Source: an uncultured Saprospiraceae bacterium
GTDB lineage: Bacteria; Bacteroidota; Bacteroidia; Chitinophagales; Saprospiraceae
Direction of reading: 5' to 3'
DNA length: 64,000 nucleotides
NCBI GenBank assembly: GCA_937981555.1
Contig: CALJOK010000012.1
Span: 62,001-126,000 of the forward strand
Below the pieces are notes generated by a model. The model searched no databases. It saw nothing but the letters and a program-made list of their open reading frames with translations, and was not told the origin of the DNA. The translations under genes and the position numbers were made by a program. Positions 1 to 64,000 of the stretch are shown in pieces (the stretch's first letter is position 1; every line of letters begins with the position of its first letter).

Positions 1-2
1 GG

Positions 3-3000
3 GATGTATCGAATCCTTCAAGTCCTAATTTTTTAGCTTCGTACACCGGTGAGCCTGGTTATAATCATAGTAGTTGGGTTACGCCTGATGGTAATACTGC
101 ATTTTATGCACGAGAGGTAGGAACTGGATTACCGATGACGGCTTTGGACATTTCTAACTATAACGATATTGAAGTGGTTAGTAATTTTCAATTTCCTTTG
201 CTTGCTCCAAATTCCACAGACAATACTCCACATAATCCATACTTAGTTGGTGACTATCTATATACTTCTTATTACGAAGATGGAATTGAAGTCTTTGATG
301 TGTCGGATCCTGCAAATGTGACGCTGGCAGGTTACTATGATACCTACCCTTCGAATACGCAGTACAATGGTTATAATGGATGTTGGGGAACCTATCCATT
401 TTTGCCATCAGGAAGAATTCTAGGCTCAGATGGAGTGAATGGATTATTTCTTCTTGGAACGAGTTTCACCTCTGTTCCTCCTTTGGAACTTAATCTTGTG
501 AGTCAAACCAATATATCTTGCAATGGTGGATCGAATGGAATAATTGAAGTAGCAGCCAATAACGGAACTCCTCCTTATACCTACTCACTAGTTGGAGGCA
601 CATCCCAATCCAATGGAATTTTCACAAACCTTAGTGCTGGAACATATATCATGGAAGTAACTGATGCTGATAACGACATAGAAGATATTATTGTTACCAT
701 CACACAACCTGATCCAATTACCCCTATCATTATCCAACAACAAAATGTGACTTGCAACGGAGGAATAGATGGATCCATTTCAGCTAATGCTGTTGGAGGG
801 ACAGTTGCCTCAAATTACCTTTACAGTATTGATGGCACTAACTTTTCTCCTAACAATCTATTTACAAATCTTTCATCAGGTGTTTATGCATTAACCATTC
901 GAGATGATAATAACTGTGAAGCCATTTTGCCTTTTACTATTTCTCAACCTGATCCATTACAATCTTTTATTAATTCACAAACAGAAGTAGATTGTTTTGG
1001 GAATAACTCAGGATCGATAGAATTTAATACCATAGGAGGAACACAAAACTACTTGTACTCTCTTGATCAAATGAATTATCAAGCAAGTAGTTCATTCTCC
1101 AATCTCCCAGCTGGTAATTATACCTTACACACTCTTGATGCAAATAACTGTACTTCGCAAACTCCCTTCTCTATTTCAGAACCTGATCTTTTAGAAATTT
1201 CTGTGAATCAACAAACGAACTTGGGTTGCTTTGGCGATACAGATGGTGAAGTTATGTTAGATGGACAAGGTGGAACAGGAAATTATCAATACAACATTGA
1301 TGGAGGAAATTATCAAACGAGTGCTACATTTAATAACCTTACCGCAGGTAGTTATGACTTCAATATCAAAGATGCCAACGACTGTATGGCATCTCTAAAT
1401 ATCACGATTACTTCTCCTCCTGAAATCGATGTACAAATATCTGAAATAATTCAGGTAGAATGTTTTGGAGGAAATACAGGATCTGTTACCCTTCAACTTT
1501 CAGGAGGTGCTGGGAATTTCAGCACAACTATGAACGGAAATACAGTAACAGGAAGTACCGTGGTTTTCCAAAACTTAACGGCAGGAACTTACCCTATTTT
1601 AATTGAAGATGGCAACAACTGTACAACCATAGAATCAGTCATCATTAATGAAAACGCTGAAGTTCAACTTTTTCTCACTAGTGCTCAAAATGTAACTTGT
1701 AATGGAAATTCAGATGGTACTATCGAAGTAAATGTAGTCGGCGGGAATGGCGGATATATTTATTCTATCAACGGTACACCGAATGGTTCTAACAATATAT
1801 TTACAAATCTATCCGCAGGACAATATTCTATTTCAACAATGGATGATCTAGGATGTGAAGATCTGATAACCGTTGACATTACTGAACCTTCAGCTATCCA
1901 AATCAATTTAATTTCACAGATAAATGAAAGTTGTTCAGGTGCTAATGATGGTTCAGTAATATTCCAAGCAAATGGCGGTGTTGGTAATTTCCAATACACC
2001 TTAAACAGTACAACTAACTCGACAGGAATTTTCACAAACCTTTCAGCAGGCAATTATAATGTAGTCATCTTGGATGGAAATTCTTGTGTCGAAAATCTTC
2101 CTTTCCTCATTGATTCAGCTAATCCAATCGCTGCTCAAATTGATACTCAAACGGAAGTAGATTGTTTTGGAAATAATAATGCAACCATCCAAGTTTCTGC
2201 CTCAGGTGGAAATTCAAATTTCACATTTAACCTTGGAACACAAAGTAACTCAACTGGTTTTTTCCAAAACTTAACTGCAGGGAATTATACTATCTCAATT
2301 ACAGATGGAAACAATTGTCAAACGACAATCGGCGCAACTATTTCCCAACCTAGTGAAATTTCTCCTTCTGTAGCAAATTCACAAGAGGTGAATTGCTTTG
2401 GAGAAAACAACGGAAGTTTTCAAATCCAAGCAAGCGGAGGAACAGGTAGTTACAATTTTTCTATGGGCAACGAAACGAACTCAACAGGGGTTTTCGAAAA
2501 TCTTGCCGCAGGAACTTATACCATTTCAATTACAGATGAAAATAATTGTTTTTCACTATTTTCCACTACTGTTTTTCAGCCCGAGATGATTACTTCTTCT
2601 ATTTCTGCCTCTCAGAATGTTAACTGTTTTGGAGAAAATAACGGAAGTCTTCAAATACAGGCAAGTGGTGGAGTTGGTAATTTAAATTTCACTTTAGGAA
2701 ATGAAACGAACTCAACTGGCCTATTCGAAAACCTTTCTGTAGGAAATTATAACATTATAATTACGGATGAGAATAATTGCTCCACTTCCTCTTCTTATGA
2801 AATCTCAGAACCAACGGAATTGATTTCCGAAATTTTACAAACCAATCCAATCGATTGTGCTGGAGGGAATAACGGAATGATTCAATTTGAAGCTAACGGA
2901 GGAACTGGGAGTTACCAGTTTTCGCTGAATGGACAAACCAATTCAACTGGTCTTTTTGAAAATCTTGCTGCGGATGATTACATGATGAATCTGACCGATG

Positions 3001-5636
3001 GAAATGGTTGTTCCACTTCTCAAAATGTTACGCTTACCGAACCTCTTGCAATTACTGTTGATCTTTTATTAATACAAAACACACTTTGCAATGGCGAAAA
3101 CTCAGGTGCTATTTCAGTCAGCGCTGGTGGAGGAATTGGTCTATTTGAATTTTCTCTTGGCAATGAGACCAACACAACAGGGACTTTTGAAAATCTTAAC
3201 GCAGGAACTTATAACATTATAATTACGGACGAAAACGATTGCCAAAATTCTGTCGAAGCAACAGTCGAAGAACCAAACACGATCAATATCGAAACATTAC
3301 AAATTCAAAATCTGTTTTGTAACGGAGATGATTCTGGTGCTATTAATTTTAATGCAAATGGTGGCGTTGGAAATTTATTTTTCACACTAGGAAATGAAAC
3401 TAATTCATCTGGTGAATTCGAAAACCTTGCAGCAGGAACTTATGAAGTCATCGTAACGGATGACAATGATTGCACTAATTCTATGTCCTTCGAAATCAAT
3501 GAGCCACTACCTTTGGAAGTCAATTTAATGCAAAGTCAAAATGTACTTTGCAATGGAGATAATTCTGGGTCGATCAACTTAAATACTTCTGGTGGAACTG
3601 GAAACATCCAATTCTCTTTAGGAAATGAAACAAACGCAACTGGTATTTTTGAAAACCTCACAGCAGGAGCTTACGAAATCATCGCAACTGATAACAATAT
3701 GTGCACGTCTTCTATCGAAGTCAACATTTCGGAACCAACTGCTATTGGTCTAACCATTAGCAATTTGCAAGATGTTACTTGTCAAGGAGAAAATGATGGA
3801 GGCATATTTATTGTTGCAAACGGTGGAAATGGAAATTACACCTACACTCTTGGTAACGAAACTAACTCAACTGGCACTTTTGAAAATCTCTCTTCGGGTA
3901 GCTATACCATTATAGTTACAGATGAAAATGATTGTCAAAATTCTATCGAAACAAATATTTCCGAACCACAACCAATCGTACCCAACATCGAATTTACCAA
4001 CTCAATCCTATGTGCTGGTGAAGCAACTGGAGCAATCGCTACAACTGCCACAGGAGGCAACGGAAACTTCGAATATACTTTAGGAAATGAAACAAACTCA
4101 AGTGGTGTTTTTGAAAATTTAGAAGGTGGGATTTACATCATCTCGATTATCGATCAAAATAATTGTAGCTCAACTATTGAATTTGAAATTGACGAACCAC
4201 AACAAATTTCTACTTCAATTTCTCAAACTCAAAACATCCTTTGTGCAGGCGATTCATCTGGTAGTTTTGAAATAAATGCAACAGGCGGAACGGGTGTACA
4301 CATTTTTATTTTGAATGGAAATTCAAATTCTACAGGCGTTTTTGAAAACTTAAATGCTGGTACTTTTGAAGTAACCATCTTAGATGAAAATGATTGTGAA
4401 ACTACCGAAACTATTTCGCTTACCGAGCCTGACGAATTAATTTTAACTTTGGAAAACACCCAAATGGCAGATTGCGCAGGTGCCACCACAGGAAGTTTTG
4501 GAGTGCAAGCTTCTGGCGGAATGGGGAACTACACTTATTCGATTTCCAATCAAACGAATTCAAATGGAATCTTTGAAAACCTAGCATCTGGCGTTTACGA
4601 TTGCCTCGTGACGGATGAAAACAATTGTACATTTTTGCTTCCCGTTACCATCAATGAGAATAATGATATTGAGTTAAATGAATTCAATAATACAAATACT
4701 GAATGCTTCGGAGATGAAAATGGAAGCATCTCAATTTCAGTTACTGGCGGAATAGGAGACTTTACTTTTTCTCTGGGAAGTGAAACTAATGCAACTGGTA
4801 TTTTCCAAAATCTTCCTGCTGGAATTTATAATGTTACGGCAACTGATATCAACGATTGCTCTGCTATTTTCTCTGCACAAATTACCGAACCAGATGTATT
4901 AGGAATGTCAACTGATGAAATCATTAATGTGCCTTGCTTTGGAGAAAGTACTGGTTCAGTTCAACTTTTGGCAACTGGTGGAACAGGCAATTTCGATTTT
5001 TCTATAAATGGAAATTCCAACGCCACAGGGCTTTTCGAAAACTTACCTGCTGGAATTTATGATGCATTGGTAACTGACGAAAACAATTGTAACAATACAA
5101 TTACATTTGAAATCACCGAAGCTCCCGAACTCATTTTTGCTATCACAAACATAACGAACGATACGGGCAACGGAAATGGAAGTGTCACTTTTGAGGGCGC
5201 AGGCGGAACATCACCTTACCTATTTTCTTTGGATGGATTCGATTATCAGGAAGGAATGACCTTCTCTATTTTATCTGCTGGAAATTACATCGGCTACATT
5301 CAAGATGCAAATGGCTGCATCATCGAAAGTCAATTTGAAATTATTTTGGAAACGTCAATTTCTAATCCAGATTTAGGTATTTTAGAAATGAATGTTTTCC
5401 CAAATCCTTTTTCTGAAAAAATTATTTTACATATGGATCTAGTTTTTGCACAAACGATCAACTTGGAAATGATTAATATTTCAGGACAAACTATTTTACA
5501 AAAAATAACCAATATTGAAAGTGGTAAACAAAATATTAACCTCGACGTTGAAAATAATATCCCCGCTGGCATTTATTTTTTAAGTGTAAAAAATGAAGAT
5601 CAAGCAATCGGTTATTTTAAAATAATTAAACAGTAG
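3..5636 (+). CDS. SprB-repeat surface protein with T9SS sorting domain (5' partial)
   Basis: The reading frame is open from the first bases of the window, so the N-terminus lies outside it. The visible protein begins with an LVIVD-like beta-propeller segment (short DVSDP/DVSNP and DISNY units), as in choice-of-anchor-B proteins. About twenty tandem SprB-type repeats of roughly 77 residues follow, each with a CxG...DG/NG start, an inner GG, a FxNLxAGxY core and a second Cys near DxNxC. One degenerate cysteine-free repeat closes the array. The last 80 residues are a type A T9SS sorting domain (VFPNPF ... GIYFLSV). Known SprB proteins are mobile cell-surface adhesins used in gliding. Here secretion and surface attachment through T9SS are well supported, but a gliding role is only inferred. 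A subtilisin gene follows 29 bp downstream. Confidence 0.9.
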   Translation, partial: DVSNPSSPNFLASYTGEPGYNHSSWVTPDGNTAFYAREVGTGLPMTALDISNYNDIEVVSNFQFPLLAPNSTDNTPHNPYLVGDYLYTSYYEDGIEVFDVSDPANVTLAGYYDTYPSNTQYNGYNGCWGTYPFLPSGRILGSDGVNGLFLLGTSFTSVPPLELNLVSQTNISCNGGSNGIIEVAANNGTPPYTYSLVGGTSQSNGIFTNLSAGTYIMEVTDADNDIEDIIVTITQPDPITPIIIQQQNVTCNGGIDGSISANAVGGTVASNYLYSIDGTNFSPNNLFTNLSSGVYALTIRDDNNCEAILPFTISQPDPLQSFINSQTEVDCFGNNSGSIEFNTIGGTQNYLYSLDQMNYQASSSFSNLPAGNYTLHTLDANNCTSQTPFSISEPDLLEISVNQQTNLGCFGDTDGEVMLDGQGGTGNYQYNIDGGNYQTSATFNNLTAGSYDFNIKDANDCMASLNITITSPPEIDVQISEIIQVECFGGNTGSVTLQLSGGAGNFSTTMNGNTVTGSTVVFQNLTAGTYPILIEDGNNCTTIESVIINENAEVQLFLTSAQNVTCNGNSDGTIEVNVVGGNGGYIYSINGTPNGSNNIFTNLSAGQYSISTMDDLGCEDLITVDITEPSAIQINLISQINESCSGANDGSVIFQANGGVGNFQYTLNSTTNSTGIFTNLSAGNYNVVILDGNSCVENLPFLIDSANPIAAQIDTQTEVDCFGNNNATIQVSASGGNSNFTFNLGTQSNSTGFFQNLTAGNYTISITDGNNCQTTIGATISQPSEISPSVANSQEVNCFGENNGSFQIQASGGTGSYNFSMGNETNSTGVFENLAAGTYTISITDENNCFSLFSTTVFQPEMITSSISASQNVNCFGENNGSLQIQASGGVGNLNFTLGNETNSTGLFENLSVGNYNIIITDENNCSTSSSYEISEPTELISEILQTNPIDCAGGNNGMIQFEANGGTGSYQFSLNGQTNSTGLFENLAADDYMMNLTDGNGCSTSQNVTLTEPLAITVDLLLIQNTLCNGENSGAISVSAGGGIGLFEFSLGNETNTTGTFENLNAGTYNIIITDENDCQNSVEATVEEPNTINIETLQIQNLFCNGDDSGAINFNANGGVGNLFFTLGNETNSSGEFENLAAGTYEVIVTDDNDCTNSMSFEINEPLPLEVNLMQSQNVLCNGDNSGSINLNTSGGTGNIQFSLGNETNATGIFENLTAGAYEIIATDNNMCTSSIEVNISEPTAIGLTISNLQDVTCQGENDGGIFIVANGGNGNYTYTLGNETNSTGTFENLSSGSYTIIVTDENDCQNSIETNISEPQPIVPNIEFTNSILCAGEATGAIATTATGGNGNFEYTLGNETNSSGVFENLEGGIYIISIIDQNNCSSTIEFEIDEPQQISTSISQTQNILCAGDSSGSFEINATGGTGVHIFILNGNSNSTGVFENLNAGTFEVTILDENDCETTETISLTEPDELILTLENTQMADCAGATTGSFGVQASGGMGNYTYSISNQTNSNGIFENLASGVYDCLVTDENNCTFLLPVTINENNDIELNEFNNTNTECFGDENGSISISVTGGIGDFTFSLGSETNATGIFQNLPAGIYNVTATDINDCSAIFSAQITEPDVLGMSTDEIINVPCFGESTGSVQLLATGGTGNFDFSINGNSNATGLFENLPAGIYDALVTDENNCNNTITFEITEAPELIFAITNITNDTGNGNGSVTFEGAGGTSPYLFSLDGFDYQEGMTFSILSAGNYIGYIQDANGCIIESQFEIILETSISNPDLGILEMNVFPNPFSEKIILHMDLVFAQTINLEMINISGQTILQKITNIESGKQNINLDVENNIPAGIYFLSVKNEDQAIGYFKIIKQ
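490..5340 (+). repeat. Tandem SprB-type repeats (about 21 units of about 231 bp)
   Basis: Twenty cysteine-containing units and one degenerate final unit follow one another without spacers. Units from about 2150 to 4600 are the most alike, sharing a GNETNSTG...FENLxAGTY core at protein level and several near-identical stretches at DNA level. This suggests expansion or gene conversion in the middle of the array, with older, more divergent units at the two ends. Confidence 0.85.
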
Positions 5637-5651
5637 ATAGCAACCTATCTA
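5634..5651 (+). other. Small hairpin overlapping a stop codon
   Basis: TAGATAG and CTATCTA form a perfect 7-bp stem around a CAAC loop. The 5' arm begins with the stop codon of the SprB-repeat gene. No T-run follows, so it is more likely an intergenic processing or stability element than a terminator. The subtilisin gene starts 14 bp later. Confidence 0.4.
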
Positions 5652-5665
5652 TCAAAAATATCAAC

Positions 5666-7450
5666 ATGAAAAAATATTCAATATTTTTAATCTTAAGCTC
5701 TATTCTATTTTTAACTTGGACAGCTTTCACTCCTTCAGAAAACACCAACTTTGAAGACGAAAATTGGGAAGAAAAAATCTCTCCCAAACTCATGACCAAA
5801 GCTCTCCGAGGAGAAGCTTTAGATTTTTTAGTTGTTTTAAAAAATCAAAAAAATGTTAGCGCATCTCAAAATTTCAAAACGAAAGAAGCTCGTGGAAATT
5901 TCGTTTACGAAAAATTAAAAACCAATGCGCAAGCTGACCAAAAAAATATTTTAAAAGTTTTAAAAAATGCTCAGGCATCCTACCAATCATTTTTCATCAT
6001 CAATGCCATTCAAGTAAAAGGTGATTACAACCTCCTTCGAAAATTAGCAACATTGCCAGAAGTCAACCAACTGACCGACAACTCCCCTATTCAATTCGAG
6101 GAACCTGTTTCAACTAATTACACTAACGAAAGAGGGCCAACTGCTATCGAATGGGGAGTTGATATGATTGATGCCGAAGAAGTTTGGGCGCTCGGATTCA
6201 ATGGTCAAAATGTCATTGTTGGAGGTCAAGATACTGGTTACGATTGGACACATCCAGCCCTCAGTCAAAAATATCGCGGCAATGGAACGACCATCGATCA
6301 TAATTATAATTGGCATGACGCCATTCATGAAATCAATGCCAACGCACAAGATTCGATTAATCCATGTGGCTTAGATGTGCAATATCCTTGCGACGATCAT
6401 AATCACGGAACTCACACGATGGGGACGATGGTCGGCGAAGATGGCGATAACCAAATCGGAGTTGCCCCTGGTGCAAAATGGATTGCTTGCAGAAATATGG
6501 AAAGAGGAAATGGTACGCCAGCAACTTACATCGAATGTTTCGAATGGTTTATGGCACCAACCGATTTGAATAATGAAAATCCAGATGTCTCAAAAGCACC
6601 TCACGTAATTGCCAATTCTTGGAGTTGTCCAACTTCGGAAGGTTGCGATTCTACGAACTGGCATATCATGGAAACCGTTGTACAAAATTTAAAAGCATCA
6701 GGAGTTGTCGTTGTCGTTTCAGCTGGAAATAGTGGTAGCCAAGGTTGCGGAAGTGTGAGTACTCCTGCCGCAATATTCGAAGCAAGTTTTAGTGTTGGCG
6801 CAACTGCGCAAAATGATACAATTGCAGGTTTTAGTAGTCGTGGCCCGGTGACGATCAATGGAACTGGCATTCGAAAACCAAATGTTTCTGCACCTGGAGT
6901 AGCTGTACGATCTTGCATTCGAGATAGTAGTTATGCTACTTATAGTGGTACAAGTATGGCTGGTCCGCACACCGCAGGATTGGTTGCTCTGATGATTTCT
7001 GCAAACCCAGATTTGGCAGGACAAGTAGAAGTTATTGAAGATATTATTGAACTAACTGCTGTTCCAAAAACAGATACTTTAGATTGTGGTGGAATTTCAA
7101 GTCAAGATATTCCAAACAATATATATGGCTACGGAAGGATTAATGCATTAGCTGCTGTGAATGAAGGGCTTAACTTTTCCACAACCTATAACAATGAACT
7201 TACAAATATATCAGTTAATACTTTCCCAAATCCAACCAGCGATTTTATCTCATTTGAATTTTTTAATTTATTGGGGAAAACGGATTTGGAAATTTATGAT
7301 GCAGCAGGTCGATTATTGCAATCACACCAATTTGATTTGCTAGAATATCAAATTGAAAAAATCGATTTAAGTGCTTTTTCCGCTGGTGCTTATTTTTATA
7401 CCATAAGAAATAAGGCTACTGAAAAGACGGGAAAGATTTTCAAAAATTAA
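5666..7450 (+). CDS. Secreted subtilisin-like (S8) serine protease with T9SS sorting domain
   Basis: A signal peptide (residues about 1-20) is followed by an inhibitor-I9-like prodomain (about 45-145) and an S8 peptidase domain. The triad is visible: Asp189 in QDTG, His247 in HNHGTH and Ser430 in SGTSMAGP, with oxyanion Asn355 in SAGNSG. The C-terminus (about residues 515-594) is a type A T9SS sorting domain with the FPNPT motif and a GAYFYTI ending. The enzyme should be exported and cleave extracellular protein. It lies 29 bp after the SprB-repeat gene on the same strand, so the two may be co-transcribed, and processing of the adhesin is possible but unproven. The prodomain and all catalytic residues are intact. 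Confidence 0.93.
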   Translation: MKKYSIFLILSSILFLTWTAFTPSENTNFEDENWEEKISPKLMTKALRGEALDFLVVLKNQKNVSASQNFKTKEARGNFVYEKLKTNAQADQKNILKVLKNAQASYQSFFIINAIQVKGDYNLLRKLATLPEVNQLTDNSPIQFEEPVSTNYTNERGPTAIEWGVDMIDAEEVWALGFNGQNVIVGGQDTGYDWTHPALSQKYRGNGTTIDHNYNWHDAIHEINANAQDSINPCGLDVQYPCDDHNHGTHTMGTMVGEDGDNQIGVAPGAKWIACRNMERGNGTPATYIECFEWFMAPTDLNNENPDVSKAPHVIANSWSCPTSEGCDSTNWHIMETVVQNLKASGVVVVVSAGNSGSQGCGSVSTPAAIFEASFSVGATAQNDTIAGFSSRGPVTINGTGIRKPNVSAPGVAVRSCIRDSSYATYSGTSMAGPHTAGLVALMISANPDLAGQVEVIEDIIELTAVPKTDTLDCGGISSQDIPNNIYGYGRINALAAVNEGLNFSTTYNNELTNISVNTFPNPTSDFISFEFFNLLGKTDLEIYDAAGRLLQSHQFDLLEYQIEKIDLSAFSAGAYFYTIRNKATEKTGKIFKN

Positions 7451-7461
7451 ACTCCCCTTGG

Positions 7462-7484
7462 TGACACAGTTCAAAATTGTGTCA
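7462..7484. repeat. Palindromic intergenic hairpin, copy 1
   Basis: TGACACAGTT and AATTGTGTCA pair with one G-U around a 3-nt loop. Its core resembles that of the hairpin about 90 bp further right, so the two look like members of one REP-like intergenic family rather than unrelated terminators. Confidence 0.5.
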
Positions 7485-7561
7485 TCGATTGAAGGTAAAA
7501 CTAAATTCAATTTTCACGCACAAATCCATTTTTCTAAAAAAAGAAATTATACTTAAATAAT

Positions 7562-7600
7562 CCGTGACACGGTTTGAAACCGTGCCACGGGTTTTTCTTT
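7562..7600 (+). terminator. REP-like hairpin followed by T-run
   Basis: Arms of 14 bases at 7562-7575 and 7577-7590 pair with a single mismatch and are followed by a T-rich tract. This fits a factor-independent terminator for the subtilisin gene. The core GTGACACGGTTT is a variant of the hairpin at 7462-7484. Confidence 0.65.
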
Positions 7601-7667
7601 TTTAGAGAAAAATATCACCTCTTAACTACGTATTACAAATTTTCTTTTTTAGTAACTAATGTTTCGT

Positions 7668-7675
7668 TATTTTTG
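7668..7675 (+). promoter_or_regulatory. Bacteroidota -7 element (TATTTTTG) of trhO
   Basis: The sequence matches TAnnTTTG, the -7 consensus of the Bacteroidota primary sigma factor, 30 bp before the trhO start codon. Transcription should begin a few bases downstream, giving a leader of about 25 nt. Confidence 0.6.
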
Positions 7676-7705
7676 CAAAAAGTTTTGATTTAATAATTTT
7701 TAGAG

Positions 7706-8743
7706 ATGAAGAGATTACATAATAAAATAAACAAAGAGGAACTCAAGCAGAGAATGCTCGAAAGCAACGTGGAACGAACCACTTTGTCATTTTATAAATA
7801 TGCACAAATTAAAGATGTAGAGAAATTCCGAAATGAATTATATCGAGCACTTGATGCAGTTGAAGTTTATGGAAGAATCTATGTTTCAGAGGAAGGCATC
7901 AATGGGCAGATATCAGTTCCTACCAAAAATTTAGAGGAGTTTAAAACTCGACTTTATGCAGTTGAATTTTTGGATCAAGTTCGACTCAATATTGCCATTG
8001 ACGATGATGGGAAATCTTTCTATTTACTAAAAATAAAAATCCGAGGAAAGATTGTCGCTGATGGATTGAATGATAAAACATTTGATGTAACCAATCGAGG
8101 TGTACATTTGGATGCCAAAGGATTCAATGAATTGACGGATGATCCAAATACGATTGTCATCGACATGCGGAATCATTACGAAACGGAAGTTGGACATTTC
8201 GAAAATGCCGTCTTACCTGACGCAGATACTTTTCGGGAAGCATTACCCAAAGTGGAAAAAATGCTCGAAGATGATAAAAATAAAAATATTGTGATGTATT
8301 GCACCGGTGGAATCCGTTGCGAAAAAGCAAGTGCTTATTATAAGCACAAAGGTTTTCAAAATGTTTTTCAACTCGATGGCGGAATTATCGAATACGCTCG
8401 TCAAGTAGATCAACTAGGTTTGGAAAATAAATTCATTGGAAAAAATTTCGTCTTCGATGATCGAATGGGCGAACGAATCTCTGAAGACATTATCGCCAAC
8501 TGTCATCAATGTGGTAAGTCTTGCGACACCCACATTAATTGTGCGAATGATGCTTGTCATATTTTATTTATTCAATGTGATGAGTGTGCGGAGAAATTTC
8601 AAAATTGTTGTTCTGAGAAATGTACGGACTTTATCCAATTGCCACTCGAAGAGCAAATGAGAAAGAAAACAACAGAGACATTTAATGGAACAAAATTCGG
8701 CAAAGGTCGGTACAAAGCTCATAACCAAAATCATGAACTGTAA
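7706..8743 (+). CDS. trhO: tRNA uridine(34) hydroxylase TrhO (rhodanese domain)
   Basis: This YceA/UPF0176-family protein performs oxygen-dependent hydroxylation of U34 in tRNAs, the first step toward wobble 5-carboxymethoxyuridine-type modification. Residues about 25-120 form the acylphosphatase-like UPF0176 domain. Residues about 135-235 form a rhodanese domain with the catalytic loop YCTGGIRC (Cys199). The C-terminus carries the family's Cys-rich segment (CHQCGKSC ... CDEC ... CCSEKC). Length (345 aa) is normal. It has its own TAnnTTTG promoter and no obvious operon partner. Confidence 0.93.
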
Positions 8744-8832
8744 TATTGATGATGAATGGTTAATCTCATAATGTAATATTCTACGAATTGGAATGAACCA
8801 TTCATCATTAAAAATCAACTATTAAAGAACTT

Positions 8833-10863
8833 ATGTCCAAAAAGAAAAATCCAAAAGATCGCGCTCCTAAAAAATCTACTCCTTCCAAAGCGAAGCGAAT
8901 CTTTCCTGCTTTTATTTATAATAAAAAAATGATTTGTGGACTCATCATGGTCGTGAGTTTTATCCTTTATGGAAAAACTTTGAATTATGGTTATACTCAG
9001 GACGACGCAATTGTGATCACAGATAATATGTACACCAAAGATGGTGTTTCTGGAATTTCAGGAATTTTGGGAAATGATACTTTTTATGGTTTTTTCAAAA
9101 AAGAAGGAAAACAATTTTTAGTCGAAGGAGGAAGGTATAGACCTTTGACTTTAGTTTTCTTTGCGATGGGTTGGGAAATGTTTGGCGAGGAGGAAGGTAA
9201 GCCACTTGATGGAACGCCAAAGAGTGCTATGTATTTTCATTTCTTTACCATTCTATTTTATGGACTGACGGGAATCGTTTTGTATCTTTTATTTATCAAA
9301 ATGTTGCGACCATCTAAAGGAGACGATTTTGCTTTTTTCGTTTCATTCGTAGCAGCTATTTTATTTATCACTCATCCAATTCATACCGAAGTTGTGGCTA
9401 ACATCAAAGGACAAGATGAAATTGTCGCCTTACTCGGGAGCTTAGCTGCGATGTATTTTTCTCTAAAAGGTTATTATGAAAAAAATATAGTTTTTACTAC
9501 TCTCGCAGGAGTTGCTTTTTTTCTCGCACTTTTAGCCAAAGAAAATCCGATTACATTTTTGGCAGTTTTACCTCTCACCTATTTCGTTTTCACCAAAGCA
9601 AAAACAAATGAAATCGTAATGCAAACGGCTCCATTTTTAATTGCAGGAGTTTTTTTCCTAATCATTCGACAAAGTGTTTTGGGAGGAGGATTCGGTAGCG
9701 AAAACATGGAGTTGATGAACAATCCATTTATCAAAATCGAAAATGGAAAATATATCGCATACTCCGGTGGAGAAAAAATGGCGACCATTTTTTATACGTT
9801 AGGTCAATATGTAAAACTATTGTTTTTCCCTCATCCGTTGACGCATGATTATTATCCTTATCATGTGGGAACAATGACTTTTGGAGATTGGCGAGTGATT
9901 GTGAGTTTCTTGATGTATGTTGGTTTGGGGATTTATGCATTGATGGGAATTTTGAAAAAAGACATCGTTTCATTCGGAATCGCATTTTATATCATTACTC
10001 TTTCGATTGTTTCTAATATTGTATTTCCAGTAGGAACAAATATGGCAGAGCGATTTATGTTTATGCCTTCAGTTGGATTCTGTTTAGTGATTGGCGTTTT
10101 AGCTTATCGTTTTGCAAAATATATTTCAGGAGAAAAGAAATTAAATACTTCCAATTTTATGATGCCTTTGGCTTTTGTTGGAATTGCTGCTTTACTTTTT
10201 TCCTATAAAACGAATGATCGAAATAGTGCTTGGGAAAGTAACTACAAATTATTTTCAACCGATGTTGAAGTTTCAAAAAATAGTGCAAAGTTGCGCAACT
10301 CCATGGGTGGCTCAACTATCGAAGCTGCGACAAAATTACCTGAAACCAATCCTGAACGAAATATTTTACTCAACGAAGCAGTTGTACATTTGAAGGAAGC
10401 GATTAGCATTCATCCAAATTACAAAAATGCTTATTTGTTGTTAGGAAATGCACATCAATATTTGAAAAAATTTGACGAGTCCATTCAATTTTACAATCAA
10501 GCTTTACAACTTGATTCGGAGTATGCTGATGCTGAAAATAATTTGACACTCGCCTATCGAAATGGTGGAAAACATCACGGTGAGGTTACTCGAAATATTC
10601 AGAAGTCCATTCAATATTTAGAAATAGCTCATCAACGAGATTCTAACGACATCGAAACTTTGCGCCTTATGGGCATCGCCTATGGCATGTCTGGCAATGG
10701 TGGCAAAGCGGTGGAATATTTAGAAAAGGCTTTGAAACTCCAACCCAACAATCCAAGTATAATGTTTAACTTGGGAATCGCTTTGAGCAACTTTGGACAA
10801 ACTGCAAGAGGTGCTCAACTAATGCAAAAAGCAAAAGAAATAGATCCAACAATGGGTCAGTAA
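8833..10863 (+). CDS. Polytopic GT-C-like membrane protein with C-terminal TPR repeats
   Basis: A lysine-rich N-terminal tail precedes about ten hydrophobic segments (residues about 35-460). An acidic TQDD motif in the first exposed loop and a later RYRPL motif recall GT-C-fold glycosyltransferases and eukaryotic TMTC proteins. The last 190 residues carry tetratricopeptide repeats (AYLLLGNAHQYLKKFDESIQFYNQAL and similar). This architecture is widespread in Bacteroidota but uncharacterised. A lipid-linked-sugar-dependent transfer role is inference from the fold. It precedes the GH3-family gene by 83 bp on the same strand. Confidence 0.7.
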   Translation: MSKKKNPKDRAPKKSTPSKAKRIFPAFIYNKKMICGLIMVVSFILYGKTLNYGYTQDDAIVITDNMYTKDGVSGISGILGNDTFYGFFKKEGKQFLVEGGRYRPLTLVFFAMGWEMFGEEEGKPLDGTPKSAMYFHFFTILFYGLTGIVLYLLFIKMLRPSKGDDFAFFVSFVAAILFITHPIHTEVVANIKGQDEIVALLGSLAAMYFSLKGYYEKNIVFTTLAGVAFFLALLAKENPITFLAVLPLTYFVFTKAKTNEIVMQTAPFLIAGVFFLIIRQSVLGGGFGSENMELMNNPFIKIENGKYIAYSGGEKMATIFYTLGQYVKLLFFPHPLTHDYYPYHVGTMTFGDWRVIVSFLMYVGLGIYALMGILKKDIVSFGIAFYIITLSIVSNIVFPVGTNMAERFMFMPSVGFCLVIGVLAYRFAKYISGEKKLNTSNFMMPLAFVGIAALLFSYKTNDRNSAWESNYKLFSTDVEVSKNSAKLRNSMGGSTIEAATKLPETNPERNILLNEAVVHLKEAISIHPNYKNAYLLLGNAHQYLKKFDESIQFYNQALQLDSEYADAENNLTLAYRNGGKHHGEVTRNIQKSIQYLEIAHQRDSNDIETLRLMGIAYGMSGNGGKAVEYLEKALKLQPNNPSIMFNLGIALSNFGQTARGAQLMQKAKEIDPTMGQ

Positions 10864-10946
10864 AAAATATCCAATATTGAACAAACTAATACTATCCTGA
10901 AATTAATTTTAGGACTTTTTATAAAAACCTAGAAATCGGCAACCGC

Positions 10947-13889
10947 GTGAAAGAAAAAATCCTTACCCTCCTCCTAATTACTTTTATCTGTATCAATGCA
11001 GGTGAAACTCAAATTCAATCTTCTAATTTCCATAATAACATTTCTGATTTAGAAAAAGAATGGGTCGATAATATTTACGACAACATGACTTTGGACGAAC
11101 GAATTGGTCAATTGTTTTCCATTCGTGCGCACTCTGATTTGGGAAAAAAACACACCGATTGGGTCGAAGAACAAATCCGTAAATACCATGTTGGAGGAAT
11201 GACTTTTTTCCAAGGCACACCTGAGAAACAAGCTCAGTTGACTAATCGTTATCAATCACTTTCTAAAGTGCCGTTGATGATTGCAGTCGATGCCGAATGG
11301 GGTTTAGGAATGCGATTCAAAAAGAACGGGGTCAGTTTCCCAAAGCAATTAACCTTAGGTGCGATTCAAGACAATCGACTCATTTATGAGATGGGAAAAG
11401 AGGTCGCTCGTCAATGTAGAAGATTAGGAATGCATGTCAATTTTGCACCAGTTGTCGACGTCAATAATAATCCAAATAACCCTGTCATCAATACTCGTTC
11501 GTTTGGCGAAGACAGATATAATGTCGCTGCCAAAAGTTATATGTACATGAAAGGAATGCAGGATGGAAATATTATCGCTTGCGCAAAACATTTCCCTGGA
11601 CATGGTGATACTGATGTAGATTCACATTATGATTTACCTGTTATTTCGCATGATAGAAATCGATTGGATAGTTTGGAATTATTTCCCTTCAGAGTACTTG
11701 CGCAGCATGGTGTAAAAAGTATGATGGTCGCTCACTTGAGTGTTCCAAGTATTGATGCAACCGAAAATTTAGCGACTTCACTTTCTCCAAAAGCGGTGGC
11801 AGATTTATTAAAAAAAGAAATTGGTTTTGAAGGTTTGATTTTTACTGATGCTTTGGAAATGAAAGGTGTTTCAAAACATTTTGCTCCAGGAGAAGTTGCT
11901 GCTAAATCATTGATGGCAGGTAATGACGTTTTGGATTTGCCAGATGATATTAAAAAATGTGTGAGTGAAATTAAACGATATATTTCCGAAGAAAAATTAC
12001 CAGAATCTCGAATCGAAGAAAGTGTAAAAAAAGTGCTTCGAGCAAAATATCGTCTTGGATTAAATGACTACCGACCTATCAACGAAGCTAATATCCGAGC
12101 TGAATTAAATACTCCAAAAGCCTACACACTTAAGCGTCAACTTATTCAGAATGCCATGACACTAGTGCGTAATCCAAATAATTTAATTCCATTTAAAGAT
12201 TTGGAAAACACCAATTTTGCTTCCATTAGTTTAGGTGCTAAGACTTTGACAAAATTCCAGCAGACGCTTTCTTCTTATAAAAAGATGACACACTATCAAG
12301 CTCCTAAAAAATTAAGTACTTCAAAGCAAAAACAATTATTGAATTCGGTTCAAGATAAAGATGTTGTTTTTGTAAGTGTCCATGATTTGAGTAGTTATGC
12401 CAGCAAAGGCTTTGGATTGACAATGGAAGAAAAAGGTTTTATAGATGCGCTTCGCAAAAAAACGAAAGTAGTTTTAGTGCATTTTGGAAACCCATATGCG
12501 CTGAAATATTTTGACAATATTGATTATGTCTTGCAAGGCTATGATGAAGATGATATCACACAAGAGATTGCAGCACAAGCATTATTTGGAGCTATCGCAA
12601 TTGATGGTCGACTACCAGTAACTGCTTCTGAAAAGAGTAAATTTAATACTGGAGTAACTACACAAAGTTTGTTGCGATTAGGTTTTGCTATTCCTGAGAG
12701 TGTTGGAATGGATGCTTATACTTTAGCAAAAATTGATGGACTCGTACAAGAAGCAATTAGTACACGAGCTACTCCAGGAGGAGTTGTTTTGGTAGCTAAG
12801 GATGGAAAAATCGTTTACAATAAATCCTACGGTTACCATACCTACTCTAAGAAAAGACCTGTAACCAAAAACGACATTTACGATCTGGCTTCTGTTACTA
12901 AAATTGCAGCTTCTACCATTTCTATGATGAAACTTTATGAAGATGGTAAAGTGAATATTTATAATCCAATGAGTGAATATGTTGCTGCATTAAAAGGTAC
13001 TAATAAAGAATCTTTGACCATCCAAGATATGATGGCACATCGAGCACAACTACATCCTTGGATTCCATTTTATGAACAAACCGTTTCCAAAAAGAAAAGA
13101 CCTCTTCCAAAATATTATAGTAGCAAAAGGAGCGCAACTTTTGATACTCCGGTAACTGATAAACTTTTTATGAAAAGCACTTTTAAAGACGAAATATGGA
13201 ATCAAATTTATGAGTCAAATTTGTTAACTACTCGAAGATATAGATATAGTGATTTGGCTTTTTACCTTGTGGCAAAAACGGTGGAAGAAGTCACAAGTCA
13301 ACCTTTAAATATTTATGCTGATCAGAATTTTTATCAAAAATTAGGACTCCATTCGACAACTTTCAATCCTTTAGATAAGTTTTCCAAATCCATGATTCCA
13401 CCGACTGAGGATGATAAATATTGGAGGAGAAGTCGAGTACAAGGACATGTACATGATATGGGGGCTGCTATGCTTGGAGGAGTCGCTGGACATGCAGGTT
13501 TATTTTCTAACGCCAATGATCTAGCCATTATTATGCAAATGTTATTGAATGAAGGATACTATGGTGGAGAGCAATTTTTCAGTCCTTCGACCGTTCGATT
13601 ATTTACGACTCGACATAGCGAATGTACGCGTAGAGGAATTGGTTTTGACATGAAAGAACTAGATGGCAATCGTTCGCAAAATGTATGTACAGAAGCTTCC
13701 GGAAATACATTTGGTCATTTAGGTTTTACTGGAACTTGTGTTTGGGCAGATCCTGATAATAATTTAATTTTTATATTTTTGACGAATCGAACTTACCCTT
13801 CTATGAGAAGAAATAAGTGGAGTGGGGAAGATTTCAGACCTAGAATTCAGAGTATAATTTATGACGCGTTGAATACAACAATTAAATGA
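10947..13889 (+). CDS. Glycoside hydrolase family 3 / serine hydrolase (beta-lactamase family) fusion
   Basis: The start is GTG, followed directly by a signal peptide (MKEKILTLLLITFICINAG). Residues about 35-380 are a NagZ-like GH3 domain with the KHFPGHGDTDVDSH loop (Lys214-His215 and the His/Asp general acid-base dyad) and the presumed nucleophile Asp301 in TDALEM. Residues about 385-575 are the GH3 C-terminal domain. Residues about 590-980 are a class C beta-lactamase/PBP-like domain with intact motifs: SVTK (Ser649, Lys652), YSD, and HLG near the end. The likely role is periplasmic cleavage of N-acetylglucosaminyl glycan, such as peptidoglycan turnover, coupled to a peptidase or esterase. 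The stop codon overlaps the next start (ATGA). Confidence 0.88.
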   Translation: MKEKILTLLLITFICINAGETQIQSSNFHNNISDLEKEWVDNIYDNMTLDERIGQLFSIRAHSDLGKKHTDWVEEQIRKYHVGGMTFFQGTPEKQAQLTNRYQSLSKVPLMIAVDAEWGLGMRFKKNGVSFPKQLTLGAIQDNRLIYEMGKEVARQCRRLGMHVNFAPVVDVNNNPNNPVINTRSFGEDRYNVAAKSYMYMKGMQDGNIIACAKHFPGHGDTDVDSHYDLPVISHDRNRLDSLELFPFRVLAQHGVKSMMVAHLSVPSIDATENLATSLSPKAVADLLKKEIGFEGLIFTDALEMKGVSKHFAPGEVAAKSLMAGNDVLDLPDDIKKCVSEIKRYISEEKLPESRIEESVKKVLRAKYRLGLNDYRPINEANIRAELNTPKAYTLKRQLIQNAMTLVRNPNNLIPFKDLENTNFASISLGAKTLTKFQQTLSSYKKMTHYQAPKKLSTSKQKQLLNSVQDKDVVFVSVHDLSSYASKGFGLTMEEKGFIDALRKKTKVVLVHFGNPYALKYFDNIDYVLQGYDEDDITQEIAAQALFGAIAIDGRLPVTASEKSKFNTGVTTQSLLRLGFAIPESVGMDAYTLAKIDGLVQEAISTRATPGGVVLVAKDGKIVYNKSYGYHTYSKKRPVTKNDIYDLASVTKIAASTISMMKLYEDGKVNIYNPMSEYVAALKGTNKESLTIQDMMAHRAQLHPWIPFYEQTVSKKKRPLPKYYSSKRSATFDTPVTDKLFMKSTFKDEIWNQIYESNLLTTRRYRYSDLAFYLVAKTVEEVTSQPLNIYADQNFYQKLGLHSTTFNPLDKFSKSMIPPTEDDKYWRRSRVQGHVHDMGAAMLGGVAGHAGLFSNANDLAIIMQMLLNEGYYGGEQFFSPSTVRLFTTRHSECTRRGIGFDMKELDGNRSQNVCTEASGNTFGHLGFTGTCVWADPDNNLIFIFLTNRTYPSMRRNKWSGEDFRPRIQSIIYDALNTTIK

Positions 13890-15112
13890 ACTTACCTTTT
13901 AACATAGCCAAACGATACATTTTTTCTAAAAAATCTACGAATGCGATCAACGTCATTTCGGGGATTTCTGTATTTGGAATTGCGATGGGAACGTCGGTGA
14001 TGATTTTGCTTTTTTCCGTTTTTAATGGTTTGGAAGATTTGTTAACTGGTTTTTTTAATACTTATAATCCAGATGCTAAAGTGGTTCCTTTTGCTGGAAA
14101 AACATTTTCACAGGATTCCATCGACATTGCTCAAATTGAAAATTTAGAAGGGGTAGAATTTATTTCAAAAACACTTCAAGAGGTAGCATTCTTTGAATAC
14201 GGAAGTGGAGGTGATCAAACTTTTGGAATCGTAAAAGGAGTCGATGAGAACTTTGCGAAAGTCAATCGCATTGATTCAATTATTCGCGAAGGAGAATATA
14301 TGCTCAAAATTGATGGTAAAGAAATGGCTGTTCTAGGTGCAGGTGTTCGAAAAAAATTAGCGCTTAATTTAGATGATCCATTTACACCACTTACTATTTA
14401 TTCCGCCAAAAGAAGAAAGGTTTCTGCTACCAGCCAACCATTTAAAAAAGTATCGATCTTTGCCTCTGGAATTTTTGCTGCCTATCAGGAAGAACTAGAC
14501 AATAATTATGTTTTTACCTCTTTAAAATTTACGGAAGAATTATTGAGTCTCCCCAATAGATTGAGTTCGTTGGAAATCAAATTTAATCCTGACATCAATC
14601 AATCAGAAACCATTACAGCGATCAAAAAAATCGTCGGCCCAAAATTTGAAATCAAAGATCGTTACCAACAAGAAGAAACGTATTTTAATGTTTTGAAAAT
14701 GGAAAAATGGTTAATGTTTGCCTTATTGAGTTTTGCCATGATTTTGGTAGCATTTAATATGGTAGGCGCACTTTGGGTAATTGTTTTGGATAAAAAGAAA
14801 GACATTGCCATTTTGAAATCCATGGGTGCGGAAGATTCGCAGATTAGAAACATCTTTTTGAATAATGGAATTTTGCTCACTAGTTTGGGGATCATTATCG
14901 GAATAGCTTTGTCGATTATTTTATATCTCATTCATCAAAAGTGGGGACTCGTTACGATGCCAGAAGGTTCTATCATTGATATTTATCCTTCGAGTTTACG
15001 ATTTGGAGATTTTGTCATTGTTTCCGCTACAGTAATGTTAATTGGGTTATTAGCAACTTTAGGCCCAGCTCGTCGAGCATCTAAGATCAATACGTTGATT
15101 CAAGAAGGGTAA
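13886..15112 (+). CDS. FtsX/LolC-LolE family ABC transporter permease
   Basis: The protein has an N-terminal amphipathic start and TM1 (VISGISVFGIAMGTSVMILL), a large periplasmic domain (residues about 50-270) and three C-terminal TM segments typical of FtsX-type permeases. The cytoplasmic KSMGAED coupling helix follows the second TM. LolC/E homologues release lipoproteins from the inner membrane together with the ATPase LolD, and the family also includes MacB-like exporters. No ATPase gene is adjacent. Translation is coupled to the upstream GH3 gene by an ATGA overlap. Confidence 0.82.
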   Translation: MNLPFNIAKRYIFSKKSTNAINVISGISVFGIAMGTSVMILLFSVFNGLEDLLTGFFNTYNPDAKVVPFAGKTFSQDSIDIAQIENLEGVEFISKTLQEVAFFEYGSGGDQTFGIVKGVDENFAKVNRIDSIIREGEYMLKIDGKEMAVLGAGVRKKLALNLDDPFTPLTIYSAKRRKVSATSQPFKKVSIFASGIFAAYQEELDNNYVFTSLKFTEELLSLPNRLSSLEIKFNPDINQSETITAIKKIVGPKFEIKDRYQQEETYFNVLKMEKWLMFALLSFAMILVAFNMVGALWVIVLDKKKDIAILKSMGAEDSQIRNIFLNNGILLTSLGIIIGIALSIILYLIHQKWGLVTMPEGSIIDIYPSSLRFGDFVIVSATVMLIGLLATLGPARRASKINTLIQEG

Positions 15113-15269
15113 TTTAAAGCTAAATTGGCCTCAGAATTATATTGACTAATTTGACTTTACCAACCTAAAGTTCAATCTACATTTGAAGAATGTTAATTTA
15201 ATTGACATAACCTTGTTGTAAATAAAACCATAAGTCTTCCTTCCTTCTTAATTCTTTTCAAAATATTAT

Positions 15270-15277
15270 TATTTTTG
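15270..15277 (+). promoter_or_regulatory. Bacteroidota -7 element (TATTTTTG)
   Basis: This match to TAnnTTTG lies 16 bp before the ATG of the 118-aa protein, implying a very short leader. Such short leaders recur in this window. Confidence 0.6.
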
Positions 15278-15293
15278 CAGTCAAAAAAAAAGC

Positions 15294-15650
15294 ATGGAAG
15301 AATGGCAAGTAGAATATGAATGGCTTAGAGTCAGACATGTCGTTAGAAAATCAATGGGTAAAACCGAATTACCCAATTTAAATAATATTTTATTTTTGAT
15401 TGGTATTCAAGAATTGGGTCGATTTGATGACAAATTTTCCAAAGAGGAAAAACAAGACTTAATGCATATTGCCGTTTGCACTTTGTTAGAACCTGATGGT
15501 TATTTCAAATTCAAAGGTAGAGATGCTGATGGTTGGCCTCATTTTGATCCGATTAGATCTGTCGGAATTGAAGGAGTAAGTAATCAAGAAGAATTATTGA
15601 AAGTCAAAGTCATCGAGTATTTTAAAAACTTAAATGACGAAGAAGAGTAA
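15294..15650 (+). CDS. Conserved hypothetical protein (118 aa)
   Basis: A soluble, acidic small protein with no signal peptide or TM segment. It contains WQVEYEWLRVRH at the N-terminus and a conserved-looking GYFKFKGRDADGWPHFDP segment. I recognise it only as a type of small protein seen in Bacteroidota, without known function. Its own promoter element and compact arrangement before two cyclophilin genes support a real gene. Confidence 0.75.
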   Translation: MEEWQVEYEWLRVRHVVRKSMGKTELPNLNNILFLIGIQELGRFDDKFSKEEKQDLMHIAVCTLLEPDGYFKFKGRDADGWPHFDPIRSVGIEGVSNQEELLKVKVIEYFKNLNDEEE

Positions 15651-15720
15651 ATTAAGACAATGATGAATTATGAATATTCATCACTACCCTTTTATAGTGT
15701 TTATCATTTAAAAAAAAATT

Positions 15721-16362
15721 ATGAAACGATTAATATTACTATCCTTTATTGGAGCATTTATGATGCTTTCCTCTTGCAAAGAAACTTCTCCTCATGCCAT
15801 TATAAAAACGGATCTTGGAGATATTAAAATCAAATTATTCGATAGTACACCAAGACATACTGAACAATTTATCACATTAACTAAGAGAGGTTTTTATGAT
15901 GGTCTAATATTTCATAGAATCTTGAAAGGGTTTATGGTACAAGGAGGTAACACTCAAATCAGAACAGAAGAAGTAGCCGCTGAAATCGCTGAAAACCCCG
16001 CAGAAATCGATCATGAAATAGGTGAATATCACTACCGAGGATCTCTAGCTGCTGCTCGAACTCCTAACCCTGAAAAAAGATCTGGCTCTCAATTTTACAT
16101 TGTGGATGGATCACCTGTAACCGATCAAATGTTGGATAGTTATGCAAAAAGAAGTGGTGTAAATTATACTGCAGCAGAAAGAGCATTATACAAACAAGTT
16201 GGTGGTTCTCCTATGTTGGATGGTGACTACACCGTCTTTGGAGAAGTAATTTCAGGAATGGAAGTAGTAGATAAAATTGCCGCAGCTCCTGCGCCTCCAA
16301 ATCCAAATGGAAGCCGACCTTTTGATGATATAAAAATGAAGATTTACATTGTTTACGAATAA
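15721..16362 (+). CDS. Cyclophilin-type peptidyl-prolyl isomerase, lipoprotein
   Basis: A lipoprotein signal ends in the lipobox LSSC, so the enzyme should be membrane-anchored in the periplasm. The cyclophilin domain covers residues about 25-210, with the family signatures FHRILKGFMVQGG, GSLAAARTPNP...SGSQFYIV and YTVFGEVISGMEVVDKIA. It contains an insertion (about residues 137-160) that the next gene also has, so the two enzymes are paralogues. Role: proline isomerisation in folding envelope proteins. Confidence 0.92.
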   Translation: MKRLILLSFIGAFMMLSSCKETSPHAIIKTDLGDIKIKLFDSTPRHTEQFITLTKRGFYDGLIFHRILKGFMVQGGNTQIRTEEVAAEIAENPAEIDHEIGEYHYRGSLAAARTPNPEKRSGSQFYIVDGSPVTDQMLDSYAKRSGVNYTAAERALYKQVGGSPMLDGDYTVFGEVISGMEVVDKIAAAPAPPNPNGSRPFDDIKMKIYIVYE

Positions 16363-16392
16363 ATTTATCCTAAAAAAGAACAATATCAGATT

Positions 16393-17289
16393 ATGGTTTT
16401 TACAAAAAAAATAATTGGCTTTTGGTGCGTAGTTGCATTGTTATTTACATCTTGTTCTAAGCCAATCGCAAGTTTTAGAGTTTCTGACAATGCGGTGAAA
16501 ACAGCACCTGCTAAGATCACTTTTGAAAATAAAAGTAAGAAAGCAGAGTCTTACGAATGGGACTTTGGAGATGGAAATATCTCAGGTGAAGAAACTCCTT
16601 CTCATCAGTATTTCAAACCTGGAAAGTATACCATTACCTTAAAAGCAATTAAGGAAGGTAAAATCAATACTAAAACTCAAGTAATCGAAATCGACGCCCC
16701 AGAAGAATGTCTGATTGAGATGGAAACATCGATGGGTACAATGATTATTCTTTTGTATAGCTCAACTCCTAACCATAGAGATAATTTCATCAAATTAATA
16801 GAAGAAGGTTTTTATGATGATTTGCTTTTTCATCGAGTCATGAATGGCTTTATGGTTCAAGGTGGCGATCCAAATTCTCGAAATGCTTCCGCTAATGCTC
16901 GGCTAGGAAGTGGAGGCCCAGGTCATCAGGTTCCTGCAGAATTTGTAGATTCGTTGGTACATGTTAAAGGAGCTTTGGCTGCTGCCCGTCAACCTGATTC
17001 TGTTAATCCAGAACTAAAATCTTCTGGATCTCAATTTTACATTGTCCATGGTGGAACTGTTTCACGCGAGCAATTAGATCAATTCGAAAAAAGAACTGGC
17101 GTAAAATATACAGATGCCCAACGGAAAAAATATTATCAAATGGGTGGTACTCCTCAGCTAGATCGAAATTATGTCGTATACGGTCAGGTGATTAGTGGTA
17201 TGGAAGTGATTGACAAAATCGCAGCTACTGCTGTGAATGGGACACGACCTAAAACCGATGTCAAAATGAAAGTGAGAGTGATTAAATAA
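16393..17289 (+). CDS. PKD-domain cyclophilin lipoprotein (peptidyl-prolyl isomerase)
   Basis: A lipobox (TSC) follows the signal peptide. Residues about 25-105 form a PKD domain (YEWDFGDGNISGEETPSHQY), a beta-sandwich usually used for surface contacts. Residues about 110-298 are a cyclophilin domain with FHRVMNGFMVQGGDPN, ALAAARQPDS...SSGSQFYIVHG and VVYGQVISGMEVIDKIA. It lies 30 bp after its paralogue and probably in the same operon. The PKD-PPIase combination suggests a docked or substrate-targeted version of the upstream enzyme. Confidence 0.92.
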   Translation: MVFTKKIIGFWCVVALLFTSCSKPIASFRVSDNAVKTAPAKITFENKSKKAESYEWDFGDGNISGEETPSHQYFKPGKYTITLKAIKEGKINTKTQVIEIDAPEECLIEMETSMGTMIILLYSSTPNHRDNFIKLIEEGFYDDLLFHRVMNGFMVQGGDPNSRNASANARLGSGGPGHQVPAEFVDSLVHVKGALAAARQPDSVNPELKSSGSQFYIVHGGTVSREQLDQFEKRTGVKYTDAQRKKYYQMGGTPQLDRNYVVYGQVISGMEVIDKIAATAVNGTRPKTDVKMKVRVIK

Positions 17290-17355
17290 ATCATCTTAAT
17301 TCTGACTCAGAATTACTTTTAAAAAAATCAAACACATTTAAATAGCTTATCAAAA

Positions 17356-18120
17356 ATGATTGAAGATCAAATATTAGGAATAGATGTAGGTGCTTCTGGC
17401 ATCAAAGGAGCTATCGTAAATATCAAAACTGGAGAATTAGTTACAGAACGGTTTCGAGTTCCGACTCCCTTTCCAGCCAAACCAAAAGCAGTTGCTAAAT
17501 CAATTTCAGAAGTTGTTAATCACTTTGATTGGAAAGGATTAATCGGCGTAGGATTTCCTGCTGTAATTCAAAATGGAGTCGCTAAAACAGCTGCCAATAT
17601 TGATAAAAAATGGATTGGAACTAATGTTGAAAAATTACTTTCTGAAGCAACAGGTTGCCCTGTTTATGTAAGAAATGATGCTGATGTAGCAGGAATTGCC
17701 GAACTCCAGTTTGGTGCAGGAAAAGGTAAAAAAGGAACCGTAATATTAATTACAATTGGTTCTGGTTTAGGGTCAGCTGTTTTTACAGATGGAGTTTTGT
17801 TGCCTAATTCTGAATTAGGACATTTAAAATTTAAGGGAATGATTGCAGAGCATTATGCTGCTGATTCTATTCGAAAAAAACTGGAACTCAGTTGGAATGA
17901 TTGGGGGAAGAGATTCAACGAATATCTTCAACATCTTGAATTGTTACTTTCTCCTGACCTCATTTTACTAGGTGGAGGCTCAAGTAAGAAATTCTCTAAA
18001 TATGAAGACCTATTAAAAGTAAATTGCCCTGTTCTTCCTGCAAAATTACTCAATCATGCAGGAATAATTGGAGCGGCCTGTCTCGCTTCCCTAAATAAAA
18101 AAAAGACCTTGACTAGCTAG
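17356..18120 (+). CDS. ppgK: Polyphosphate glucokinase-like ROK family kinase
   Basis: The ROK/ASKHA fold is shown by the phosphate-1 motif [13 protein letters not shown], the [12 protein letters not shown] catalytic-Asp segment and [11 protein letters not shown]. The [12 protein letters not shown] segment and the short length (254 aa) without the ROK zinc motif match strictly polyphosphate-dependent glucokinases, which phosphorylate glucose using inorganic polyphosphate or ATP. Polyphosphate preference is inferred from family resemblance. The stop codon lies inside the terminator hairpin. Confidence 0.82.
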
Positions 18121-18133
18121 TCAAGGTCTTTTT
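18101..18133. terminator. Bidirectional terminator containing the ppgK stop codon
   Basis: GACCTTGACTA (18105-18115) and TAGTCAAGGTC (18118-18128) form a perfect 11-bp stem flanked by an A-run and a T-run. It can stop ppgK and, in reverse, the leftward M48-like gene. The TAG of ppgK is in the 3' arm. Confidence 0.88.
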
Positions 18134-18157
18134 TTTATTGCTTTTTTTACTATTAAA

Positions 18158-19006
18158 TCATTGTGGTAACTTCCCGATTACATTATCCAAATATCTTTGA
18201 TAATAAGTCAAATCAGTTGTTCCACAAGTCTCTACTCTATTATAAATTATATTTGTCAGATTATCTATTCTATCATTCGTAACAGGTCTTGATTCAAGCC
18301 ATTTGATCGTTTTAATTGGATCGCTACCACCTCTTTTGACAAGTGACAATAACCCTTCTCCATCCCATTCAAACCCACAAATTATATCTGTGCAAAATTG
18401 ATCTGCTTCCTCCACCGCTGTTTCACTAAAAACCATTTGCCCCATCGCATCAGCAATATCTGAAATAATAGCATGACTCTCAGGATCACCTGAAATAACC
18501 TTACTTAGGTTTTTACTTCCAAATTCATTTTTCAATTGATTCATCAAATTATCTGAATCTACATAAGCCATCTCATGAGCCATCATACCTACCAACTCAT
18601 GTTCTCCTTCCAAAAACTTCAATAACCCGCTATAAATATACATATGTCCTCCAGGAAGAATAAATGCATTGATCTCATCATCATTTTTTAAAATAGATAC
18701 TTTCCAATCAAAATCATCTCTCTTCTGAACATAAACCGTATTAGCAACCTGATCCATTAATGTATTTAAGTGCATATATACTTCTTGGTAATCTGCTTCT
18801 GCCAAGACATTAAATTCATTTGAAGATTCATTAATTATCTCCGAGATAGCGTCTCCTATCATTATTTGATCTGCGTCATCAAATTCCTCCTTCGATTGTC
18901 CCACGACAATATCATCTTTCGGGTCAGGCCGACAAGAAGATATTAAACCAATCATTATAAATGAAAATAAAATAAAGTAGGTAGATGTAAATGTAGTTTT
19001 TCTCAT
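18158..19006 (-). CDS. M48-like metallopeptidase lipoprotein with broken zinc motif
   Basis: Signal peptide and lipobox (SSC, Cys25) predict a periplasmic lipoprotein. The M48 core is recognisable: NAFILPGGHMYIYSGLL (residues about 113-129), the zinc helix region at 144-148 and a downstream EEAD ligand segment. However, the HExxH motif reads HEMAY, with Tyr148 in place of the second zinc-binding His (codon TAT instead of CAT). Length (282 aa) fits secreted M48 lipoproteins of the LoiP/BepA kind. It is either a pseudo-peptidase acting as a chaperone or inhibitor, or it binds metal differently. Confidence 0.8.
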   Translation of the reverse strand: MRKTTFTSTYFILFSFIMIGLISSCRPDPKDDIVVGQSKEEFDDADQIMIGDAISEIINESSNEFNVLAEADYQEVYMHLNTLMDQVANTVYVQKRDDFDWKVSILKNDDEINAFILPGGHMYIYSGLLKFLEGEHELVGMMAHEMAYVDSDNLMNQLKNEFGSKNLSKVISGDPESHAIISDIADAMGQMVFSETAVEEADQFCTDIICGFEWDGEGLLSLVKRGGSDPIKTIKWLESRPVTNDRIDNLTNIIYNRVETCGTTDLTYYQRYLDNVIGKLPQ

Positions 19007-19093
19007 GGTATTATTTTTAGGAGGGTAAAATCATTAAGGCTAGGGGAAATTCAACATTTTATCTTTCCAAAAAATATGCCACGCCATAAAAAA

Positions 19094-19130
19094 AGCACTT
19101 TTTGGGAATCTCCCAAAAGGTGCTTTTTTT
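19094..19130 (-). terminator. Terminator of the TPR gene
   Basis: Arms at 19094-19107 and 19111-19124 pair with one G-U wobble, with an A-run on the left (a T-run on the minus strand) and a T-run on the right. It follows the 3' end of the leftward TPR gene. Confidence 0.8.
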
Positions 19131-19149
19131 AAATTGATTAAATACGCCC

Positions 19150-20547
19150 TTACATCTTAAATAAATTGATTAACGCTCTTACTTCCGAATCTTGCTCTAA
19201 TTCTGGAGTCAATTTAAATAAAGATTGCAATAAAGATGCATTCTCTTCAAGCGCCTGAGTCAATGTTTGCAAGGCTTCTTCTCTCTTACTCATTGCAAAT
19301 AAACAGGCCACTTTACAATACAAAAGTTCTGTATCTACAGTATATATTTGCGCCTCATCTAGAATCGAAAAGGCCTCCTCGCTATCTCCCATCTTCATCA
19401 AAAAGGTCGCATATTGTGTCCAATATTTTCCCAACTCAGGAGCCATATCTGTTGCTCTTTGGAAAAATACTCTTGCTTGTTGTGCATTTTTATTTTTAAA
19501 ATAAGCCTCAGCAATCGCAATTAAATATTCCTCGCGATCACAATCTGCCTCAATAGCTTGATTGTAATAATGAATTGCATCATCCCATTGCTCTTCAAAC
19601 ATATGGCATTCTCCCATTCGAAATAATGCCATACTATTAGAAGCATTCTCTTCAATTGATTTTAAATAATGCTTTTTAGCAATTGAAATTTCTCCCAAGT
19701 GTTCGTAGCAAAATCCAATTTTCGCAAAAACATCACTATCTCCTGTAGCGTTTTCTAAAAATTCTTGATACATTTTTAGCGCCTTTTCATAGTTCTCAGC
19801 CATGATATAAGACTCTGCTCCATCTTTATATGCTATTTCAAATTTACTATTAATGATAAAAGAATATTCGAATGCTTCTGCGGCAGTTTCATAATCTTCG
19901 AGACAAAAATACGCTTGCCCTAAATTATACCAAGCCAAATATGAATAAGGATGATCTTCGATAATTGCTAAATGCAACTCCACACTCTCTTCATATAATC
20001 CAGCCATTTCTACAGCCAACCAAATCTTATTTAATAAAATAGGATGATTCGGATCTTTCTGTAAAGCCTTTTTTAATACTGAAAACATCTTTTTGAAATC
20101 ACCATTGATCTCATGAATTTTTGCCAATAAAAAAAGTACTTGAGATTGTTGTGCATTTCCAGAGTTTTGATATAAACTCTTTAAAATATTATAGGCTAAT
20201 TTAAATTCGCCAAATGCAATCCATACTTCTGCCTGCAAAAGGTTTAAATCAAAATTTTCAGGTGAATAAGCTAATGCTTTTTCCAAGTATACTAATGCCT
20301 CATCGAGTTCCTCTAACTCTACTAATAATCTACTTTTATGAAACAAGAACTCCATAGAAGATCCATATTGAACTATCCCAAAATCGCAAACTTCAAGAGC
20401 CTTTTCAATATTGTTATCATTTTCAAAGAATAAGATCAAATCCAAAAGTGCCGTTTTCTCGAAAAAACCCACCGTTCCCTTTTGTGACATGTCCGAAAAC
20501 TTTAAAATAAGCTTTTTTAATATGTTTTCTTCGTGATAATATTTCAT
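19150..20547 (-). CDS. Tetratricopeptide repeat protein
   Basis: A 465-aa protein made almost wholly of TPR helices (for example SYLAWYNLGQAYFCLEDYETAAEAFEYS split over two helices, and DAIHYYNQAIEAD), about ten to eleven repeats. No signal peptide or TM segment is seen, so it is probably a cytoplasmic scaffold. TPR-rich proteins of this size are common in Bacteroidota. No enzymatic domain is visible and the partner is unknown. Confidence 0.82.
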   Translation of the reverse strand: MKYYHEENILKKLILKFSDMSQKGTVGFFEKTALLDLILFFENDNNIEKALEVCDFGIVQYGSSMEFLFHKSRLLVELEELDEALVYLEKALAYSPENFDLNLLQAEVWIAFGEFKLAYNILKSLYQNSGNAQQSQVLFLLAKIHEINGDFKKMFSVLKKALQKDPNHPILLNKIWLAVEMAGLYEESVELHLAIIEDHPYSYLAWYNLGQAYFCLEDYETAAEAFEYSFIINSKFEIAYKDGAESYIMAENYEKALKMYQEFLENATGDSDVFAKIGFCYEHLGEISIAKKHYLKSIEENASNSMALFRMGECHMFEEQWDDAIHYYNQAIEADCDREEYLIAIAEAYFKNKNAQQARVFFQRATDMAPELGKYWTQYATFLMKMGDSEEAFSILDEAQIYTVDTELLYCKVACLFAMSKREEALQTLTQALEENASLLQSLFKLTPELEQDSEVRALINLFKM

Positions 20548-20873
20548 TTTTATTTCTAGTTTAAAGTGGTATCTATTTGTAAAGATTGAAAAAATCTATT
20601 TAAGAAACTACTTTTTTGAAGAAAATAATTTTAATACTTTTTAGTATTAAATTAAATCATAAAGTGTATAACTTACTGACAATCAACATATTATGAAATG
20701 AAATAAATTATAAATATTTTTAGTATAACCTTTAATTGACTCTTTCTCATACATTAATACATGATAAAGAATCACATCTATTTTGAAAAAAAACAACCTT
20801 AAAAAACTTGATTTTTAGGTAGGATAAAAATTAGAAAAAAATCACATTTGTGACAACACATTAGATAAAAAAT
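20548..20873. other. Intergenic region upstream of the TPR gene
   Basis: 326 bp of very AT-rich sequence between two leftward genes. It holds a small hairpin (AATACT/AGTATT at about 20633-20648) and presumably the TPR promoter, although no clear TAnnTTTG match was found on the minus strand. No coding potential or RNA gene was recognised. Confidence 0.5.
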
Positions 20874-21773
20874 CTATTTATTTTGGAAAACATTGATAGG
20901 TCTGCTTACTAAAAAAACTCCTGCAAAGATTAAAATCCCTGCTAATATTTTAACCACGCCTAATTCATCTTTTCCCATAGTCAAAGCAATGATGGATGCA
21001 AACAATGGTTGCAAATAGATATAAATACTTGTCACGGAGGGATTGACTATTTTCAAAGCAAATGCATTAAATAGGTAGGCTAAAAACGTAACGGCAATTA
21101 AAACATAAGCAAATGCCAACCAGATTGTAGGAGTAAAAGTAGACCATTCAATTGCTTTGACATCGTTCCAGCCAAAAGGTAAAACCATAAAAATACTAAA
21201 AGTAAAAACCCACTTGACTACCGTTATCGGGTGATATCGAATCATTAGTTTTTTTACTAAAACCAAATAAATCCCATATGAAATAGCATTAGTAAAAATT
21301 AAAGCATCTCCTAATAATTGATCTTGTTGCAACGAAAATGAACCTCCTTTACTAATTAAAATAATTGCACCAATTGCCCCTATAGCGATCCCTATCATTT
21401 TTTGAAGAGTGATTTTCTCTTTTATTATAATAGCAGAAGTAACTAAAACGAGAATCGGAGTTGTGGTCATAATCAAGGAAGCATTAATCGGAGTTGTATA
21501 TTTTAACCCCATAAAAAAACACATTTGATTTACAGCTACTCCAAAAAATGCACACAATAAGAGCATTGGAATGTCTCCTTTTTTTATTCTTTCCCGAACA
21601 AATACTAGATGAAAAAACCAAAATAATCCCATTCCACTCAAAACTCGAAAAACAATAAATCCAAAGGGTTGAATATAATTATCATCCAAAACCAATTTGG
21701 CAATCGAATAATTAGCTCCATAAATTAATGCTACTAAAAATAGTGCAATATGCGCTTTGGCAACTTTAGACAT
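20874..21773 (-). CDS. EamA/DMT-family membrane transporter
   Basis: A 299-aa polytopic protein with ten predicted TM helices arranged as two EamA repeats (residues about 5-140 and 150-290). Typical features include the N-terminal GANYSIAKLVL, a GLKYTTPINASLIMTTTPILV segment in repeat 1 and VTSIYIYLQPLFASIIA in repeat 2. DMT-superfamily members export amino acids or other metabolites by proton antiport. The substrate cannot be told from sequence. Confidence 0.88.
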   Translation of the reverse strand: MSKVAKAHIALFLVALIYGANYSIAKLVLDDNYIQPFGFIVFRVLSGMGLFWFFHLVFVRERIKKGDIPMLLLCAFFGVAVNQMCFFMGLKYTTPINASLIMTTTPILVLVTSAIIIKEKITLQKMIGIAIGAIGAIILISKGGSFSLQQDQLLGDALIFTNAISYGIYLVLVKKLMIRYHPITVVKWVFTFSIFMVLPFGWNDVKAIEWSTFTPTIWLAFAYVLIAVTFLAYLFNAFALKIVNPSVTSIYIYLQPLFASIIALTMGKDELGVVKILAGILIFAGVFLVSRPINVFQNK

Positions 21774-21800
21774 AAATATAGTTTATCCAATTTAAGCAAT

Positions 21801-21838
21801 AAAAAAATCGGCGCTTATAATAAATATAAGCACCGATT
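21801..21838 (-). terminator. Terminator of the sigma-factor operon
   Basis: ATCGGCGCTTATA-type arms pair around an AT-rich loop with one mismatch. The + strand A-run on the left becomes a T-run after the hairpin on the minus strand. It follows the last gene of the ECF operon. Confidence 0.75.
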
Positions 21839-21878
21839 CTCACTCTACAAATGTAGAAAATTATGGATAATTCTTTAT

Positions 21879-22343
21879 TCAATTTCCGTTTTGCATATTC
21901 TTTCGTCGCTTTTGTCGTTCTTTTCTCCGCTCTTTCATCATGTCCAATATAGTTGTTTTGAATTCCCTCTCAGCTACTTGGAGCGTTGCAATTTTCCGAA
22001 TAGACAAAACTTTTTTTAACTTTTCAAAATATGTTTTTTTCAAGTCTAACAGCTCTTGCTCTTTCTTAAAGTTGTTGATCATTTTCTCTTCCAATTCAGC
22101 ATCAGACAAATTTTCGAGCCTCGGCTTTCTTTTATTATTGCCTCTGATTACTTTTCGATCCTTTTGGAACTGGTTATAAATTGGCCAAAATCTCGCAGAC
22201 TCCTCTGCAGTCAAATCTAAGCGATTGGTGATGTAAGCTACTTTCTGAGCTTCTATTTTTGCATTGCCGCTGTCTCCTGGTTGAGCGAAAAGACTTACAG
22301 CACAAAAACAAACGAAGCATAATCCTAAAATAAATTCTTTCAT
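21879..22343 (-). CDS. Periplasmic Spy/CpxP-like protein of the ECF operon
   Basis: A signal peptide ending FAQ precedes a highly charged helical protein of 154 aa. The segment AYITNRLDLTAEESARFWPIYNQF resembles the LTxxQ-type helix of Spy/CpxP/CnrX-like periplasmic sensors, and the C-terminus is a Lys/Arg-rich tail. It is the third gene after an ECF sigma factor and a TM protein. By position and fold it may act as a periplasmic stress sensor or chaperone for that sigma circuit (inference). Confidence 0.65.
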   Translation of the reverse strand: MKEFILGLCFVCFCAVSLFAQPGDSGNAKIEAQKVAYITNRLDLTAEESARFWPIYNQFQKDRKVIRGNNKRKPRLENLSDAELEEKMINNFKKEQELLDLKKTYFEKLKKVLSIRKIATLQVAEREFKTTILDMMKERRKERQKRRKNMQNGN

Positions 22344-22388
22344 ATTTAATTTTTTTCTTGGTGTTATACATTTAGGTTTTGATGCTTT

Positions 22389-22919
22389 CTATAAAAAATC
22401 TTCCAAATCAGAAGCATCGATGTCATCTATTATTTCTTCCAAATACCCATCTAAATCCTCATCTTCAATTTCCATCTCTGTCCAACTTCCTCCTTCTTCA
22501 TTTCCCAAAACATTCAATAACTCTTGAACTTCAAAATCATCAATATTTGCTTTAATATAATTTTCCAATTCATTTGAAGTCAAATCTACTGCTAGAGTAT
22601 TTGATTCAGCTGTGTTATTTAAAATAAAGACCGAAGCTACTCCCAACATAATCATCATCGCAAATCCAATAGTCATTTTAGGCTGAAAAAAGATAGCTAA
22701 ACGTTCTGTCAATTGATTTAACCACCTATTTGTAGATGAAGTTGAAACAGTTTTTTCAATTGTTTTATTTTTAGAAAAATCAATTTGATTTAAAATCTGC
22801 TCTGGTAATTGGTTAAAATAATTTTCAGGCACGTCAAACACATCTTCCTTCTCCAACTTTGAAAGCGAAGGTGCTAACTTTTCCAATTCGTCCTGAATTT
22901 CTTTTTTATTATTTTTCAT
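22389..22919 (-). CDS. Single-TM protein, probable anti-sigma factor
   Basis: The N-terminal cytoplasmic part has the motif VPENYFNQLPEQILNQI, which recurs in proteins encoded next to ECF sigma factors in Bacteroidota. A TM helix follows at residues about 85-105 (IGFAMMIMLGVASVFIL), and then an acidic periplasmic tail ending in repeated DxxD/E clusters. The gene lies 9 bp after the sigma-factor gene, which supports an anti-sigma role. There is no zinc (ZAS) motif. Confidence 0.7.
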   Translation of the reverse strand: MKNNKKEIQDELEKLAPSLSKLEKEDVFDVPENYFNQLPEQILNQIDFSKNKTIEKTVSTSSTNRWLNQLTERLAIFFQPKMTIGFAMMIMLGVASVFILNNTAESNTLAVDLTSNELENYIKANIDDFEVQELLNVLGNEEGGSWTEMEIEDEDLDGYLEEIIDDIDASDLEDFL

Positions 22920-22928
22920 GATAAACTT

Positions 22929-23498
22929 TTAAACGTCAGTTTGTTCGTTCAAAAAATGTTCAATTTTTTTTACTGCGTGATGATAAGATGCTTTCAATCC
23001 ACCTACCGAAGTTTCCAACATATCTGAAATATCTCGGTAACTCATTTCCTCAAAATACCTCATATTGAAAACTAATTTTTGTTTCTCAGGCAAAAGTTCA
23101 ACTGCTCGTTTTAATTTCGACTGAGCTAAATCCCCATCAAAATAACTATCTGCACTCAACCGATTCGCCATATCCAAATCCCCATCATCAATCGAAGTAG
23201 TTGCTTTTCGCTTTTTTTTATTTAAAAAAGTAATCGTTTCATTTGTCGCAATTCGATAAAGCCATGTATATAACTGAGCATTACCTTCGAACTTTTTAAT
23301 ATTCTTGAAGACCTTGATAAAGGTGTTTTGAATTACATCATTCGCATCCTCATGTTCATTGACCATTCTTCGAATATGCCCATACAATCGCTCTTGGTAT
23401 TTCAGTACCAGCCATCTGAAAGCTTGTTCCACGTTAATATCGTTTTGGAGCAAGTTTAAAATTTCTTCGTCCGAAATGTTTGAAGTCGATTGCTGCAA
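22929..23498 (-). CDS. ECF-type RNA polymerase sigma factor
   Basis: A 189-aa sigma-70 family protein with region 2 (YQERLYGHIRRMVNEHEDANDVIQNTFIKVF, shown here in part) and region 4 (LPEKQKLVFNMRYFEEMSYR followed by DISDMLETSVGGLKASYHHA), and no regions 1 or 3. It heads a three-gene leftward operon with a presumed anti-sigma protein and a periplasmic helical protein. It should direct an envelope-related regulon whose signal is unknown. Confidence 0.93.
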   Translation of the reverse strand: MQQSTSNISDEEILNLLQNDINVEQAFRWLVLKYQERLYGHIRRMVNEHEDANDVIQNTFIKVFKNIKKFEGNAQLYTWLYRIATNETITFLNKKKRKATTSIDDGDLDMANRLSADSYFDGDLAQSKLKRAVELLPEKQKLVFNMRYFEEMSYRDISDMLETSVGGLKASYHHAVKKIEHFLNEQTDV

Positions 23499-23594
23499 TA
23501 TATAAGGTTTGATATTTTGACTTGAAAAATGTAAAAAGGTTTAATTCATAAATTAAAAATTTAAACGTAAAATAGTACTGCCATTGTTACATTA

Positions 23595-23634
23595 AAAAAG
23601 CGGCTTCAATCCAAATGGATTGAAGCCGCTTTTT
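23595..23634 (-). terminator. Terminator of the PD40-OmpA gene
   Basis: Perfect 14-bp arms at 23599-23612 and 23617-23630, flanked by an A-run and a short T-run. It lies just beyond the 3' end of the leftward OmpA-like gene. Confidence 0.88.
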
Positions 23635-23679
23635 GGGGATAACCAATTTCCAAGAAACGACTAAAATTGATTCCTCCCA

Positions 23680-25347
23680 TTATTTCTGAGTTTGCAATTG
23701 CCCTGCATTATTTATTTTAGTGATTATCACATCTACCCTTCTATTTTTTGCTCGAAGTTCATTAGTTCTATTATTGTTAAGTGGTATTTTATCCCCCATC
23801 CCTACTGTCTCAATTCGAAGTGGTTGGATAAATTTTTTATACACCAAATATTCTTTAATCGCCTTTGCTCTTTCCTCTGATAATTTTTGCAAAGCCAATT
23901 TATCACCTTGGTTATCAGTATGTCCTTCTATACGAATGGAGACTGTCCAATTTTCATTTAAAAACTCTGCTAACTCATCTAAAGAAGCATAAGATTCTTC
24001 TAAAACAATTGCTTTCGATTGCTCAAAGAAAATTGGTTTCAACTCAACTTTAGTATTCACTTGCATTGGATCTAAAAACAAATCCAAAGAATGCGTTTTA
24101 TAATATACATAATCAGGTCGAAAAGTAAGTTGTTCTTCCTTCCCTGCAAATCCAGGTCTTTCAGCAATCAACCGATATGTCTTTCCCTTTGGCAAACTCA
24201 ATTCAAATGTACCGTCATCAGATACATAAACGCTTTCCAAGTGGTCTTCTCCTACTGGCGCAAATAGAATTCTTGCAGGTTCTTTTTCATTTGTTTTCGT
24301 ATTTAAAATGCGCCCTTTGATATTTACTTGGATTGGATTGGGCGGCATTAATTCCGCTTTGAAAATATCCAAAGAACCTTCTCGATTGGAAGAAAAATAA
24401 AGGTAACCTGTCGCAGAATTAAAATAAGGTTGACTATCATCGGCATCAGAATTGATTGGTTCCACAAATCGATATGGCACACTCCAATCCTCCCAGTTAT
24501 CTCCAGTTCGGATCAAATAGAAAATATCACTTCCTCCCAATGATCCTTTTCGATTAGATGAAAAAAACAATCGCTTGCCATCTTCTGAAAGAAAAGGTGT
24601 AGTCTCTCGATAAACTGTATTTACTTTTGGTCCAAGATTTTGTGGTTCACTCCATTGGTTGTGCCCAATTTTAAAACACACATATAAATCATTGTCACCA
24701 TAACTATCAGATCGTTGCATGGAAAGAATCAAAATATTTCCATCTGCACTCATCGCAAGGTTAACATCAGAATTATTATTAGAGTAATTTTTTATTTCGA
24801 TTGGCTCTGGAAAAGTCCATTGATTATCAGAGGTCTTCCGAGTAATCGAAAACCCTTTTTCCAAACCTCCAAATTGTGAAAATTTATTAATCACCACTAA
24901 CTCATTTCCATTAGGAGTCAATGCACTTACACTATTTGGAAGTGCATTATTGAGTGGATAACTTGGATGAGATATTTTTTCAAAATTATCGAAAATAGAT
25001 TCTGCTATCCAAATATCTTGGTTGAACTTTGAACGTTGTGGATCACGAACTTCCTCTCCAGCTATTTTTGAATAAATGCGTTTTAGTTTATTTTGATAAT
25101 CAATTTCATTTAACTGAGTGCCAATATCAGCTCCATCCAACTTGAGCGTTCTGTCAAATGTGGGATGTCCAACTCTAGTAAAATAAAGGGTTTTTCCATC
25201 AATACTTACGACAGGTGAGATTTCATCGTATTGCGAAGTATTTATTCCATTATTCATTGACTCAACTTTGAAAACCTGAGCAATGGTTGCAGAAGAAAAA
25301 AATAGGATTATTAATAATAAATGTAGAGATACTAAGTGTTGATTCAT
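23680..25347 (-). CDS. PD40 beta-propeller / OmpA-like outer membrane protein
   Basis: A signal peptide (ending TIAQ) is followed by WD40-like PD40 repeats (for example TPFLSEDGKRLFFSSNRKG and YFNSATGYLYFSSNREG), a carboxypeptidase-regulatory-like insert (about residues 355-405) and a C-terminal OmpA peptidoglycan-binding domain (IRIEGHTDNQGD, LSEERAKAIKEYL, NRRVDVII). PD40-OmpA proteins are abundant in Bacteroidota. Some relatives, such as PorE, are peptidoglycan-anchoring components of T9SS, and this one could be similar. The OmpA domain's conserved Asp/Arg pair is present. Confidence 0.88.
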   Translation of the reverse strand: MNQHLVSLHLLLIILFFSSATIAQVFKVESMNNGINTSQYDEISPVVSIDGKTLYFTRVGHPTFDRTLKLDGADIGTQLNEIDYQNKLKRIYSKIAGEEVRDPQRSKFNQDIWIAESIFDNFEKISHPSYPLNNALPNSVSALTPNGNELVVINKFSQFGGLEKGFSITRKTSDNQWTFPEPIEIKNYSNNNSDVNLAMSADGNILILSMQRSDSYGDNDLYVCFKIGHNQWSEPQNLGPKVNTVYRETTPFLSEDGKRLFFSSNRKGSLGGSDIFYLIRTGDNWEDWSVPYRFVEPINSDADDSQPYFNSATGYLYFSSNREGSLDIFKAELMPPNPIQVNIKGRILNTKTNEKEPARILFAPVGEDHLESVYVSDDGTFELSLPKGKTYRLIAERPGFAGKEEQLTFRPDYVYYKTHSLDLFLDPMQVNTKVELKPIFFEQSKAIVLEESYASLDELAEFLNENWTVSIRIEGHTDNQGDKLALQKLSEERAKAIKEYLVYKKFIQPLRIETVGMGDKIPLNNNRTNELRAKNRRVDVIITKINNAGQLQTQK

Positions 25348-25517
25348 AGTGCTAAAGTGTGGTCTAGGGAATTCAGAAAATAAGAATTAAAGTGTTTTGT
25401 CTTTTAAATATCAGGGAGTTAGATTTTGGAGGGAAGTAAGATCTTGAAGCGAATTGAGACTTAATTTATAAAGATATTTCAACATATGCAAGTTTTAGAA
25501 ATATTGGAAAATCTAAT

Positions 25518-25997
25518 TTATTTTAGGAGGCTGTCACACCAACCATCAATTATGGATTTCAAAGCAACAAACATAGGCTCTCGTCCTACCTTAGTTACTA
25601 ATTCTTCTTCCTCTTCCAAAAGGGAATCTTCGATAAATGCTAACAAATCTTCTTGAGGGCTATTTTCAAAAAAAACATTGAGCCGATCTCTAAATTGCTT
25701 TGAAGTCACCTCATTAATTAATTGCCAATTTTTTTCTTCCAACTTCCCCAAAACATCAGCAGATGTTCTAGGCAAATCTCCTACCTCATCTTTTATTGAT
25801 TTAAAAATAACTAAAACCAAAAACAAAAAATACTGTTTTTCTGCTTCCGTAAATAAATCAAAATTATCAGAAAAAATATACGCAGCAATGTTTGGTTGCT
25901 CCATGCTTAAGTCCACCGTAGCCTCTTTGAATGCTTCTTCCGATCCTCCAATCTCTTCAGCAACTCGATCAATAATTTCTTCTGAAATAAATTTCAT
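25518..25997 (-). CDS. Conserved hypothetical protein (159 aa)
   Basis: The frame is open further upstream, but the ATG at 25997 (MKFISEEIIDRVAEEIGG) is preferred because upstream sequence would run into the prs promoter region. The protein is acidic and helical, with no signal peptide and no recognised domain. It contains QPNIAAYIFSDNFDLFTEAEKQ and an acidic LLEEEEEL stretch. It is divergent from prs. Function unknown. Confidence 0.7.
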   Translation of the reverse strand: MKFISEEIIDRVAEEIGGSEEAFKEATVDLSMEQPNIAAYIFSDNFDLFTEAEKQYFLFLVLVIFKSIKDEVGDLPRTSADVLGKLEEKNWQLINEVTSKQFRDRLNVFFENSPQEDLLAFIEDSLLEEEEELVTKVGREPMFVALKSIIDGWCDSLLK

Positions 25998-26143
25998 CCT
26001 TTTTTTGCTCGAAAGTAAAACATTTTTTGGGTATTGGGAAATTTGGGGTTGAGTATTGGGATATCCTTCATTTGATAAATACAAATATCCCAACATTCAA
26101 AAATCCCTTTACTTTAAATTAACATCCAACTCTAAACTTTTCT

Positions 26144-26151
26144 TACCTTTG
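26144..26151 (+). promoter_or_regulatory. Bacteroidota -7 element (TACCTTTG) of prs
   Basis: A good TAnnTTTG match 18 bp before the GTG at 26170. Transcription from it would begin downstream of the more distal ATG at 26056, so it decides the start of prs. Confidence 0.75.
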
Positions 26152-26169
26152 CAGCAAAACATTCATATC

Positions 26170-27102
26170 GTGGAAGTAAAACTTTTTTCAGGAATCGAGT
26201 CAGAATATCTGGCTACGAAAATTGCAGATTATTACGGTTTTAATTTGGGTGACAAAACCCTTTTAAAATTCTCAGATGGCGAAATGCAACCCATCATCAA
26301 TGAGTCCGTTCGTGGCTCTTACGTTTTTTTAATCCAATCTACTTTTGCTCCTTCTGACAATTTGATGGAACTACTCTTAATGATTGATACTGTGAAGCGA
26401 GCTTCTGCAGGTTATATCACAGCAGTAATTCCATATTTTGGTTATGCAAGACAAGATCGAAAAGACAAACCGAGAGTTCCGATTTCAGCAAAGTTAATTG
26501 CCAATTTGATTCAAGCTGCAGGAGCCAATCGAATTATGACGATGGATTTTCATGCAGATCAAATTCAAGGATTTTTTGACATCCCTGTGGATCATCTTAA
26601 AAGTGAAGCGATTTTTATTCGTCACTTAGAAAAAAAGGATATGTCTAATGTCATCTTTGCATCACCTGATGTAGGAGGTGTGAAACGTGCTCGAACTTAT
26701 GCTAAGCACTTCCATAGGAGATTAGTCATTTGTGATAAGTATAGAAAAAGAGCTAACGAAATTGCAGGAATGACTGTTATTGGAGATGTAGCTGGAGCAG
26801 ATGTAATCTTAGTAGATGATATTGCAGATACAGCTGGAACACTTTGTAGAGCAGCTGATATTATCATGGAACAAGGAGCTAAAAGTGTGCAAGCATTAAT
26901 CACTCATCCTGTATTATCTGGAAATGCTTACGAAAATATCAATAACTCAAAATTGAGTAAAATGATTGTAACGGACACTATTCCATTGAAACAAGAATCT
27001 GATAAAATCGAAGTGATTTCAACTTCTAAATTATTTGCCAAAGCCATCAGAAATACGCATGAGCATCGATCGATTTCTGCACTTTTTGTAGGTGAACAAT
27101 AA
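26170..27102 (+). CDS. prs: Ribose-phosphate pyrophosphokinase
   Basis: Makes PRPP from ribose 5-phosphate and ATP for nucleotide, His and Trp synthesis. Visible motifs are FSDGEMQPIINESVRG, YFGYARQDRKDKPR (ATP loop), MDFHADQIQGFF, PDVGGVKRAR and the PRPP-binding loop VILVDDIADTAGT. The GTG start gives 310 aa, the usual length. The upstream extension to an ATG at 26056 lies before the promoter and is rejected. rplY follows, a common pairing in bacteria. Confidence 0.96.
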   Translation: MEVKLFSGIESEYLATKIADYYGFNLGDKTLLKFSDGEMQPIINESVRGSYVFLIQSTFAPSDNLMELLLMIDTVKRASAGYITAVIPYFGYARQDRKDKPRVPISAKLIANLIQAAGANRIMTMDFHADQIQGFFDIPVDHLKSEAIFIRHLEKKDMSNVIFASPDVGGVKRARTYAKHFHRRLVICDKYRKRANEIAGMTVIGDVAGADVILVDDIADTAGTLCRAADIIMEQGAKSVQALITHPVLSGNAYENINNSKLSKMIVTDTIPLKQESDKIEVISTSKLFAKAIRNTHEHRSISALFVGEQ

Positions 27103-27153
27103 TAAAATTAAAGTCAGATTGACAAAATAAAATTTTAATCTTTTATTAAAAAA

Positions 27154-27181
27154 AGGCGCAAAAGTAATTTTGCGCCTTTTT
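27154..27181 (+). terminator. Terminator of prs
   Basis: AGGCGCAAAA and TTTTGCGCCT form a perfect 10-bp stem with a GTAA loop, followed by T residues. Confidence 0.88.
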
Positions 27182-27281
27182 ATTTTTATAACTTATTGAT
27201 AATCAGTCATTATTTCGCCCAAATAATTAATTTTAATTTGAATTAAACTTCTTTTTTGTTTCCAAATAATAATAAAAAACT

Positions 27282-27289
27282 TATCTTTG
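27282..27289 (+). promoter_or_regulatory. Bacteroidota -7 element (TATCTTTG) of rplY
   Basis: A TAnnTTTG match 60 bp before the rplY start. It gives the ribosomal protein gene its own transcript, separate from prs, which ends at the terminator upstream. Confidence 0.7.
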
Positions 27290-27348
27290 CGTGCCTTTTG
27301 AAAAAGGGCTAAAAATCTGATATTTCTTAAAATTAAAATATTCATAAA

Positions 27349-27963
27349 ATGGAGACAGTTGCCGTAAACGGAACCATCCGAACAGAAGTTGGAAAAAAAG
27401 CTACAAAAGCAGTTCGTAAGCAAGGGCAAGTACCTTGTGTAATTTACGGAGGCAAAGAAGTAATCCACTTCACAAGTGCCCCAAGTGCATTCAAACATTT
27501 GATTTTCACGCCAGAGTTTAAATTGGCTGAAATTACACTTGACGGAACTGCATACAAATGCATTCTTAAAGATGCTCAATACCATCCAGTAACTGATGAG
27601 ATTGTACACATGGACTTTTTACAATTAATTGAGGGTCAAAACATCATTGTAAATATTCCAATCGCATTTAAAGGAGTTTCTCCTGGTGTAAAAGCTGGTG
27701 GTAAATTGGTTTCTAAATTGAGAACAATCAAAATCAAAACTACTCCAGATCAAGTAGTTAATCAATTGTTTGTTGATATTTCTGAAGTTACTTTAGGTAA
27801 TTCAGTTAGAGTAAGAGATGTAGAAGTTACTGATAAAATGCACGTAATGAACCCTGGTGCTACACCAGTTGCATCTGTTGAAATTCCTAGAGCATTGAAA
27901 AGTGCAGCAGCTGGAGAAGAAGGTGAAGGTAAAGAAGTTGTGGCTGAAGCGGCAGCAGAATAG
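27349..27963 (+). CDS. rplY: 50S ribosomal protein L25 (general stress protein Ctc type)
   Basis: Binds 5S rRNA in the large subunit. The N-terminal L25 domain (METVAVNGTIRTEVGKKATK ... VPCVIYGG ... KCILKDAQYHPVTDEIVHMDF) is followed by the TL5/Ctc C-terminal beta domain (VNIPIAFKGVSPGVKAGGKL) and an Ala/Glu-rich tail. The 204-aa length is that of the long L25/Ctc form. Confidence 0.97.
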   Translation: METVAVNGTIRTEVGKKATKAVRKQGQVPCVIYGGKEVIHFTSAPSAFKHLIFTPEFKLAEITLDGTAYKCILKDAQYHPVTDEIVHMDFLQLIEGQNIIVNIPIAFKGVSPGVKAGGKLVSKLRTIKIKTTPDQVVNQLFVDISEVTLGNSVRVRDVEVTDKMHVMNPGATPVASVEIPRALKSAAAGEEGEGKEVVAEAAAE

Positions 27964-27993
27964 TTTTAATAAAAATACTTTTCTATATAAAAA

Positions 27994-28027
27994 AGAGGCG
28001 CAAGGAAAACTTGCGTCTCTTTTTTTT
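27994..28027 (+). terminator. Terminator of rplY
   Basis: AGAGGCGCAAG and CTTGCGTCTCT pair with one G-U wobble around GAAAA and are followed by a long T-run. Confidence 0.88.
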
Positions 28028-28056
28028 GTTTTATGAAAAAACCAAATCCATAAATT

Positions 28057-28947
28057 ATGGTCAAAGCATGGTTATCTGCATTTCGATTAAGAACACTTCC
28101 TTTAGCTTTAGCTAGTATTGCAATGGGAACATTTTTGGCTGCATCTTTTGAATTGATGCAACCAAAAATATTTTTACTGAGCGCATTAACTACTATTTTC
28201 TTACAAATCCTTTCTAACCTAGCTAATGATTACGGAGACTCTATTCATGGCGCTGATAGCAAAGATCGGAAAGGTCCTCAACGTGCGGTTCAATCTGGTA
28301 AGATTTCTTCCAATGCAATGTTCCAAGCAATGGTCATTTTTGCATTACTTTCTTTGGTTTCAGGAGTGTGGTTACTTTATGAAGCGATTGATTCTTGGCA
28401 GACGTTTGGATTATTTTTAGCACTAGGAATCTTGGCTATCATTGCCTCGATAACTTATACTGCTGGAAGTAATCCGTATGGTTATATGGGATTAGGTGAT
28501 ATTTCAGTTTTGATTTTCTTTGGATGGGTCGCAGTTTTAGGGACATTTTATTTACACACTCAATTCATTAATTGGTGGATAATTCTTCCTGCTACAAGTT
28601 GTGGACTTTTTGCCACGGCAGTTTTAAATCTAAATAATATTCGAGATATCGAGTCTGATAAGTTGGCTGGAAAAAACTCTCTCCCTGTAAGAATGGGAAA
28701 AGATAATGCAATTAAATATCATTGGTTTTTATTGGTCGCTGGAATTTTATGTGCGGTGATTTATGTTGGATTTCATTTTGAGAGTGCTTCCCAGTTTTTA
28801 TTTCTAATTGTTTTGCCTTTACTTTTTATTAATGGCAAGGCAGTTTATAAAAAGAAAGAAGCTGCCGAATTAGATCCTTATTTAAAACAAATGGCATTGA
28901 CGACTTTACTTTTTGTGATAACTTTTGGAATAGGACAGATAATTTAA
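28057..28947 (+). CDS. menA: 1,4-dihydroxy-2-naphthoate polyprenyltransferase (MenA, UbiA family)
   Basis: An integral membrane prenyltransferase of menaquinone synthesis, attaching the polyprenyl tail to DHNA. About eight to nine TM helices are seen. The two Asp-rich motifs are NDYGDSIHGAD and NNIRDIESD, and KDRKGPQRAV and the FRLRTLPLA start are typical of MenA. Its presence agrees with menaquinone respiration in Bacteroidota. It stands alone between two terminators. Confidence 0.93.
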   Translation: MVKAWLSAFRLRTLPLALASIAMGTFLAASFELMQPKIFLLSALTTIFLQILSNLANDYGDSIHGADSKDRKGPQRAVQSGKISSNAMFQAMVIFALLSLVSGVWLLYEAIDSWQTFGLFLALGILAIIASITYTAGSNPYGYMGLGDISVLIFFGWVAVLGTFYLHTQFINWWIILPATSCGLFATAVLNLNNIRDIESDKLAGKNSLPVRMGKDNAIKYHWFLLVAGILCAVIYVGFHFESASQFLFLIVLPLLFINGKAVYKKKEAAELDPYLKQMALTTLLFVITFGIGQII

Positions 28948-28948
28948 A

Positions 28949-28990
28949 GCAAAAAACCTATTCTTTCAAATGAAAGAATAGGTTTTTTGC
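28949..28990. terminator. Bidirectional terminator between convergent genes
   Basis: Two perfect 20-bp arms (28949-28968 and 28971-28990) with internal A6 and T6 tracts. It serves menA on the plus strand and the TraB-like gene on the minus strand. Confidence 0.92.
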
Positions 28991-29036
28991 TTTTGTAAAA
29001 CTTAAATATATCGTTGCCCTTTGGGGGACAGAAATT

Positions 29037-29987
29037 TTACGGTTTCATCACCTTCGTCTTCACCGGATCAACTGCCGTAACCGTATATCCTTGTTTCCTC
29101 AATAAGGCAACTACTCCATTCTTTCCCCCCAAATGTCCTGCTCCGACTGCAAAAAAAGTAGGTTTAACTTTCATCATCCCTTCCATCAAAGGAATCCAAT
29201 TTTTATTTCTACCAACTAAAAGTAAATCTTCAAACTCCCCTACTCCTTCTGTATCTCCTTCGATCATTTTATAAAGTGCTGGCAATGCTTGCTGTTTATA
29301 CAAGTCCACCATTTGTTTAAATTGATCGTCCCCCTCGTCTCCACCTTTAATCGCATCAACTAACATTTCTGCTTGAGCTTTATAAGGAATACTATCAAAC
29401 ATACTTAATTGAAATTCAATGGTTTCTAATCCATCCATTTCCTTTTTCGTTTTTTGTGCCATTTCCATAAATTCCATTTCGTACGATTTCAATTCACCTG
29501 ATTGCAAATCTCCAGGAGCAACATCTCCTGATGCAAAAGTCGAAAGGAACAATGGTTTCATTTTTTCTAAAAACATTAAAGGCAAACCTAATCCATCAAA
29601 ATGGGATTTGACTAATTTATAATCTTCATCACTAATTAGGTCTTTCAATGTTTTCCCACCTTCCATTGTAATTTTTCCCATCAGTTTAAATAGGACACTC
29701 ATATCACTCATCTCTTCCATATTGATTTCAAAAACGATCTTATCGCTAGCTGCAAAAGCAGTTTTCATAGACTCTGTTAAAAAGAAATCCTCTTTTCCAA
29801 TCATATGAATTGTCCCAAAAACATAAGATGTTTCTTTCAAATCATTTCCCGTAACTTTCCATAATAATGCATTCTCATTTGCAGCTAAACTTTGTTCTTG
29901 AGCGACTTGAGCAACTGCTTTTTGCGAAGAGTTACATGAATAAAGAAACGAGACTAACAATAATACAATTCCAAAAAAATTCCTCAT
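29037..29987 (-). CDS. TraB/GumN family lipoprotein
   Basis: The signal peptide ends in a lipobox (YSC). The TraB/GumN fold shows in LLWKVTGNDLKETSYVFGTIHMIGKED (shown in part), the EIN segment after the first helix pair and the C-terminal VGAGHLGGKNGVVALLRKQG. In related TIKI proteins the GxxH and conserved Glu residues make a metal-dependent protease site. Enzymatic activity of bacterial members is largely unproven. The 316-aa length is typical. It lies alone on the minus strand. Confidence 0.85.
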   Translation of the reverse strand: MRNFFGIVLLLVSFLYSCNSSQKAVAQVAQEQSLAANENALLWKVTGNDLKETSYVFGTIHMIGKEDFFLTESMKTAFAASDKIVFEINMEEMSDMSVLFKLMGKITMEGGKTLKDLISDEDYKLVKSHFDGLGLPLMFLEKMKPLFLSTFASGDVAPGDLQSGELKSYEMEFMEMAQKTKKEMDGLETIEFQLSMFDSIPYKAQAEMLVDAIKGGDEGDDQFKQMVDLYKQQALPALYKMIEGDTEGVGEFEDLLLVGRNKNWIPLMEGMMKVKPTFFAVGAGHLGGKNGVVALLRKQGYTVTAVDPVKTKVMKP

Positions 29988-30102
29988 CTGTTTAAATTTA
30001 TTTTATTCTTAGACAAACCTTGAGCATACAAGATTTGTCTAAGATGGTTTATTTTTTTATAAAATTATTTTTTGTCCAAAACTATAACAACGTATTTACA
30101 TT

Positions 30103-31122
30103 TTAGTTGGCGTTGTCAAAATCTTCTAACATATTCATCAACAAATCAATCTCCTCATAAAATTCATAAATTAATTCAAAACTAACATTCGACCTAAAAA
30201 CATACGGTTCTAAAATATCACTTGGTTCGGTGATCGCGATGTATATTTCATTTTTGATAAAAGAAACATACAACTCATTATCTGTCTTTTCTCTAAAATT
30301 TAAAATCGTGTGCTGCATTGCACTCGAAAGTTTTTTCGCAATATCAGTTCCTTCTGTCGCGTAAATCAAAAAATGTTTAGTCATCTCTTTAGCCAACATT
30401 TCTCTATTGACACCTGTCTTTCCAATGATCGGTTGTTCATCATAAAGGTTGATCATGTGCAAAGTCTCTTCATCCACCGGCTCTCCACCTTTTAAATTAA
30501 ACGATCGAATTGTTTTGGAAAGATACGGTTTAAATCTTTTAGGTAAAATTAAAACTTCACCAAGCATTTCTGTTTCCAAAAATTCTCCAACTGTTTTTTG
30601 GTTCATCGTAGCATAAAGAAATATTCCACGAAACACATAATTTAAACGGCTCCTCACTTTTGAATATTCTCTTACATTTAACTCACTCAATTCGAAACCT
30701 AGCTCTCCAATTTTTCCGCTGATATAATCCTCACCAGTATATTGAGGTGCAGGGGTTTTAAAAATTTGGCTAGCAATAAAACGCTTCTTCTCCACTTTTC
30801 GCTTGCTATCATATTTTAGCGTTCCATAGTTTACACTATTATCCACAAAATCTAAAATCAGATTCATCACATTCGGTTTAAATTTTAATCGAAATTGTTG
30901 AATCCGATACACTAAATAACTCAGGTAAAATCCAAAAGGCAGGAGTAAAAAAAACGACAACATCGCCGCTTGAAAAAATAACAATACAATTACAACGACG
31001 GCAATCCCCATCCCAGAAATCACCAGGAGAAATAACAATCGCTTACGCACTCGTTCCATCCGAACTAATTCAGGATGAATCGTATGATTATAAAATAAGC
31101 GAAATTCATCGGTCCGACGCAT
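30103..31122 (-). CDS. DUF3137-like membrane protein
   Basis: Two adjacent TM helices (residues about 28-65) follow an N-terminal FRLFYNHTIHPEL motif. The soluble part contains EDYISGKIGELGFELSELNV, FRGIFLYATMN and an LPKRF segment, which I recognise as the pattern of DUF3137. Function is unknown. It is preceded by a possible -7 element on the minus strand with an imperfect TTTC ending. Confidence 0.7.
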   Translation of the reverse strand: MRRTDEFRLFYNHTIHPELVRMERVRKRLLFLLVISGMGIAVVVIVLLFFQAAMLSFFLLLPFGFYLSYLVYRIQQFRLKFKPNVMNLILDFVDNSVNYGTLKYDSKRKVEKKRFIASQIFKTPAPQYTGEDYISGKIGELGFELSELNVREYSKVRSRLNYVFRGIFLYATMNQKTVGEFLETEMLGEVLILPKRFKPYLSKTIRSFNLKGGEPVDEETLHMINLYDEQPIIGKTGVNREMLAKEMTKHFLIYATEGTDIAKKLSSAMQHTILNFREKTDNELYVSFIKNEIYIAITEPSDILEPYVFRSNVSFELIYEFYEEIDLLMNMLEDFDNAN

Positions 31123-31170
31123 GAAGGAAAGGTAGGTTATTTATTGGAAAGATAGTTTCTCATTTTCTAA

Positions 31171-31211
31171 AAAAAAGCTGAATGATTTTAGAATCATTCA
31201 GCTTTTTTTTT
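31171..31211. terminator. Terminator after the ParA-partner gene
   Basis: AGCTGAATGATT (31176-31187) and AATCATTCAGCT (31192-31203) form a perfect 12-bp stem flanked by an A-run and a T-run. It ends the leftward ParA-partner gene. Confidence 0.88.
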
Positions 31212-31774
31212 TAATCATCAAATTCCTTATGTTTTGCAAGATACTCTGCGACTACTTCGTCAATCACATCCTTAAGGTAAGATTTTTTCACCTTGGCAAT
31301 AGATTTCAGTTTTTTCAATTTCTCTTTATCAAATACAAATGAAACTCGTTTTTTATTACTTGTCGATTCGATTTGCATAATACTACCTTCGACAGTACTT
31401 CTAATTAAGGAATCAATTCCACCTGATCTCGGAATTACTCTTCGCTTTTTCTTTTCAGGTTTTGGCTGTGGTTTTGATTCCGTCTTTTTATTTTTGTTCT
31501 TCTTCTTTTCTTTCTCTTTTTCCTTCTTTAATTCAAATTGTTCTTCGATAGATTCTTGCACCACTTCTTGAAACAATGAATCCAAATCCATGGTAAAATT
31601 CTTCCCTGCATTGGCACGTTTACTAGAATCTTTTTTAGCATGAGCCTTAGGTTTCTCAGGTTCCGACTGATAATCTTCCGTATTTTCCAATTCCAATACG
31701 ACATCCTCTATCGGTTCACCTCCCCAATCGCCGAACAGACTTTCCAATCCTTTTTTAAATTTTTTCTTACTCAA
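31211..31774 (-). CDS. ParA-associated protein with ribbon-helix-helix-like C-terminus
   Basis: A basic 187-aa protein. The N-terminus (KKFKKGLESLFGD) resembles the ParA-interacting GLxxLF peptide of ParB proteins. Variants of this short motif recur twice (TMDLDSLFQEVV and GGIDSLIRSTVEG), joined by a long Lys/Glu and Pro/Lys linker. The C-terminal 45 residues (KKRVSFVFDKEKLKKLKSIA, then a helix) look like an RHH or similar small DNA-binding fold. It follows parA by 140 bp on the same strand. No ParB CTPase domain is present. A partner or cargo adaptor of the ParA ATPase is inferred. Confidence 0.65.
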   Translation of the reverse strand: MSKKKFKKGLESLFGDWGGEPIEDVVLELENTEDYQSEPEKPKAHAKKDSSKRANAGKNFTMDLDSLFQEVVQESIEEQFELKKEKEKEKKKNKNKKTESKPQPKPEKKKRRVIPRSGGIDSLIRSTVEGSIMQIESTSNKKRVSFVFDKEKLKKLKSIAKVKKSYLKDVIDEVVAEYLAKHKEFDD

Positions 31775-31914
31775 AACCTATATAATTTTTGAAAACAGAT
31801 GGAGGATTTTTTTCTATAAAAAATAACCTGCTCTCGCTTGTTTAATAATAGTTTTCTCATTTCTCTTTTAAAATAACTTAAAATATAACTTAAATCAAGT
31901 CTTTAAAATTATAC

Positions 31915-32700
31915 CTAATCTTTTTGTTCCAACACTTCTCCAACTGGATTAGGTTCCAATCTTCCAATAATCTCATGACAAAGTGCTAAATAATCTTTCG
32001 CACCATTGCTACTTCTACTGTAAGAAAAAATATCTTTTCGTTGAGAAGGTGCTTCTGCTAAGGCAACTGTATTCCGAATTTTAGTCTTGAATACTTTATC
32101 TTTAAAATATTTATGAATCGTCTCCACAACATCTCGATTCAATACTTTTCGACCATCATACATAGTTGCGATTACTCCTCCAATTTGTAATTGCTTGTTC
32201 AATCTGAATCGAACCTTGTCAACAATCTGTTTGATTTTTGCAACTCCTTGCAAAGCCAAAAACTCCGTTTGGAGAGGAATGTAAACCACATCGCTACTAG
32301 TCAAAGCATTCAAAGTCAACAATCCAAGCGAAGGAGGACAATCAATTATTATGTAGTCATAATCATCTTCCACCGTTGCAAATAATTCTTTCAATATATA
32401 TTCTCGCCCTGCTTCATTAATCAACTCCATCTCCGCTCCTGACAAATCAAGTGATGAAGTGATAATATGTAAATTTTCTTTGCACTCATACGGTTCTAAA
32501 TCACTCTCTCCTCGAAGTGCTTCATAAATCGTATTTTTTTGACGAGGCACTCCTAATGAAAGCGTCAAATTCGCCTGTGGATCAAGGTCAATTAAAAGAA
32601 CCTTTCTTCCAAGTTCAACTAAGCCTGCTCCAATATTAATAGCGGAAGTCGTTTTTCCAACGCCGCCTTTGTGATTGAGTAGTGAGATTATCTTTCCCAT
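31915..32700 (-). CDS. ParA/Soj family ATPase
   Basis: A deviant Walker A (NHKGGVGKTTSAIN) at the N-terminus, Walker A' (LLIDLDPQANLTLSLG) and Walker B (YIIIDCPPSLGLLTLNAL) define a ParA ATPase of 261 aa without an N-terminal HTH. It should form ATP-dependent gradients on the nucleoid to segregate DNA or position cargo. No parB, gidA or mnmG lies nearby, so it may be an orphan ParA working with the small basic protein downstream. Confidence 0.92.
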   Translation of the reverse strand: MGKIISLLNHKGGVGKTTSAINIGAGLVELGRKVLLIDLDPQANLTLSLGVPRQKNTIYEALRGESDLEPYECKENLHIITSSLDLSGAEMELINEAGREYILKELFATVEDDYDYIIIDCPPSLGLLTLNALTSSDVVYIPLQTEFLALQGVAKIKQIVDKVRFRLNKQLQIGGVIATMYDGRKVLNRDVVETIHKYFKDKVFKTKIRNTVALAEAPSQRKDIFSYSRSSNGAKDYLALCHEIIGRLEPNPVGEVLEQKD

Positions 32701-32882
32701 CCTGTATGTAATTCTTTTGTTTAAAAAATCTTTTAAATAAAACGTAGAAAATAAACTATTATTAATCTACATTTTTTCAACAATACGTAAAATTATGAAT
32801 TCCAAAACTTAATAAGGAATAAAAGTTATATATATTACTAACACTTTATCAAAAAATTACGCCAATTTTTACGCTTTTACAT

Positions 32883-33437
32883 ATGAAGGGAAAATCACTT
32901 TTTATTACTGAAAATCTTGAATTGCGTTTACCTGAGAAGGAATTTGCCAAACCCCTTTTCCAATTAGTTCAAAATCAAAGAGAATATTTGGGGAAATGGT
33001 TACCATGGGTTGAAAAGAACAAAGTTGAAAAAGATAGTCTTGCGTTTTTAAAGTCTTCTATTCTTTTTAATAATGGAGGTCAAAAGCTAACAACTTTTAT
33101 TTTTTACAACAATGAATTAGTCGGATCTGTCGCTTTTGTAATGATAAACAAAGGAAACAAAGCAGCAGAAATCGGTTATTGGTTGAGTCAAAATAAACAA
33201 GGCAAAGGTATCATGACCCAATCTTGTGAGCGATTAATTAAATATGGCTTTGAGAAAATGAATCTCCATCGTATAGAAATAAATGTTGCTCCAGAAAATT
33301 CAAAAAGTCTTGCGATACCTCAAAAACTAGGATTTCATCACGAAGGAACTATCCGAGAGTCGTTGTTTTTTAACAATAAATTCTATGATGGAGAAAAATA
33401 TAGTCTATTAAAAAGAGAATGGATTGAAAAAAAATAA
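32883..33437 (+). CDS. GNAT family N-acetyltransferase (RimJ/RimL type)
   Basis: The 184-aa protein has ENLELRLPEKEFAKPLFQLV at the N-terminus, a GNKAAEIGYWLSQNKQGKGI acetyl-CoA loop region and a RIEINVAPENSKSLAIPQKLG motif, all typical of RimL-like acetyltransferases of ribosomal protein N-termini or small amines. The substrate is unknown. Confidence 0.9.
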   Translation: MKGKSLFITENLELRLPEKEFAKPLFQLVQNQREYLGKWLPWVEKNKVEKDSLAFLKSSILFNNGGQKLTTFIFYNNELVGSVAFVMINKGNKAAEIGYWLSQNKQGKGIMTQSCERLIKYGFEKMNLHRIEINVAPENSKSLAIPQKLGFHHEGTIRESLFFNNKFYDGEKYSLLKREWIEKK

Positions 33438-33775
33438 ATTATTTCTACCAATATTTATACTGCATTTTCAACATTTCACCATCTCTTCCTTTTTTTAAAA
33501 AATAAAATACGTATATTAGATTTCGCTTATTAATTTAAAAAGTAAATCCCCCTCCTAACTATTAATTTCACCCATGAAACATTAAGTGTTCTTTTCCATA
33601 GAACTTAATGCTACTAAATATTTTGGCAATACCTTAGCACTTAAATAAATCTTAATTGTTGTATTTTTTAAAACAAATACATAATCAAAACAGTTTTTTA
33701 AACATTTGAATATTTTGTAATATGCAAATGCTTTTTAAGATTTTTTTCTATTTTTGGTTAAAATAATAACACGTA
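33438..33775. other. Intergenic region with imperfect inverted repeat
   Basis: 338 bp of AT-rich non-coding DNA. An imperfect stem (33580-33591 with 33601-33610, CATTAAG...TTC/GAACTTAATG) is present without a T-run. The promoter of the next gene is at the right end. No ORF or known RNA was recognised. Confidence 0.5.
33749..33756 (+). promoter_or_regulatory. Bacteroidota -7 element (TATTTTTG)
   Basis: A TAnnTTTG match 19 bp before the start of the 181-aa secreted protein, implying a leader of only about a dozen bases. Confidence 0.6.
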
Positions 33776-34321
33776 ATGAGAGACATTTTGATTTTATTAG
33801 TTGGAATTATGTTCATCTTGAGCACTCCAACTCACGCCAATTCCCATTTTGTTCAACCTTTTTCTTCAATTGAACAAGATTCCTTAACTGCTTTACCAAA
33901 AGTATTTCTTCTGGGAAACCATGAGTTTGCTTATGAAAAATTAAGCGGAGAAGGTACTTCTCTTCTTGCCATCTGTGAAGACGATTTTAAGGTAGCTCAT
34001 GGTAAATGGAATAGCTTACTAAAAGAAATGGAGGCTCATGCCGACATGATTAATTATGATATAAAAGGAGTGAAAATGTGGTTACATGTTTTTTGGGATG
34101 ACAATGGAAAAATTAATAATATTGCATTCTACCTCAAACCAAATTCTAGAAATGTAAAAACAGAAGAGATGACCGCTTTCTTGACGGATTTCGTCAACAA
34201 TTATCATCTTCCTTCTCAATATGATGAAAGTTTTTCACACTATAGTGGGGCTGCTTTTCCTACTTTAAATTGGAAAAAAAAAAGCCGAATAACAACCGCT
34301 AAAATTAAAGGAAAAGATTAG
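33776..34321 (+). CDS. Hypothetical secreted protein (181 aa)
   Basis: A signal peptide (MRDILILLVGIMFILSTPTHA) precedes a mixed alpha/beta domain with ALPKVFLLGNHEFAYEKL and VKMWLHVFWDDNGKINNIAF. The latter is reminiscent of the beta-strand pattern of TonB-C or NTF2-like folds, though not convincing. No catalytic motif was found. It has its own promoter and terminator, so it is monocistronic. Confidence 0.7.
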   Translation: MRDILILLVGIMFILSTPTHANSHFVQPFSSIEQDSLTALPKVFLLGNHEFAYEKLSGEGTSLLAICEDDFKVAHGKWNSLLKEMEAHADMINYDIKGVKMWLHVFWDDNGKINNIAFYLKPNSRNVKTEEMTAFLTDFVNNYHLPSQYDESFSHYSGAAFPTLNWKKKSRITTAKIKGKD

Positions 34322-34348
34322 CCTTAAGCCTTTAAAATATATAAAAAA

Positions 34349-34379
34349 AGACTTTTACTTTTGTAAAGGTCTTTTTTTA
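34349..34379 (+). terminator. Terminator of the 181-aa secreted protein gene
   Basis: AGACTTTTAC and GTAAAGGTCT pair with one G-U around TTTT, followed by T7. Confidence 0.85.
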
Positions 34380-34427
34380 TGTACCTATACTCTACAATAA
34401 TTTTACTCGAATTGTTATTTTATTTTT

Positions 34428-35387
34428 ATGAAAATAAATTCATTCCTCCTTTTTCTGTTTTCTGTATCTATTTTCTTTTTGAGTTGTAAAAAAGAAAAAT
34501 TTTACCCTTCATGGATCGAGCATAATAGTCCAACAGAATTGACTTTAAATGCTGTTCATTTTTCGGATGATACCACAGGTCATATTGTTGGTGGAAATGT
34601 TTGGAATGATGATATCTATTTGAAAACTACGGATGGCGGAACAACTTGGTTGGTAGACTCTCTGAATGGAAAAGAGATTTATGATATGCAATTTAATGCT
34701 GACCATAATGGATTTGCTGTAGCTTGGGGAGGAGATTTTTATTTCAAAGAAACTCCTGAAAGTAATTGGACATTTCATAATTTAGGTTTTCCATTTGAGA
34801 CATTTCGTGGCGTTAGTTTTTGGGGAAAAGAAAATGGAATAATCGTAACTGGAGCCGCATTTCGAAGTGGAAAAATTATTCAAGTCAATGAGACTTTTGA
34901 AGCCTCTATTGTTGATTCATTTGAGCAAGAATTGAGTGCCGTTTTTCATTCAGAAAAAGATATTGTTCATGTTGTTGGTTATGGAATAGTGTTGCGTTCA
35001 ACTGACGGAGGTAATACTTGGAAGAAGAAAAACATCATCGGAGATTTTTTTAGAGCAGTTCATTTCCCAACTTCAACGGTTGGATACGCAGTAGGACAAT
35101 CCGGCTCAATTATTAAGACTACTGACGCGGGAGAAAATTGGAAATTTATTCGAAATGGTGATGCGATTTCGACGTCTAACAAATCATTTCGTTCTGTATT
35201 TTTTATTGATGAGGATCATGGTTATGTAGTAGGACATGATGGTTTATTTTGGCGAACAAAAAACGGAGGAGATGATTGGGAAACGATGCCGGATTTACCT
35301 GAAGTCGATTTGCATGATATTTTTATTCGAAATGACCGAGGATTTATCGTTGGAAAAAACGGAAAAATATTTTCATTTGAGATCTAA
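34428..35387 (+). CDS. YCF48/BNR-like beta-propeller lipoprotein
   Basis: A lipobox (LSC) follows the signal peptide. The mature part is built from repeated blades with the BNR/Asp-box-like motif S/T-x-D/N-G-G-x-x-W (TTDGGTTW, STDGGNTW, TTDAGENW, TKNGGDDW) and GxxVGxxG strands, as in YCF48/HCF136-related proteins. In photosynthetic organisms YCF48 assists photosystem II assembly. In Bacteroidota these are surface lipoproteins of unknown use. 319 aa gives about six to seven blades. Confidence 0.82.
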   Translation: MKINSFLLFLFSVSIFFLSCKKEKFYPSWIEHNSPTELTLNAVHFSDDTTGHIVGGNVWNDDIYLKTTDGGTTWLVDSLNGKEIYDMQFNADHNGFAVAWGGDFYFKETPESNWTFHNLGFPFETFRGVSFWGKENGIIVTGAAFRSGKIIQVNETFEASIVDSFEQELSAVFHSEKDIVHVVGYGIVLRSTDGGNTWKKKNIIGDFFRAVHFPTSTVGYAVGQSGSIIKTTDAGENWKFIRNGDAISTSNKSFRSVFFIDEDHGYVVGHDGLFWRTKNGGDDWETMPDLPEVDLHDIFIRNDRGFIVGKNGKIFSFEI

Positions 35388-35390
35388 AAC

Positions 35391-35426
35391 AAAAGCGGTG
35401 TTAGGACTTAAGGTCCTAACACCGCT
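35391..35426 (-). terminator. Terminator of the phosphohexomutase gene
   Basis: AGCGGTGTTAGGAC and GTCCTAACACCGCT form a perfect 14-bp stem with a 5-nt loop. The + strand A-rich left flank makes the T-rich tail on the minus strand. Confidence 0.82.
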
Positions 35427-35447
35427 AAGTATATAAATCTAGTTTTC

Positions 35448-36848
35448 TTACAAAATCGTTGCTTTAACAGTATCCAATATAGACCGTACTTTCGCCGCAT
35501 CTGGCGCTTGTGCATACACTCTCAAAACTGGCTCTGTTCCTGAAGGTCGAATCATCACCCACTCTGTATCACTCAAATAAAATTTATAACCATCGATAGT
35601 TTCAACGCTTTGAACTTTATAATCTCCGAATGCTTGATAAGGATCATTTTTACACTTTTCGATGACAGCAACTTTTTGTTCCTCTTTAATGTGTAAATCA
35701 TCTCGATCAAAATCAAAAGAACCTACCTTTTCATATAATTCAGCAATCAACTCTTTTAAAGTTTTTCCTGTTTTTGCCATAAATTCAAAAATCAATAATC
35801 CCATCCAAATTCCATCCCGTTCAGGAATATGACCTTTTACCGCTAAACCTCCTGACTCTTCCCCTCCAACCAAAACGTCATCATTGATCATAATTTCTGC
35901 GATATATTTAAACCCAATTTTTGTCACCTCTATTTCTAAACCAAGAGATTTAGCAAATTTTTTCATTTTATCCGTAACTGAAAAAGTAACCACTACTTTT
36001 CCTTTCAAACCTTTATAGTCATGCATATACCACAACAATAATAACAACAAGTGATGCGAATCCACAAATTTCCCATCACCATCATACATTCCAATTCGGT
36101 CAGCATCACCATCGTTTGCTAGTCCACAAGTAATTTCAGGGTCATTTTTAATGGTCTCAGAAAGTTCTAGTAAATTTCTATGAATCGGCTCAGGCGCTTG
36201 TCCTTTGAATCCTGGATTATCATCGCAATGCAAAAAAACAGCATCAGGTAATAACTTTTGCACCGCATTCATTCCTGCTCCATACATCGCATCATAAGCA
36301 ATTTTTTGACCTGAATTACGAATCGCATCCATATCAAAACTAGCTTCCACATGATCCAAATATATACCTTCCAAATCAACATAATTCAATAACCCATCTT
36401 CGAGCATTTTCTCCAAACTCGGTAATTCAATCGTCGAAACATCTGGCAGCAATGCTTCTACTTCAGCAATATCCGAAGGAATTGAAGGTCCTCCGTGAAT
36501 ACTTTTTAATTTATATCCATTGTACGAAGGTGGATTATGGCTAGCCGTAATTACCACTCCTAATTGAGATTTAGTTTTGACCACACCAAGTGAAACCATC
36601 GGCGTAGAAACGAATCCTTTTGCTAAATTAACTTTGATACCATACGCTCCAAAAACTTGAGTCACCACTTCCGCAAACATCTGTCCTCCAAATCGACAAT
36701 CATGTCCAATGACCACTTTTTTGTAGTCTTTTTCTTGCATCCATTTTGCTGTTCCTTCAGCAACTCTTTTCACATTGTCAATTGTATAATCTTTTGCAAT
36801 AATAGCTCTCCATCCGTCTGTTCCAAATTTAATGGGTGTAACATTCAT
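35448..36848 (-). CDS. Phosphoglucomutase/phosphomannomutase (alpha-D-phosphohexomutase)
   Basis: All four superfamily motifs are present: the phosphoserine loop TASHNPPSYNG, the Mg-binding DGDADRIGMYD, the sugar loop GEESGGLAVKGHIPERDGI and the phosphate-binding loop RPSGTEPVLRVY. Length (466 aa) fits the prokaryotic PGM/PMM group, which interconverts hexose 1- and 6-phosphates for glycan and nucleotide-sugar synthesis. Substrate (glucose, mannose or glucosamine) is not resolved, but the sugar loop GEESGG favours glucose or mannose. Confidence 0.93.
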   Translation of the reverse strand: MNVTPIKFGTDGWRAIIAKDYTIDNVKRVAEGTAKWMQEKDYKKVVIGHDCRFGGQMFAEVVTQVFGAYGIKVNLAKGFVSTPMVSLGVVKTKSQLGVVITASHNPPSYNGYKLKSIHGGPSIPSDIAEVEALLPDVSTIELPSLEKMLEDGLLNYVDLEGIYLDHVEASFDMDAIRNSGQKIAYDAMYGAGMNAVQKLLPDAVFLHCDDNPGFKGQAPEPIHRNLLELSETIKNDPEITCGLANDGDADRIGMYDGDGKFVDSHHLLLLLLWYMHDYKGLKGKVVVTFSVTDKMKKFAKSLGLEIEVTKIGFKYIAEIMINDDVLVGGEESGGLAVKGHIPERDGIWMGLLIFEFMAKTGKTLKELIAELYEKVGSFDFDRDDLHIKEEQKVAVIEKCKNDPYQAFGDYKVQSVETIDGYKFYLSDTEWVMIRPSGTEPVLRVYAQAPDAAKVRSILDTVKATIL

Positions 36849-36914
36849 CTATATAAAAATTTTAAGTAGTTTTTTAAAAAAAGTAATCTGTATTTTTTGA
36901 TTATAAAAATTGAA

Positions 36915-36922
36915 CAAAAATA
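36915..36922 (-). promoter_or_regulatory. Bacteroidota -7 element (TATTTTTG) of the phosphohexomutase gene
   Basis: The minus strand reads TATTTTTG 67 bp upstream of the start codon, giving a leader of about 60 nt. Confidence 0.55.
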
Positions 36923-37080
36923 CCAAAACGATTTCAAAATCCGTAATTCCTTTTTTAAGAAAAGATTAATTATTAATAAAGATTATTACGAAAAAAGTAG
37001 GATAAGTGTTTCTCTAAAAATGATTTTCAAAATATCAACTTTAGCTTTATTTATGGCTAAAATATTTAAATTGTAAACTC

Positions 37081-37088
37081 TACCTTTG
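37081..37088 (+). promoter_or_regulatory. Bacteroidota -7 element (TACCTTTG) of pcm
   Basis: A TAnnTTTG match 66 bp before the pcm TTG start. Confidence 0.65.
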
Positions 37089-37153
37089 GTACAGAATTTT
37101 CTGTTTTAAATTCTATTTCAAAATATTTTCACCGCAAAAACATTTTAAATTAA

Positions 37154-37810
37154 TTGAGTTACAAAGATACGTATCGGCACAAAGGACTAAGAAAAAAATT
37201 AGTTGAAACTATTCGAGCAAAAGGTATTCGAGATGAAAAAGTTTTAACTGCAATCAACTCTCTTCCCCGTCATTTTTTTATGGAAAAAGGATTTGAAGAA
37301 TGGGCTTATGTGGATAAAGCTTTTCCGATCGGAAGTGATCAAACCATTTCTCAACCTTATACAGTTGCTTTCCAATCAGAGCTTTTACAAATAAAAAAAC
37401 GCGATAAAGTTTTAGAAGTAGGAACTGGCTCTGGTTATCAAGCTGCGATTTTGGCATTGCTCGGAGCACGGGTACATACCATCGAAAGACAGGAAGCTCT
37501 ATTTCATAAAACCAATGAATTACTCGAAAAATTGGAGGTAGGAAATATTCGAACTTACTTCCGAGATGGTTACAAAGGTATTCCTGAGTTTGCTCCTTTC
37601 GATAAAATGATCGTTACCGCAGGAGCTACAAATATTCCAACTGCCTTAAAAAATCAATTAAAGATCGGAGGGGTTTTAGTGATTCCTGTTGGCGATGATC
37701 AGACGCAAAAAATGTATCGCATCACTCGAATATCTGAAAAGGAATTTGAAAAAGAAGAGTTTGAAAATTTTCGTTTTGTTCCATTTCTAAAAGGGACAAA
37801 TAAAAAATAA
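37154..37810 (+). CDS. pcm: Protein-L-isoaspartate O-methyltransferase
   Basis: Repairs isoaspartyl residues in damaged proteins using S-adenosylmethionine. The family pattern is clear: RHFFMEKGFEEWAYVDKAFP, GSDQTISQPYTVAFQSELL, the SAM motif I VLEVGTGSGYQAAIL and VTAGATNIPTALKNQLKIGG near the end. The start is taken as TTG, because the first in-frame ATG falls inside the conserved N-terminal region. A lipoprotein gene follows after 7 bp. Confidence 0.94.
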   Translation: MSYKDTYRHKGLRKKLVETIRAKGIRDEKVLTAINSLPRHFFMEKGFEEWAYVDKAFPIGSDQTISQPYTVAFQSELLQIKKRDKVLEVGTGSGYQAAILALLGARVHTIERQEALFHKTNELLEKLEVGNIRTYFRDGYKGIPEFAPFDKMIVTAGATNIPTALKNQLKIGGVLVIPVGDDQTQKMYRITRISEKEFEKEEFENFRFVPFLKGTNKK

Positions 37811-37817
37811 TTTTATT

Positions 37818-38429
37818 ATGAAAAATCTAATCCTATTTTCTGTACTCATTTTATTTATTTCCAATTGCTCCAACGAAGCACCTAGCCCATCTCCCGATGC
37901 AGAATATGATTTAGAAAATGTTCGCGTTTTAGTTCCGCGAGAATATCAAGAAGTCACTTCAAAAAAAGAGGTAAAAGAAAAATTCTTCGAAGGAAAAGAT
38001 TCGCTGGATATTCAAAATCAAACACTCTTAGATCGCGTTTTTGTTTTGCAAAAAGAAGACAATCACATCTTTGCCAAATATGAAAATGAGCAGCTCAGTT
38101 TTATCACTTTTAAAACCGATGGTGATTATCAAATCATGAACAAGGATACCAAAGATTACATTTTGCAACAGTATGAAGGTTCACTTGAAAAAAACATTTT
38201 ATCGAACGATCCAAGTTATCGTTTCAAGAAATTAGAAAGTAAATTAACGGGAGCAAATCGAGTCAGATTTTTAAAATATAAATACACCCATACTGAAAAA
38301 ACTACCAAATGGTATTCTACTAAATACTTAATCACCTCTGGAAGTCGAACAGTTAGCATGAGTATTTTTAGTCCAACATCAAATTACTCAGATATGGAAA
38401 ACTATATGCAGTTTATTCAAATCAAATAA
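37818..38429 (+). CDS. Hypothetical lipoprotein (203 aa)
   Basis: A signal peptide with lipobox SNC is followed by a mixed alpha/beta domain with no known motif. The segment ENVRVLVPREYQEV near the N-terminus and a TKWYSTKYLITSGSRTVSMS strand pair near the C-terminus suggest a PsbP/MOG1-like or similar single-domain fold (weak guess). It is co-transcribed with pcm (7-bp gap) and ends at a terminator. Confidence 0.75.
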   Translation: MKNLILFSVLILFISNCSNEAPSPSPDAEYDLENVRVLVPREYQEVTSKKEVKEKFFEGKDSLDIQNQTLLDRVFVLQKEDNHIFAKYENEQLSFITFKTDGDYQIMNKDTKDYILQQYEGSLEKNILSNDPSYRFKKLESKLTGANRVRFLKYKYTHTEKTTKWYSTKYLITSGSRTVSMSIFSPTSNYSDMENYMQFIQIK

Positions 38430-38480
38430 ATTATACACCTTGTAAATGTATTGTTACAAAAATCGTTTCCACTAATAAAA

Positions 38481-38521
38481 AAAGGTTCAAAAGCAAACTA
38501 CTGCTTTCGAACCTTTTTTAT
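38481..38521 (+). terminator. Terminator of the pcm operon
   Basis: AAAGGTTCAAAAGCA and TGCTTTCGAACCTTT arms pair with one mismatch and run into T6. Confidence 0.82.
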
Positions 38522-38587
38522 TTCCCTTGAAAAAACTGTACTAAAAATCAAGCACAATCTAACTCCCTTTTAGGAGATAGGGCATTT

Positions 38588-39418
38588 CTAATTTCCTAAG
38601 ATCAAAGGTAATCCACCTTCTGCACCACCAACTACCACTACTTTCGAATTAGGTGATTTTGCTAATTCTAAAGTTGCTTCGATCCCTTTATCTCTCAAAA
38701 TATTATCCGTCAAACTCGCATTCAAAATTCTATTCGCTTCTGCTTTTGCATTGGCTTCAATAATTTTACGCTCTGCTTCTTTTCGCTCACGATCTAGTTT
38801 AAATTCAAACTGGAAAGACAATTGTTCCTCTTCTAGTTTTTTCTCAATCGCTACTTTCAAACTCGCTGGCAATGCTACCTCACGTATTAATACTTGATCT
38901 AAAATCAAATGTTTTTTCTCCACATTTAATTTCGTTCTATCCAATATTTCAGATTGAATCGCTTCTCTTTTCGTAGAATACAATTCCTCTGGTAAATATT
39001 TACCAATCACCTCTCTCGTTGCAGATCGAATTTCTGGTTTAACAATTACCTCTAAAAAATTAGGGCCAATTTCTTCATGTAATAACCCAATACTATTGAT
39101 AATTGGCTGATAACGATATGACAACTCTACATCAATCGTCAAACCATTTTTAGAAAGTACAGACATTTTTTCAAATGCTTCTTTCGTTCGAGTATCGTAA
39201 GTGATCAATCTATTCCATGGAGCTATTACATGGAATCCTTGACCTTTGATATTTTTAGTATCCAATCCTCCGCCAAAACGTTTAAAGAGAATTGCATTCT
39301 CCCCTGGTTGAATTGTTTTAAAAATACTCCCTGAAAGAGTAAGGAGTACAACTAAGGCAAAAAATGCCATTACTCCGAAGCTGATTAATTTTCCTTGATT
39401 AGAAGGTACTTGGCTCAT
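38588..39418 (-). CDS. Prohibitin family protein (SPFH/Band 7)
   Basis: One N-terminal TM helix (residues about 12-35) is followed by an SPFH domain (TIQPGENAILFKRFGGGLDT, GQGFHVIAPWNRLITYDTRT) and a coiled-coil region rich in charged residues (KLDRERKEAERKIIEANAKA). Prohibitins form ring scaffolds that organise inner-membrane proteins and the protease FtsH. Length (276 aa) is normal. Confidence 0.92.
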   Translation of the reverse strand: MSQVPSNQGKLISFGVMAFFALVVLLTLSGSIFKTIQPGENAILFKRFGGGLDTKNIKGQGFHVIAPWNRLITYDTRTKEAFEKMSVLSKNGLTIDVELSYRYQPIINSIGLLHEEIGPNFLEVIVKPEIRSATREVIGKYLPEELYSTKREAIQSEILDRTKLNVEKKHLILDQVLIREVALPASLKVAIEKKLEEEQLSFQFEFKLDRERKEAERKIIEANAKAEANRILNASLTDNILRDKGIEATLELAKSPNSKVVVVGGAEGGLPLILGN

Positions 39419-39654
39419 ATTTGTATGATTTTGTTATTTTAAAAAAACTCAGTAACAATCGAATAATATTTCAGCAATTAAGACGAGATTATTATTCGGT
39501 GGTTACTAATCCTTTTCGAAAATTCGTACGTAAATAATAATGTCGATTTCCCAAAAGGAATAAATACTCTACAATGGTACAAAATTTCACCTCAAGTAGT
39601 TTATACTTTTCTATGAAATCCTTAGGAATATAGATATTCGATCTAAATTTAATT

Positions 39655-39662
39655 TATTTTTG
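39655..39662 (+). promoter_or_regulatory. Bacteroidota -7 element (TATTTTTG)
   Basis: A TAnnTTTG match 45 bp before the TTG start of the DUF2279 gene. Confidence 0.55.
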
Positions 39663-39699
39663 TTGGATTTTTTACTCGTTCCAATTAAAACCACCGATT

Positions 39700-40731
39700 T
39701 TGAAACTTAATCAAAGAAAATATTTTCTCTATTTTTTTCTTATTTCCTTATTCTTATTATTTGGGAAAAACAATTTTGCCCAAACATTAGAAATTGAAAA
39801 AAAAGAAAAAATTCCTTTTCTCCAGCCTGCTGACACTTTGCACAAAGGACGATTTTGGACTTGCTCTGCGATTGGTGCGACCATTTATGGATCAGCCGTA
39901 GTTGGTCTCAATGAAATTTGGTACGCAGAAACAGAGCGAAGCAGTTTTCAATTTTTTAATGACTTTGGAGAGTGGCGGCATGTCGATAAAATGGGGCATA
40001 CTTTTACCGCTTATAATTATACCAATTGGTTATTCACCGGAGCCAAATGGACGGGAATGAAAAGAAGAAGAGCGATGTGGACTGGAGCAGGTTTGAGTTT
40101 TTTACTACAAGGAACGATTGAAGTCATGGATGGATATTCTGCCAAATGGGGTTTTTCAATTCCTGATGTGGCATTTAATACTTTGGGGATTGGATTGTTT
40201 GTCGGGCAAGAATTGGCTTGGAAGGAGCAACGAATTATTATGAAAGTTTCTTCGACTGTTCCCTCCTACTCGACTGATATTTTGACTTCAGTCGATGGCA
40301 TGCATACGACGACTTATCGAGAACGAGCGCACTCACTTTATGGAAGCCGTTTTCCCGAAACACTTTTAAAAGATTATAATGGACAGACAAATTGGCTCTC
40401 GTTCAACATACATTCTTTTATGAAAAAAAAGGATACGCGATTTCCGAAATGGTTAAATGTTGCGGTAGGTTACGGCGCACAAAATATGTATGAAGGTTTT
40501 AATTATGAATGGACGGAGGAAAAAACGGAAATTCAATATCAACGTGATCCAAATATTTACCCTCGATATAGTCAAATTTATTTTTCGTTTGATGTGGATT
40601 TGATGCGGATAAAAACGAAGAGTCGGTTTTTGAAAACGGCATTTGTTATTTTAAATTGGATAAAGTTTCCCGCGCCAACTTTGGAATTTAATACTTTAGG
40701 GAAGGTGAGATTTTTGCCGATTTACTTTTGA
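39700..40731 (+). CDS. DUF2279-like secreted protein
   Basis: The TTG start gives a signal peptide (MKLNQRKYFLYFFLISLFLL...FAQ). The mature protein carries the DUF2279/YfiM-like pattern: W-x-x-E, FFNDFGEWRHVDKMGHTFTA and a series of hydrophobic segments (TMs or beta strands), then a C-terminal half with SLYGSRFPETLLKDYNGQTNW. Function unknown. Its cell-envelope location follows from the signal peptide. Confidence 0.78.
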   Translation: MKLNQRKYFLYFFLISLFLLFGKNNFAQTLEIEKKEKIPFLQPADTLHKGRFWTCSAIGATIYGSAVVGLNEIWYAETERSSFQFFNDFGEWRHVDKMGHTFTAYNYTNWLFTGAKWTGMKRRRAMWTGAGLSFLLQGTIEVMDGYSAKWGFSIPDVAFNTLGIGLFVGQELAWKEQRIIMKVSSTVPSYSTDILTSVDGMHTTTYRERAHSLYGSRFPETLLKDYNGQTNWLSFNIHSFMKKKDTRFPKWLNVAVGYGAQNMYEGFNYEWTEEKTEIQYQRDPNIYPRYSQIYFSFDVDLMRIKTKSRFLKTAFVILNWIKFPAPTLEFNTLGKVRFLPIYF

Positions 40732-40737
40732 TTTTGA

Positions 40738-40790
40738 TGGAACGTAGATGCCGCAGATCGAGCGGATTTTACCGGATTTGACGATGACTA
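40738..40790. repeat. Possible degenerate intergenic repeat
   Basis: Between two convergent genes, the sequence contains CGTAGATGCCGCAGATCGAG and a GCGGATTTTACCGG stretch. This resembles the CGCAGAT/GCGGATTT-type intergenic repeats seen in many genomes. Only one copy is in this window, so the call is weak. Confidence 0.25.
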
Positions 40791-40831
40791 TATAATGATA
40801 TATCCTTAAATATTAGAACACAAACCTTTTA

Positions 40832-41371
40832 TCATTTCCGCTTTTTTAGTCGTACTCTTTTAGGGCCGTACCACAACCAAATCCCCGTTGCAATCAAAAA
40901 CAATAATCCGATTCCTAAAAAATTCATCGAGAATAATTTGAATCCATCAGAGATGATTGAACCATCATGTAAACTTTCAATCCAATCGGAGTACCTCTTT
41001 TCTATAGACTTCACTTCTCCTGATTTTCCATCGACTTGCACTTCCCAATTTCCTTCTTCAAACAATACTTTTACAATTCCTTTGGATGGACGAGCGTCCA
41101 TTCGATCTACGAAATTTTCTTTTTGTTCGGGGTAAGTTTCATGCAACGCTTTTTCAGCTATTGCACTAATCTGATCGAGTGATTTCCATTCAGCCAAATT
41201 TTTACTTACTCCTTTTTGAGTCGGTGGTTGAATGATTTCAACATCTTTTTTCAATGCTAATAAAACTCCTGTCACCGCGCTAATCATCAATAGCAACGCT
41301 AAAGTCAATCCCATCCAACGATGGAAGACTCGAAAATCTCGGAGGCTTTTAATGAGTGTTTTAAGTTTCAA
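40832..41371 (-). CDS. PepSY-domain membrane protein
   Basis: An N-terminal PepSY-associated TM region (FRVFHRWMGLTLALLLMISAVTGVLLALKK, shown in part) is followed by a periplasmic PepSY domain ending in VQVDGKSGEVKSIEKRYSDW and a second TM (FLGIGLLFLIATGIWLW). The HRW motif resembles heme- or iron-linked PepSY_TM reductase components. At 179 aa it is a short member with only two TMs. Confidence 0.8.
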   Translation of the reverse strand: MKLKTLIKSLRDFRVFHRWMGLTLALLLMISAVTGVLLALKKDVEIIQPPTQKGVSKNLAEWKSLDQISAIAEKALHETYPEQKENFVDRMDARPSKGIVKVLFEEGNWEVQVDGKSGEVKSIEKRYSDWIESLHDGSIISDGFKLFSMNFLGIGLLFLIATGIWLWYGPKRVRLKKRK

Positions 41372-41402
41372 AATCTTGAATAATAAGTTTATTGTTGAAT
41401 TT

Positions 41403-41440
41403 AAAATCAGCGTTCCAAAATATATTGGAACGCTGATTTT
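41403..41440 (-). terminator. Terminator of fahA
   Basis: Perfect 15-bp arms (41403-41417, 41426-41440) with A4/T4 ends. It lies 13 bp beyond the fahA stop codon. Confidence 0.85.
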
Positions 41441-41452
41441 CTTTTACTCTTT

Positions 41453-42739
41453 TTATGCTATTAAATTTTCTTTGTCAGCTGGTAACACTTTTCCAACGGC
41501 TTCGCCAAAACCGATACGTACTCCATCTTTTTCACACCATCCTTCAATGACTACAGTATCTCCATCTGCTAAAAATTTACGTTCTGTTCCATCCGCCATT
41601 TGAACTGATTTAGTTCCTTGCCAACTGATCTCTAACATCGACCCATACGATTCAGGTGTTTTTCCACTTATCGTTCCTGAAGCATACATATCGCCAACAT
41701 TGATATTACAACCATTGACCGTATGATGTGTCAATTGCTGACTCATATTCCAATACATATATTTGAAATTGGATTCTGAAACGACTGTTGGCTCACTTCC
41801 ATCTGGTTGTATTTTTACTGCTAATTTTATATCGTAATTTTTTTCACCTTCATATTCTAAATAAGGCAAAACTGGTGGATCCTGAACTGGTCCTGAAACT
41901 CGAAATGGTTCAAGTGCATCCATCGTTACAATCCACGGGGACATGGTTGATGCAAAGTTTTTTCCTAAAAAAGGTCCCAATGGAACATACTCCCATTTTT
42001 GAATATCACGTGCTGACCAATCATTGAACAAGCACATTCCAAAAATAAAATCCTCTGCTGCTTGAATTGGAACGGTATCTCCCAAGTTCGTTTTTTGACC
42101 AATTACAAATCCCATTTCCAATTCAAAATCCAATAATTTACAGGGACCGAAAACTGGTTGTTTAGAATCTTTTGGAATCTGCTGACCTTTTGGTCTTTTG
42201 ATTTCAGTTCCTGAAACTACGATGGAAGATGCTCTTCCATGGTAACCAACTGGTAGATGTTTCCAGTTTGGCATCAATGCATTGGCAGGGTCTCGAAACA
42301 TAATTCCTACATTCGTCGCATGCTCGATACTTGAATAAAAATCAGTATAATCTCTAATGTTGATTGGTATCAACAATTCCACTTCATCCATTTTGTAGAA
42401 AATATGTTCAGCCATATCTCTGCTATTCCATTTCGTTTCATTTTCATCCAAAATTTCAGATAGTCGATCTCGAACAGCTCGTGTTACGTCTTTTCCCAAA
42501 GCCATAAAATCGTTGATATATTGATTATAAAAAATCGCTCTAGGGATTTTTAAATCTGCAAAAAACGCCAAATCATTCACCTTCGCCAAATCAATTACAT
42601 AACCTCCAATAGCAGAACAAACTCGTGGTTCTGAGTCTTTAGTTTTAAAAATTCCAAATGGTAAATTTTGAATTGGAAAATCACTTCCTTCTGGTACTTC
42701 TACCCAAGATTTTAAAGTTGGGTTATTTGCTCTGATCAT
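41453..42739 (-). CDS. fahA: Fumarylacetoacetase
   Basis: The last enzyme of tyrosine degradation, hydrolysing fumarylacetoacetate to fumarate and acetoacetate. FAH-family hallmarks are PVGYHGRASSIVVSGT, LDFELEMGFVIG (metal-binding Glu), FNDWSARDIQKWEYVPLGPF and GTISGKTPESYGSMLEISWQG. An N-terminal SH3-like domain precedes the catalytic domain. The ATG at 42739 (MIRANNPTLKSW) is chosen: the more distal in-frame start coincides with the -7 promoter element. 428 aa is normal. Confidence 0.95.
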   Translation of the reverse strand: MIRANNPTLKSWVEVPEGSDFPIQNLPFGIFKTKDSEPRVCSAIGGYVIDLAKVNDLAFFADLKIPRAIFYNQYINDFMALGKDVTRAVRDRLSEILDENETKWNSRDMAEHIFYKMDEVELLIPINIRDYTDFYSSIEHATNVGIMFRDPANALMPNWKHLPVGYHGRASSIVVSGTEIKRPKGQQIPKDSKQPVFGPCKLLDFELEMGFVIGQKTNLGDTVPIQAAEDFIFGMCLFNDWSARDIQKWEYVPLGPFLGKNFASTMSPWIVTMDALEPFRVSGPVQDPPVLPYLEYEGEKNYDIKLAVKIQPDGSEPTVVSESNFKYMYWNMSQQLTHHTVNGCNINVGDMYASGTISGKTPESYGSMLEISWQGTKSVQMADGTERKFLADGDTVVIEGWCEKDGVRIGFGEAVGKVLPADKENLIA

Positions 42740-42769
42740 TCTATTTTTTTTTGATGAAAAATATATTTG

Positions 42770-42777
42770 CAAAAGTA
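42770..42777 (-). promoter_or_regulatory. Bacteroidota -7 element (TACTTTTG) of fahA
   Basis: A minus-strand TAnnTTTG match 31 bp before the fahA ATG. It overlaps the alternative upstream start codon and rules that start out. Confidence 0.68.
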
Positions 42778-42943
42778 ATATTTTTCGATAATTGTTTAGA
42801 ATCTCTTTTCATAATTTCGAAAATGGGGATTTCTATTTTGATTAAATTCTCAGAGACAAAAATATGGGGATGCAAAATAGTGACGGGAGGCTCCGATTGA
42901 GTACTTTTTATTCATCACCATCATTATTCCATATCTCATCCTC

Positions 42944-42979
42944 AAAAAAATCGGTAATGATCCCGAAAACCATTACCGA
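42944..42979 (-). terminator. Terminator of the saccharopine dehydrogenase family gene
   Basis: TCGGTAATG (42951-42959) and CATTACCGA (42971-42979) form a 9-bp stem. The + strand A7 on the left becomes the T-run on the minus strand. Confidence 0.75.
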
Positions 42980-43041
42980 CTCCTTTTATAAAGTAGACTA
43001 AAGTCTAGCACTCCGAAAACTCCCCTTTAGGGATCGGTGGG

Positions 43042-44199
43042 TTAAACTGTCACAGGTTCCTTCACCTCTCCTCCTCCATAAACCATCGAAACAAATGGTC
43101 CATTCATAAATGACTCAGGATCTAACTCACTTTGAAAAACTACCCCTTTCCATTTTCCAGTAGCCAACATCCTAGCGCACTCTGCCAACGGAGCAGCTGT
43201 CGTAGATTGAATAGCTCGGAGTGTCTTTGTTCCAACTTTCATTGGTAAAATTCGGTAAGATCCTTCCATCGCTCGAAGTACTCCATTTTTATCATTTCCT
43301 TGCACAGATGCATAAATAATTACCTGATCTTCTTCAATGATAGGTATAAATCTCTGCATCGTATCTTGCAATTGCTTAACTCGATTTTCTCCCTCTGGAA
43401 GAACTGATAAAACATTGTCCACCCATTGGTAATGACCTGGAAAACGCAATGTTTTATAATCCAAAGTTTTCACTCTTCCAGCCAATGCTTCTGGCAAATC
43501 TGCTGCACCTCCTGAAGTCAAATTATCTTCCAAAGTAATTCCATCCACCATCAAAGTTTCTCTTTCCGACAAAGCGGGAAGCAAAACCTTTTCGCCATTT
43601 CTAACAGCTATACAAGGTTTTAAATATTCCGTCGCTACACCAACTGGACTCCATGTGAAGCCATAAAAATGCGGCGCTCTTGCATGCTTTGTTAAAGCTC
43701 CAACTTTCATAGACATTTTATCAATTCCTTTCACTTCATGTTGAGCACAAAAATCATTGAATAATTTCATACCTAGGACATTTATAAATCCTGGAGCTAA
43801 TCCAGTTTGTAAAATGAAACCTCGGTCAGAATCCTTAGCGATTTCCATCACTTCATCAGTTTCCTTTACATATTCAGTTAAGTTCGCATAATGCAAATCA
43901 TACTCTCTACATAATTTTGCCATACGAGGAGCTTGACTTCCGGGGAGACAGTCCAATAAGATATCTGCAGTTTTTAACACTTCAATCATTTCATCATCCA
44001 CTCCTTCAGCAGGCATATTGAATGGAACTACATCACCTGATGCTCCCAATCCTTCTTCGATCCATTGTGCAGCTTCTTTCGCTACTTTTAGATACAAATC
44101 TCCAATGAAAATTTTGGTTTCGAAACTTTTATTTTCAGCAAGAATTAATCCTACTGCCCGTCCTATTCCGCCGGCACCGGCGATTACAATCTTGTTCAT
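43042..44199 (-). CDS. Saccharopine dehydrogenase family protein
   Basis: An N-terminal Rossmann NAD(P)-binding domain (IVIAGAGGIGRAVGLIL) is followed by the catalytic and C-terminal domains of the saccharopine dehydrogenase-like family (LDCLPGSQAPRMAKLC, QTGLAPGFINVLGM, FPGHYQWVDNVLSVLPEG). Related enzymes make or cleave saccharopine or carboxynorspermidine. Which reaction occurs here is unresolved. The ATG at 44199 is preferred to a TTG two codons upstream. Confidence 0.87.
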   Translation of the reverse strand: MNKIVIAGAGGIGRAVGLILAENKSFETKIFIGDLYLKVAKEAAQWIEEGLGASGDVVPFNMPAEGVDDEMIEVLKTADILLDCLPGSQAPRMAKLCREYDLHYANLTEYVKETDEVMEIAKDSDRGFILQTGLAPGFINVLGMKLFNDFCAQHEVKGIDKMSMKVGALTKHARAPHFYGFTWSPVGVATEYLKPCIAVRNGEKVLLPALSERETLMVDGITLEDNLTSGGAADLPEALAGRVKTLDYKTLRFPGHYQWVDNVLSVLPEGENRVKQLQDTMQRFIPIIEEDQVIIYASVQGNDKNGVLRAMEGSYRILPMKVGTKTLRAIQSTTAAPLAECARMLATGKWKGVVFQSELDPESFMNGPFVSMVYGGGEVKEPVTV

Positions 44200-44286
44200 G
44201 GACAAAATAGTTTTATTTAGTTATTAAATATTTGGTTAGTTCGTATTACACTTTTTTACAATACAAAGTTTATTCCTAATTCGCCG

Positions 44287-44294
44287 CAAATTTA
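44287..44294 (-). promoter_or_regulatory. Possible -7 element (TAAATTTG)
   Basis: A minus-strand TAnnTTTG match about 88 bp before the saccharopine dehydrogenase family start. Confidence 0.4.
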
Positions 44295-44324
44295 AATTCT
44301 CTTGGAATAAAAACGAGTTGTAGA

Positions 44325-44357
44325 AAGGGACATAGATGACTCTGATCTATGTCCCTT
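44325..44357. terminator. Hairpin after meaB
   Basis: AAGGGACATAGAT and ATCTATGTCCCTT form a perfect 13-bp stem with a 7-nt loop. It lies just past the meaB stop codon, but the T-tract on the minus strand is weak. Confidence 0.6.
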
Positions 44358-44367
44358 CTTATAATTT

Positions 44368-45450
44368 TCATTTTCCTAAAAACATATTTAGCAATTCATC
44401 TGCCGCGCTAAACGAATTTCGTTTTCCTTCCAAAACCTCTCTTTCAATTTCTTCTAAACGCGTTTTTATTTTTTCATTCTTATAAAAAAAATCTTTCAGA
44501 CCATTTCCAATCTGTTCATGTAACCAAAAGAGCGATTGTTCTTTTCTTTTTTTATAAAAAAATTGATTCTTTTTCGTCAGTCGTTGGTTTTCCAATATTA
44601 ATTTCCAAATCTCACCAATCCCAGTTTGCTCAATGGCAGAACATGTCAGCACTTTTGGATTCACACCACTTTCTTTTAAAGGCATTAAATGTAAGGCATT
44701 CCGATATTCCTTCCGAGCATTTTTTGCAGCATCGAGTTGGTCGCCATCTGCTTTGTTGACCGCTAAAATATCAGCCATCTCGACAATTCCGCGTTTGATA
44801 CCTTGTAATTCATCACCTGCTCCAGGAACAAGTAATAAAAGAAAAAAATCAACCATCGAATGTACAGCAGTTTCCGATTGGCCAACACCAACTGTTTCTA
44901 CAAAAACAGTTTCAAAACCAGCCGCTTCACAAAGTAAAATGGTCTCGCGAGTTTTACGAGCTACTCCACCCAATGAACGGCCTGCAGGGGAAGGCCGGAT
45001 AAAAGCATTCTTTTCCAAAGACAAATCATTCATCCGAGTTTTATCTCCCAAAATGCTTCCTTTTGTCACACTACTTGATGGATCAATTGCCAAAACTGCT
45101 ACTTTCCTTTTTTGAGCAATAACATGTTGACCGAGGGCTTCTATAAAAGTACTTTTCCCTACTCCAGGAATACCTGTAATTCCTACCCGAATAGAATTTC
45201 CTGAATAAGGCAAACAATCTTCTATTATTCTTTGAGTTTTAATTTGATCAGAAGGTCTAGTACTTTCTACTAAAGTAATTGCTTGACTCAAAATCGTCCG
45301 ATCTCCTTTTTTGATTCCTTTGACAAAATCTTCTACCGATCGTTCTTTTTTCTTTTTTCGCAAAAACTGCTGTGCAGCATTCGGATTGACCGAGCTGGGA
45401 AGGGATTTTGACGAATTGCTTTTTTTATTATTTTTTTTAGAAAAACTCAT
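44368..45450 (-). CDS. meaB: Methylmalonyl-CoA mutase-associated GTPase MeaB
   Basis: A G3E P-loop GTPase that protects and reactivates the B12-dependent methylmalonyl-CoA mutase. Walker A (GITGIPGVGKST, residues about 90-101), the AIDPSSSVTKGSILGDKTRM switch region, the ETVGVGQSE motif and the NKADGDQ base-specificity loop are all present. A basic, Ser/Lys-rich N-terminal tail (about 40 residues) precedes the core. The mutase genes are not in this window. Confidence 0.95.
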   Translation of the reverse strand: MSFSKKNNKKSNSSKSLPSSVNPNAAQQFLRKKKKERSVEDFVKGIKKGDRTILSQAITLVESTRPSDQIKTQRIIEDCLPYSGNSIRVGITGIPGVGKSTFIEALGQHVIAQKRKVAVLAIDPSSSVTKGSILGDKTRMNDLSLEKNAFIRPSPAGRSLGGVARKTRETILLCEAAGFETVFVETVGVGQSETAVHSMVDFFLLLLVPGAGDELQGIKRGIVEMADILAVNKADGDQLDAAKNARKEYRNALHLMPLKESGVNPKVLTCSAIEQTGIGEIWKLILENQRLTKKNQFFYKKRKEQSLFWLHEQIGNGLKDFFYKNEKIKTRLEEIEREVLEGKRNSFSAADELLNMFLGK

Positions 45451-45537
45451 TGAGAAATGTAATCGTTAAAGTTATTAACTGGTTCGCATTGCTATTTTAA
45501 CAACTATATAAAATATTGACAATCAATATTTTATATT

Positions 45538-45545
45538 CAAAAATA
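45538..45545 (-). promoter_or_regulatory. Possible -7 element (TATTTTTG) of meaB
   Basis: A minus-strand TAnnTTTG match about 88 bp upstream of meaB. Confidence 0.45.
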
Positions 45546-46003
45546 ATTAACTCTTTTTCACAAATCCTACTCCTCTTAGTTAATCTTTTTTAATCCCCTA
45601 AAATTAGAACTTTTTCACATTTAACGGAATAATCGTTGTGGTGTTTTACTTGAATATTTTTATCCGTCGATTGGCAGAGGTTTTTATCTGACATCACATT
45701 TGATAAACTCAGGTAATTAATAAAATCTCTCTTACGGTTCCCCTGCCGTCGGCGGATCGTTTTTCACAAAAAAGCTTTCCCTTGTCACTTTTCCGTGTTT
45801 ATTTCCTTTTTTTTTGAGATGCAGGCTTTATTTTTGTGACCTTTAAAGAAATCAAATGTCTTTAGTAGAGAATTCTCGCCTATCTCCCTTTTTTCAAAAA
45901 AATTTACTTTTGAAGTGAAAAAATACAATCTCAAAACGTTATAGAGTTGTATTTTCTAAATACCAATTTATAATTATTAATTTTTAACAAAAAAACTGAT
46001 TAC
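45546..46003. other. Long intergenic region with two rightward promoter candidates and a hairpin leader
   Basis: Within this non-coding stretch are TATTTTTG at 45829-45836 and TACTTTTG at 45905-45912, both TAnnTTTG matches on the plus strand. An imperfect stem (45922-45932 with 45944-45953, one bulge) lies between the second element and the lipoprotein start. A locally GC-rich patch lies near 45742-45758. No ORF or known RNA was recognised. Confidence 0.5.
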
Positions 46004-47272
46004 ATGAAACAGTTAACCTTTTTTTCTAAATTTTTCGTTTTAGCATTAGCTTTATCATTTTGGACATCTTGTGAAACAGATGATGGAACTGGTGGCGGCG
46101 GTGGATTCATTTTAGGCCCAACCGTAGAATTAAAAAGTGGTGCAGATTTAACGTCTTCTGACGCAACAGTGACTCCAGGCCAAGTATTTAAAGTAAACGT
46201 AAGTGTAAGTAAAGGAGATAATGATATGTCTACTTTTACTGTTTTAGAAGATGGAATTGCAATAGATGCAAATCGTCTTAACTATAATGGAGCAGGAGCT
46301 GGTTCATTAAGTAATCCTTACTCTTTGAATACTGCTGAAGCTGACCTTTTTGATACTAACATCGAAATTACAGCGCAATCAAGTGGAGATGTATCTTATA
46401 CTTTCCGGATGTCAGATAGTGCTGGTGAAAGTGATGAAACTACAATCACTATTTCCGTTCCATCGACTCCTTTGTCTTTTGGATTTGAAGCTGCGAATGG
46501 TGGACTTGCTGCCGATGTAACACTTGCTAATCAATCTAATTTCAAAGTAGAATTAGTAGCAACTAAAGGTGGATCGCCTTTAAGCACACTTTCAGTTTGG
46601 GAAGATGGAGTAGAAGTAGATGCTTCTCGAATCAAATTTGGAACTGCGAATGATTTCAATGCAGCTTCTGATTTTTTCTCTAATCCATTGGATTTAGTGA
46701 ATGATGAAAAAGACGGATTCGATTTTTTCGTTTGGGTAAATAGCCATACTGACGGAACTAAAGCTTATACTTATCGAGTGACTGATGAGTCTGGAGCATC
46801 TGAAGATTTAACGTTGAGTATTTCAATTGCTACTGGTACTCCAGTTGCTGAACTTTCTGCGAAATTATTGTTGAATTCTGCTGGACCATCAGGAACAGGT
46901 GGAATTAATTTATTGACCGGTGATGGAACTGGATCAGGTACTGGCGATGGAGGACATCTTAAAGATGAAGGTATTGATATATCACAACCTGTTGCACAAA
47001 ATTGGAAAAAGCAAATTAGCGGAGTTGGAAATAATGTATTAAGAACTCCTGGTATTGATTTCCCAGTTAATGATTTTTCAGCTGTTCTTTATTCAGAAGA
47101 TATTCAAATTGCATTTGAGAACGGAGATGCTACAACTATTGCTGATGCAGCAGTTGGTGACCGATTTTTGATGCAATTAATTACTGGTGAGTATGTGCTT
47201 GTATTAATTACAAACATTAATGAAACTGCTGATAATAATGATGATTTTTACGAATTATCAATCAAGTACTAA
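46004..47272 (+). CDS. Hypothetical lipoprotein with two Ig-like repeats
   Basis: The signal peptide ends in a lipobox (TSC), followed by an acidic Gly-rich linker. Two homologous beta-sandwich domains (residues about 40-155 and 160-275) share xVxxxKGxxxxSTxxVxEDGxxxDxxRxxF and end in YTFRMSDSAGESDETT and YTYRVTDESGASEDLT. A unique C-terminal domain (to residue 422) includes a VGDRFLMQLITGEYVLVLIT strand pair. Probably outer-membrane anchored and cell-surface exposed. Function unknown. Confidence 0.78.
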   Translation: MKQLTFFSKFFVLALALSFWTSCETDDGTGGGGGFILGPTVELKSGADLTSSDATVTPGQVFKVNVSVSKGDNDMSTFTVLEDGIAIDANRLNYNGAGAGSLSNPYSLNTAEADLFDTNIEITAQSSGDVSYTFRMSDSAGESDETTITISVPSTPLSFGFEAANGGLAADVTLANQSNFKVELVATKGGSPLSTLSVWEDGVEVDASRIKFGTANDFNAASDFFSNPLDLVNDEKDGFDFFVWVNSHTDGTKAYTYRVTDESGASEDLTLSISIATGTPVAELSAKLLLNSAGPSGTGGINLLTGDGTGSGTGDGGHLKDEGIDISQPVAQNWKKQISGVGNNVLRTPGIDFPVNDFSAVLYSEDIQIAFENGDATTIADAAVGDRFLMQLITGEYVLVLITNINETADNNDDFYELSIKY

Positions 47273-47302
47273 TCGATAAATTTTATTTAAAAATAAAATT
47301 GG

Positions 47303-47340
47303 AAAAAGTCATCTCGTTAATTCGAGGTGACTTTTTTTTA
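47303..47340 (+). terminator. Terminator of the Ig-repeat lipoprotein gene
   Basis: AGTCATCTCG and CGAGGTGACT pair with one G-U around TTAATT and are followed by T8. Confidence 0.87.
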
Positions 47341-47383
47341 TTTTTAATCAAAACCATTTTCTATTTTTACAAAAAAAACGAAC

Positions 47384-48433
47384 ATGAAAAAATTTCTTTT
47401 TGGATTTGTAAAAATATTGTTAGGATTGATTGCCTTGATTATGATCGTTTATTTTTTGGGACCAAAATCTCCAATCCCTCAGGTGAATTTTACAGCGAGT
47501 TCTGCTAATTCTAATTTGATTGACTTGGAAAAAGAAATTAATGATTCGGAAAAATTACATCTCAATTTGCGAGACGATAATGAAGCGAGAATTGTGTGGG
47601 CTAATGATACCTTGAAAAAGAAAACTCCTTTTTCTCTAGTTTATTTGCATGGATTTTCTGCAAGTCAGGGAGAAGGTGCTCCAATGCATGAAGAGTTTGC
47701 GAAACGATATGGTTGTAATTTATTCTTAGCCAGATTGTATGGTCATGGACTAAATGAGGAAGAAGCATTACTTGACTGGACAGCAGAAAATTTTATAGAA
47801 TCGGCCAAACGAGCTATTGCTATCGGAGAGCAACTTGGCGAAAAAATAATTGTGATGGGAACCTCAACAGGCTGTACCGCTGCACTTCTTTTAGCTTCCG
47901 AAAATCCAAATATTCATTCCTTGATTAATTATTCTCCCAACATTGATATAGCAAATAAAGATGCATGGTTGCTCACTCGACAATGGGGTTTACAATTGGG
48001 CAGATTTGTGAATGGAAGTAATTATAACTCCTGGGTTCCGAATGAAGGAACCGATAATCTGGTTACTTACAAGTATCGATTGGAAGCAGCTATTGCACTA
48101 AAATCTTTGCTCGATGCCGAGATGACGGAGGAGAACTTCGGCAAAATCACCCAACCTCTTTTTATGGGGTATTGGTATAAAAATGAGCAAATTCAAGACG
48201 ATGTCGTTTCTGTAAGTAGAATGTTAGAAATGTACGATCAACTTGGAACACCTGAAGCAAAAAAACGAAAAATAGCTTTTGATGATGCAACGAACCATGT
48301 GCTGGCTAGTCCACTTTGGAATGAAAATTTTGAAACAGTAAAGAATGCAACATTTGGTTTTGCAGAAGAAATTTTAGGTTTAGTTCCTGTTGAAAAGAAA
48401 GAAAAGGTTTTGGAATTGGAAGTAGTAGAATAG
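47384..48433 (+). CDS. Membrane-anchored alpha/beta hydrolase
   Basis: An N-terminal TM anchor (residues about 5-25) is followed by an alpha/beta-hydrolase domain. FSLVYLHGFSASQGEG gives the oxyanion-hole HG motif, GTSTGCTAALLLA the nucleophile elbow (Ser in GTSTG) and a DATNHVLASPLW segment near the end the catalytic His. It resembles monoacylglycerol-lipase or carboxylesterase-type hydrolases. The substrate is unknown. Confidence 0.85.
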   Translation: MKKFLFGFVKILLGLIALIMIVYFLGPKSPIPQVNFTASSANSNLIDLEKEINDSEKLHLNLRDDNEARIVWANDTLKKKTPFSLVYLHGFSASQGEGAPMHEEFAKRYGCNLFLARLYGHGLNEEEALLDWTAENFIESAKRAIAIGEQLGEKIIVMGTSTGCTAALLLASENPNIHSLINYSPNIDIANKDAWLLTRQWGLQLGRFVNGSNYNSWVPNEGTDNLVTYKYRLEAAIALKSLLDAEMTEENFGKITQPLFMGYWYKNEQIQDDVVSVSRMLEMYDQLGTPEAKKRKIAFDDATNHVLASPLWNENFETVKNATFGFAEEILGLVPVEKKEKVLELEVVE

Positions 48434-48450
48434 ATTTTATTTTTGCTTTT

Positions 48451-48485
48451 CACCACAGATTACCTTCATAAAATAATCTGTGGTG
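48451..48485. terminator. Hairpin between convergent genes
   Basis: CACCACAGATTA and TAATCTGTGGTG form a perfect 12-bp stem. The T-tracts are weak on both sides, so termination strength is uncertain. Confidence 0.6.
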
Positions 48486-48493
48486 GAAACTTT

Positions 48494-49978
48494 TTAACTA
48501 AGTAATTTTTTCAAGTCTTTCTCCCAAGCCTCGTAAGCCATTTTGTATACCTCTATTTCTTCACTTGGAAAATATTGCTTCTCTACTTCATTTGTCCTAA
48601 TCGATTCTTCCAAATTCGCGTAAACTTTTGCTCCTACCCCACTTGCTTTTGCTGCACCTTCTGCACCTGTCGTTTTCACTACTTCAATACAACAACCTAA
48701 CAAATTAGCAATCGTCTTAGCAAAAATTGTCGATTGAAAAAGGTTATCATTTCCAACCTTAATCAGTTTTGGATTCAATCCTAAATCTTTTAATACCTGA
48801 AAACCATAAACAAATGAAAATGCAATTCCTTCCAATCCTGCTCTAAAAAAATGAGCTTGCTTATGTCGATTAAATTGTAAATTATTTATCTGTGCACCTG
48901 GACTATCATTCACTAAAATTCGTTCTGCTCCATTACCAAAAGGAATAATTCGAAGTCCTTCCGAACCAACCGGAATTTCGCTTGCCATCATTTCCATCTC
49001 ATTGTAAGAAACATCAGGTTGTGCAATTAATTTTTTCAAAAAAGAATATTGGATGCCTGCTCCGTTGATGCAAAGTAGCATTCCTATTCTTGGATTTTCA
49101 ATCGTATGATTTACATGAGCAAAACCATTTATCCGAGACTTTAAATCGTAAATTGGTTTGTCCACCACTCCATAGACCACTCCAGAAGTTCCGCCTGTGG
49201 CTGCCACTTCATCTGGATTTATCACCCCCAATGATAATGCATTATTAGGTTGATCTCCTGCTCGATACGTAATCGGAATTCCCTCAGGAAGACCAGTTTC
49301 TTCAGAAGCTTTTTTATTTAAAATTCCTTGAACACTAAAAGTGTCTTTGATTTCAGGAATTAAATTTTCTTCAATTCCATATTCTTCCAAAAGAAATCTA
49401 GCAATATTATTTTCTTTAAAATCCCAAAAGACTCCTTCTGACAAACCTGAAATTGTAGTGGTAATTTTGCCCGTCAATTTCATGGCGATGTAATCTCCAG
49501 GCAACATCATCTTATGGATTCGACTATAAATTTCAGGTTCATTTTCTTTGACCCATTTTAGTTTGGATGCAGTAAAATTACCTGGAGAATTTAAAAGATG
49601 AGAAAGACATTTTTCTTCAGTCAAATTTGCAAAAGCTTTGTTTCCTATTTCCACCGCTCGGCTATCACACCAAATTATTGAAGGTCGTAAAACTTCTTGA
49701 TTTTCATCTACCAAAACTAATCCGTGCATTTGGTATGCAATACCAATCCCTTTTACTTGTTGAGGATCAATTTGTGTTGTTTGCAAAATTTCTTGAGTTG
49801 CTTTGCAAACATTTTCCCACCAAACTTCAGGCGACTGTTCAGCCCAACCAATTTCTTTGGCAGTAATTTCCATTTCAACTTTAGGAGATTGAATTACTTT
49901 TATTGCTTTACCTGTTTCAGCATTTACCAAAGCTGCTTTTATCGAAGAACTACCAATATCATATCCAAGTAAGTACAC
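48494..49978 (-). CDS. xylB: Xylulokinase-like FGGY carbohydrate kinase
   Basis: The FGGY kinase fold shows as the ATP-phosphate motif YLLGYDIGSSSIKAALV, IGIAYQMHGLVLVD with IIWCDSRA (the xylulokinase MHG sugar-binding loop), and the C-terminal GNDNLFQSTIFAKTIANLLG. Length 494 aa is normal. It phosphorylates D-xylulose to xylulose 5-phosphate, although related pentulokinases cannot be excluded. No xylA lies nearby. Confidence 0.87.
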   Translation of the reverse strand: MYLLGYDIGSSSIKAALVNAETGKAIKVIQSPKVEMEITAKEIGWAEQSPEVWWENVCKATQEILQTTQIDPQQVKGIGIAYQMHGLVLVDENQEVLRPSIIWCDSRAVEIGNKAFANLTEEKCLSHLLNSPGNFTASKLKWVKENEPEIYSRIHKMMLPGDYIAMKLTGKITTTISGLSEGVFWDFKENNIARFLLEEYGIEENLIPEIKDTFSVQGILNKKASEETGLPEGIPITYRAGDQPNNALSLGVINPDEVAATGGTSGVVYGVVDKPIYDLKSRINGFAHVNHTIENPRIGMLLCINGAGIQYSFLKKLIAQPDVSYNEMEMMASEIPVGSEGLRIIPFGNGAERILVNDSPGAQINNLQFNRHKQAHFFRAGLEGIAFSFVYGFQVLKDLGLNPKLIKVGNDNLFQSTIFAKTIANLLGCCIEVVKTTGAEGAAKASGVGAKVYANLEESIRTNEVEKQYFPSEEIEVYKMAYEAWEKDLKKLLS

Positions 49979-50077
49979 GTGATTTTTTTTAAATCCTTTG
50001 ACAAATTTTATTTCTCAAAATAAATTTCATTTTATCCAGGAAGGTTTTTTATAAAATAAATTCAAAACATCATTAGT

Positions 50078-50085
50078 CAAATATA
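50078..50085 (-). promoter_or_regulatory. Possible -7 element (TATATTTG) of xylB
   Basis: A minus-strand TAnnTTTG match about 100 bp upstream of the xylB start. Confidence 0.45.
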
Positions 50086-50187
50086 GAAACATAAAACCAC
50101 TTTCTCGATTTGATATCGCTTTTCGAAAAAAATGTTAGATGGAATAAAAATAATTTCTACTTGAACTTACTACTTTGAAATATGGAA

Positions 50188-50213
50188 TTGAAGGGTTAAT
50201 TTTAATCCTTCAA
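50188..50213 (+). promoter_or_regulatory. Inverted repeat before the first 7TM-AraC gene
   Basis: TTGAAGGGTTAA and TTAATCCTTCAA, 12-bp arms with one mismatch and a 2-bp centre, end 15 bp before the ATG. The outer half-site TTGAnnG..TTA recurs in the inverted repeat before the paralogous regulator (53067-53100). An operator (autoregulation) or a leader hairpin is possible. Confidence 0.5.
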
Positions 50214-50228
50214 AACAAATTCTTCAAT

Positions 50229-51290
50229 ATGGAAGTCAGTCAACAACTTCTTTTCTTTTTCAGCGCATTGGGCGCATTCAACGGCTTCTTGTTGAGTGTT
50301 TATTTTTTCTTTTTCCATCGACCTAAAAAGCTATCAAATATTTTTTTAGGGATTTTGATTTTGGCTTTAAGTTTAAGAATTGGCAAATCTGTTTTACTAT
50401 TTTTTAATCCTGACCTTTCTAAAATCATTTTACAGATTGGTTTAACAGGATGTTTTTTCATCGGTCCTGCTTTATACTTTTATTTAAAATCTGAAATAGA
50501 CGATATTCAGAAAATTAGCTCACAATGGAAAGTTATTTTTATCATCCTTACTAGTATCATTTTACTAGCTGGTGCGATTTATCCTTATCCAAAATATCCT
50601 GAAATTTGGAATCAATATTATGTTCGAAGTATTTATTGGGAGTGGTTCGTTTTTATGTTGGCTTCACTTTTTGTATTGAGACATAGTTTTAAAAATATTA
50701 TTTTTCATTTTTCAAAAACTTCTTCCATTGAAAAATGGTGGATCGGAATTTACATTTCTAATGCACTTATCTTTTTGGCATTTTTCTTATCCTCACATTC
50801 TTCGTATATCTTAGGGGCATTAATCTTTTCATTTTCAATTTATATTATTGCCATGATTTTTTTATTAAAAAAGAAAAACAAAAATGCTATTCTTTCAACA
50901 TCAACTGAAAAATATTCTAATAAAAAAATAGAAGACGATGCTGCAAATGAATTGTTAGAAAAACTAAAGCATGTCATGTCTGAAAAAGAATTTTTCAAAA
51001 ACTCAAACTTAAAGTTAAAAGATCTCGCTAGTGAAATTGATATCCCTTCTCATCAACTATCTCAATTACTCAATGATAATTTAGGAAAAGGTTTTTCTCT
51101 TTTCATCAACGAATATCGCATTCAAGCTGCTCAAAAATTGCTGGTCACCAATCATCAATTCTCTTTAGAAGGCATTGGACAAGAAGTTGGCTTTAGTTCC
51201 AAATCTACTTTTTTTGCCACCTTTAAAAAGATGAAAGGAATGACCCCTTCGCAATTCAAAAAAAGCAACAATTCTACTCCAACTTTATAA
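50229..51290 (+). CDS. 7TM-AraC family transcriptional regulator, copy 1
   Basis: Seven to eight N-terminal TM helices (residues about 5-230) are followed by a cytoplasmic linker and an AraC-type double HTH (LKDLASEIDIPSHQLSQLLN ... FSLEGIGQEVGFSSKSTFFA). Such proteins couple a membrane sensor to DNA binding in Bacteroidota. The ATG at 50229 (MEVSQQLLFFFSALG) is chosen over an upstream one because it aligns exactly with the paralogue at 53102 and gives the same 353 aa. A PQQ-type dehydrogenase and an NTF2-like lipoprotein follow on the same strand. Confidence 0.9.
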   Translation: MEVSQQLLFFFSALGAFNGFLLSVYFFFFHRPKKLSNIFLGILILALSLRIGKSVLLFFNPDLSKIILQIGLTGCFFIGPALYFYLKSEIDDIQKISSQWKVIFIILTSIILLAGAIYPYPKYPEIWNQYYVRSIYWEWFVFMLASLFVLRHSFKNIIFHFSKTSSIEKWWIGIYISNALIFLAFFLSSHSSYILGALIFSFSIYIIAMIFLLKKKNKNAILSTSTEKYSNKKIEDDAANELLEKLKHVMSEKEFFKNSNLKLKDLASEIDIPSHQLSQLLNDNLGKGFSLFINEYRIQAAQKLLVTNHQFSLEGIGQEVGFSSKSTFFATFKKMKGMTPSQFKKSNNSTPTL

Positions 51291-51327
51291 TTCCGCACTA
51301 CTTTTCATTCTAAAACTATTGTTTTCA

Positions 51328-51362
51328 TTAAGTATTTAAAGACATTGCAAAAAAATACTTAA
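51328..51362 (+). promoter_or_regulatory. Perfect inverted repeat before the sugar dehydrogenase gene
   Basis: TTAAGTATTT (51328-51337) and AAATACTTAA (51353-51362) are perfect 10-bp arms with a 15-nt spacer, ending 3 bp before the ATG. This could be an operator for the adjacent AraC regulator or a hairpin that covers the ribosome-binding region. Confidence 0.5.
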
Positions 51363-51365
51363 GCA

Positions 51366-52595
51366 ATGATAAAATCTTCTTACTTAAAAACCAGTTTTGT
51401 TTTTTCAATTATTCTTGTCTTTCTAGGCAGTTGTTCTCCTCCTGTTTCACAGCCTGCTACTTCGGAAATTGTCCCCATAAAAGAGACTATTATAGAAAAT
51501 TTAAAACGTCCTTGGAGCATGGATTTCATTTCAGAAAATGAAGTCATTGTTGCTGAAAAAGATGGTAGTCTCCTTCGAGTCAATCTTTCGACAAAAGAAA
51601 AATTTACCATTCATGGTTTTCCAAATGACCTTGCCGACAGTATCCAAATGGTCAAAGGAAAATTTGAATATGGCATTTTCCCTCGGAATGCAGATGGTTA
51701 TAAAACAAAATATAATGCAGGGATTTTTGAAGTACTACTCGACCCTGATTTTGAAAAAAACAATTGGATTTATGTTTCTTACGTTTCTCAAAATGAAGAA
51801 GAAAAATCTACAACAAAAGTCATTCGAGCAAAACTAAAAAATGATGCACTCACTCAAATTGAAACTTTGTTTGTTGCTACTCCTTATTCTCATGGACTTT
51901 TTCATTATGGTGGAGGAATGACTTTTGGCGACGATGGAAAATTATATTTCACAATTGGTGAGCGATTATTTAATGAGGTTTTAGAACCCGAAATTCCGAT
52001 TGCTCAAGACTTAAAAGATAAGCGTGGAAAAATTTATCGCCTCTCTCCCGACGGAAGTATCCCTTCTGACAATCCCAATTTCGGAACAGGTGCAGTGAAG
52101 GGATTGTACGCTGTTGGCATCCGTGCTGCACAAGGAATAACTACACATCCACAGACTGGGGAAATTTGGTTTTCTGAACATGGAACCCTACAGGGTGATG
52201 AAATTAACGTGCTAAAAAAAGGAGCAAATTATGGCTGGCCTATTATCACTTCAGGAAAATACCGAGGCAAAGGTTATGCACCTCCCAAAATGGAAGATGT
52301 GGATTTCACCATGCCTACCTGGTATTGGTTACACACCGTTGCACCGACAGGTTTAACTTTTTATACAGGAAATGAATTTCCGTTTTGGAAAAATAATTTG
52401 ATCATACCTGGTTTATCAAGAGGAAGCCTTTGGCGATTTACGCTCGATGGTCAAACGATAAAAAGTGCGGAAGAGCTTTTTGTAGATGACCGAGTGCGAG
52501 CTCGAAAGGCAGAATTAAGTCCAAAAGGAAAACTATACATTTTGACTGATGAAAATAACGGTCGAATTATTCAAATAAAAAATAAACATCAATAA
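51366..52595 (+). CDS. PQQ-dependent sugar dehydrogenase-like lipoprotein
   Basis: A lipobox (GSC) follows the signal peptide. The six-bladed beta-propeller of the soluble glucose/aldose sugar dehydrogenase (GSDH) family shows in LKRPWSMDFISENEVIVAEK, GGGMTFGDDGKLYFTIGE, GIRAAQGITTHPQTGEIWFS, the GDEIN calcium/PQQ loop and GANYGWP. Family members oxidise aldose sugars in the periplasm with PQQ. No PQQ-biosynthesis gene is in the window. Probable operon with the next gene (9-bp gap). Confidence 0.87.
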   Translation: MIKSSYLKTSFVFSIILVFLGSCSPPVSQPATSEIVPIKETIIENLKRPWSMDFISENEVIVAEKDGSLLRVNLSTKEKFTIHGFPNDLADSIQMVKGKFEYGIFPRNADGYKTKYNAGIFEVLLDPDFEKNNWIYVSYVSQNEEEKSTTKVIRAKLKNDALTQIETLFVATPYSHGLFHYGGGMTFGDDGKLYFTIGERLFNEVLEPEIPIAQDLKDKRGKIYRLSPDGSIPSDNPNFGTGAVKGLYAVGIRAAQGITTHPQTGEIWFSEHGTLQGDEINVLKKGANYGWPIITSGKYRGKGYAPPKMEDVDFTMPTWYWLHTVAPTGLTFYTGNEFPFWKNNLIIPGLSRGSLWRFTLDGQTIKSAEELFVDDRVRARKAELSPKGKLYILTDENNGRIIQIKNKHQ

Positions 52596-52604
52596 AATTT
52601 AATT

Positions 52605-53036
52605 ATGAAATCAATTACTTTTTTACTGCCAATAATTTTTGTTTTGTTTTCGTGCGAGCAACAAAAACCATTTGAAGAATCACCTGACAGAGTACTTATA
52701 GAACAAACCATCGAAAACTATTTTGAAGGTTGGATATCTAATGACACTACAAAAATTGGATCCGCAATGGATATTACTTGCCAACTCAAAAACATCAAAG
52801 AAAACAAAGTAGTCATTTATGATAGAGCAACTTACTTAGGTTTTTTCAAACCAGGCCCTCCAAAAGAAAATGCTTATGGAAAAATAATCAGCATCGATAT
52901 CACCGGCCCAATTGCTTCTGCTAAAGTTGAATTGGAAATTCCCAAACGATTATTCACCGACTATTTTAATTTGATGAAGCTGGATGACCGTTGGTATATC
53001 GTAGATAAAATTTCTACGAGTGTCTTGAAGAAATAA
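52605..53036 (+). CDS. Lumazine-binding-like (NTF2-like) lipoprotein, copy 1
   Basis: A lipobox (FSC) and a small NTF2-like domain of about 120 residues: IEQTIENYFEGWISNDTTKI at the start, a mid LKNIKENKVVIYDRATYLGF and a FTDYFNLMKLDDRWYIVDKI ending, as in putative lumazine-binding proteins (Lumazine_bd_2). The secreted protein at 54315 is a paralogue. It lies 9 bp after the sugar dehydrogenase gene. Ligand unknown. Confidence 0.82.
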   Translation: MKSITFLLPIIFVLFSCEQQKPFEESPDRVLIEQTIENYFEGWISNDTTKIGSAMDITCQLKNIKENKVVIYDRATYLGFFKPGPPKENAYGKIISIDITGPIASAKVELEIPKRLFTDYFNLMKLDDRWYIVDKISTSVLKK

Positions 53037-53066
53037 ATTTTTCATCTATTTTTTCTTATTGTCTTC

Positions 53067-53100
53067 TTGATAGTTTATTTTTGAAAAAATAGACTATCAA
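53067..53100 (+). promoter_or_regulatory. Inverted repeat flanking the promoter of the second 7TM-AraC gene
   Basis: TTGATAGTTTA (53067-53077) and TAGACTATCAA (53090-53100), 11-bp arms with one mismatch, bracket a TATTTTTG -7 element at 53076-53083. The right arm ends one base before the ATG. An autoregulatory operator is the simplest reading. Confidence 0.55.
53076..53083 (+). promoter_or_regulatory. Bacteroidota -7 element (TATTTTTG) within an inverted repeat
   Basis: A TAnnTTTG match 19 bp before the second regulator's ATG, overlapping the left arm of the inverted repeat. Confidence 0.6.
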
Positions 53101-53101
53101 T

Positions 53102-54163
53102 ATGGAAGCGAGTAGAGAACTTCTTTTCTTTTTCAGCGCATTGGGCGCATTCAACGGATTACTGTTGAGTGCCTATTTTTTCTTTTTTGCCAAACCAAAA
53201 CATATTTCCAATTATTTTCTAGGCGCATTATTATTGGCTCTGAGTATTCGAATTGGCAAATCAGTTTTTTATTATTTCAATCCAGATTTATCTGCCCATT
53301 TTTTACAAGTTGGTATTTCGGCCTGTGCCTTTATCGGGCCTTCCTTATATTTTTATTTAAAATCCATGACCACCCCCAATCGCGAAATGACCATCAATTG
53401 GAAATATCATTTCGGTGGACTTTTGCTCATCGTATTGGTGATTGGTTACTTGTATCCTTGGGTCAGCAATATGGAATTGTGGGGATGTTATTTTATAAAT
53501 ATGGTTTATTACGAATGGTTGGCTTATATCATCGCTTCAGCATTTTTGATTCGTCCCATCTTTCAAAAATTAATTTCCAGAAAAGAAAAATTACAAGGTG
53601 TTGAAATTTGGATGGCAAGTATTTTTGTAGGAAACTTTTTGATATGGTTGGCCTATTTTACGGTTCAATATACTTCCTATATTGTTGGAGCATTATCGTT
53701 TTCATTTATCTTATACCTCCTCATTTTATTTTTGTTTTTAAATAAAAAAAAGGGGTCAGTTTTCTTCCAGGAAGCCTCCGCTAACAAACCTAAATATGGC
53801 GATAAAAAAATCGAACAGGAGGAAGCTAAATCGTTGATTGAAAAATTGGAAAAAATAATGACCGAGGAAGATTTATTTAAAAACCCAAATTTGAAATTAC
53901 CAGAACTAGCTCAAAAAATGAATATTCTTCCTCATACTTTGTCGCAATTAATGAACGATAATTTAGGGAAAAATTTCTCTTCCTTCCTCAATGAATATCG
54001 GATTACCGCAGCCAAAAAAATGTTACAAACTCATACTAATTTTAGCCTCGATGCTATCGCTTATGAGTGCGGATATAATTCCAAATCTACTTTTTATGCT
54101 TCTTTCAAAAAGGCAACTGGCACTACTCCTGCTAAATTTCAAGCACAATTTACAAATCTTTAA
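53102..54163 (+). CDS. 7TM-AraC family transcriptional regulator, copy 2
   Basis: Paralogue of the protein at 50229 with the same 353-aa length. It has seven to eight TM helices followed by an AraC HTH pair (LPELAQKMNILPHTLSQLMN ... FSLDAIAYECGYNSKSTFYA). The 5' ends of the two genes share a stretch of nearly 40 identical bases (53119-53156 against 50247-50284), showing fairly recent duplication or conversion, while the rest has diverged. It is followed by a second lumazine-binding-like gene and a beta-lactamase-fold gene. Confidence 0.9.
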   Translation: MEASRELLFFFSALGAFNGLLLSAYFFFFAKPKHISNYFLGALLLALSIRIGKSVFYYFNPDLSAHFLQVGISACAFIGPSLYFYLKSMTTPNREMTINWKYHFGGLLLIVLVIGYLYPWVSNMELWGCYFINMVYYEWLAYIIASAFLIRPIFQKLISRKEKLQGVEIWMASIFVGNFLIWLAYFTVQYTSYIVGALSFSFILYLLILFLFLNKKKGSVFFQEASANKPKYGDKKIEQEEAKSLIEKLEKIMTEEDLFKNPNLKLPELAQKMNILPHTLSQLMNDNLGKNFSSFLNEYRITAAKKMLQTHTNFSLDAIAYECGYNSKSTFYASFKKATGTTPAKFQAQFTNL

Positions 54164-54314
54164 CACTTGCCAGACCTCTTGAATTCATTGACTTCTTTCA
54201 ATTTTTTCATTCCGAATTTATAAATTTGGATTCCTACTTTATGGAAAAATAACAACTTCTCATTCTAGACTTTTAATATTGTATTTTATTATCTCATAAA
54301 AAACAATCATTAAA

Positions 54315-54755
54315 ATGAAGAACTCTTTCAGTTGTATTTTCCTCTTCCTTTTTACATTTAATTTATTTGCTCAAACCGAAAATTCAAAATCAGAATTCGA
54401 GCAAATTACTTCCACATTGATGGACTATATTGAAGGAACTGCCAATGGCGAACCTGCCCGAGTAAAACGTGCTTTTCATAAAGACCTTAACCTTTATCAT
54501 GTCGGAAGTGATAGTTTAGTCACTTGGTCTGGACAAGGTTATACTGATAGAATTAAAGAAGGTAAAAAGAGTAATCGTATTGGGAAAATTGTTTCTATCG
54601 ACTTTGAAAATAATGCTGCTATGGCAAAAGTCGAAATAGATATGCCTGGCCCAAAAAGAATTTATACTGATTATTTTTTGCTCTTAAAAGTCGAAGGTAG
54701 ATGGCAGATAATTCATAAGTCTTTTACTTACGTGGATTACCCTGGACAAAAGTAA
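54315..54755 (+). CDS. Lumazine-binding-like (NTF2-like) secreted protein, copy 2
   Basis: A signal peptide (ending LFAQ, not a lipobox) and an NTF2-like domain: LMDYIEGTANGEPARVKRAF, a LYHVGSDSLVTWSGQGYTDR core and YTDYFLLLKVEGRWQIIHKS. It is homologous to the protein at 52605, but soluble-periplasmic or exported rather than lipid-anchored. It precedes the beta-lactamase-fold gene by 53 bp. Confidence 0.83.
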   Translation: MKNSFSCIFLFLFTFNLFAQTENSKSEFEQITSTLMDYIEGTANGEPARVKRAFHKDLNLYHVGSDSLVTWSGQGYTDRIKEGKKSNRIGKIVSIDFENNAAMAKVEIDMPGPKRIYTDYFLLLKVEGRWQIIHKSFTYVDYPGQK

Positions 54756-54808
54756 TCGTAATTAGTATTTTCAAAATTCCCACTCAATTCAATTAAAAAA
54801 ATAAAACA

Positions 54809-56545
54809 ATGATAAACTTCAATTTCCCTAAAAACTTATTTCACGCTCTATTATTAATTCTCGCCTTATTGCTTTCTCTCTTCGGAAACGCCCAAGATTT
54901 AAAACTACAGCCAATCGAAAAAGATATTGATAAAGTTTTTGAAAAATGGAATCATGATGACCAACCAGGAATTGCAGCTGGTATAATTAGCAATGGCAAA
55001 GTGATTTACAAAAAAGGATTCGGAGCAGCTAATTTGGAACATAATATCCCGATCTCAACTTCGACCATTTTTCATGCTGGCAATTGGAATCGACAGTTTA
55101 CTGCCTTTGCAATTATATTGTTAGAAGACCAAGGCAAATTGTCTTTGCAAGATGATATTAGAAAATATATTCCTGAGATTCCTGACTTTGGAAAAAAAAT
55201 CACCTTGCATCATCTGTTATCTCATACAAGTGGATTAGATGATTATGCAGTACTAAAACCTTTGGCAGGCTGGAACGACGATGATACTTTTACCAAACAA
55301 CATGCTTTCCATTTTTTAAAAAATCAAAAGAAACTAAACCATAATCCAGGCGAAAAATATCAAATAAATAGAACTGGTTCCATGGTTCTCGAAGATGTGG
55401 TCGCAATTGTTTCTGGAAAATCCTATGCTCAATTTGTAGAGGAAGAAATCTTTGCACCGTTAAATATGAAGCATACGTTTGTTTTAGAACATGAAGGGAA
55501 AATTATTTCAAACAAAGCAACAGGATATCGCACCAATGGAAAATATTTTAAAATTATTCCTTCCCATTTTGCACCGGTTGGCCCTTCAGATTTGTACACT
55601 AACATTGATGATATTTTAAAATGGATTTCCAATTTTCGAAATCCAAAAGTAGGAAATACTGCTATCATCAATAAGATGGATACTCCCGTTCTACTTAAAA
55701 ATAAACCTGTAGAATTAAAAAATGGAGCTTTGTATTTAGGACAACATCGACATTGGAATTTCAAGGGAACAAATAAATTATACATTATCGGAGATATTGG
55801 TGGGTATGCTTGCAAAATTGTTCGCTTCCCTGATCAAGATTTTTCAGCAGTAGTTTTAGGAAATGATGGTGCCTACAATGGTTACTCAACTAGCTTTTTA
55901 GCAGACTTGTTTTTGGAAAAATATTACCCTAATCCTCCAGTTCATATTACATCTTCATCAGATCAAAAAGAAGTTGCTTTAAAAAAACTAAGTGCTTCAC
56001 AAATGAAAAAGGCAGAAGGAACCTACTGGAATAGTGATCGGTTTTTCACTACAAAAATTGAATTACAAAATGATACTTTACGATATTCTCAGGTGGATTT
56101 TAATTGGAAAACAGAATTAGAAATCGTTGATGAAAATACTTTTCACTTAGTTGATGGGGGAAATTTAATTAAATTAAAAAACAATAATGGTAAAAAAGAA
56201 ATTACCATCACACTTGGAGATGGCACCCGCTTGATATCTAATTTTTATTCAAAAAATGAAAACTGGGCAAATGATTTATCTGTTTTTGTAGGAACTTATT
56301 ATTCTGAAAAACTAGGTACTTCTTACGTTTTTGAAATTGAAGATGGAAAATTAATTGCCTCGCATATTCGTTTGCAAAATATTATTTTCACTCCACTTGT
56401 TGAAAATACTTTCCAAGGTAGCAACCCTGATTTTTTAGAAATCACTTTTGAAAAAGATCAAAACATTATTACAGGCTTTCAACTAAGAAATAGAAAATTG
56501 AAAAATATAACGTTTAAAAAGATGAAAGCAGGAATGGAAAATTAA
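54809..56545 (+). CDS. Beta-lactamase-fold (serine hydrolase family) protein lacking catalytic motifs
   Basis: A signal peptide is followed by a class C beta-lactamase/PBP-like domain (about residues 35-380). The family frame is clear (STIFHAGNWNRQFTAFAIIL, LHHLLSHTSGLDDY, VSGKSYAQFVEEEIFAPLNM, FPDQDFSAVVLGND), but the catalytic SxxK reads NWNR (Asn92-Arg95), the YxN motif is replaced by residues around INR, and the HxG motif by IGG. The C-terminal 190 residues form a lipocalin-like or DUF3471-like beta domain. The protein is predicted to be catalytically dead, perhaps a binding protein, in contrast to the intact homologous domain at 10947-13889. Confidence 0.85.
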   Translation: MINFNFPKNLFHALLLILALLLSLFGNAQDLKLQPIEKDIDKVFEKWNHDDQPGIAAGIISNGKVIYKKGFGAANLEHNIPISTSTIFHAGNWNRQFTAFAIILLEDQGKLSLQDDIRKYIPEIPDFGKKITLHHLLSHTSGLDDYAVLKPLAGWNDDDTFTKQHAFHFLKNQKKLNHNPGEKYQINRTGSMVLEDVVAIVSGKSYAQFVEEEIFAPLNMKHTFVLEHEGKIISNKATGYRTNGKYFKIIPSHFAPVGPSDLYTNIDDILKWISNFRNPKVGNTAIINKMDTPVLLKNKPVELKNGALYLGQHRHWNFKGTNKLYIIGDIGGYACKIVRFPDQDFSAVVLGNDGAYNGYSTSFLADLFLEKYYPNPPVHITSSSDQKEVALKKLSASQMKKAEGTYWNSDRFFTTKIELQNDTLRYSQVDFNWKTELEIVDENTFHLVDGGNLIKLKNNNGKKEITITLGDGTRLISNFYSKNENWANDLSVFVGTYYSEKLGTSYVFEIEDGKLIASHIRLQNIIFTPLVENTFQGSNPDFLEITFEKDQNIITGFQLRNRKLKNITFKKMKAGMEN

Positions 56546-56563
56546 TTTTAAAACATGAAATAG

Positions 56564-56597
56564 GAGGGGTAATTTTAGTCCATAAAATTACCCCCTC
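56564..56597 (+). terminator. Hairpin after the beta-lactamase-fold gene
   Basis: GAGGGGTAATTTT and the matching AAAATTACCCCCTC arm pair around an 8-nt loop. A weak T-tract follows. The remaining sequence up to 56821 is AT-rich and no further feature was recognised. Confidence 0.6.
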
Positions 56598-56821
56598 TAA
56601 ATAGATGTTTTTGGAGGCTCCTAAAAAATTAAGCCTTTGATTTTATTCAATGTAATATGTTCACATCTTCCTAAATCATGATGCGAACAAGACAAATCGT
56701 AATAATATAATTATCTATATGGAAAGTATTTTACCAATAAAAATATAGTGGTTAAAAAAATTAAACATTTTGTTTTTAGCTTTACAAAAGCTAAAACTTG
56801 AATATTTATAAAGCCACTACA

Positions 56822-58600
56822 ATGATGAATTTTAAAACTACCCTTTCCTGTATTTTAATTTTTTGCTACATCAATTTTTTTGCTCAGAATGCAGGTGACC
56901 AATTATTTGAAGATACTTATCTTCATCAAATCACGATTGATTCTGATGACTTCAACAACAAAGCAGATTTCATTCTTGGACTGAACAACATTGAATACAT
57001 TTTGGTTAGTTTAACCATTGATGGACAAGTTTTAGACTCTGTTGGTATTCGAAAGAAAGGTGGAATTTCTTCTACTGACCTAACTAAACCACCCATAAAA
57101 GTGGACATTAATAAATTTGTAAGTGGGCAAAAAATTGATGGATTAAAAAAATTCAACCTCCAAAATAATTTTAGTGATGATATAATACAACGGGACAAAA
57201 TTGCTTATGACCTTTACAGACGAGCAGGAGTTCTTGCGCCACGAGCGACCTATGCTGAAGTGTTTTTTAAAAATGAACCACTAGGGATCTATACTATGAT
57301 CGACCAAATAGATCTCACCTTTTTAAAAGAAAACTTTGCTTCAGACCAAGGTTCTCTTATCAAAGGAACTTTCAGTTCTGTGGAACTAAAGTATGGTGAC
57401 ATGATTGATTACACCAATTATATTGACAATGCTAATGCTCTCAACTTTGGAGATTATGTCAATCTAGAAACTTACTTAAAACTTTTGGCTATTGATGTTT
57501 TAATAGAAGATTGGGATAGTTATGGTTATGAAAGACATAATTATTATGTTTATTATGAGCCGAAGAGTGAGCGAATAAATTTTATCACTTGGGATCATAA
57601 TTTTGCTTTTGACCTTTTCAATAGTTATGCTAATCGGTTGTATCCCAAAGCAGATACTAACATCATCAATCACCCACCTATCAAAGCTATGTACCAATCA
57701 ACCATGTGTGATTTATTGCAATATTTGATTACTGACTCCTATATTGATAGTTTTCTTTTACACAATGAAACTTTGCTTATTAGTAATAATAGCTCAGTTT
57801 CGATTCCTTCCTCTCTTCCATTAAATCAATACTTGAAGGACAACAGACAATGGTTGCTTAATGAATTAGCGAACGAGGGCGTGGCTTGTGAAGACCTTTC
57901 TTTTGATTACAATCAGAATGATATTGTCATCAATGAGTTTGTGGCAAAAAGCGATAGTATCAACGGAGTGCAAGAACCTGATGGAGGTTACCCTGATTGG
58001 ATTGAACTTTATAACAATACAAATACGGACATTGTATTGGACGAAAAATTCTACCTAAGTGATGATAAAGATTTCCCAAAAAAATGGAATTTTCCAAACG
58101 ACGTCATTTTACCAGCCAATGGATACCTCATAGTTTGGGCTGACCGTGATGTTCATCAAAGTGGTATTCATACCAATTTTAAAATAGGAAAAGATGGTGG
58201 CGAGTTGTTAATGACTTATGAAGATTTGACCGAGATTCAAAATATTAATTATAGTGAACAACTCCTGAACCTTAGCTATTCTAGAATTCCAAATGGTACT
58301 GGAAATTTCATCATCCAAGCTCCTTCTTTTAATCTCAATAATGAAACAATGATTGCTACAGATGATCCTTCACAAACAGAAATAAAAATCTTCCCTAATC
58401 CAACATTTGATTTCCTTTGGATAAAATCTAAAAACACTATTGAACAAATTGAACTATATAATGCTATCGGTCAATCTGTATTAAAAATTGAATCTCCTAA
58501 TTTCCCAGTAGATGTGAGTAGTTTAAAGGTGGGACAATATTTTTTAAAAATAAAAACAAATAAAGAGAAGGTTACGATACAGGCTTTGATTAAACAATAG
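56822..58600 (+). CDS. CotH kinase / lamin-tail domain protein with T9SS sorting domain
   Basis: A signal peptide (ending FFAQ) is followed by a CotH-like domain (residues about 30-330: RKKGGISSTDLTKPPIKVDI, DKIAYDLYRRAGVLAPRATY, LLAIDVLIEDWDSYGYERHN, INFITWDHNFAFD), a lamin-tail domain (DIVINEFVAKSD, PDWIELYNNTNTDIVLDE) and a type A T9SS sorting domain (IFPNPTFDF ... GQYFLKI). CotH proteins are atypical protein kinases of spore coats, and the WDHNF loop carries the catalytic Asp region. Secreted homologues are common in Bacteroidota. An in-frame TTG eight codons upstream is an alternative start. Confidence 0.87.
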   Translation: MMNFKTTLSCILIFCYINFFAQNAGDQLFEDTYLHQITIDSDDFNNKADFILGLNNIEYILVSLTIDGQVLDSVGIRKKGGISSTDLTKPPIKVDINKFVSGQKIDGLKKFNLQNNFSDDIIQRDKIAYDLYRRAGVLAPRATYAEVFFKNEPLGIYTMIDQIDLTFLKENFASDQGSLIKGTFSSVELKYGDMIDYTNYIDNANALNFGDYVNLETYLKLLAIDVLIEDWDSYGYERHNYYVYYEPKSERINFITWDHNFAFDLFNSYANRLYPKADTNIINHPPIKAMYQSTMCDLLQYLITDSYIDSFLLHNETLLISNNSSVSIPSSLPLNQYLKDNRQWLLNELANEGVACEDLSFDYNQNDIVINEFVAKSDSINGVQEPDGGYPDWIELYNNTNTDIVLDEKFYLSDDKDFPKKWNFPNDVILPANGYLIVWADRDVHQSGIHTNFKIGKDGGELLMTYEDLTEIQNINYSEQLLNLSYSRIPNGTGNFIIQAPSFNLNNETMIATDDPSQTEIKIFPNPTFDFLWIKSKNTIEQIELYNAIGQSVLKIESPNFPVDVSSLKVGQYFLKIKTNKEKVTIQALIKQ

Positions 58601-58606
58601 GTTTCT

Positions 58607-59104
58607 TCATGTATTAATTACATCAATCAAACCTTTATTTCTATTTCTTAAATCAATTCCTCCTTCCAAAATGGATTTTATATTAGCTAAATAAAAAGTC
58701 CATCCTCTCGAACAACCTAAATGCAGGTTGACAATAGACTCTTCATCAATTGGAATATTTTCTTGGCATAATTCGACCACATTTTCTCCTGCCTCTTCTT
58801 GGATGGTTACTGTCACGGGGCAATCAAAAAAAGTAAATTGCAACCTGTCTTTTCCATTCGTCGCCAATACTTTTCCATTTGCGACAAAGTCACTACCATG
58901 CCACATCCATTCATAAATATCGCCAGTTTGGATAGTATCATTTTTGGCTCTCAATGAATTATTGGTTGTATGAAATTCCGCTTTACAAAGAAACCATTTT
59001 TCTAAATCCTCTTGTTTTGTCCAAGCATCAAAAATGGTTTGGGTGTTGGCATTAATGTTAATTCGTTTGGAGAATCTTGACCAATCATATTTTTTTTGAA
59101 TCAT
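58607..59104 (-). CDS. SRPBCC/AHSA1-domain protein
   Basis: A 165-aa protein with the Bet v1-like fold of AHSA1 relatives: KRININANTQTIFDAWTKQE, LEKWFLCKAEF, YEWMWHGSDF and HLGCSRGWTFYLANIKSILE. These bind hydrophobic ligands or assist as co-chaperones. It is the last gene of a three-gene leftward group behind two small membrane proteins, 30 bp after the second. Confidence 0.87.
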   Translation of the reverse strand: MIQKKYDWSRFSKRININANTQTIFDAWTKQEDLEKWFLCKAEFHTTNNSLRAKNDTIQTGDIYEWMWHGSDFVANGKVLATNGKDRLQFTFFDCPVTVTIQEEAGENVVELCQENIPIDEESIVNLHLGCSRGWTFYLANIKSILEGGIDLRNRNKGLIDVINT

Positions 59105-59134
59105 GATATTTTATTTATTTTCCGGGGAATGCTT

Positions 59135-59545
59135 TTACATGAATTGTAAAATGATTGCTCCACCAAATAAAAACAAACCAACTACACCTCCATATATTTG
59201 CACTTTCTCAAAGAAATTTTTCCCCATGTAAATTACTAAAATCATGACTAAAAAATTTACCATACAAATTGAAAGTGGAGGATGAGCATTGCTACCCAAT
59301 TCATACAAAGCCAAAATATTGACAATGCCAACAACAGCCATTAAAAGTCCAAATCCTAAACTGAAGCCTTGCCACAGTTTCCAGACTTCTGATTTTTTTT
59401 TCATTAGATCTATAGTTGTAGCTAGTTTAATTTTTCGCTCGGCTGCTGGGGAAACCAATTCTTTAAAATGAACCAACGTGTGAAGTGTCCCGACGAGAAT
59501 AAAAAATGAACTTCCGATGAGATAAAGGATTCGTGTAATTTCCAT
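59135..59545 (-). CDS. Small four-TM membrane protein (136 aa)
   Basis: Four TM helices with TRILYLIGSSFFILVGTLHTLVH at the start and SEVWKLWQGFSLGFGLLMAV in the middle. I recognise the HxxxH-containing first helix and WxxxxGFSxxFG pattern from a family of small bacterial membrane proteins (LIC_13387-like), of unknown function. It lies 10 bp after the preceding gene, in the same operon. Confidence 0.72.
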   Translation of the reverse strand: MEITRILYLIGSSFFILVGTLHTLVHFKELVSPAAERKIKLATTIDLMKKKSEVWKLWQGFSLGFGLLMAVVGIVNILALYELGSNAHPPLSICMVNFLVMILVIYMGKNFFEKVQIYGGVVGLFLFGGAIILQFM

Positions 59546-59555
59546 AACTTTTATT

Positions 59556-59906
59556 TTAAATAATTAAACATAGTCCAAGCACAATTTCCACTACTATAAA
59601 TCTTATTCCAACTCTAGAAAAAGCATTGTCCATCCAAAGAGAAAGGCTTCGACAAAAGGCTGCACCAAAGTATCCTATTGCCAACATTTGGAAAACTTCT
59701 GGTGTTTGACTCCAAGCAACAAAGCTACCCAAACTAATATTAAGACCTCCATATATTGCTTTTATTTCCGAGTATCCTCGTTTGCCTTTAGGTACCAGTC
59801 CAACTAATTTTGCTGTGGCATGAGGTTTAAAGAAAGCCCATACTCCAAAGGCTGCGGTGAATATTGCTCCGAATAAATTGACTATCAATTCCATAATAAA
59901 ATTCAT
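59556..59906 (-). CDS. Small membrane protein, DUF4345-like (116 aa)
   Basis: Four TM helices, with EIKAIYGGLNISLGSFVAWS in the second and FCRSLSLWMDN in the third loop, as in DUF4345-type proteins. It is the first gene of the three-gene operon, with a -7 element 17 bp before its ATG. Function unknown. Confidence 0.72.
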   Translation of the reverse strand: MNFIMELIVNLFGAIFTAAFGVWAFFKPHATAKLVGLVPKGKRGYSEIKAIYGGLNISLGSFVAWSQTPEVFQMLAIGYFGAAFCRSLSLWMDNAFSRVGIRFIVVEIVLGLCLII

Positions 59907-59922
59907 TTTGGTGATGAAATGA

Positions 59923-59930
59923 CAAATCTA
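59923..59930 (-). promoter_or_regulatory. Bacteroidota -7 element (TAGATTTG)
   Basis: A minus-strand TAnnTTTG match directly upstream of the three-gene membrane-protein/SRPBCC operon. Confidence 0.5.
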
Positions 59931-60010
59931 TTCAAAGTAAAAAACAAAGTCGATTGACCTATGTTAAGAAATAAATAACAATACAATTACATTAAAAAAA
60001 AACACTTACT

Positions 60011-60589
60011 CTACTCCTTCTTAGTCAATTTTTTCCGAATACGGCTAAGGCTCTCAGGTTTTATCCCAATGTATTGAGCAATGTAATATTGAGGAATCCG
60101 ATGAATCAATTGAGGTTGATCATTTACAATTGCTAGATATTTTTCCTCCGCTGACTCCAACAATAAAGAAGCAGTTCTTTTTTCTTTTTTTAAATATAAT
60201 TTTTCAAAAAACGTTTTTGCCAATGTATCCCAATTGGGAAGTTGCTCTCCTAAAATATCAATATCCTTTTTTGAAACCACCAACAATTCACAACTTTCCA
60301 AGGCTTGAATGCTTGCCTTTGAAGGCAACTGCGAAATAAAACTTTGATAATCTGAAGCCCATTGTCCTTCAAAGAAAAATTGGTTGATCCGCTCCTCCTC
60401 ATTTTTTTTATAAAAACTTCGTAAAATACCTTCTTCAATAAATGCTTCAAATTCACAAACTTCACCTTCCCGAAGTAATAATTCCATTGCATCCAATTTC
60501 CTCTTTTTAAGCTTGCTTAAAGAGAATTGCTTTTGTTCTATTGTCCAGGGAATTTTTTGGAGCTGGCGAGTCAATAAATTATCATTCAT
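60011..60589 (-). CDS. Crp/Fnr family transcriptional regulator
   Basis: An N-terminal cyclic-nucleotide-binding-like beta-roll (LLREGEVCEFEAFIEEGILR, ALESCELLVVSKKDI) and a C-terminal winged HTH (RIPQYYIAQYIGIKPESLSR). No Fnr-type Cys cluster is present. It lies 104 bp upstream of the three-gene operon on the same strand and may regulate it. 192 aa is normal for the Bacteroidota subgroup. Confidence 0.9.
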   Translation of the reverse strand: MNDNLLTRQLQKIPWTIEQKQFSLSKLKKRKLDAMELLLREGEVCEFEAFIEEGILRSFYKKNEEERINQFFFEGQWASDYQSFISQLPSKASIQALESCELLVVSKKDIDILGEQLPNWDTLAKTFFEKLYLKKEKRTASLLLESAEEKYLAIVNDQPQLIHRIPQYYIAQYIGIKPESLSRIRKKLTKKE

Positions 60590-60722
60590 TTTTTTAAAGT
60601 AAACTTAATGTTTTTTTTAAATAATTATGTCTTCAATAAGTTTTGGATTCTGTTCTAAAAAAATTTAGATACTTGCAAACCATCGGTAGAAGTATTTCGA
60701 TTTTGTACTGAGACATAAAACA

Positions 60723-60730
60723 CAAAGATA
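60723..60730 (-). promoter_or_regulatory. Possible -7 element (TATCTTTG) of the Crp/Fnr gene
   Basis: A minus-strand TAnnTTTG match immediately past the tRNA-array terminator, giving the regulator a leader of about 125 nt. Confidence 0.5.
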
Positions 60731-60765
60731 AAAGTGATGCTAATTTTCATCAACACCACTTTTAT
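60728..60765 (-). terminator. Terminator of the tRNA array
   Basis: ATAAAAGTG (60728-60736) and CACTTTTAT (60757-60765) form a perfect 9-bp stem, with inner complementarity (GATG/CATC). On the minus strand a T-containing tract follows. It is the first terminator-like structure downstream of the leftward tRNA genes. Confidence 0.65.
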
Positions 60766-60799
60766 TAAAACCAACTTTTTCTTTTCCAATAATGAATTG

Positions 60800-60873
60800 T
60801 ACTCCTGACGGGGTTCGAACCCGCAATCTCTGCCGTGAAAGGGCAACGACTTAACCAGTTTGTCCACAGGAGC
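60800..60873 (-). tRNA. tRNA-Glu (UUC)
   Basis: Acceptor GCTCCTG pairs with CAGGAGT (one G-U), discriminator A. GAC/GTC D-stem, anticodon loop CTTTCAC, T-loop TTCGAAC. It is the last gene of the array in the direction of transcription, and CCA is not encoded. Confidence 0.92.
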
Positions 60874-60915
60874 ATGTGAGAATTCAGAATATCCAATCTC
60901 CAAGTATTCCCAAAG

Positions 60916-60988
60916 TTACCCCGATAGGAATCGAACCTACAACCCACGACTTAAAAGGTCGTTGCTCTGCCAGTTAAGCTACGAGGTA
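60916..60988 (-). tRNA. tRNA-Lys (UUU), copy 1
   Basis: Acceptor TACCTCG/CGGGGTA, discriminator A, anticodon stem ACGAC/GTCGT with loop CTTTTAA, T-loop TTCGATT. A second Lys-UUU gene in the array (63327) shares the acceptor but differs in the stems. Confidence 0.92.
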
Positions 60989-61010
60989 ATTTTAAAATTT
61001 GTCAATCATG

Positions 61011-61081
61011 CGAGAGTATAAGGATTCGAACCTTAGCGTAACGGTTTTGGAGACCATCCGACACAGCCTACGCTTACTCCC
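61011..61081 (-). tRNA. tRNA-Trp (CCA), atypical D-arm
   Basis: Acceptor GGGAGTA/TACTCTC, discriminator G (usual for Trp), anticodon stem ATGGT/ACCGT with loop CTCCAAA, T-arm TAAGG/CCTTA. Only 71 nt. I could not fold a normal D-stem, so it is divergent from host-type tRNA-Trp. Confidence 0.8.
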
Positions 61082-61104
61082 ATTTTAATTCAAAGATGAA
61101 TTTG

Positions 61105-61175
61105 TCATCTTGCTAGGATTCGAACCTAGACCGCAACATTCAAAGTGTTGCATGCTACCATTACACCACAAGACA
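61105..61175 (-). tRNA. tRNA-Gln (UUG)
   Basis: Acceptor TGTCTTG/CAAGATG with two G-U pairs, discriminator A, anticodon stem CAACA/TGTTG with loop CTTTGAA, T-arm CTAGG/CCTAG. 71 nt. Confidence 0.9.
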
Positions 61176-61223
61176 ATTTTAGTCTTGTTGCTGGATTTTA
61201 TTTTTCATCATAAAAAAATTTAG

Positions 61224-61297
61224 TTGCGCAGAAGGGACTCGAACCCTTAGCTCAGGCTTATGAGACCCGAATGTTTAACCAGTTACACTACCGCGCA
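61224..61297 (-). tRNA. tRNA with CAU anticodon (probably elongator Met)
   Basis: Acceptor TGCGCGG/CTGCGCA is paired at position 1-72 (T-A), arguing against an initiator tRNA. Anticodon loop CTCATAA, T-arm AAGGG/CCCTT, discriminator A. A lysidine-modified Ile2 is an alternative, but a UAU tRNA-Ile is also in this array. Confidence 0.88.
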
Positions 61298-61339
61298 TTA
61301 TTTTATTTGAGTACGTTTAATTTTTAAAAATACTCTTCG

Positions 61340-61411
61340 TGGCAACATGGGAATTGAACCCTACCCTCTGGTTTTTCAGACCAACGCTCTCACCTTGTGA
61401 GCTATGTCGCC
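61340..61411 (-). tRNA. tRNA-Phe (GAA), damaged T-stem
   Basis: Acceptor GGCGACA/TGTTGCC, D-stem GCTC/GAGC, anticodon stem TTGGT/ACCAG with loop CTGAAAA, discriminator A. The T-arm keeps only GGG/CCC around TTCAATT, and a base appears missing from the 3' side. Folding and function may be impaired. Confidence 0.82.
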
Positions 61412-61439
61412 ATATTTTATAACACTACATTTACAATTG

Positions 61440-61513
61440 TCTTGACGGACAGACTCGAACTATCATCTAACTGCATATAAGGCAGCGGCTCTGACCAATT
61501 GAGCTACATCAAG
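61440..61513 (-). tRNA. tRNA-Ile (UAU)
   Basis: Acceptor CTTGATG/CGTCAAG, discriminator A, D-stem GCTC/GAGC, anticodon stem GCTGC/GCAGT with loop CTTATAT giving anticodon UAU, T-arm GATAG/CTGTC. Most bacteria read AUA with a lysidine-modified CAU tRNA, so a genomic UAU is uncommon. Confidence 0.88.
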
Positions 61514-61517
61514 ATTA

Positions 61518-61676
61518 GGGAGTCGTCAATAAATAACATACCATTTTCACTTGCTATATTTTCCTCATGCTGCGTTAAAAAGCCTCGCCAATGCTCAGGT
61601 ATTGTCTGTGTTTTTTGCCTTGCCTGAGAAAAATATAACTTCGCAAAAACTGGTAGTTTATTTATTGACTATTCCC
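61518..61676. mobile_element. MITE-like palindromic insertion
   Basis: A 159-bp non-coding element whose left half is an imperfect reverse complement of its right half over most of its length. Terminal inverted repeats begin GGGAGTCGTCAATAAATAA on the left and GGGAATAGTCAATAAATAA on the right arm, and it is flanked by direct TTA triplets (possible 3-bp target duplication). It lies between the Ile-UAU and His tRNA genes. A 3-bp TTA-type duplication would fit mobilisation by an IS5/Harbinger-like transposase, but none is in the window. Confidence 0.65.
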
Positions 61677-61681
61677 TTACG

Positions 61682-61754
61682 TTCTGTCAAGTGGAATCGA
61701 ACCACTATCATCTGCGCCACAAACAGATATTCTAACCAATTAAACTATGACAGA
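61682..61754 (-). tRNA. tRNA-His (GUG), no encoded G-1/C73
   Basis: Acceptor TCTGTCA/TGACAGA is perfect. D-stem GTTT/GAAT, anticodon stem TCTGT/GCAGA with loop TTGTGGC, T-arm AGTGG/CCACT. The flanking pair is T(-1)/A73 in place of the usual G-1/C73 identity pair of bacterial tRNA-His. Confidence 0.85.
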
Positions 61755-61825
61755 ATTTTAATACTTTATATTTTTTTGAAAAAACATAACAATACATTCA
61801 CGTATTATATTTTTCATTTCCTTAG

Positions 61826-62720
61826 AAAAAAAGAACTTGAGAATACAGTCTTTTGTGGACAAACTTTACACAGATTATGGTTGATGTTGCTGCATCAATG
61901 TTCCTGTGGTTTCCACTTCCTTCTGTCGCCAGATTGAAGTATAAGTCCAATGCCTTTTTTGTTTCCGAAGAAACTACGTTGCAATTGATCGGCACCTTAG
62001 ACGTGGCCTGTATAGCGGCTCTTTGTCCGCCCTTTACAGTTACGAGGGTTGGCTCCCCCACCATTAACAGCCGATACCTTGCGATACGGAACTGATCGAA
62101 TGTGCACCATGTACATGAACCTTGCGGGAACTCGTACCCCATATATTTCAATGGGTTTAGGCATCTACTACATTGCAACGCTCGAGACTTTCGCTTATAT
62201 TATTAAGACAGGAATTGAACCTGTGACTCCCAGCTTTGAAGGCTAGTGTTCTACCAACTGAACTACTTAAAAGCAAAATGCTTTCGGACATTCGGAAGAA
62301 GTGTCTCGAGAATGGCTCCGTAGATTTTCGCCTACAGAATACCAAAACTCCTTCCTGCAAACCTCTCGGTTCACGATATTTCAGGATAACGATTCGTTGC
62401 CAAACGGATACCCTTGATATTGAATCACGCTAACATAAAAGTGGATAACAATTATGTAACAATAATTCTACAACTTTCCCTATTGATGTCTCCATCTCAA
62501 CTTCGATGTCCTTCTCGAAGTATGTTGATCCCCTTCCCTCAGCGGTCGCCCCCAGGAATTGAATACAACACGATAGTTGCTTGCTTACTCAAACTTCTCC
62601 GAAAAGAAGTCTCCAATGCTGTTACTTCAACATCAGATTTATACCAGTTACCCGGTTTATTTGAGGACAGTAAGCTGCCCCGACTTTAGAAAATGCAAGC
62701 ACTAACTATTATCGATTTTC
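61826..62720 (-). ncRNA. Candidate large structured non-coding RNA enclosing a UCA tRNA
   Basis: About 0.9 kb without a credible ORF. On the minus strand it folds into a series of local hairpins. Examples (plus coordinates) are 62593-62610 (7-bp stem, UUCG loop), 62500-62521 (7 bp), 62485-62496 (GAGA loop), 62319-62336, 62277-62292, 62138-62155, 62071-62089 (GCAA loop), 62015-62030, 61961-61974 (5-bp stem, UUCG), 61922-61933 (GCGA loop), 61906-61916 and 61881-61898 (6-bp stem). The tetraloops are of the GNRA/UUCG type only when read on the minus strand, the strand of the tRNA genes. CTCGAGAC (plus 62303-62310) pairs with GTCTCGAG (plus 62181-62188) around the UCA tRNA, so both flanking blocks seem to be one RNA. 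A T-run lies at its 3' end. Size and setting recall GOLLD/ROOL RNAs, but I cannot confirm the family. Confidence 0.7.
62200..62272 (-). tRNA. tRNA with UCA anticodon (opal suppressor / Trp-UCA type)
   Basis: Acceptor TTTTAAG/CTTAATA (one T-T mismatch), D-stem GTTC/GAAC, anticodon stem CTAGC/GCTGG with loop CTTCAAA, T-arm ACAGG/CCTGT perfect, discriminator A. At 73 nt with a short variable loop it is not tRNA-Sec. The anticodon loop equals that of tRNA-Trp except for U34. It sits inside the large structured RNA. Confidence 0.85.
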
Positions 62721-62723
62721 TTA

Positions 62724-62744
62724 AAAATATTCAATGAATATTTT
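62724..62744 (-). terminator. AT-rich hairpin between tRNA-Ile and the large RNA
   Basis: AAAATATTC and GAATATTTT (9-bp perfect arms, 3-nt loop). On the minus strand it is followed by TTAAG. It may terminate or process the upstream tRNA transcript and marks the probable 5' boundary of the large RNA. Confidence 0.45.
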
Positions 62745-62747
62745 CTG

Positions 62748-62820
62748 TTCCGAAGGATGGATTCGAACCATCAGCCTCCCGCGTATCAGGCGATTGCGCT
62801 AACCGTTGCGCCACATCGGA
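62748..62820 (-). tRNA. tRNA-Ile (GAU)
   Basis: Acceptor TCCGATG/CTTCGGA (one mismatch), D-stem GCGC/GCGC, anticodon loop CTGATAC, T-arm GATGG/CCATC, discriminator A. Confidence 0.88.
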
Positions 62821-62894
62821 TTGTTGAGGGATTAAGAACTAAATAATCCCTTATTTCATAGTGTGAAAAATATTCTAACAATACTTTTACATAG

Positions 62895-62967
62895 AGCCGG
62901 TAACCGGTCTCGAACCGATAATCTCTTGATTACAAATCAAGTGCAATACCTATTATGCTATACCGAC
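62895..62967 (-). tRNA. tRNA-Thr (UGU)
   Basis: Acceptor GTCGGTA/TACCGGC, D-stem GCAT/ATTGC region, anticodon stem CTTGA/TCAAG with loop TTTGTAA, T-arm ATCGG/CCGGT, discriminator T. Confidence 0.9.
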
Positions 62968-62972
62968 TTTCG

Positions 62973-63044
62973 CGACTTGAGTAGGAGTCGAACCTACAAT
63001 CAACACTTTAACAAAGTGGCGCTTTACCATTTAGCTATCAAGTC
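62973..63044 (-). tRNA. tRNA-Asn (GUU)
   Basis: Acceptor GACTTGA/TCAAGTC perfect, discriminator G, D-stem GCT/AGC, anticodon loop TTGTTAA, T-arm GTAGG/CCTAC. Only 5 bp separate it from tRNA-Thr. Confidence 0.9.
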
Positions 63045-63060
63045 ATTTTTCCAAACAATG

Positions 63061-63134
63061 TAGCAATGGTGAGATTCGAACTCACAACCTTCTCCGTGTA
63101 AAAGAGCTGCGCTAAGCCATTGCGCCACATCGCT
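63061..63134 (-). tRNA. tRNA-Val (UAC)
   Basis: Acceptor AGCGATG/CATTGCT, D-stem GCGC/GCGC, anticodon loop TTTACAC, T-arm GTGAG/CTCAC, discriminator A. Confidence 0.9.
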
Positions 63135-63155
63135 ATTTTCCAAACAATTTCTTAG

Positions 63156-63229
63156 AGTGCACGATTGGATTCGAACCAACACATCCGAGATTTGCAATCT
63201 CGTCCCTTAGCCAGTTTGGGTACATGCAC
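63156..63229 (-). tRNA. tRNA-Cys (GCA)
   Basis: Acceptor GTGCATG/CGTGCAC, discriminator T (Cys identity), D-stem CCC/GGG, anticodon stem CGAGA/TCTCG with loop TTGCAAA, T-arm GTTGG/CCAAT. Confidence 0.9.
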
Positions 63230-63326
63230 ATTTAGAAATAACCAATTTCCAATTTTTGTTAAAAAGTTAATTTTGTAACTCCTTGAATGTTCACCATTCC
63301 TTGTTGAATATTGGATATTCCCGTTG

Positions 63327-63400
63327 TTACCCCGATGGGACTCGAACCCATAACCCGCGGTTTAAAAGACCGCTACTCTAGCCAGTTGAGCTACGAGGTA
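63327..63400 (-). tRNA. tRNA-Lys (UUU), copy 2
   Basis: Acceptor TACCTCG/CGGGGTA, D-stem GCTC/GAGT, anticodon stem GCGGT/ACCGC with loop CTTTTAA, T-loop TTCGAGT, discriminator A. Confidence 0.92.
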
Positions 63401-63407
63401 ATAAAAG

Positions 63408-63494
63408 CGGAAGAGGTGGGAGTCGAACCCACACGAGTCGTTAGCTCCTAACTGTTTTCAAGACAGCGACCACCGCCGTTTGGCTTGCCCTTCC
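63408..63494 (-). tRNA. tRNA-Ser (UGA)
   Basis: A class II tRNA of 87 nt with a long variable arm. Acceptor GGAAGGG/CTCTTCC, discriminator G, anticodon loop CTTGAAA, T-arm GTGGG/CCCAC. Confidence 0.92.
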
Positions 63495-63508
63495 TTTTTT
63501 CCTAATGG

Positions 63509-63597
63509 AGGAGAACAAGGGGATTGAACCCTCACCTCAACTAATCGAGGTCTCGCTTAGCAGGCGAGCGCAGCAAACCAATATCTGCCTATTCTCC
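63509..63597 (-). tRNA. tRNA-Ser (GCU)
   Basis: A class II tRNA of 89 nt. Acceptor GGAGAAT/GTTCTCC, anticodon stem CTCGC/GCGAG with loop CTGCTAA, a long variable arm ACCTC...GAGGT and T-loop TTCAATC. Position 73 reads T instead of the usual G, and the next bases are CCA, the only such case in the array. Confidence 0.9.
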
Positions 63598-63637
63598 ATT
63601 TCTATTTTAAATCTGACTTTTCAGATTTTGTATTTTG

Positions 63638-63708
63638 AGCGAACAATCGGATTCGAACCGATATACCCTGATTGGAAGCCAGGAATTCTGCCTTTGAACT
63701 ATGCTCGC
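63638..63708 (-). tRNA. tRNA-Gly (UCC)
   Basis: Acceptor GCGAGCA/TGTTCGC, discriminator T, anticodon stem CCTGG/TCAGG with loop CTTCCAA, T-arm ATCGG/CCGAT. 71 nt. Confidence 0.9.
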
Positions 63709-63725
63709 TTTTACGCTTGACCTGT

Positions 63726-63947
63726 TTATTCATTGCTAACAAATGTTCCTTCTTTCTGAGCTTTCTTTATGTATCTCATGAACATCATTGCTTTATCCTT
63801 TTTCAAAAATGTAGCATCTCCTATATCATCGATCGGCACAGGAAAAATGAAATTTTCTCCCTCGTACTCTATAGAATAGTATAAATGGTCTTTCCGATAA
63901 TATTTAAAATGAACTACATTGTTTTTTATTAATTCTACTAATCTCAT
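63726..63947 (-). CDS. Small phage-like protein inside the tRNA array (73 aa)
   Basis: An ATG-started ORF ending in TAA between tRNA-Gly and the next tRNA, on the tRNA strand. The protein has MRLVELIKNNVVHFKYYRKD, a PVPIDDIGDATF core and KAMMFMRYIKKAQKEGTFV at the end. From memory this resembles small conserved hypothetical proteins of T4-like and other tailed phages, not host proteins (moderate certainty). No signal peptide, no TM segment, function unknown. It is the only credible protein gene in the array and hints at phage ancestry. Confidence 0.72.
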   Translation of the reverse strand: MRLVELIKNNVVHFKYYRKDHLYYSIEYEGENFIFPVPIDDIGDATFLKKDKAMMFMRYIKKAQKEGTFVSNE

Positions 63948-63961
63948 AATTTTTATTTTTG

Positions 63962-64000
63962 TACCTCAGGAGGGACTCGAACCCCCAACATCGTGTTTCT
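63962..64000 (-). tRNA. tRNA, cut by the window edge (anticodon not visible)
   Basis: The 3' part is visible on the minus strand: T-arm GGGGG/CCCTC around TTCGAGT, acceptor strand CTGAGGT and discriminator A. The anticodon lies outside the window, so identity is not assigned. Confidence 0.8.

Follow-up and report, generated by a model that had tools for sequence, protein, structure and literature searches.

A chromosomal GOLLD RNA from Saprospiraceae with a tRNA-like element in its linker

GOLLD RNAs are usually borne by phages or prophages and, to our knowledge, their cage structure is known but their function is not. A 2020 study by Morgado et al. reportedly deals with the GOLLD of Mycobacterium tRNA arrays. 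In the sections of PMC12286853 drawn on here, cryo-EM of the env-38 GOLLD revealed a 14-mer cage composed of a cap and a ring, in which the linker (nucleotides 497-538 of 833) was unresolved or disordered and faced the cage interior; ribosomes were pulled down with GOLLD, and the discussion mentions that tRNAs sometimes sit in the linker, possibly as cargo. The same sections describe ROOL as a cage-forming large RNA that is often found near tRNA islands. In Mycobacterium aubagnense, according to the relevant part of PMC6582537, GOLLD is expressed at a low level and a pseudo-tRNA inside it was not detected. Since the parts of both sources used here describe it, a GOLLD with a tRNA in its linker is a known arrangement. 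Our searches of the open-licence literature turned up neither a Bacteroidota GOLLD nor decoding loss across linker tRNAs, and the string "Bacteroid" is absent from the main text of PMC12286853. Here, we describe what is, as far as our searches show, a new chromosomal GOLLD lineage in Saprospiraceae, in which the linker holds a tRNA-like element at 21 of the 23 distinct loci.

The window is the whole 64,000-nucleotide stretch of DNA that was analyzed, from an uncultured Saprospiraceae bacterium. An earlier note on it had proposed that two structured blocks flanking a UCA tRNA form, with the tRNA as a domain, one large RNA of ~0.9 kb resembling GOLLD or ROOL, or possibly a new class in Bacteroidota, and had called for a comparison with Rfam models. 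At gathering thresholds, Rfam lists only tRNAs in the window. With a permissive threshold, a search of the 1.4 kb from 61500 to 62900 matched the GOLLD family (RF02032) on the minus strand from 62355 to 61834, spanning model positions 1-416 of 416 with 130.1 bits and an E-value of 1e-35; across the whole 7.25-Mb genome (117 contigs) the E-value was 1.3e-35 and this match was the single one. The UCA tRNA is an insertion within the unpaired linker of the model. The guess of a GOLLD-like RNA was therefore right, and its ROOL alternative fell away: ROOL, HEARO and OLE were absent among the seven Rfam matches up to E=10 in the same 1.4 kb. The window RNA resembles ROOL in its predicted cage and its nearness to tRNAs and differs from it in having no ROOL match up to that E-value. 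The GOLLD score does fall short of the 150-bit gathering cut-off of RF02032, which is an automatic listing rule and not a biological feature. This shortfall could speak for a new RNA class of similar size, a reading that we regard as extremely improbable given that the match is full length at so low an E-value, that a locus in 5 of 150 genomes of the family reaches the cut-off, and that the 3' motif is common to 94 viral stretches. By homology, the RNA belongs to GOLLD and represents no new class from Bacteroidota; only an artefactual match could still rescue the new-class proposal.

The features of the locus are collected in Table 1. The folding energy of the region 62746-61755 had a z-score of -4.1 relative to shuffled sequences, none of which (0 of 20) folded as low. 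The true 5' end of GOLLD may lie as far upstream as ~62740, and on the minus strand no promoter-like site was found immediately before the 5' end. At least five consecutive T residues lie close behind the GOLLD 3' end in 10 of 14 loci, as counted by eye. A terminator scan passed over the U-tract at this end of the window's gene and picked out 62637-62612, within the 5' domain, instead (2 sites found versus 1.8 expected).

Table 1 Features of the GOLLD locus, in positions of the window
Feature	Position	Strand	Evidence and remarks
U-tract CUUUUUUU, possible weak terminator	61826..61833	-	Immediately behind the GOLLD 3' end
GOLLD 3' domain with linker	61834..62355	-	RF02032, full length; both-sided changes at 76 of 121 predicted pairs
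Enclosing helix, 3' strand (GUCUCGAG)	62181..62188	-	13/13 paired; both-sided changes at 4 of 8 pairs
tRNA-like element	62200..62272	-	ARAGORN; RF00005, 64.5 bits; 20 of 22 other loci have an element at the corresponding site
Possible small hairpin AAAGC-AUUUU-GCUUU	62270..62284	-	Read from sequence; would compete with the outer acceptor pairs
Enclosing helix, 5' strand (CUCGAGAC)	62303..62310	-	Pairs with 62188-62181; 13/13 paired
GOLLD 5' domain	62356..62692	-	Conserved from GGCAGCUUACUGUC on; 13 relatives aligned; both-sided changes at 57 of 100 predicted pairs
tRNA array around GOLLD	60799..63708, on beyond the window to contig position 126601	-	ARAGORN; all 20 amino acids
73-aa ORF within the array	63726..63947	-	phrog_20427, phage family of unknown function, E 2.5e-19

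The earlier note had also asked for covariation in homologues. We aligned 13 loci of the window's subtype and assessed covariation with RNAalifold and pair counts. Both blocks that flank the tRNA proved to be structured, conserved and covarying. The 5' block has a mean column identity of 74%, and the both-sided changes tabulated for either block are those seen in at least one sequence; throughout the 13 sequences of the lineage the 5' block forms a separate structured domain upstream of the 3' domain, likened to the published one by its size. Without guidance, the consensus fold of the 3' block yielded the enclosing helix together with the element's D, anticodon and T arms; it lacked the acceptor stem. 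The arms CTCGAGAC and GTCTCGAG, which had been picked out by complementarity, are where they were reported and form the 8-bp enclosing helix. The five tetraloop hairpins noted before exist on the minus strand (checked by eye), and two of them, GAGA (62485-62496) and GCGA (61922-61933), recur as helices in the consensus folds. When the enclosing helix and the three tRNA arms are taken together (22 pairs), 286 of 286 cells are paired and 15 of the 22 pairs changed on both sides. Across 500 shuffles, none matched the observed share of paired cells, counts of both-sided changes or covariation score, and slid versions of the 22-pair set were at most 46.2% paired. The number of further pair types, one of the five measures, counts against this result, being unexceptional (56 of 500 shuffles). 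Because the sequences are related and the structure was derived from the very alignment on which it is scored, these figures are supportive and are not to be read as probabilities.

The UCA tRNA of the earlier note was confirmed at 62272-62200. Its anticodon loop, CUUCAAA, has seven nucleotides with U33 and is canonical, and its score is on a par with those of the array tRNAs; this last point counts against a purely structural role. The acceptor stem has six of its seven pairs. ARAGORN labels the gene a selenocysteine tRNA. We rejected this label: the element is 73 nt long with a 5-nt variable region, and it matches RF00005 with no RF01852 hit at that place. A GCTT/AAGC extension of the acceptor stem, proposed earlier, is doubtful and not supported as a unique pairing, since a possible alternative pairing of GCUUU with the nearby upstream AAAGC (62284-62280 with 62274-62270) would take up the first bases of the acceptor. 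Similar hairpins can be found by eye in loci L124, L113 and L120.

After removal of duplicates, our set comprised 23 distinct loci, 14 in a first set and nine more. Only L129 and L139 have no element at the linker position, indicating that the cage does not need it. Among 13 aligned elements, all 14 pairs of the D, anticodon and T arms are kept in every one, and 11 of the 14 pairs changed on both sides. By contrast, seven of these 13 have a non-canonical anticodon loop, defined as one that lacks U33 or is not 7 nt long. In the first 14 loci, six loops are canonical: the window's own (UCA), L117 (UGA), L120 and L114 (both GAA), L123 (UAG) and L127 (CUU). Five others carry A33 (L113, L124, L118, L126 and L112), and three are of the wrong size, with 8 nt in L116 and L115 and 6 nt in L111. 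L113 and L124 are the closest relatives of the window's element, and both retain UCA, but with A33. In the second subtype, four of seven loops are canonical (L130, GAU; L131, GUU; L132, CAU; L134, UUU), and for this reason some elements may be real tRNAs; L141 has C33, L140 a loop of six or eight nucleotides, and L133 is ambiguous (L132, L133 and L140 were read by eye). Altogether, the 21 elements divide into 10 canonical loops, 10 non-canonical loops and the ambiguous one, and about half of the relatives have thus lost the canonical loop.

As a control, we inspected 127 array tRNAs from the 14 loci. U33 is present in 124, and 123 have both U33 and at least four of five stem pairs. The difference in loops between elements and array tRNAs gives a Fisher p of 2.8e-8, or 2.6e-7 with the ambiguous loop scored as canonical, among loci that are related. 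The control tRNAs were chosen by ARAGORN, which favors canonical tRNAs; ARAGORN itself finds 11 of the 14 elements, of which five are canonical. The parser used for the arms of the elements requires D and T pairing. The acceptor stem, with shifts allowed, is fully paired in 1 of 14 elements, the others having four to six pairs, and in 105 of the 127 array tRNAs. We also considered whether Leu- and Ser-type anticodons are out of place in elements with a short variable arm, but dropped the argument because Leu tRNAs of the array itself likewise span 72-76 nt. Such array tRNA-Leu genes without a long variable arm are seen at L099:5961-6035 and 6222-6296 and in L113, L124, L118, L120, L114 and L123, whereas other tRNA matches elsewhere in the genome, taken without assignment of isotype, measure 82-88 nt. 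ARAGORN calls a tmRNA across the GOLLD gene at L134:1538-2104, which is probably artefactual and due to the tRNA-like element.

These loops bear on whether the linker holds a genuine tRNA gene, opal-reading or other, that would be cut out by RNase P and 3' processing enzymes and leave GOLLD as two halves or as a precursor or store. The canonical loop of the window's own element, its score and the 10 canonical loops of the lineage all favor this possibility. We nevertheless consider it unlikely: an equal number of loops lack U33 or depart from 7 nt, among them the UCA loops of the two closest relatives; a complete acceptor stem occurs once in 14; UGA serves as a normal stop in 5 of the 48 ORFs of the window; and in M. 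aubagnense GOLLD was seen while the tRNA inside it was not expressed, as stated in the part of PMC6582537 used here. The element resembles an opal suppressor in bearing UCA in a short tRNA body and differs from one in its imperfect acceptor stem, its linker position, the A33 of its nearest relatives and the use of UGA as a stop by the host. Because its loop is canonical, the window's own copy may yet be a working tRNA, and the case against decoding by this copy rests on the relatives, the imperfect acceptor and UGA as a stop. We rank opal suppression second, behind a structural domain.

Comparison of related loci revealed how fast the element changes. Between L118 and L114, sequence identity is 94% outside the linker and averages 97.9% in seven shared array tRNAs, but is 64% in the element. 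The window's locus and L113 share 95% outside the linker, 95.1% in 17 array tRNAs and 84% in the element; for the window's locus and L124 the values are 96%, 97.0% (14 array tRNAs) and 89%. The gap is smaller for L113 and L124 (95%, 92.9% in 16 array tRNAs, and 86%). Counting against a general rule, L118 and L141 are 87% identical outside the linker and 86% within it, and the element is therefore not faster in every pair. In this pair, 58 flanking nucleotides of the element are identical by eye, while three of the seven loop positions differ, with A33 in one and C33 in the other. Such comparisons suggest that the element is sometimes replaced and sometimes altered only in its loop.

Replacement of the kind suggested by L118 and L114 would be expected if the linker were a neutral landing site, which array tRNA genes enter repeatedly and in which they decay, the fold persisting through recent captures. 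The position of GOLLD among tRNAs, the variation in isotype between loci and the two loci without an element are in keeping with this model as well. The persistence of all 14 arm pairs, most of them changed on both sides, in elements of which more than half have non-canonical loops argues against neutral decay. So do the difference in loop but not in arms between L118 and L141 and the limited resemblance of the elements to the array tRNAs of the 14 loci, with 80% identity as the best match. On balance, a neutral landing site seems quite unlikely.

The GOLLD gene lies on the minus strand between tRNA-Ile(GAU) and tRNA-His, in an array of 25 ARAGORN genes that includes the UCA element; all are on one strand, and 18 fall within the window. 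The usual association of GOLLD with tRNA genes thus holds here. The usual phage or prophage setting, an association that does not define GOLLD, was not seen among the 19 proteins in and around the array. Of these, 18 flanking proteins have ordinary bacterial domains or none (Pfam, PHROG), and none of the 18 matched an integrase, terminase, portal or capsid. Pfam domains near the array include regulators, a lipoprotein transferase-like (LGT) protein, a radical SAM (MiaB-like) protein and others, and the PHROG matches are generic (kinase, regulator, beta-lactamase fold) except for the 73-aa ORF. The "phage-like setting" of the earlier note accordingly held up in part: this ORF matches a phage family, but its 18 neighbors show no phage hallmark. 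Beyond these 19 proteins, a decayed prophage may still be present in the wider surroundings.

In locus L113, from the same genus, the 73-aa ORF is 93% identical over 72 aa, and the flank of the array that encodes a hybrid kinase, the LGT protein and the MiaB-like protein is preserved at 81-92% identity. GOLLD is nearly isolated in L112 (17 kb) and L115 (18 kb), where ARAGORN finds one and two genes respectively, the element of L115 being counted. Near GOLLD, L127:3001-7434 encodes a homologue of DUF5916 (44% over 840 aa) along with a weak MiaB-like match; DUF5916 and MiaB are also found beyond the window's own array, possibly a shared neighborhood. Within the array, the ends of the ~165-base spacer at 61521-61673, between tRNA-Ile(UAU) and tRNA-His, resemble an inverted repeat by eye (GTCGTCAATAAATAA / TTATTTATTGAC), whereas these two tRNA genes are 4 bases apart in L113.

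Like the published GOLLD (RF02032; env-38), the window RNA covers all 416 positions of the 3' model, has a similarly sized 5' domain, places a variable linker at the corresponding site and lies near tRNA genes. It differs in being chromosomal with no recognizable phage hallmark genes nearby, in a linker that nearly always carries a tRNA-like element, and in its lineage-specific sequence. The Mycobacterium GOLLD, as presented in the part of PMC6582537 used here, likewise sits inside a large chromosomal tRNA array and has a predicted pseudo-tRNA within its gene; it belongs to another phylum, and in the present lineage the fold and loop of the element were compared across 21 loci.

We searched for GOLLD in three taxonomic samples. 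It was found in 6 of 40 near relatives and, with stricter filters, in 15 of 150 Saprospiraceae genomes (the source genome is included in both counts); among 198 genomes across the phylum, also with stricter filters, the source genome was the only one. A DNA pattern from just 3' of the linker matched 13 genome contigs, of which 12 are GOLLD, eight by Rfam match and four as the same contigs that carry already matched loci. The thirteenth, L125 (Algoriphagus), fits the pattern without a GOLLD match and was dropped. L130 and L139 are two different GOLLD genes on one contig (G247:C44:1268-1741 and 3004-3478), 1.3 kb apart; they share one tRNA array, and one has a linker element and the other does not.

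Among viral contigs, the 3' motif identified 94 candidate stretches; L077 and L098 were checked with Rfam, and the others are GOLLD by motif alone. The parser found no tRNA-like element in the 87 viral loci that had 430 nt or more of upstream sequence and fell into 29 clusters at 90%, just as it found none in the control stretches (0 of 66); ARAGORN found one linker tRNA among the viral loci, in L098. From these counts, a linker tRNA is rare in the motif-selected viral sample and near-universal in the chromosomal lineage. Three DNA patterns of the lineage matched 0 viral contigs each. DNA similarity to phages gave 128 records, but the 20 listed all fall at query positions 514-575, inside the tRNA, and are uninformative about GOLLD. 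On viral contigs with the GOLLD 3' motif we also observed a tmRNA call (L041:3292-3665) and a tRNA with anticodon CUA (L077:2659-2733).

We favor, with a probability of roughly 0.6, a composite reading in which a single cage-forming GOLLD RNA carries its linker element as a tRNA-shaped structural domain of the lumen, with a docking or bait role, and not as an opal suppressor. The RNA, ~0.85-0.9 kb long, would be transcribed from the minus strand, and its 5' and 3' domains would fold like the published 14-chain cage with its cap and ring. Because the element is a linker domain closed by the 8-bp helix, it would project into the lumen, with up to 14 copies per cage. Selection in the lineage would keep the tRNA fold, that is, the D, anticodon and T arms, and not decoding. 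Because about half of the cases look unable to decode, the element more likely belongs to the cage RNA than acts as a functional tRNA; the canonical loops kept in the other elements, including the window's own, count against this structural reading, as do the two loci without an element and its near absence from viral GOLLD linkers. More tentatively, the element may act as bait or as a docking site for a factor that recognizes the tRNA body or the anticodon arm, with the ribosome, a tRNA-processing enzyme or a tRNA-attacking enzyme as candidate partners. A more specific version, in which the lumen presents a fast-changing tRNA decoy whose body is conserved and whose anticodon loop is driven to diversify by an arms race against toxins that cut tRNAs or against defense nucleases, and in which a GOLLD retained on the chromosome beside a full spare set of tRNAs is a translation-protection module, strikes us as rather improbable.

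The lineage shows GOLLD retained on Bacteroidota chromosomes with no recognizable phage genes close by. If the structural-domain reading holds, it would also imply that there is selected content on the lumen side of the cage. A tRNA shape kept in the lumen without decoding would offer a concrete handle on the function of GOLLD, and it names testable candidates among the factors that grip tRNAs.
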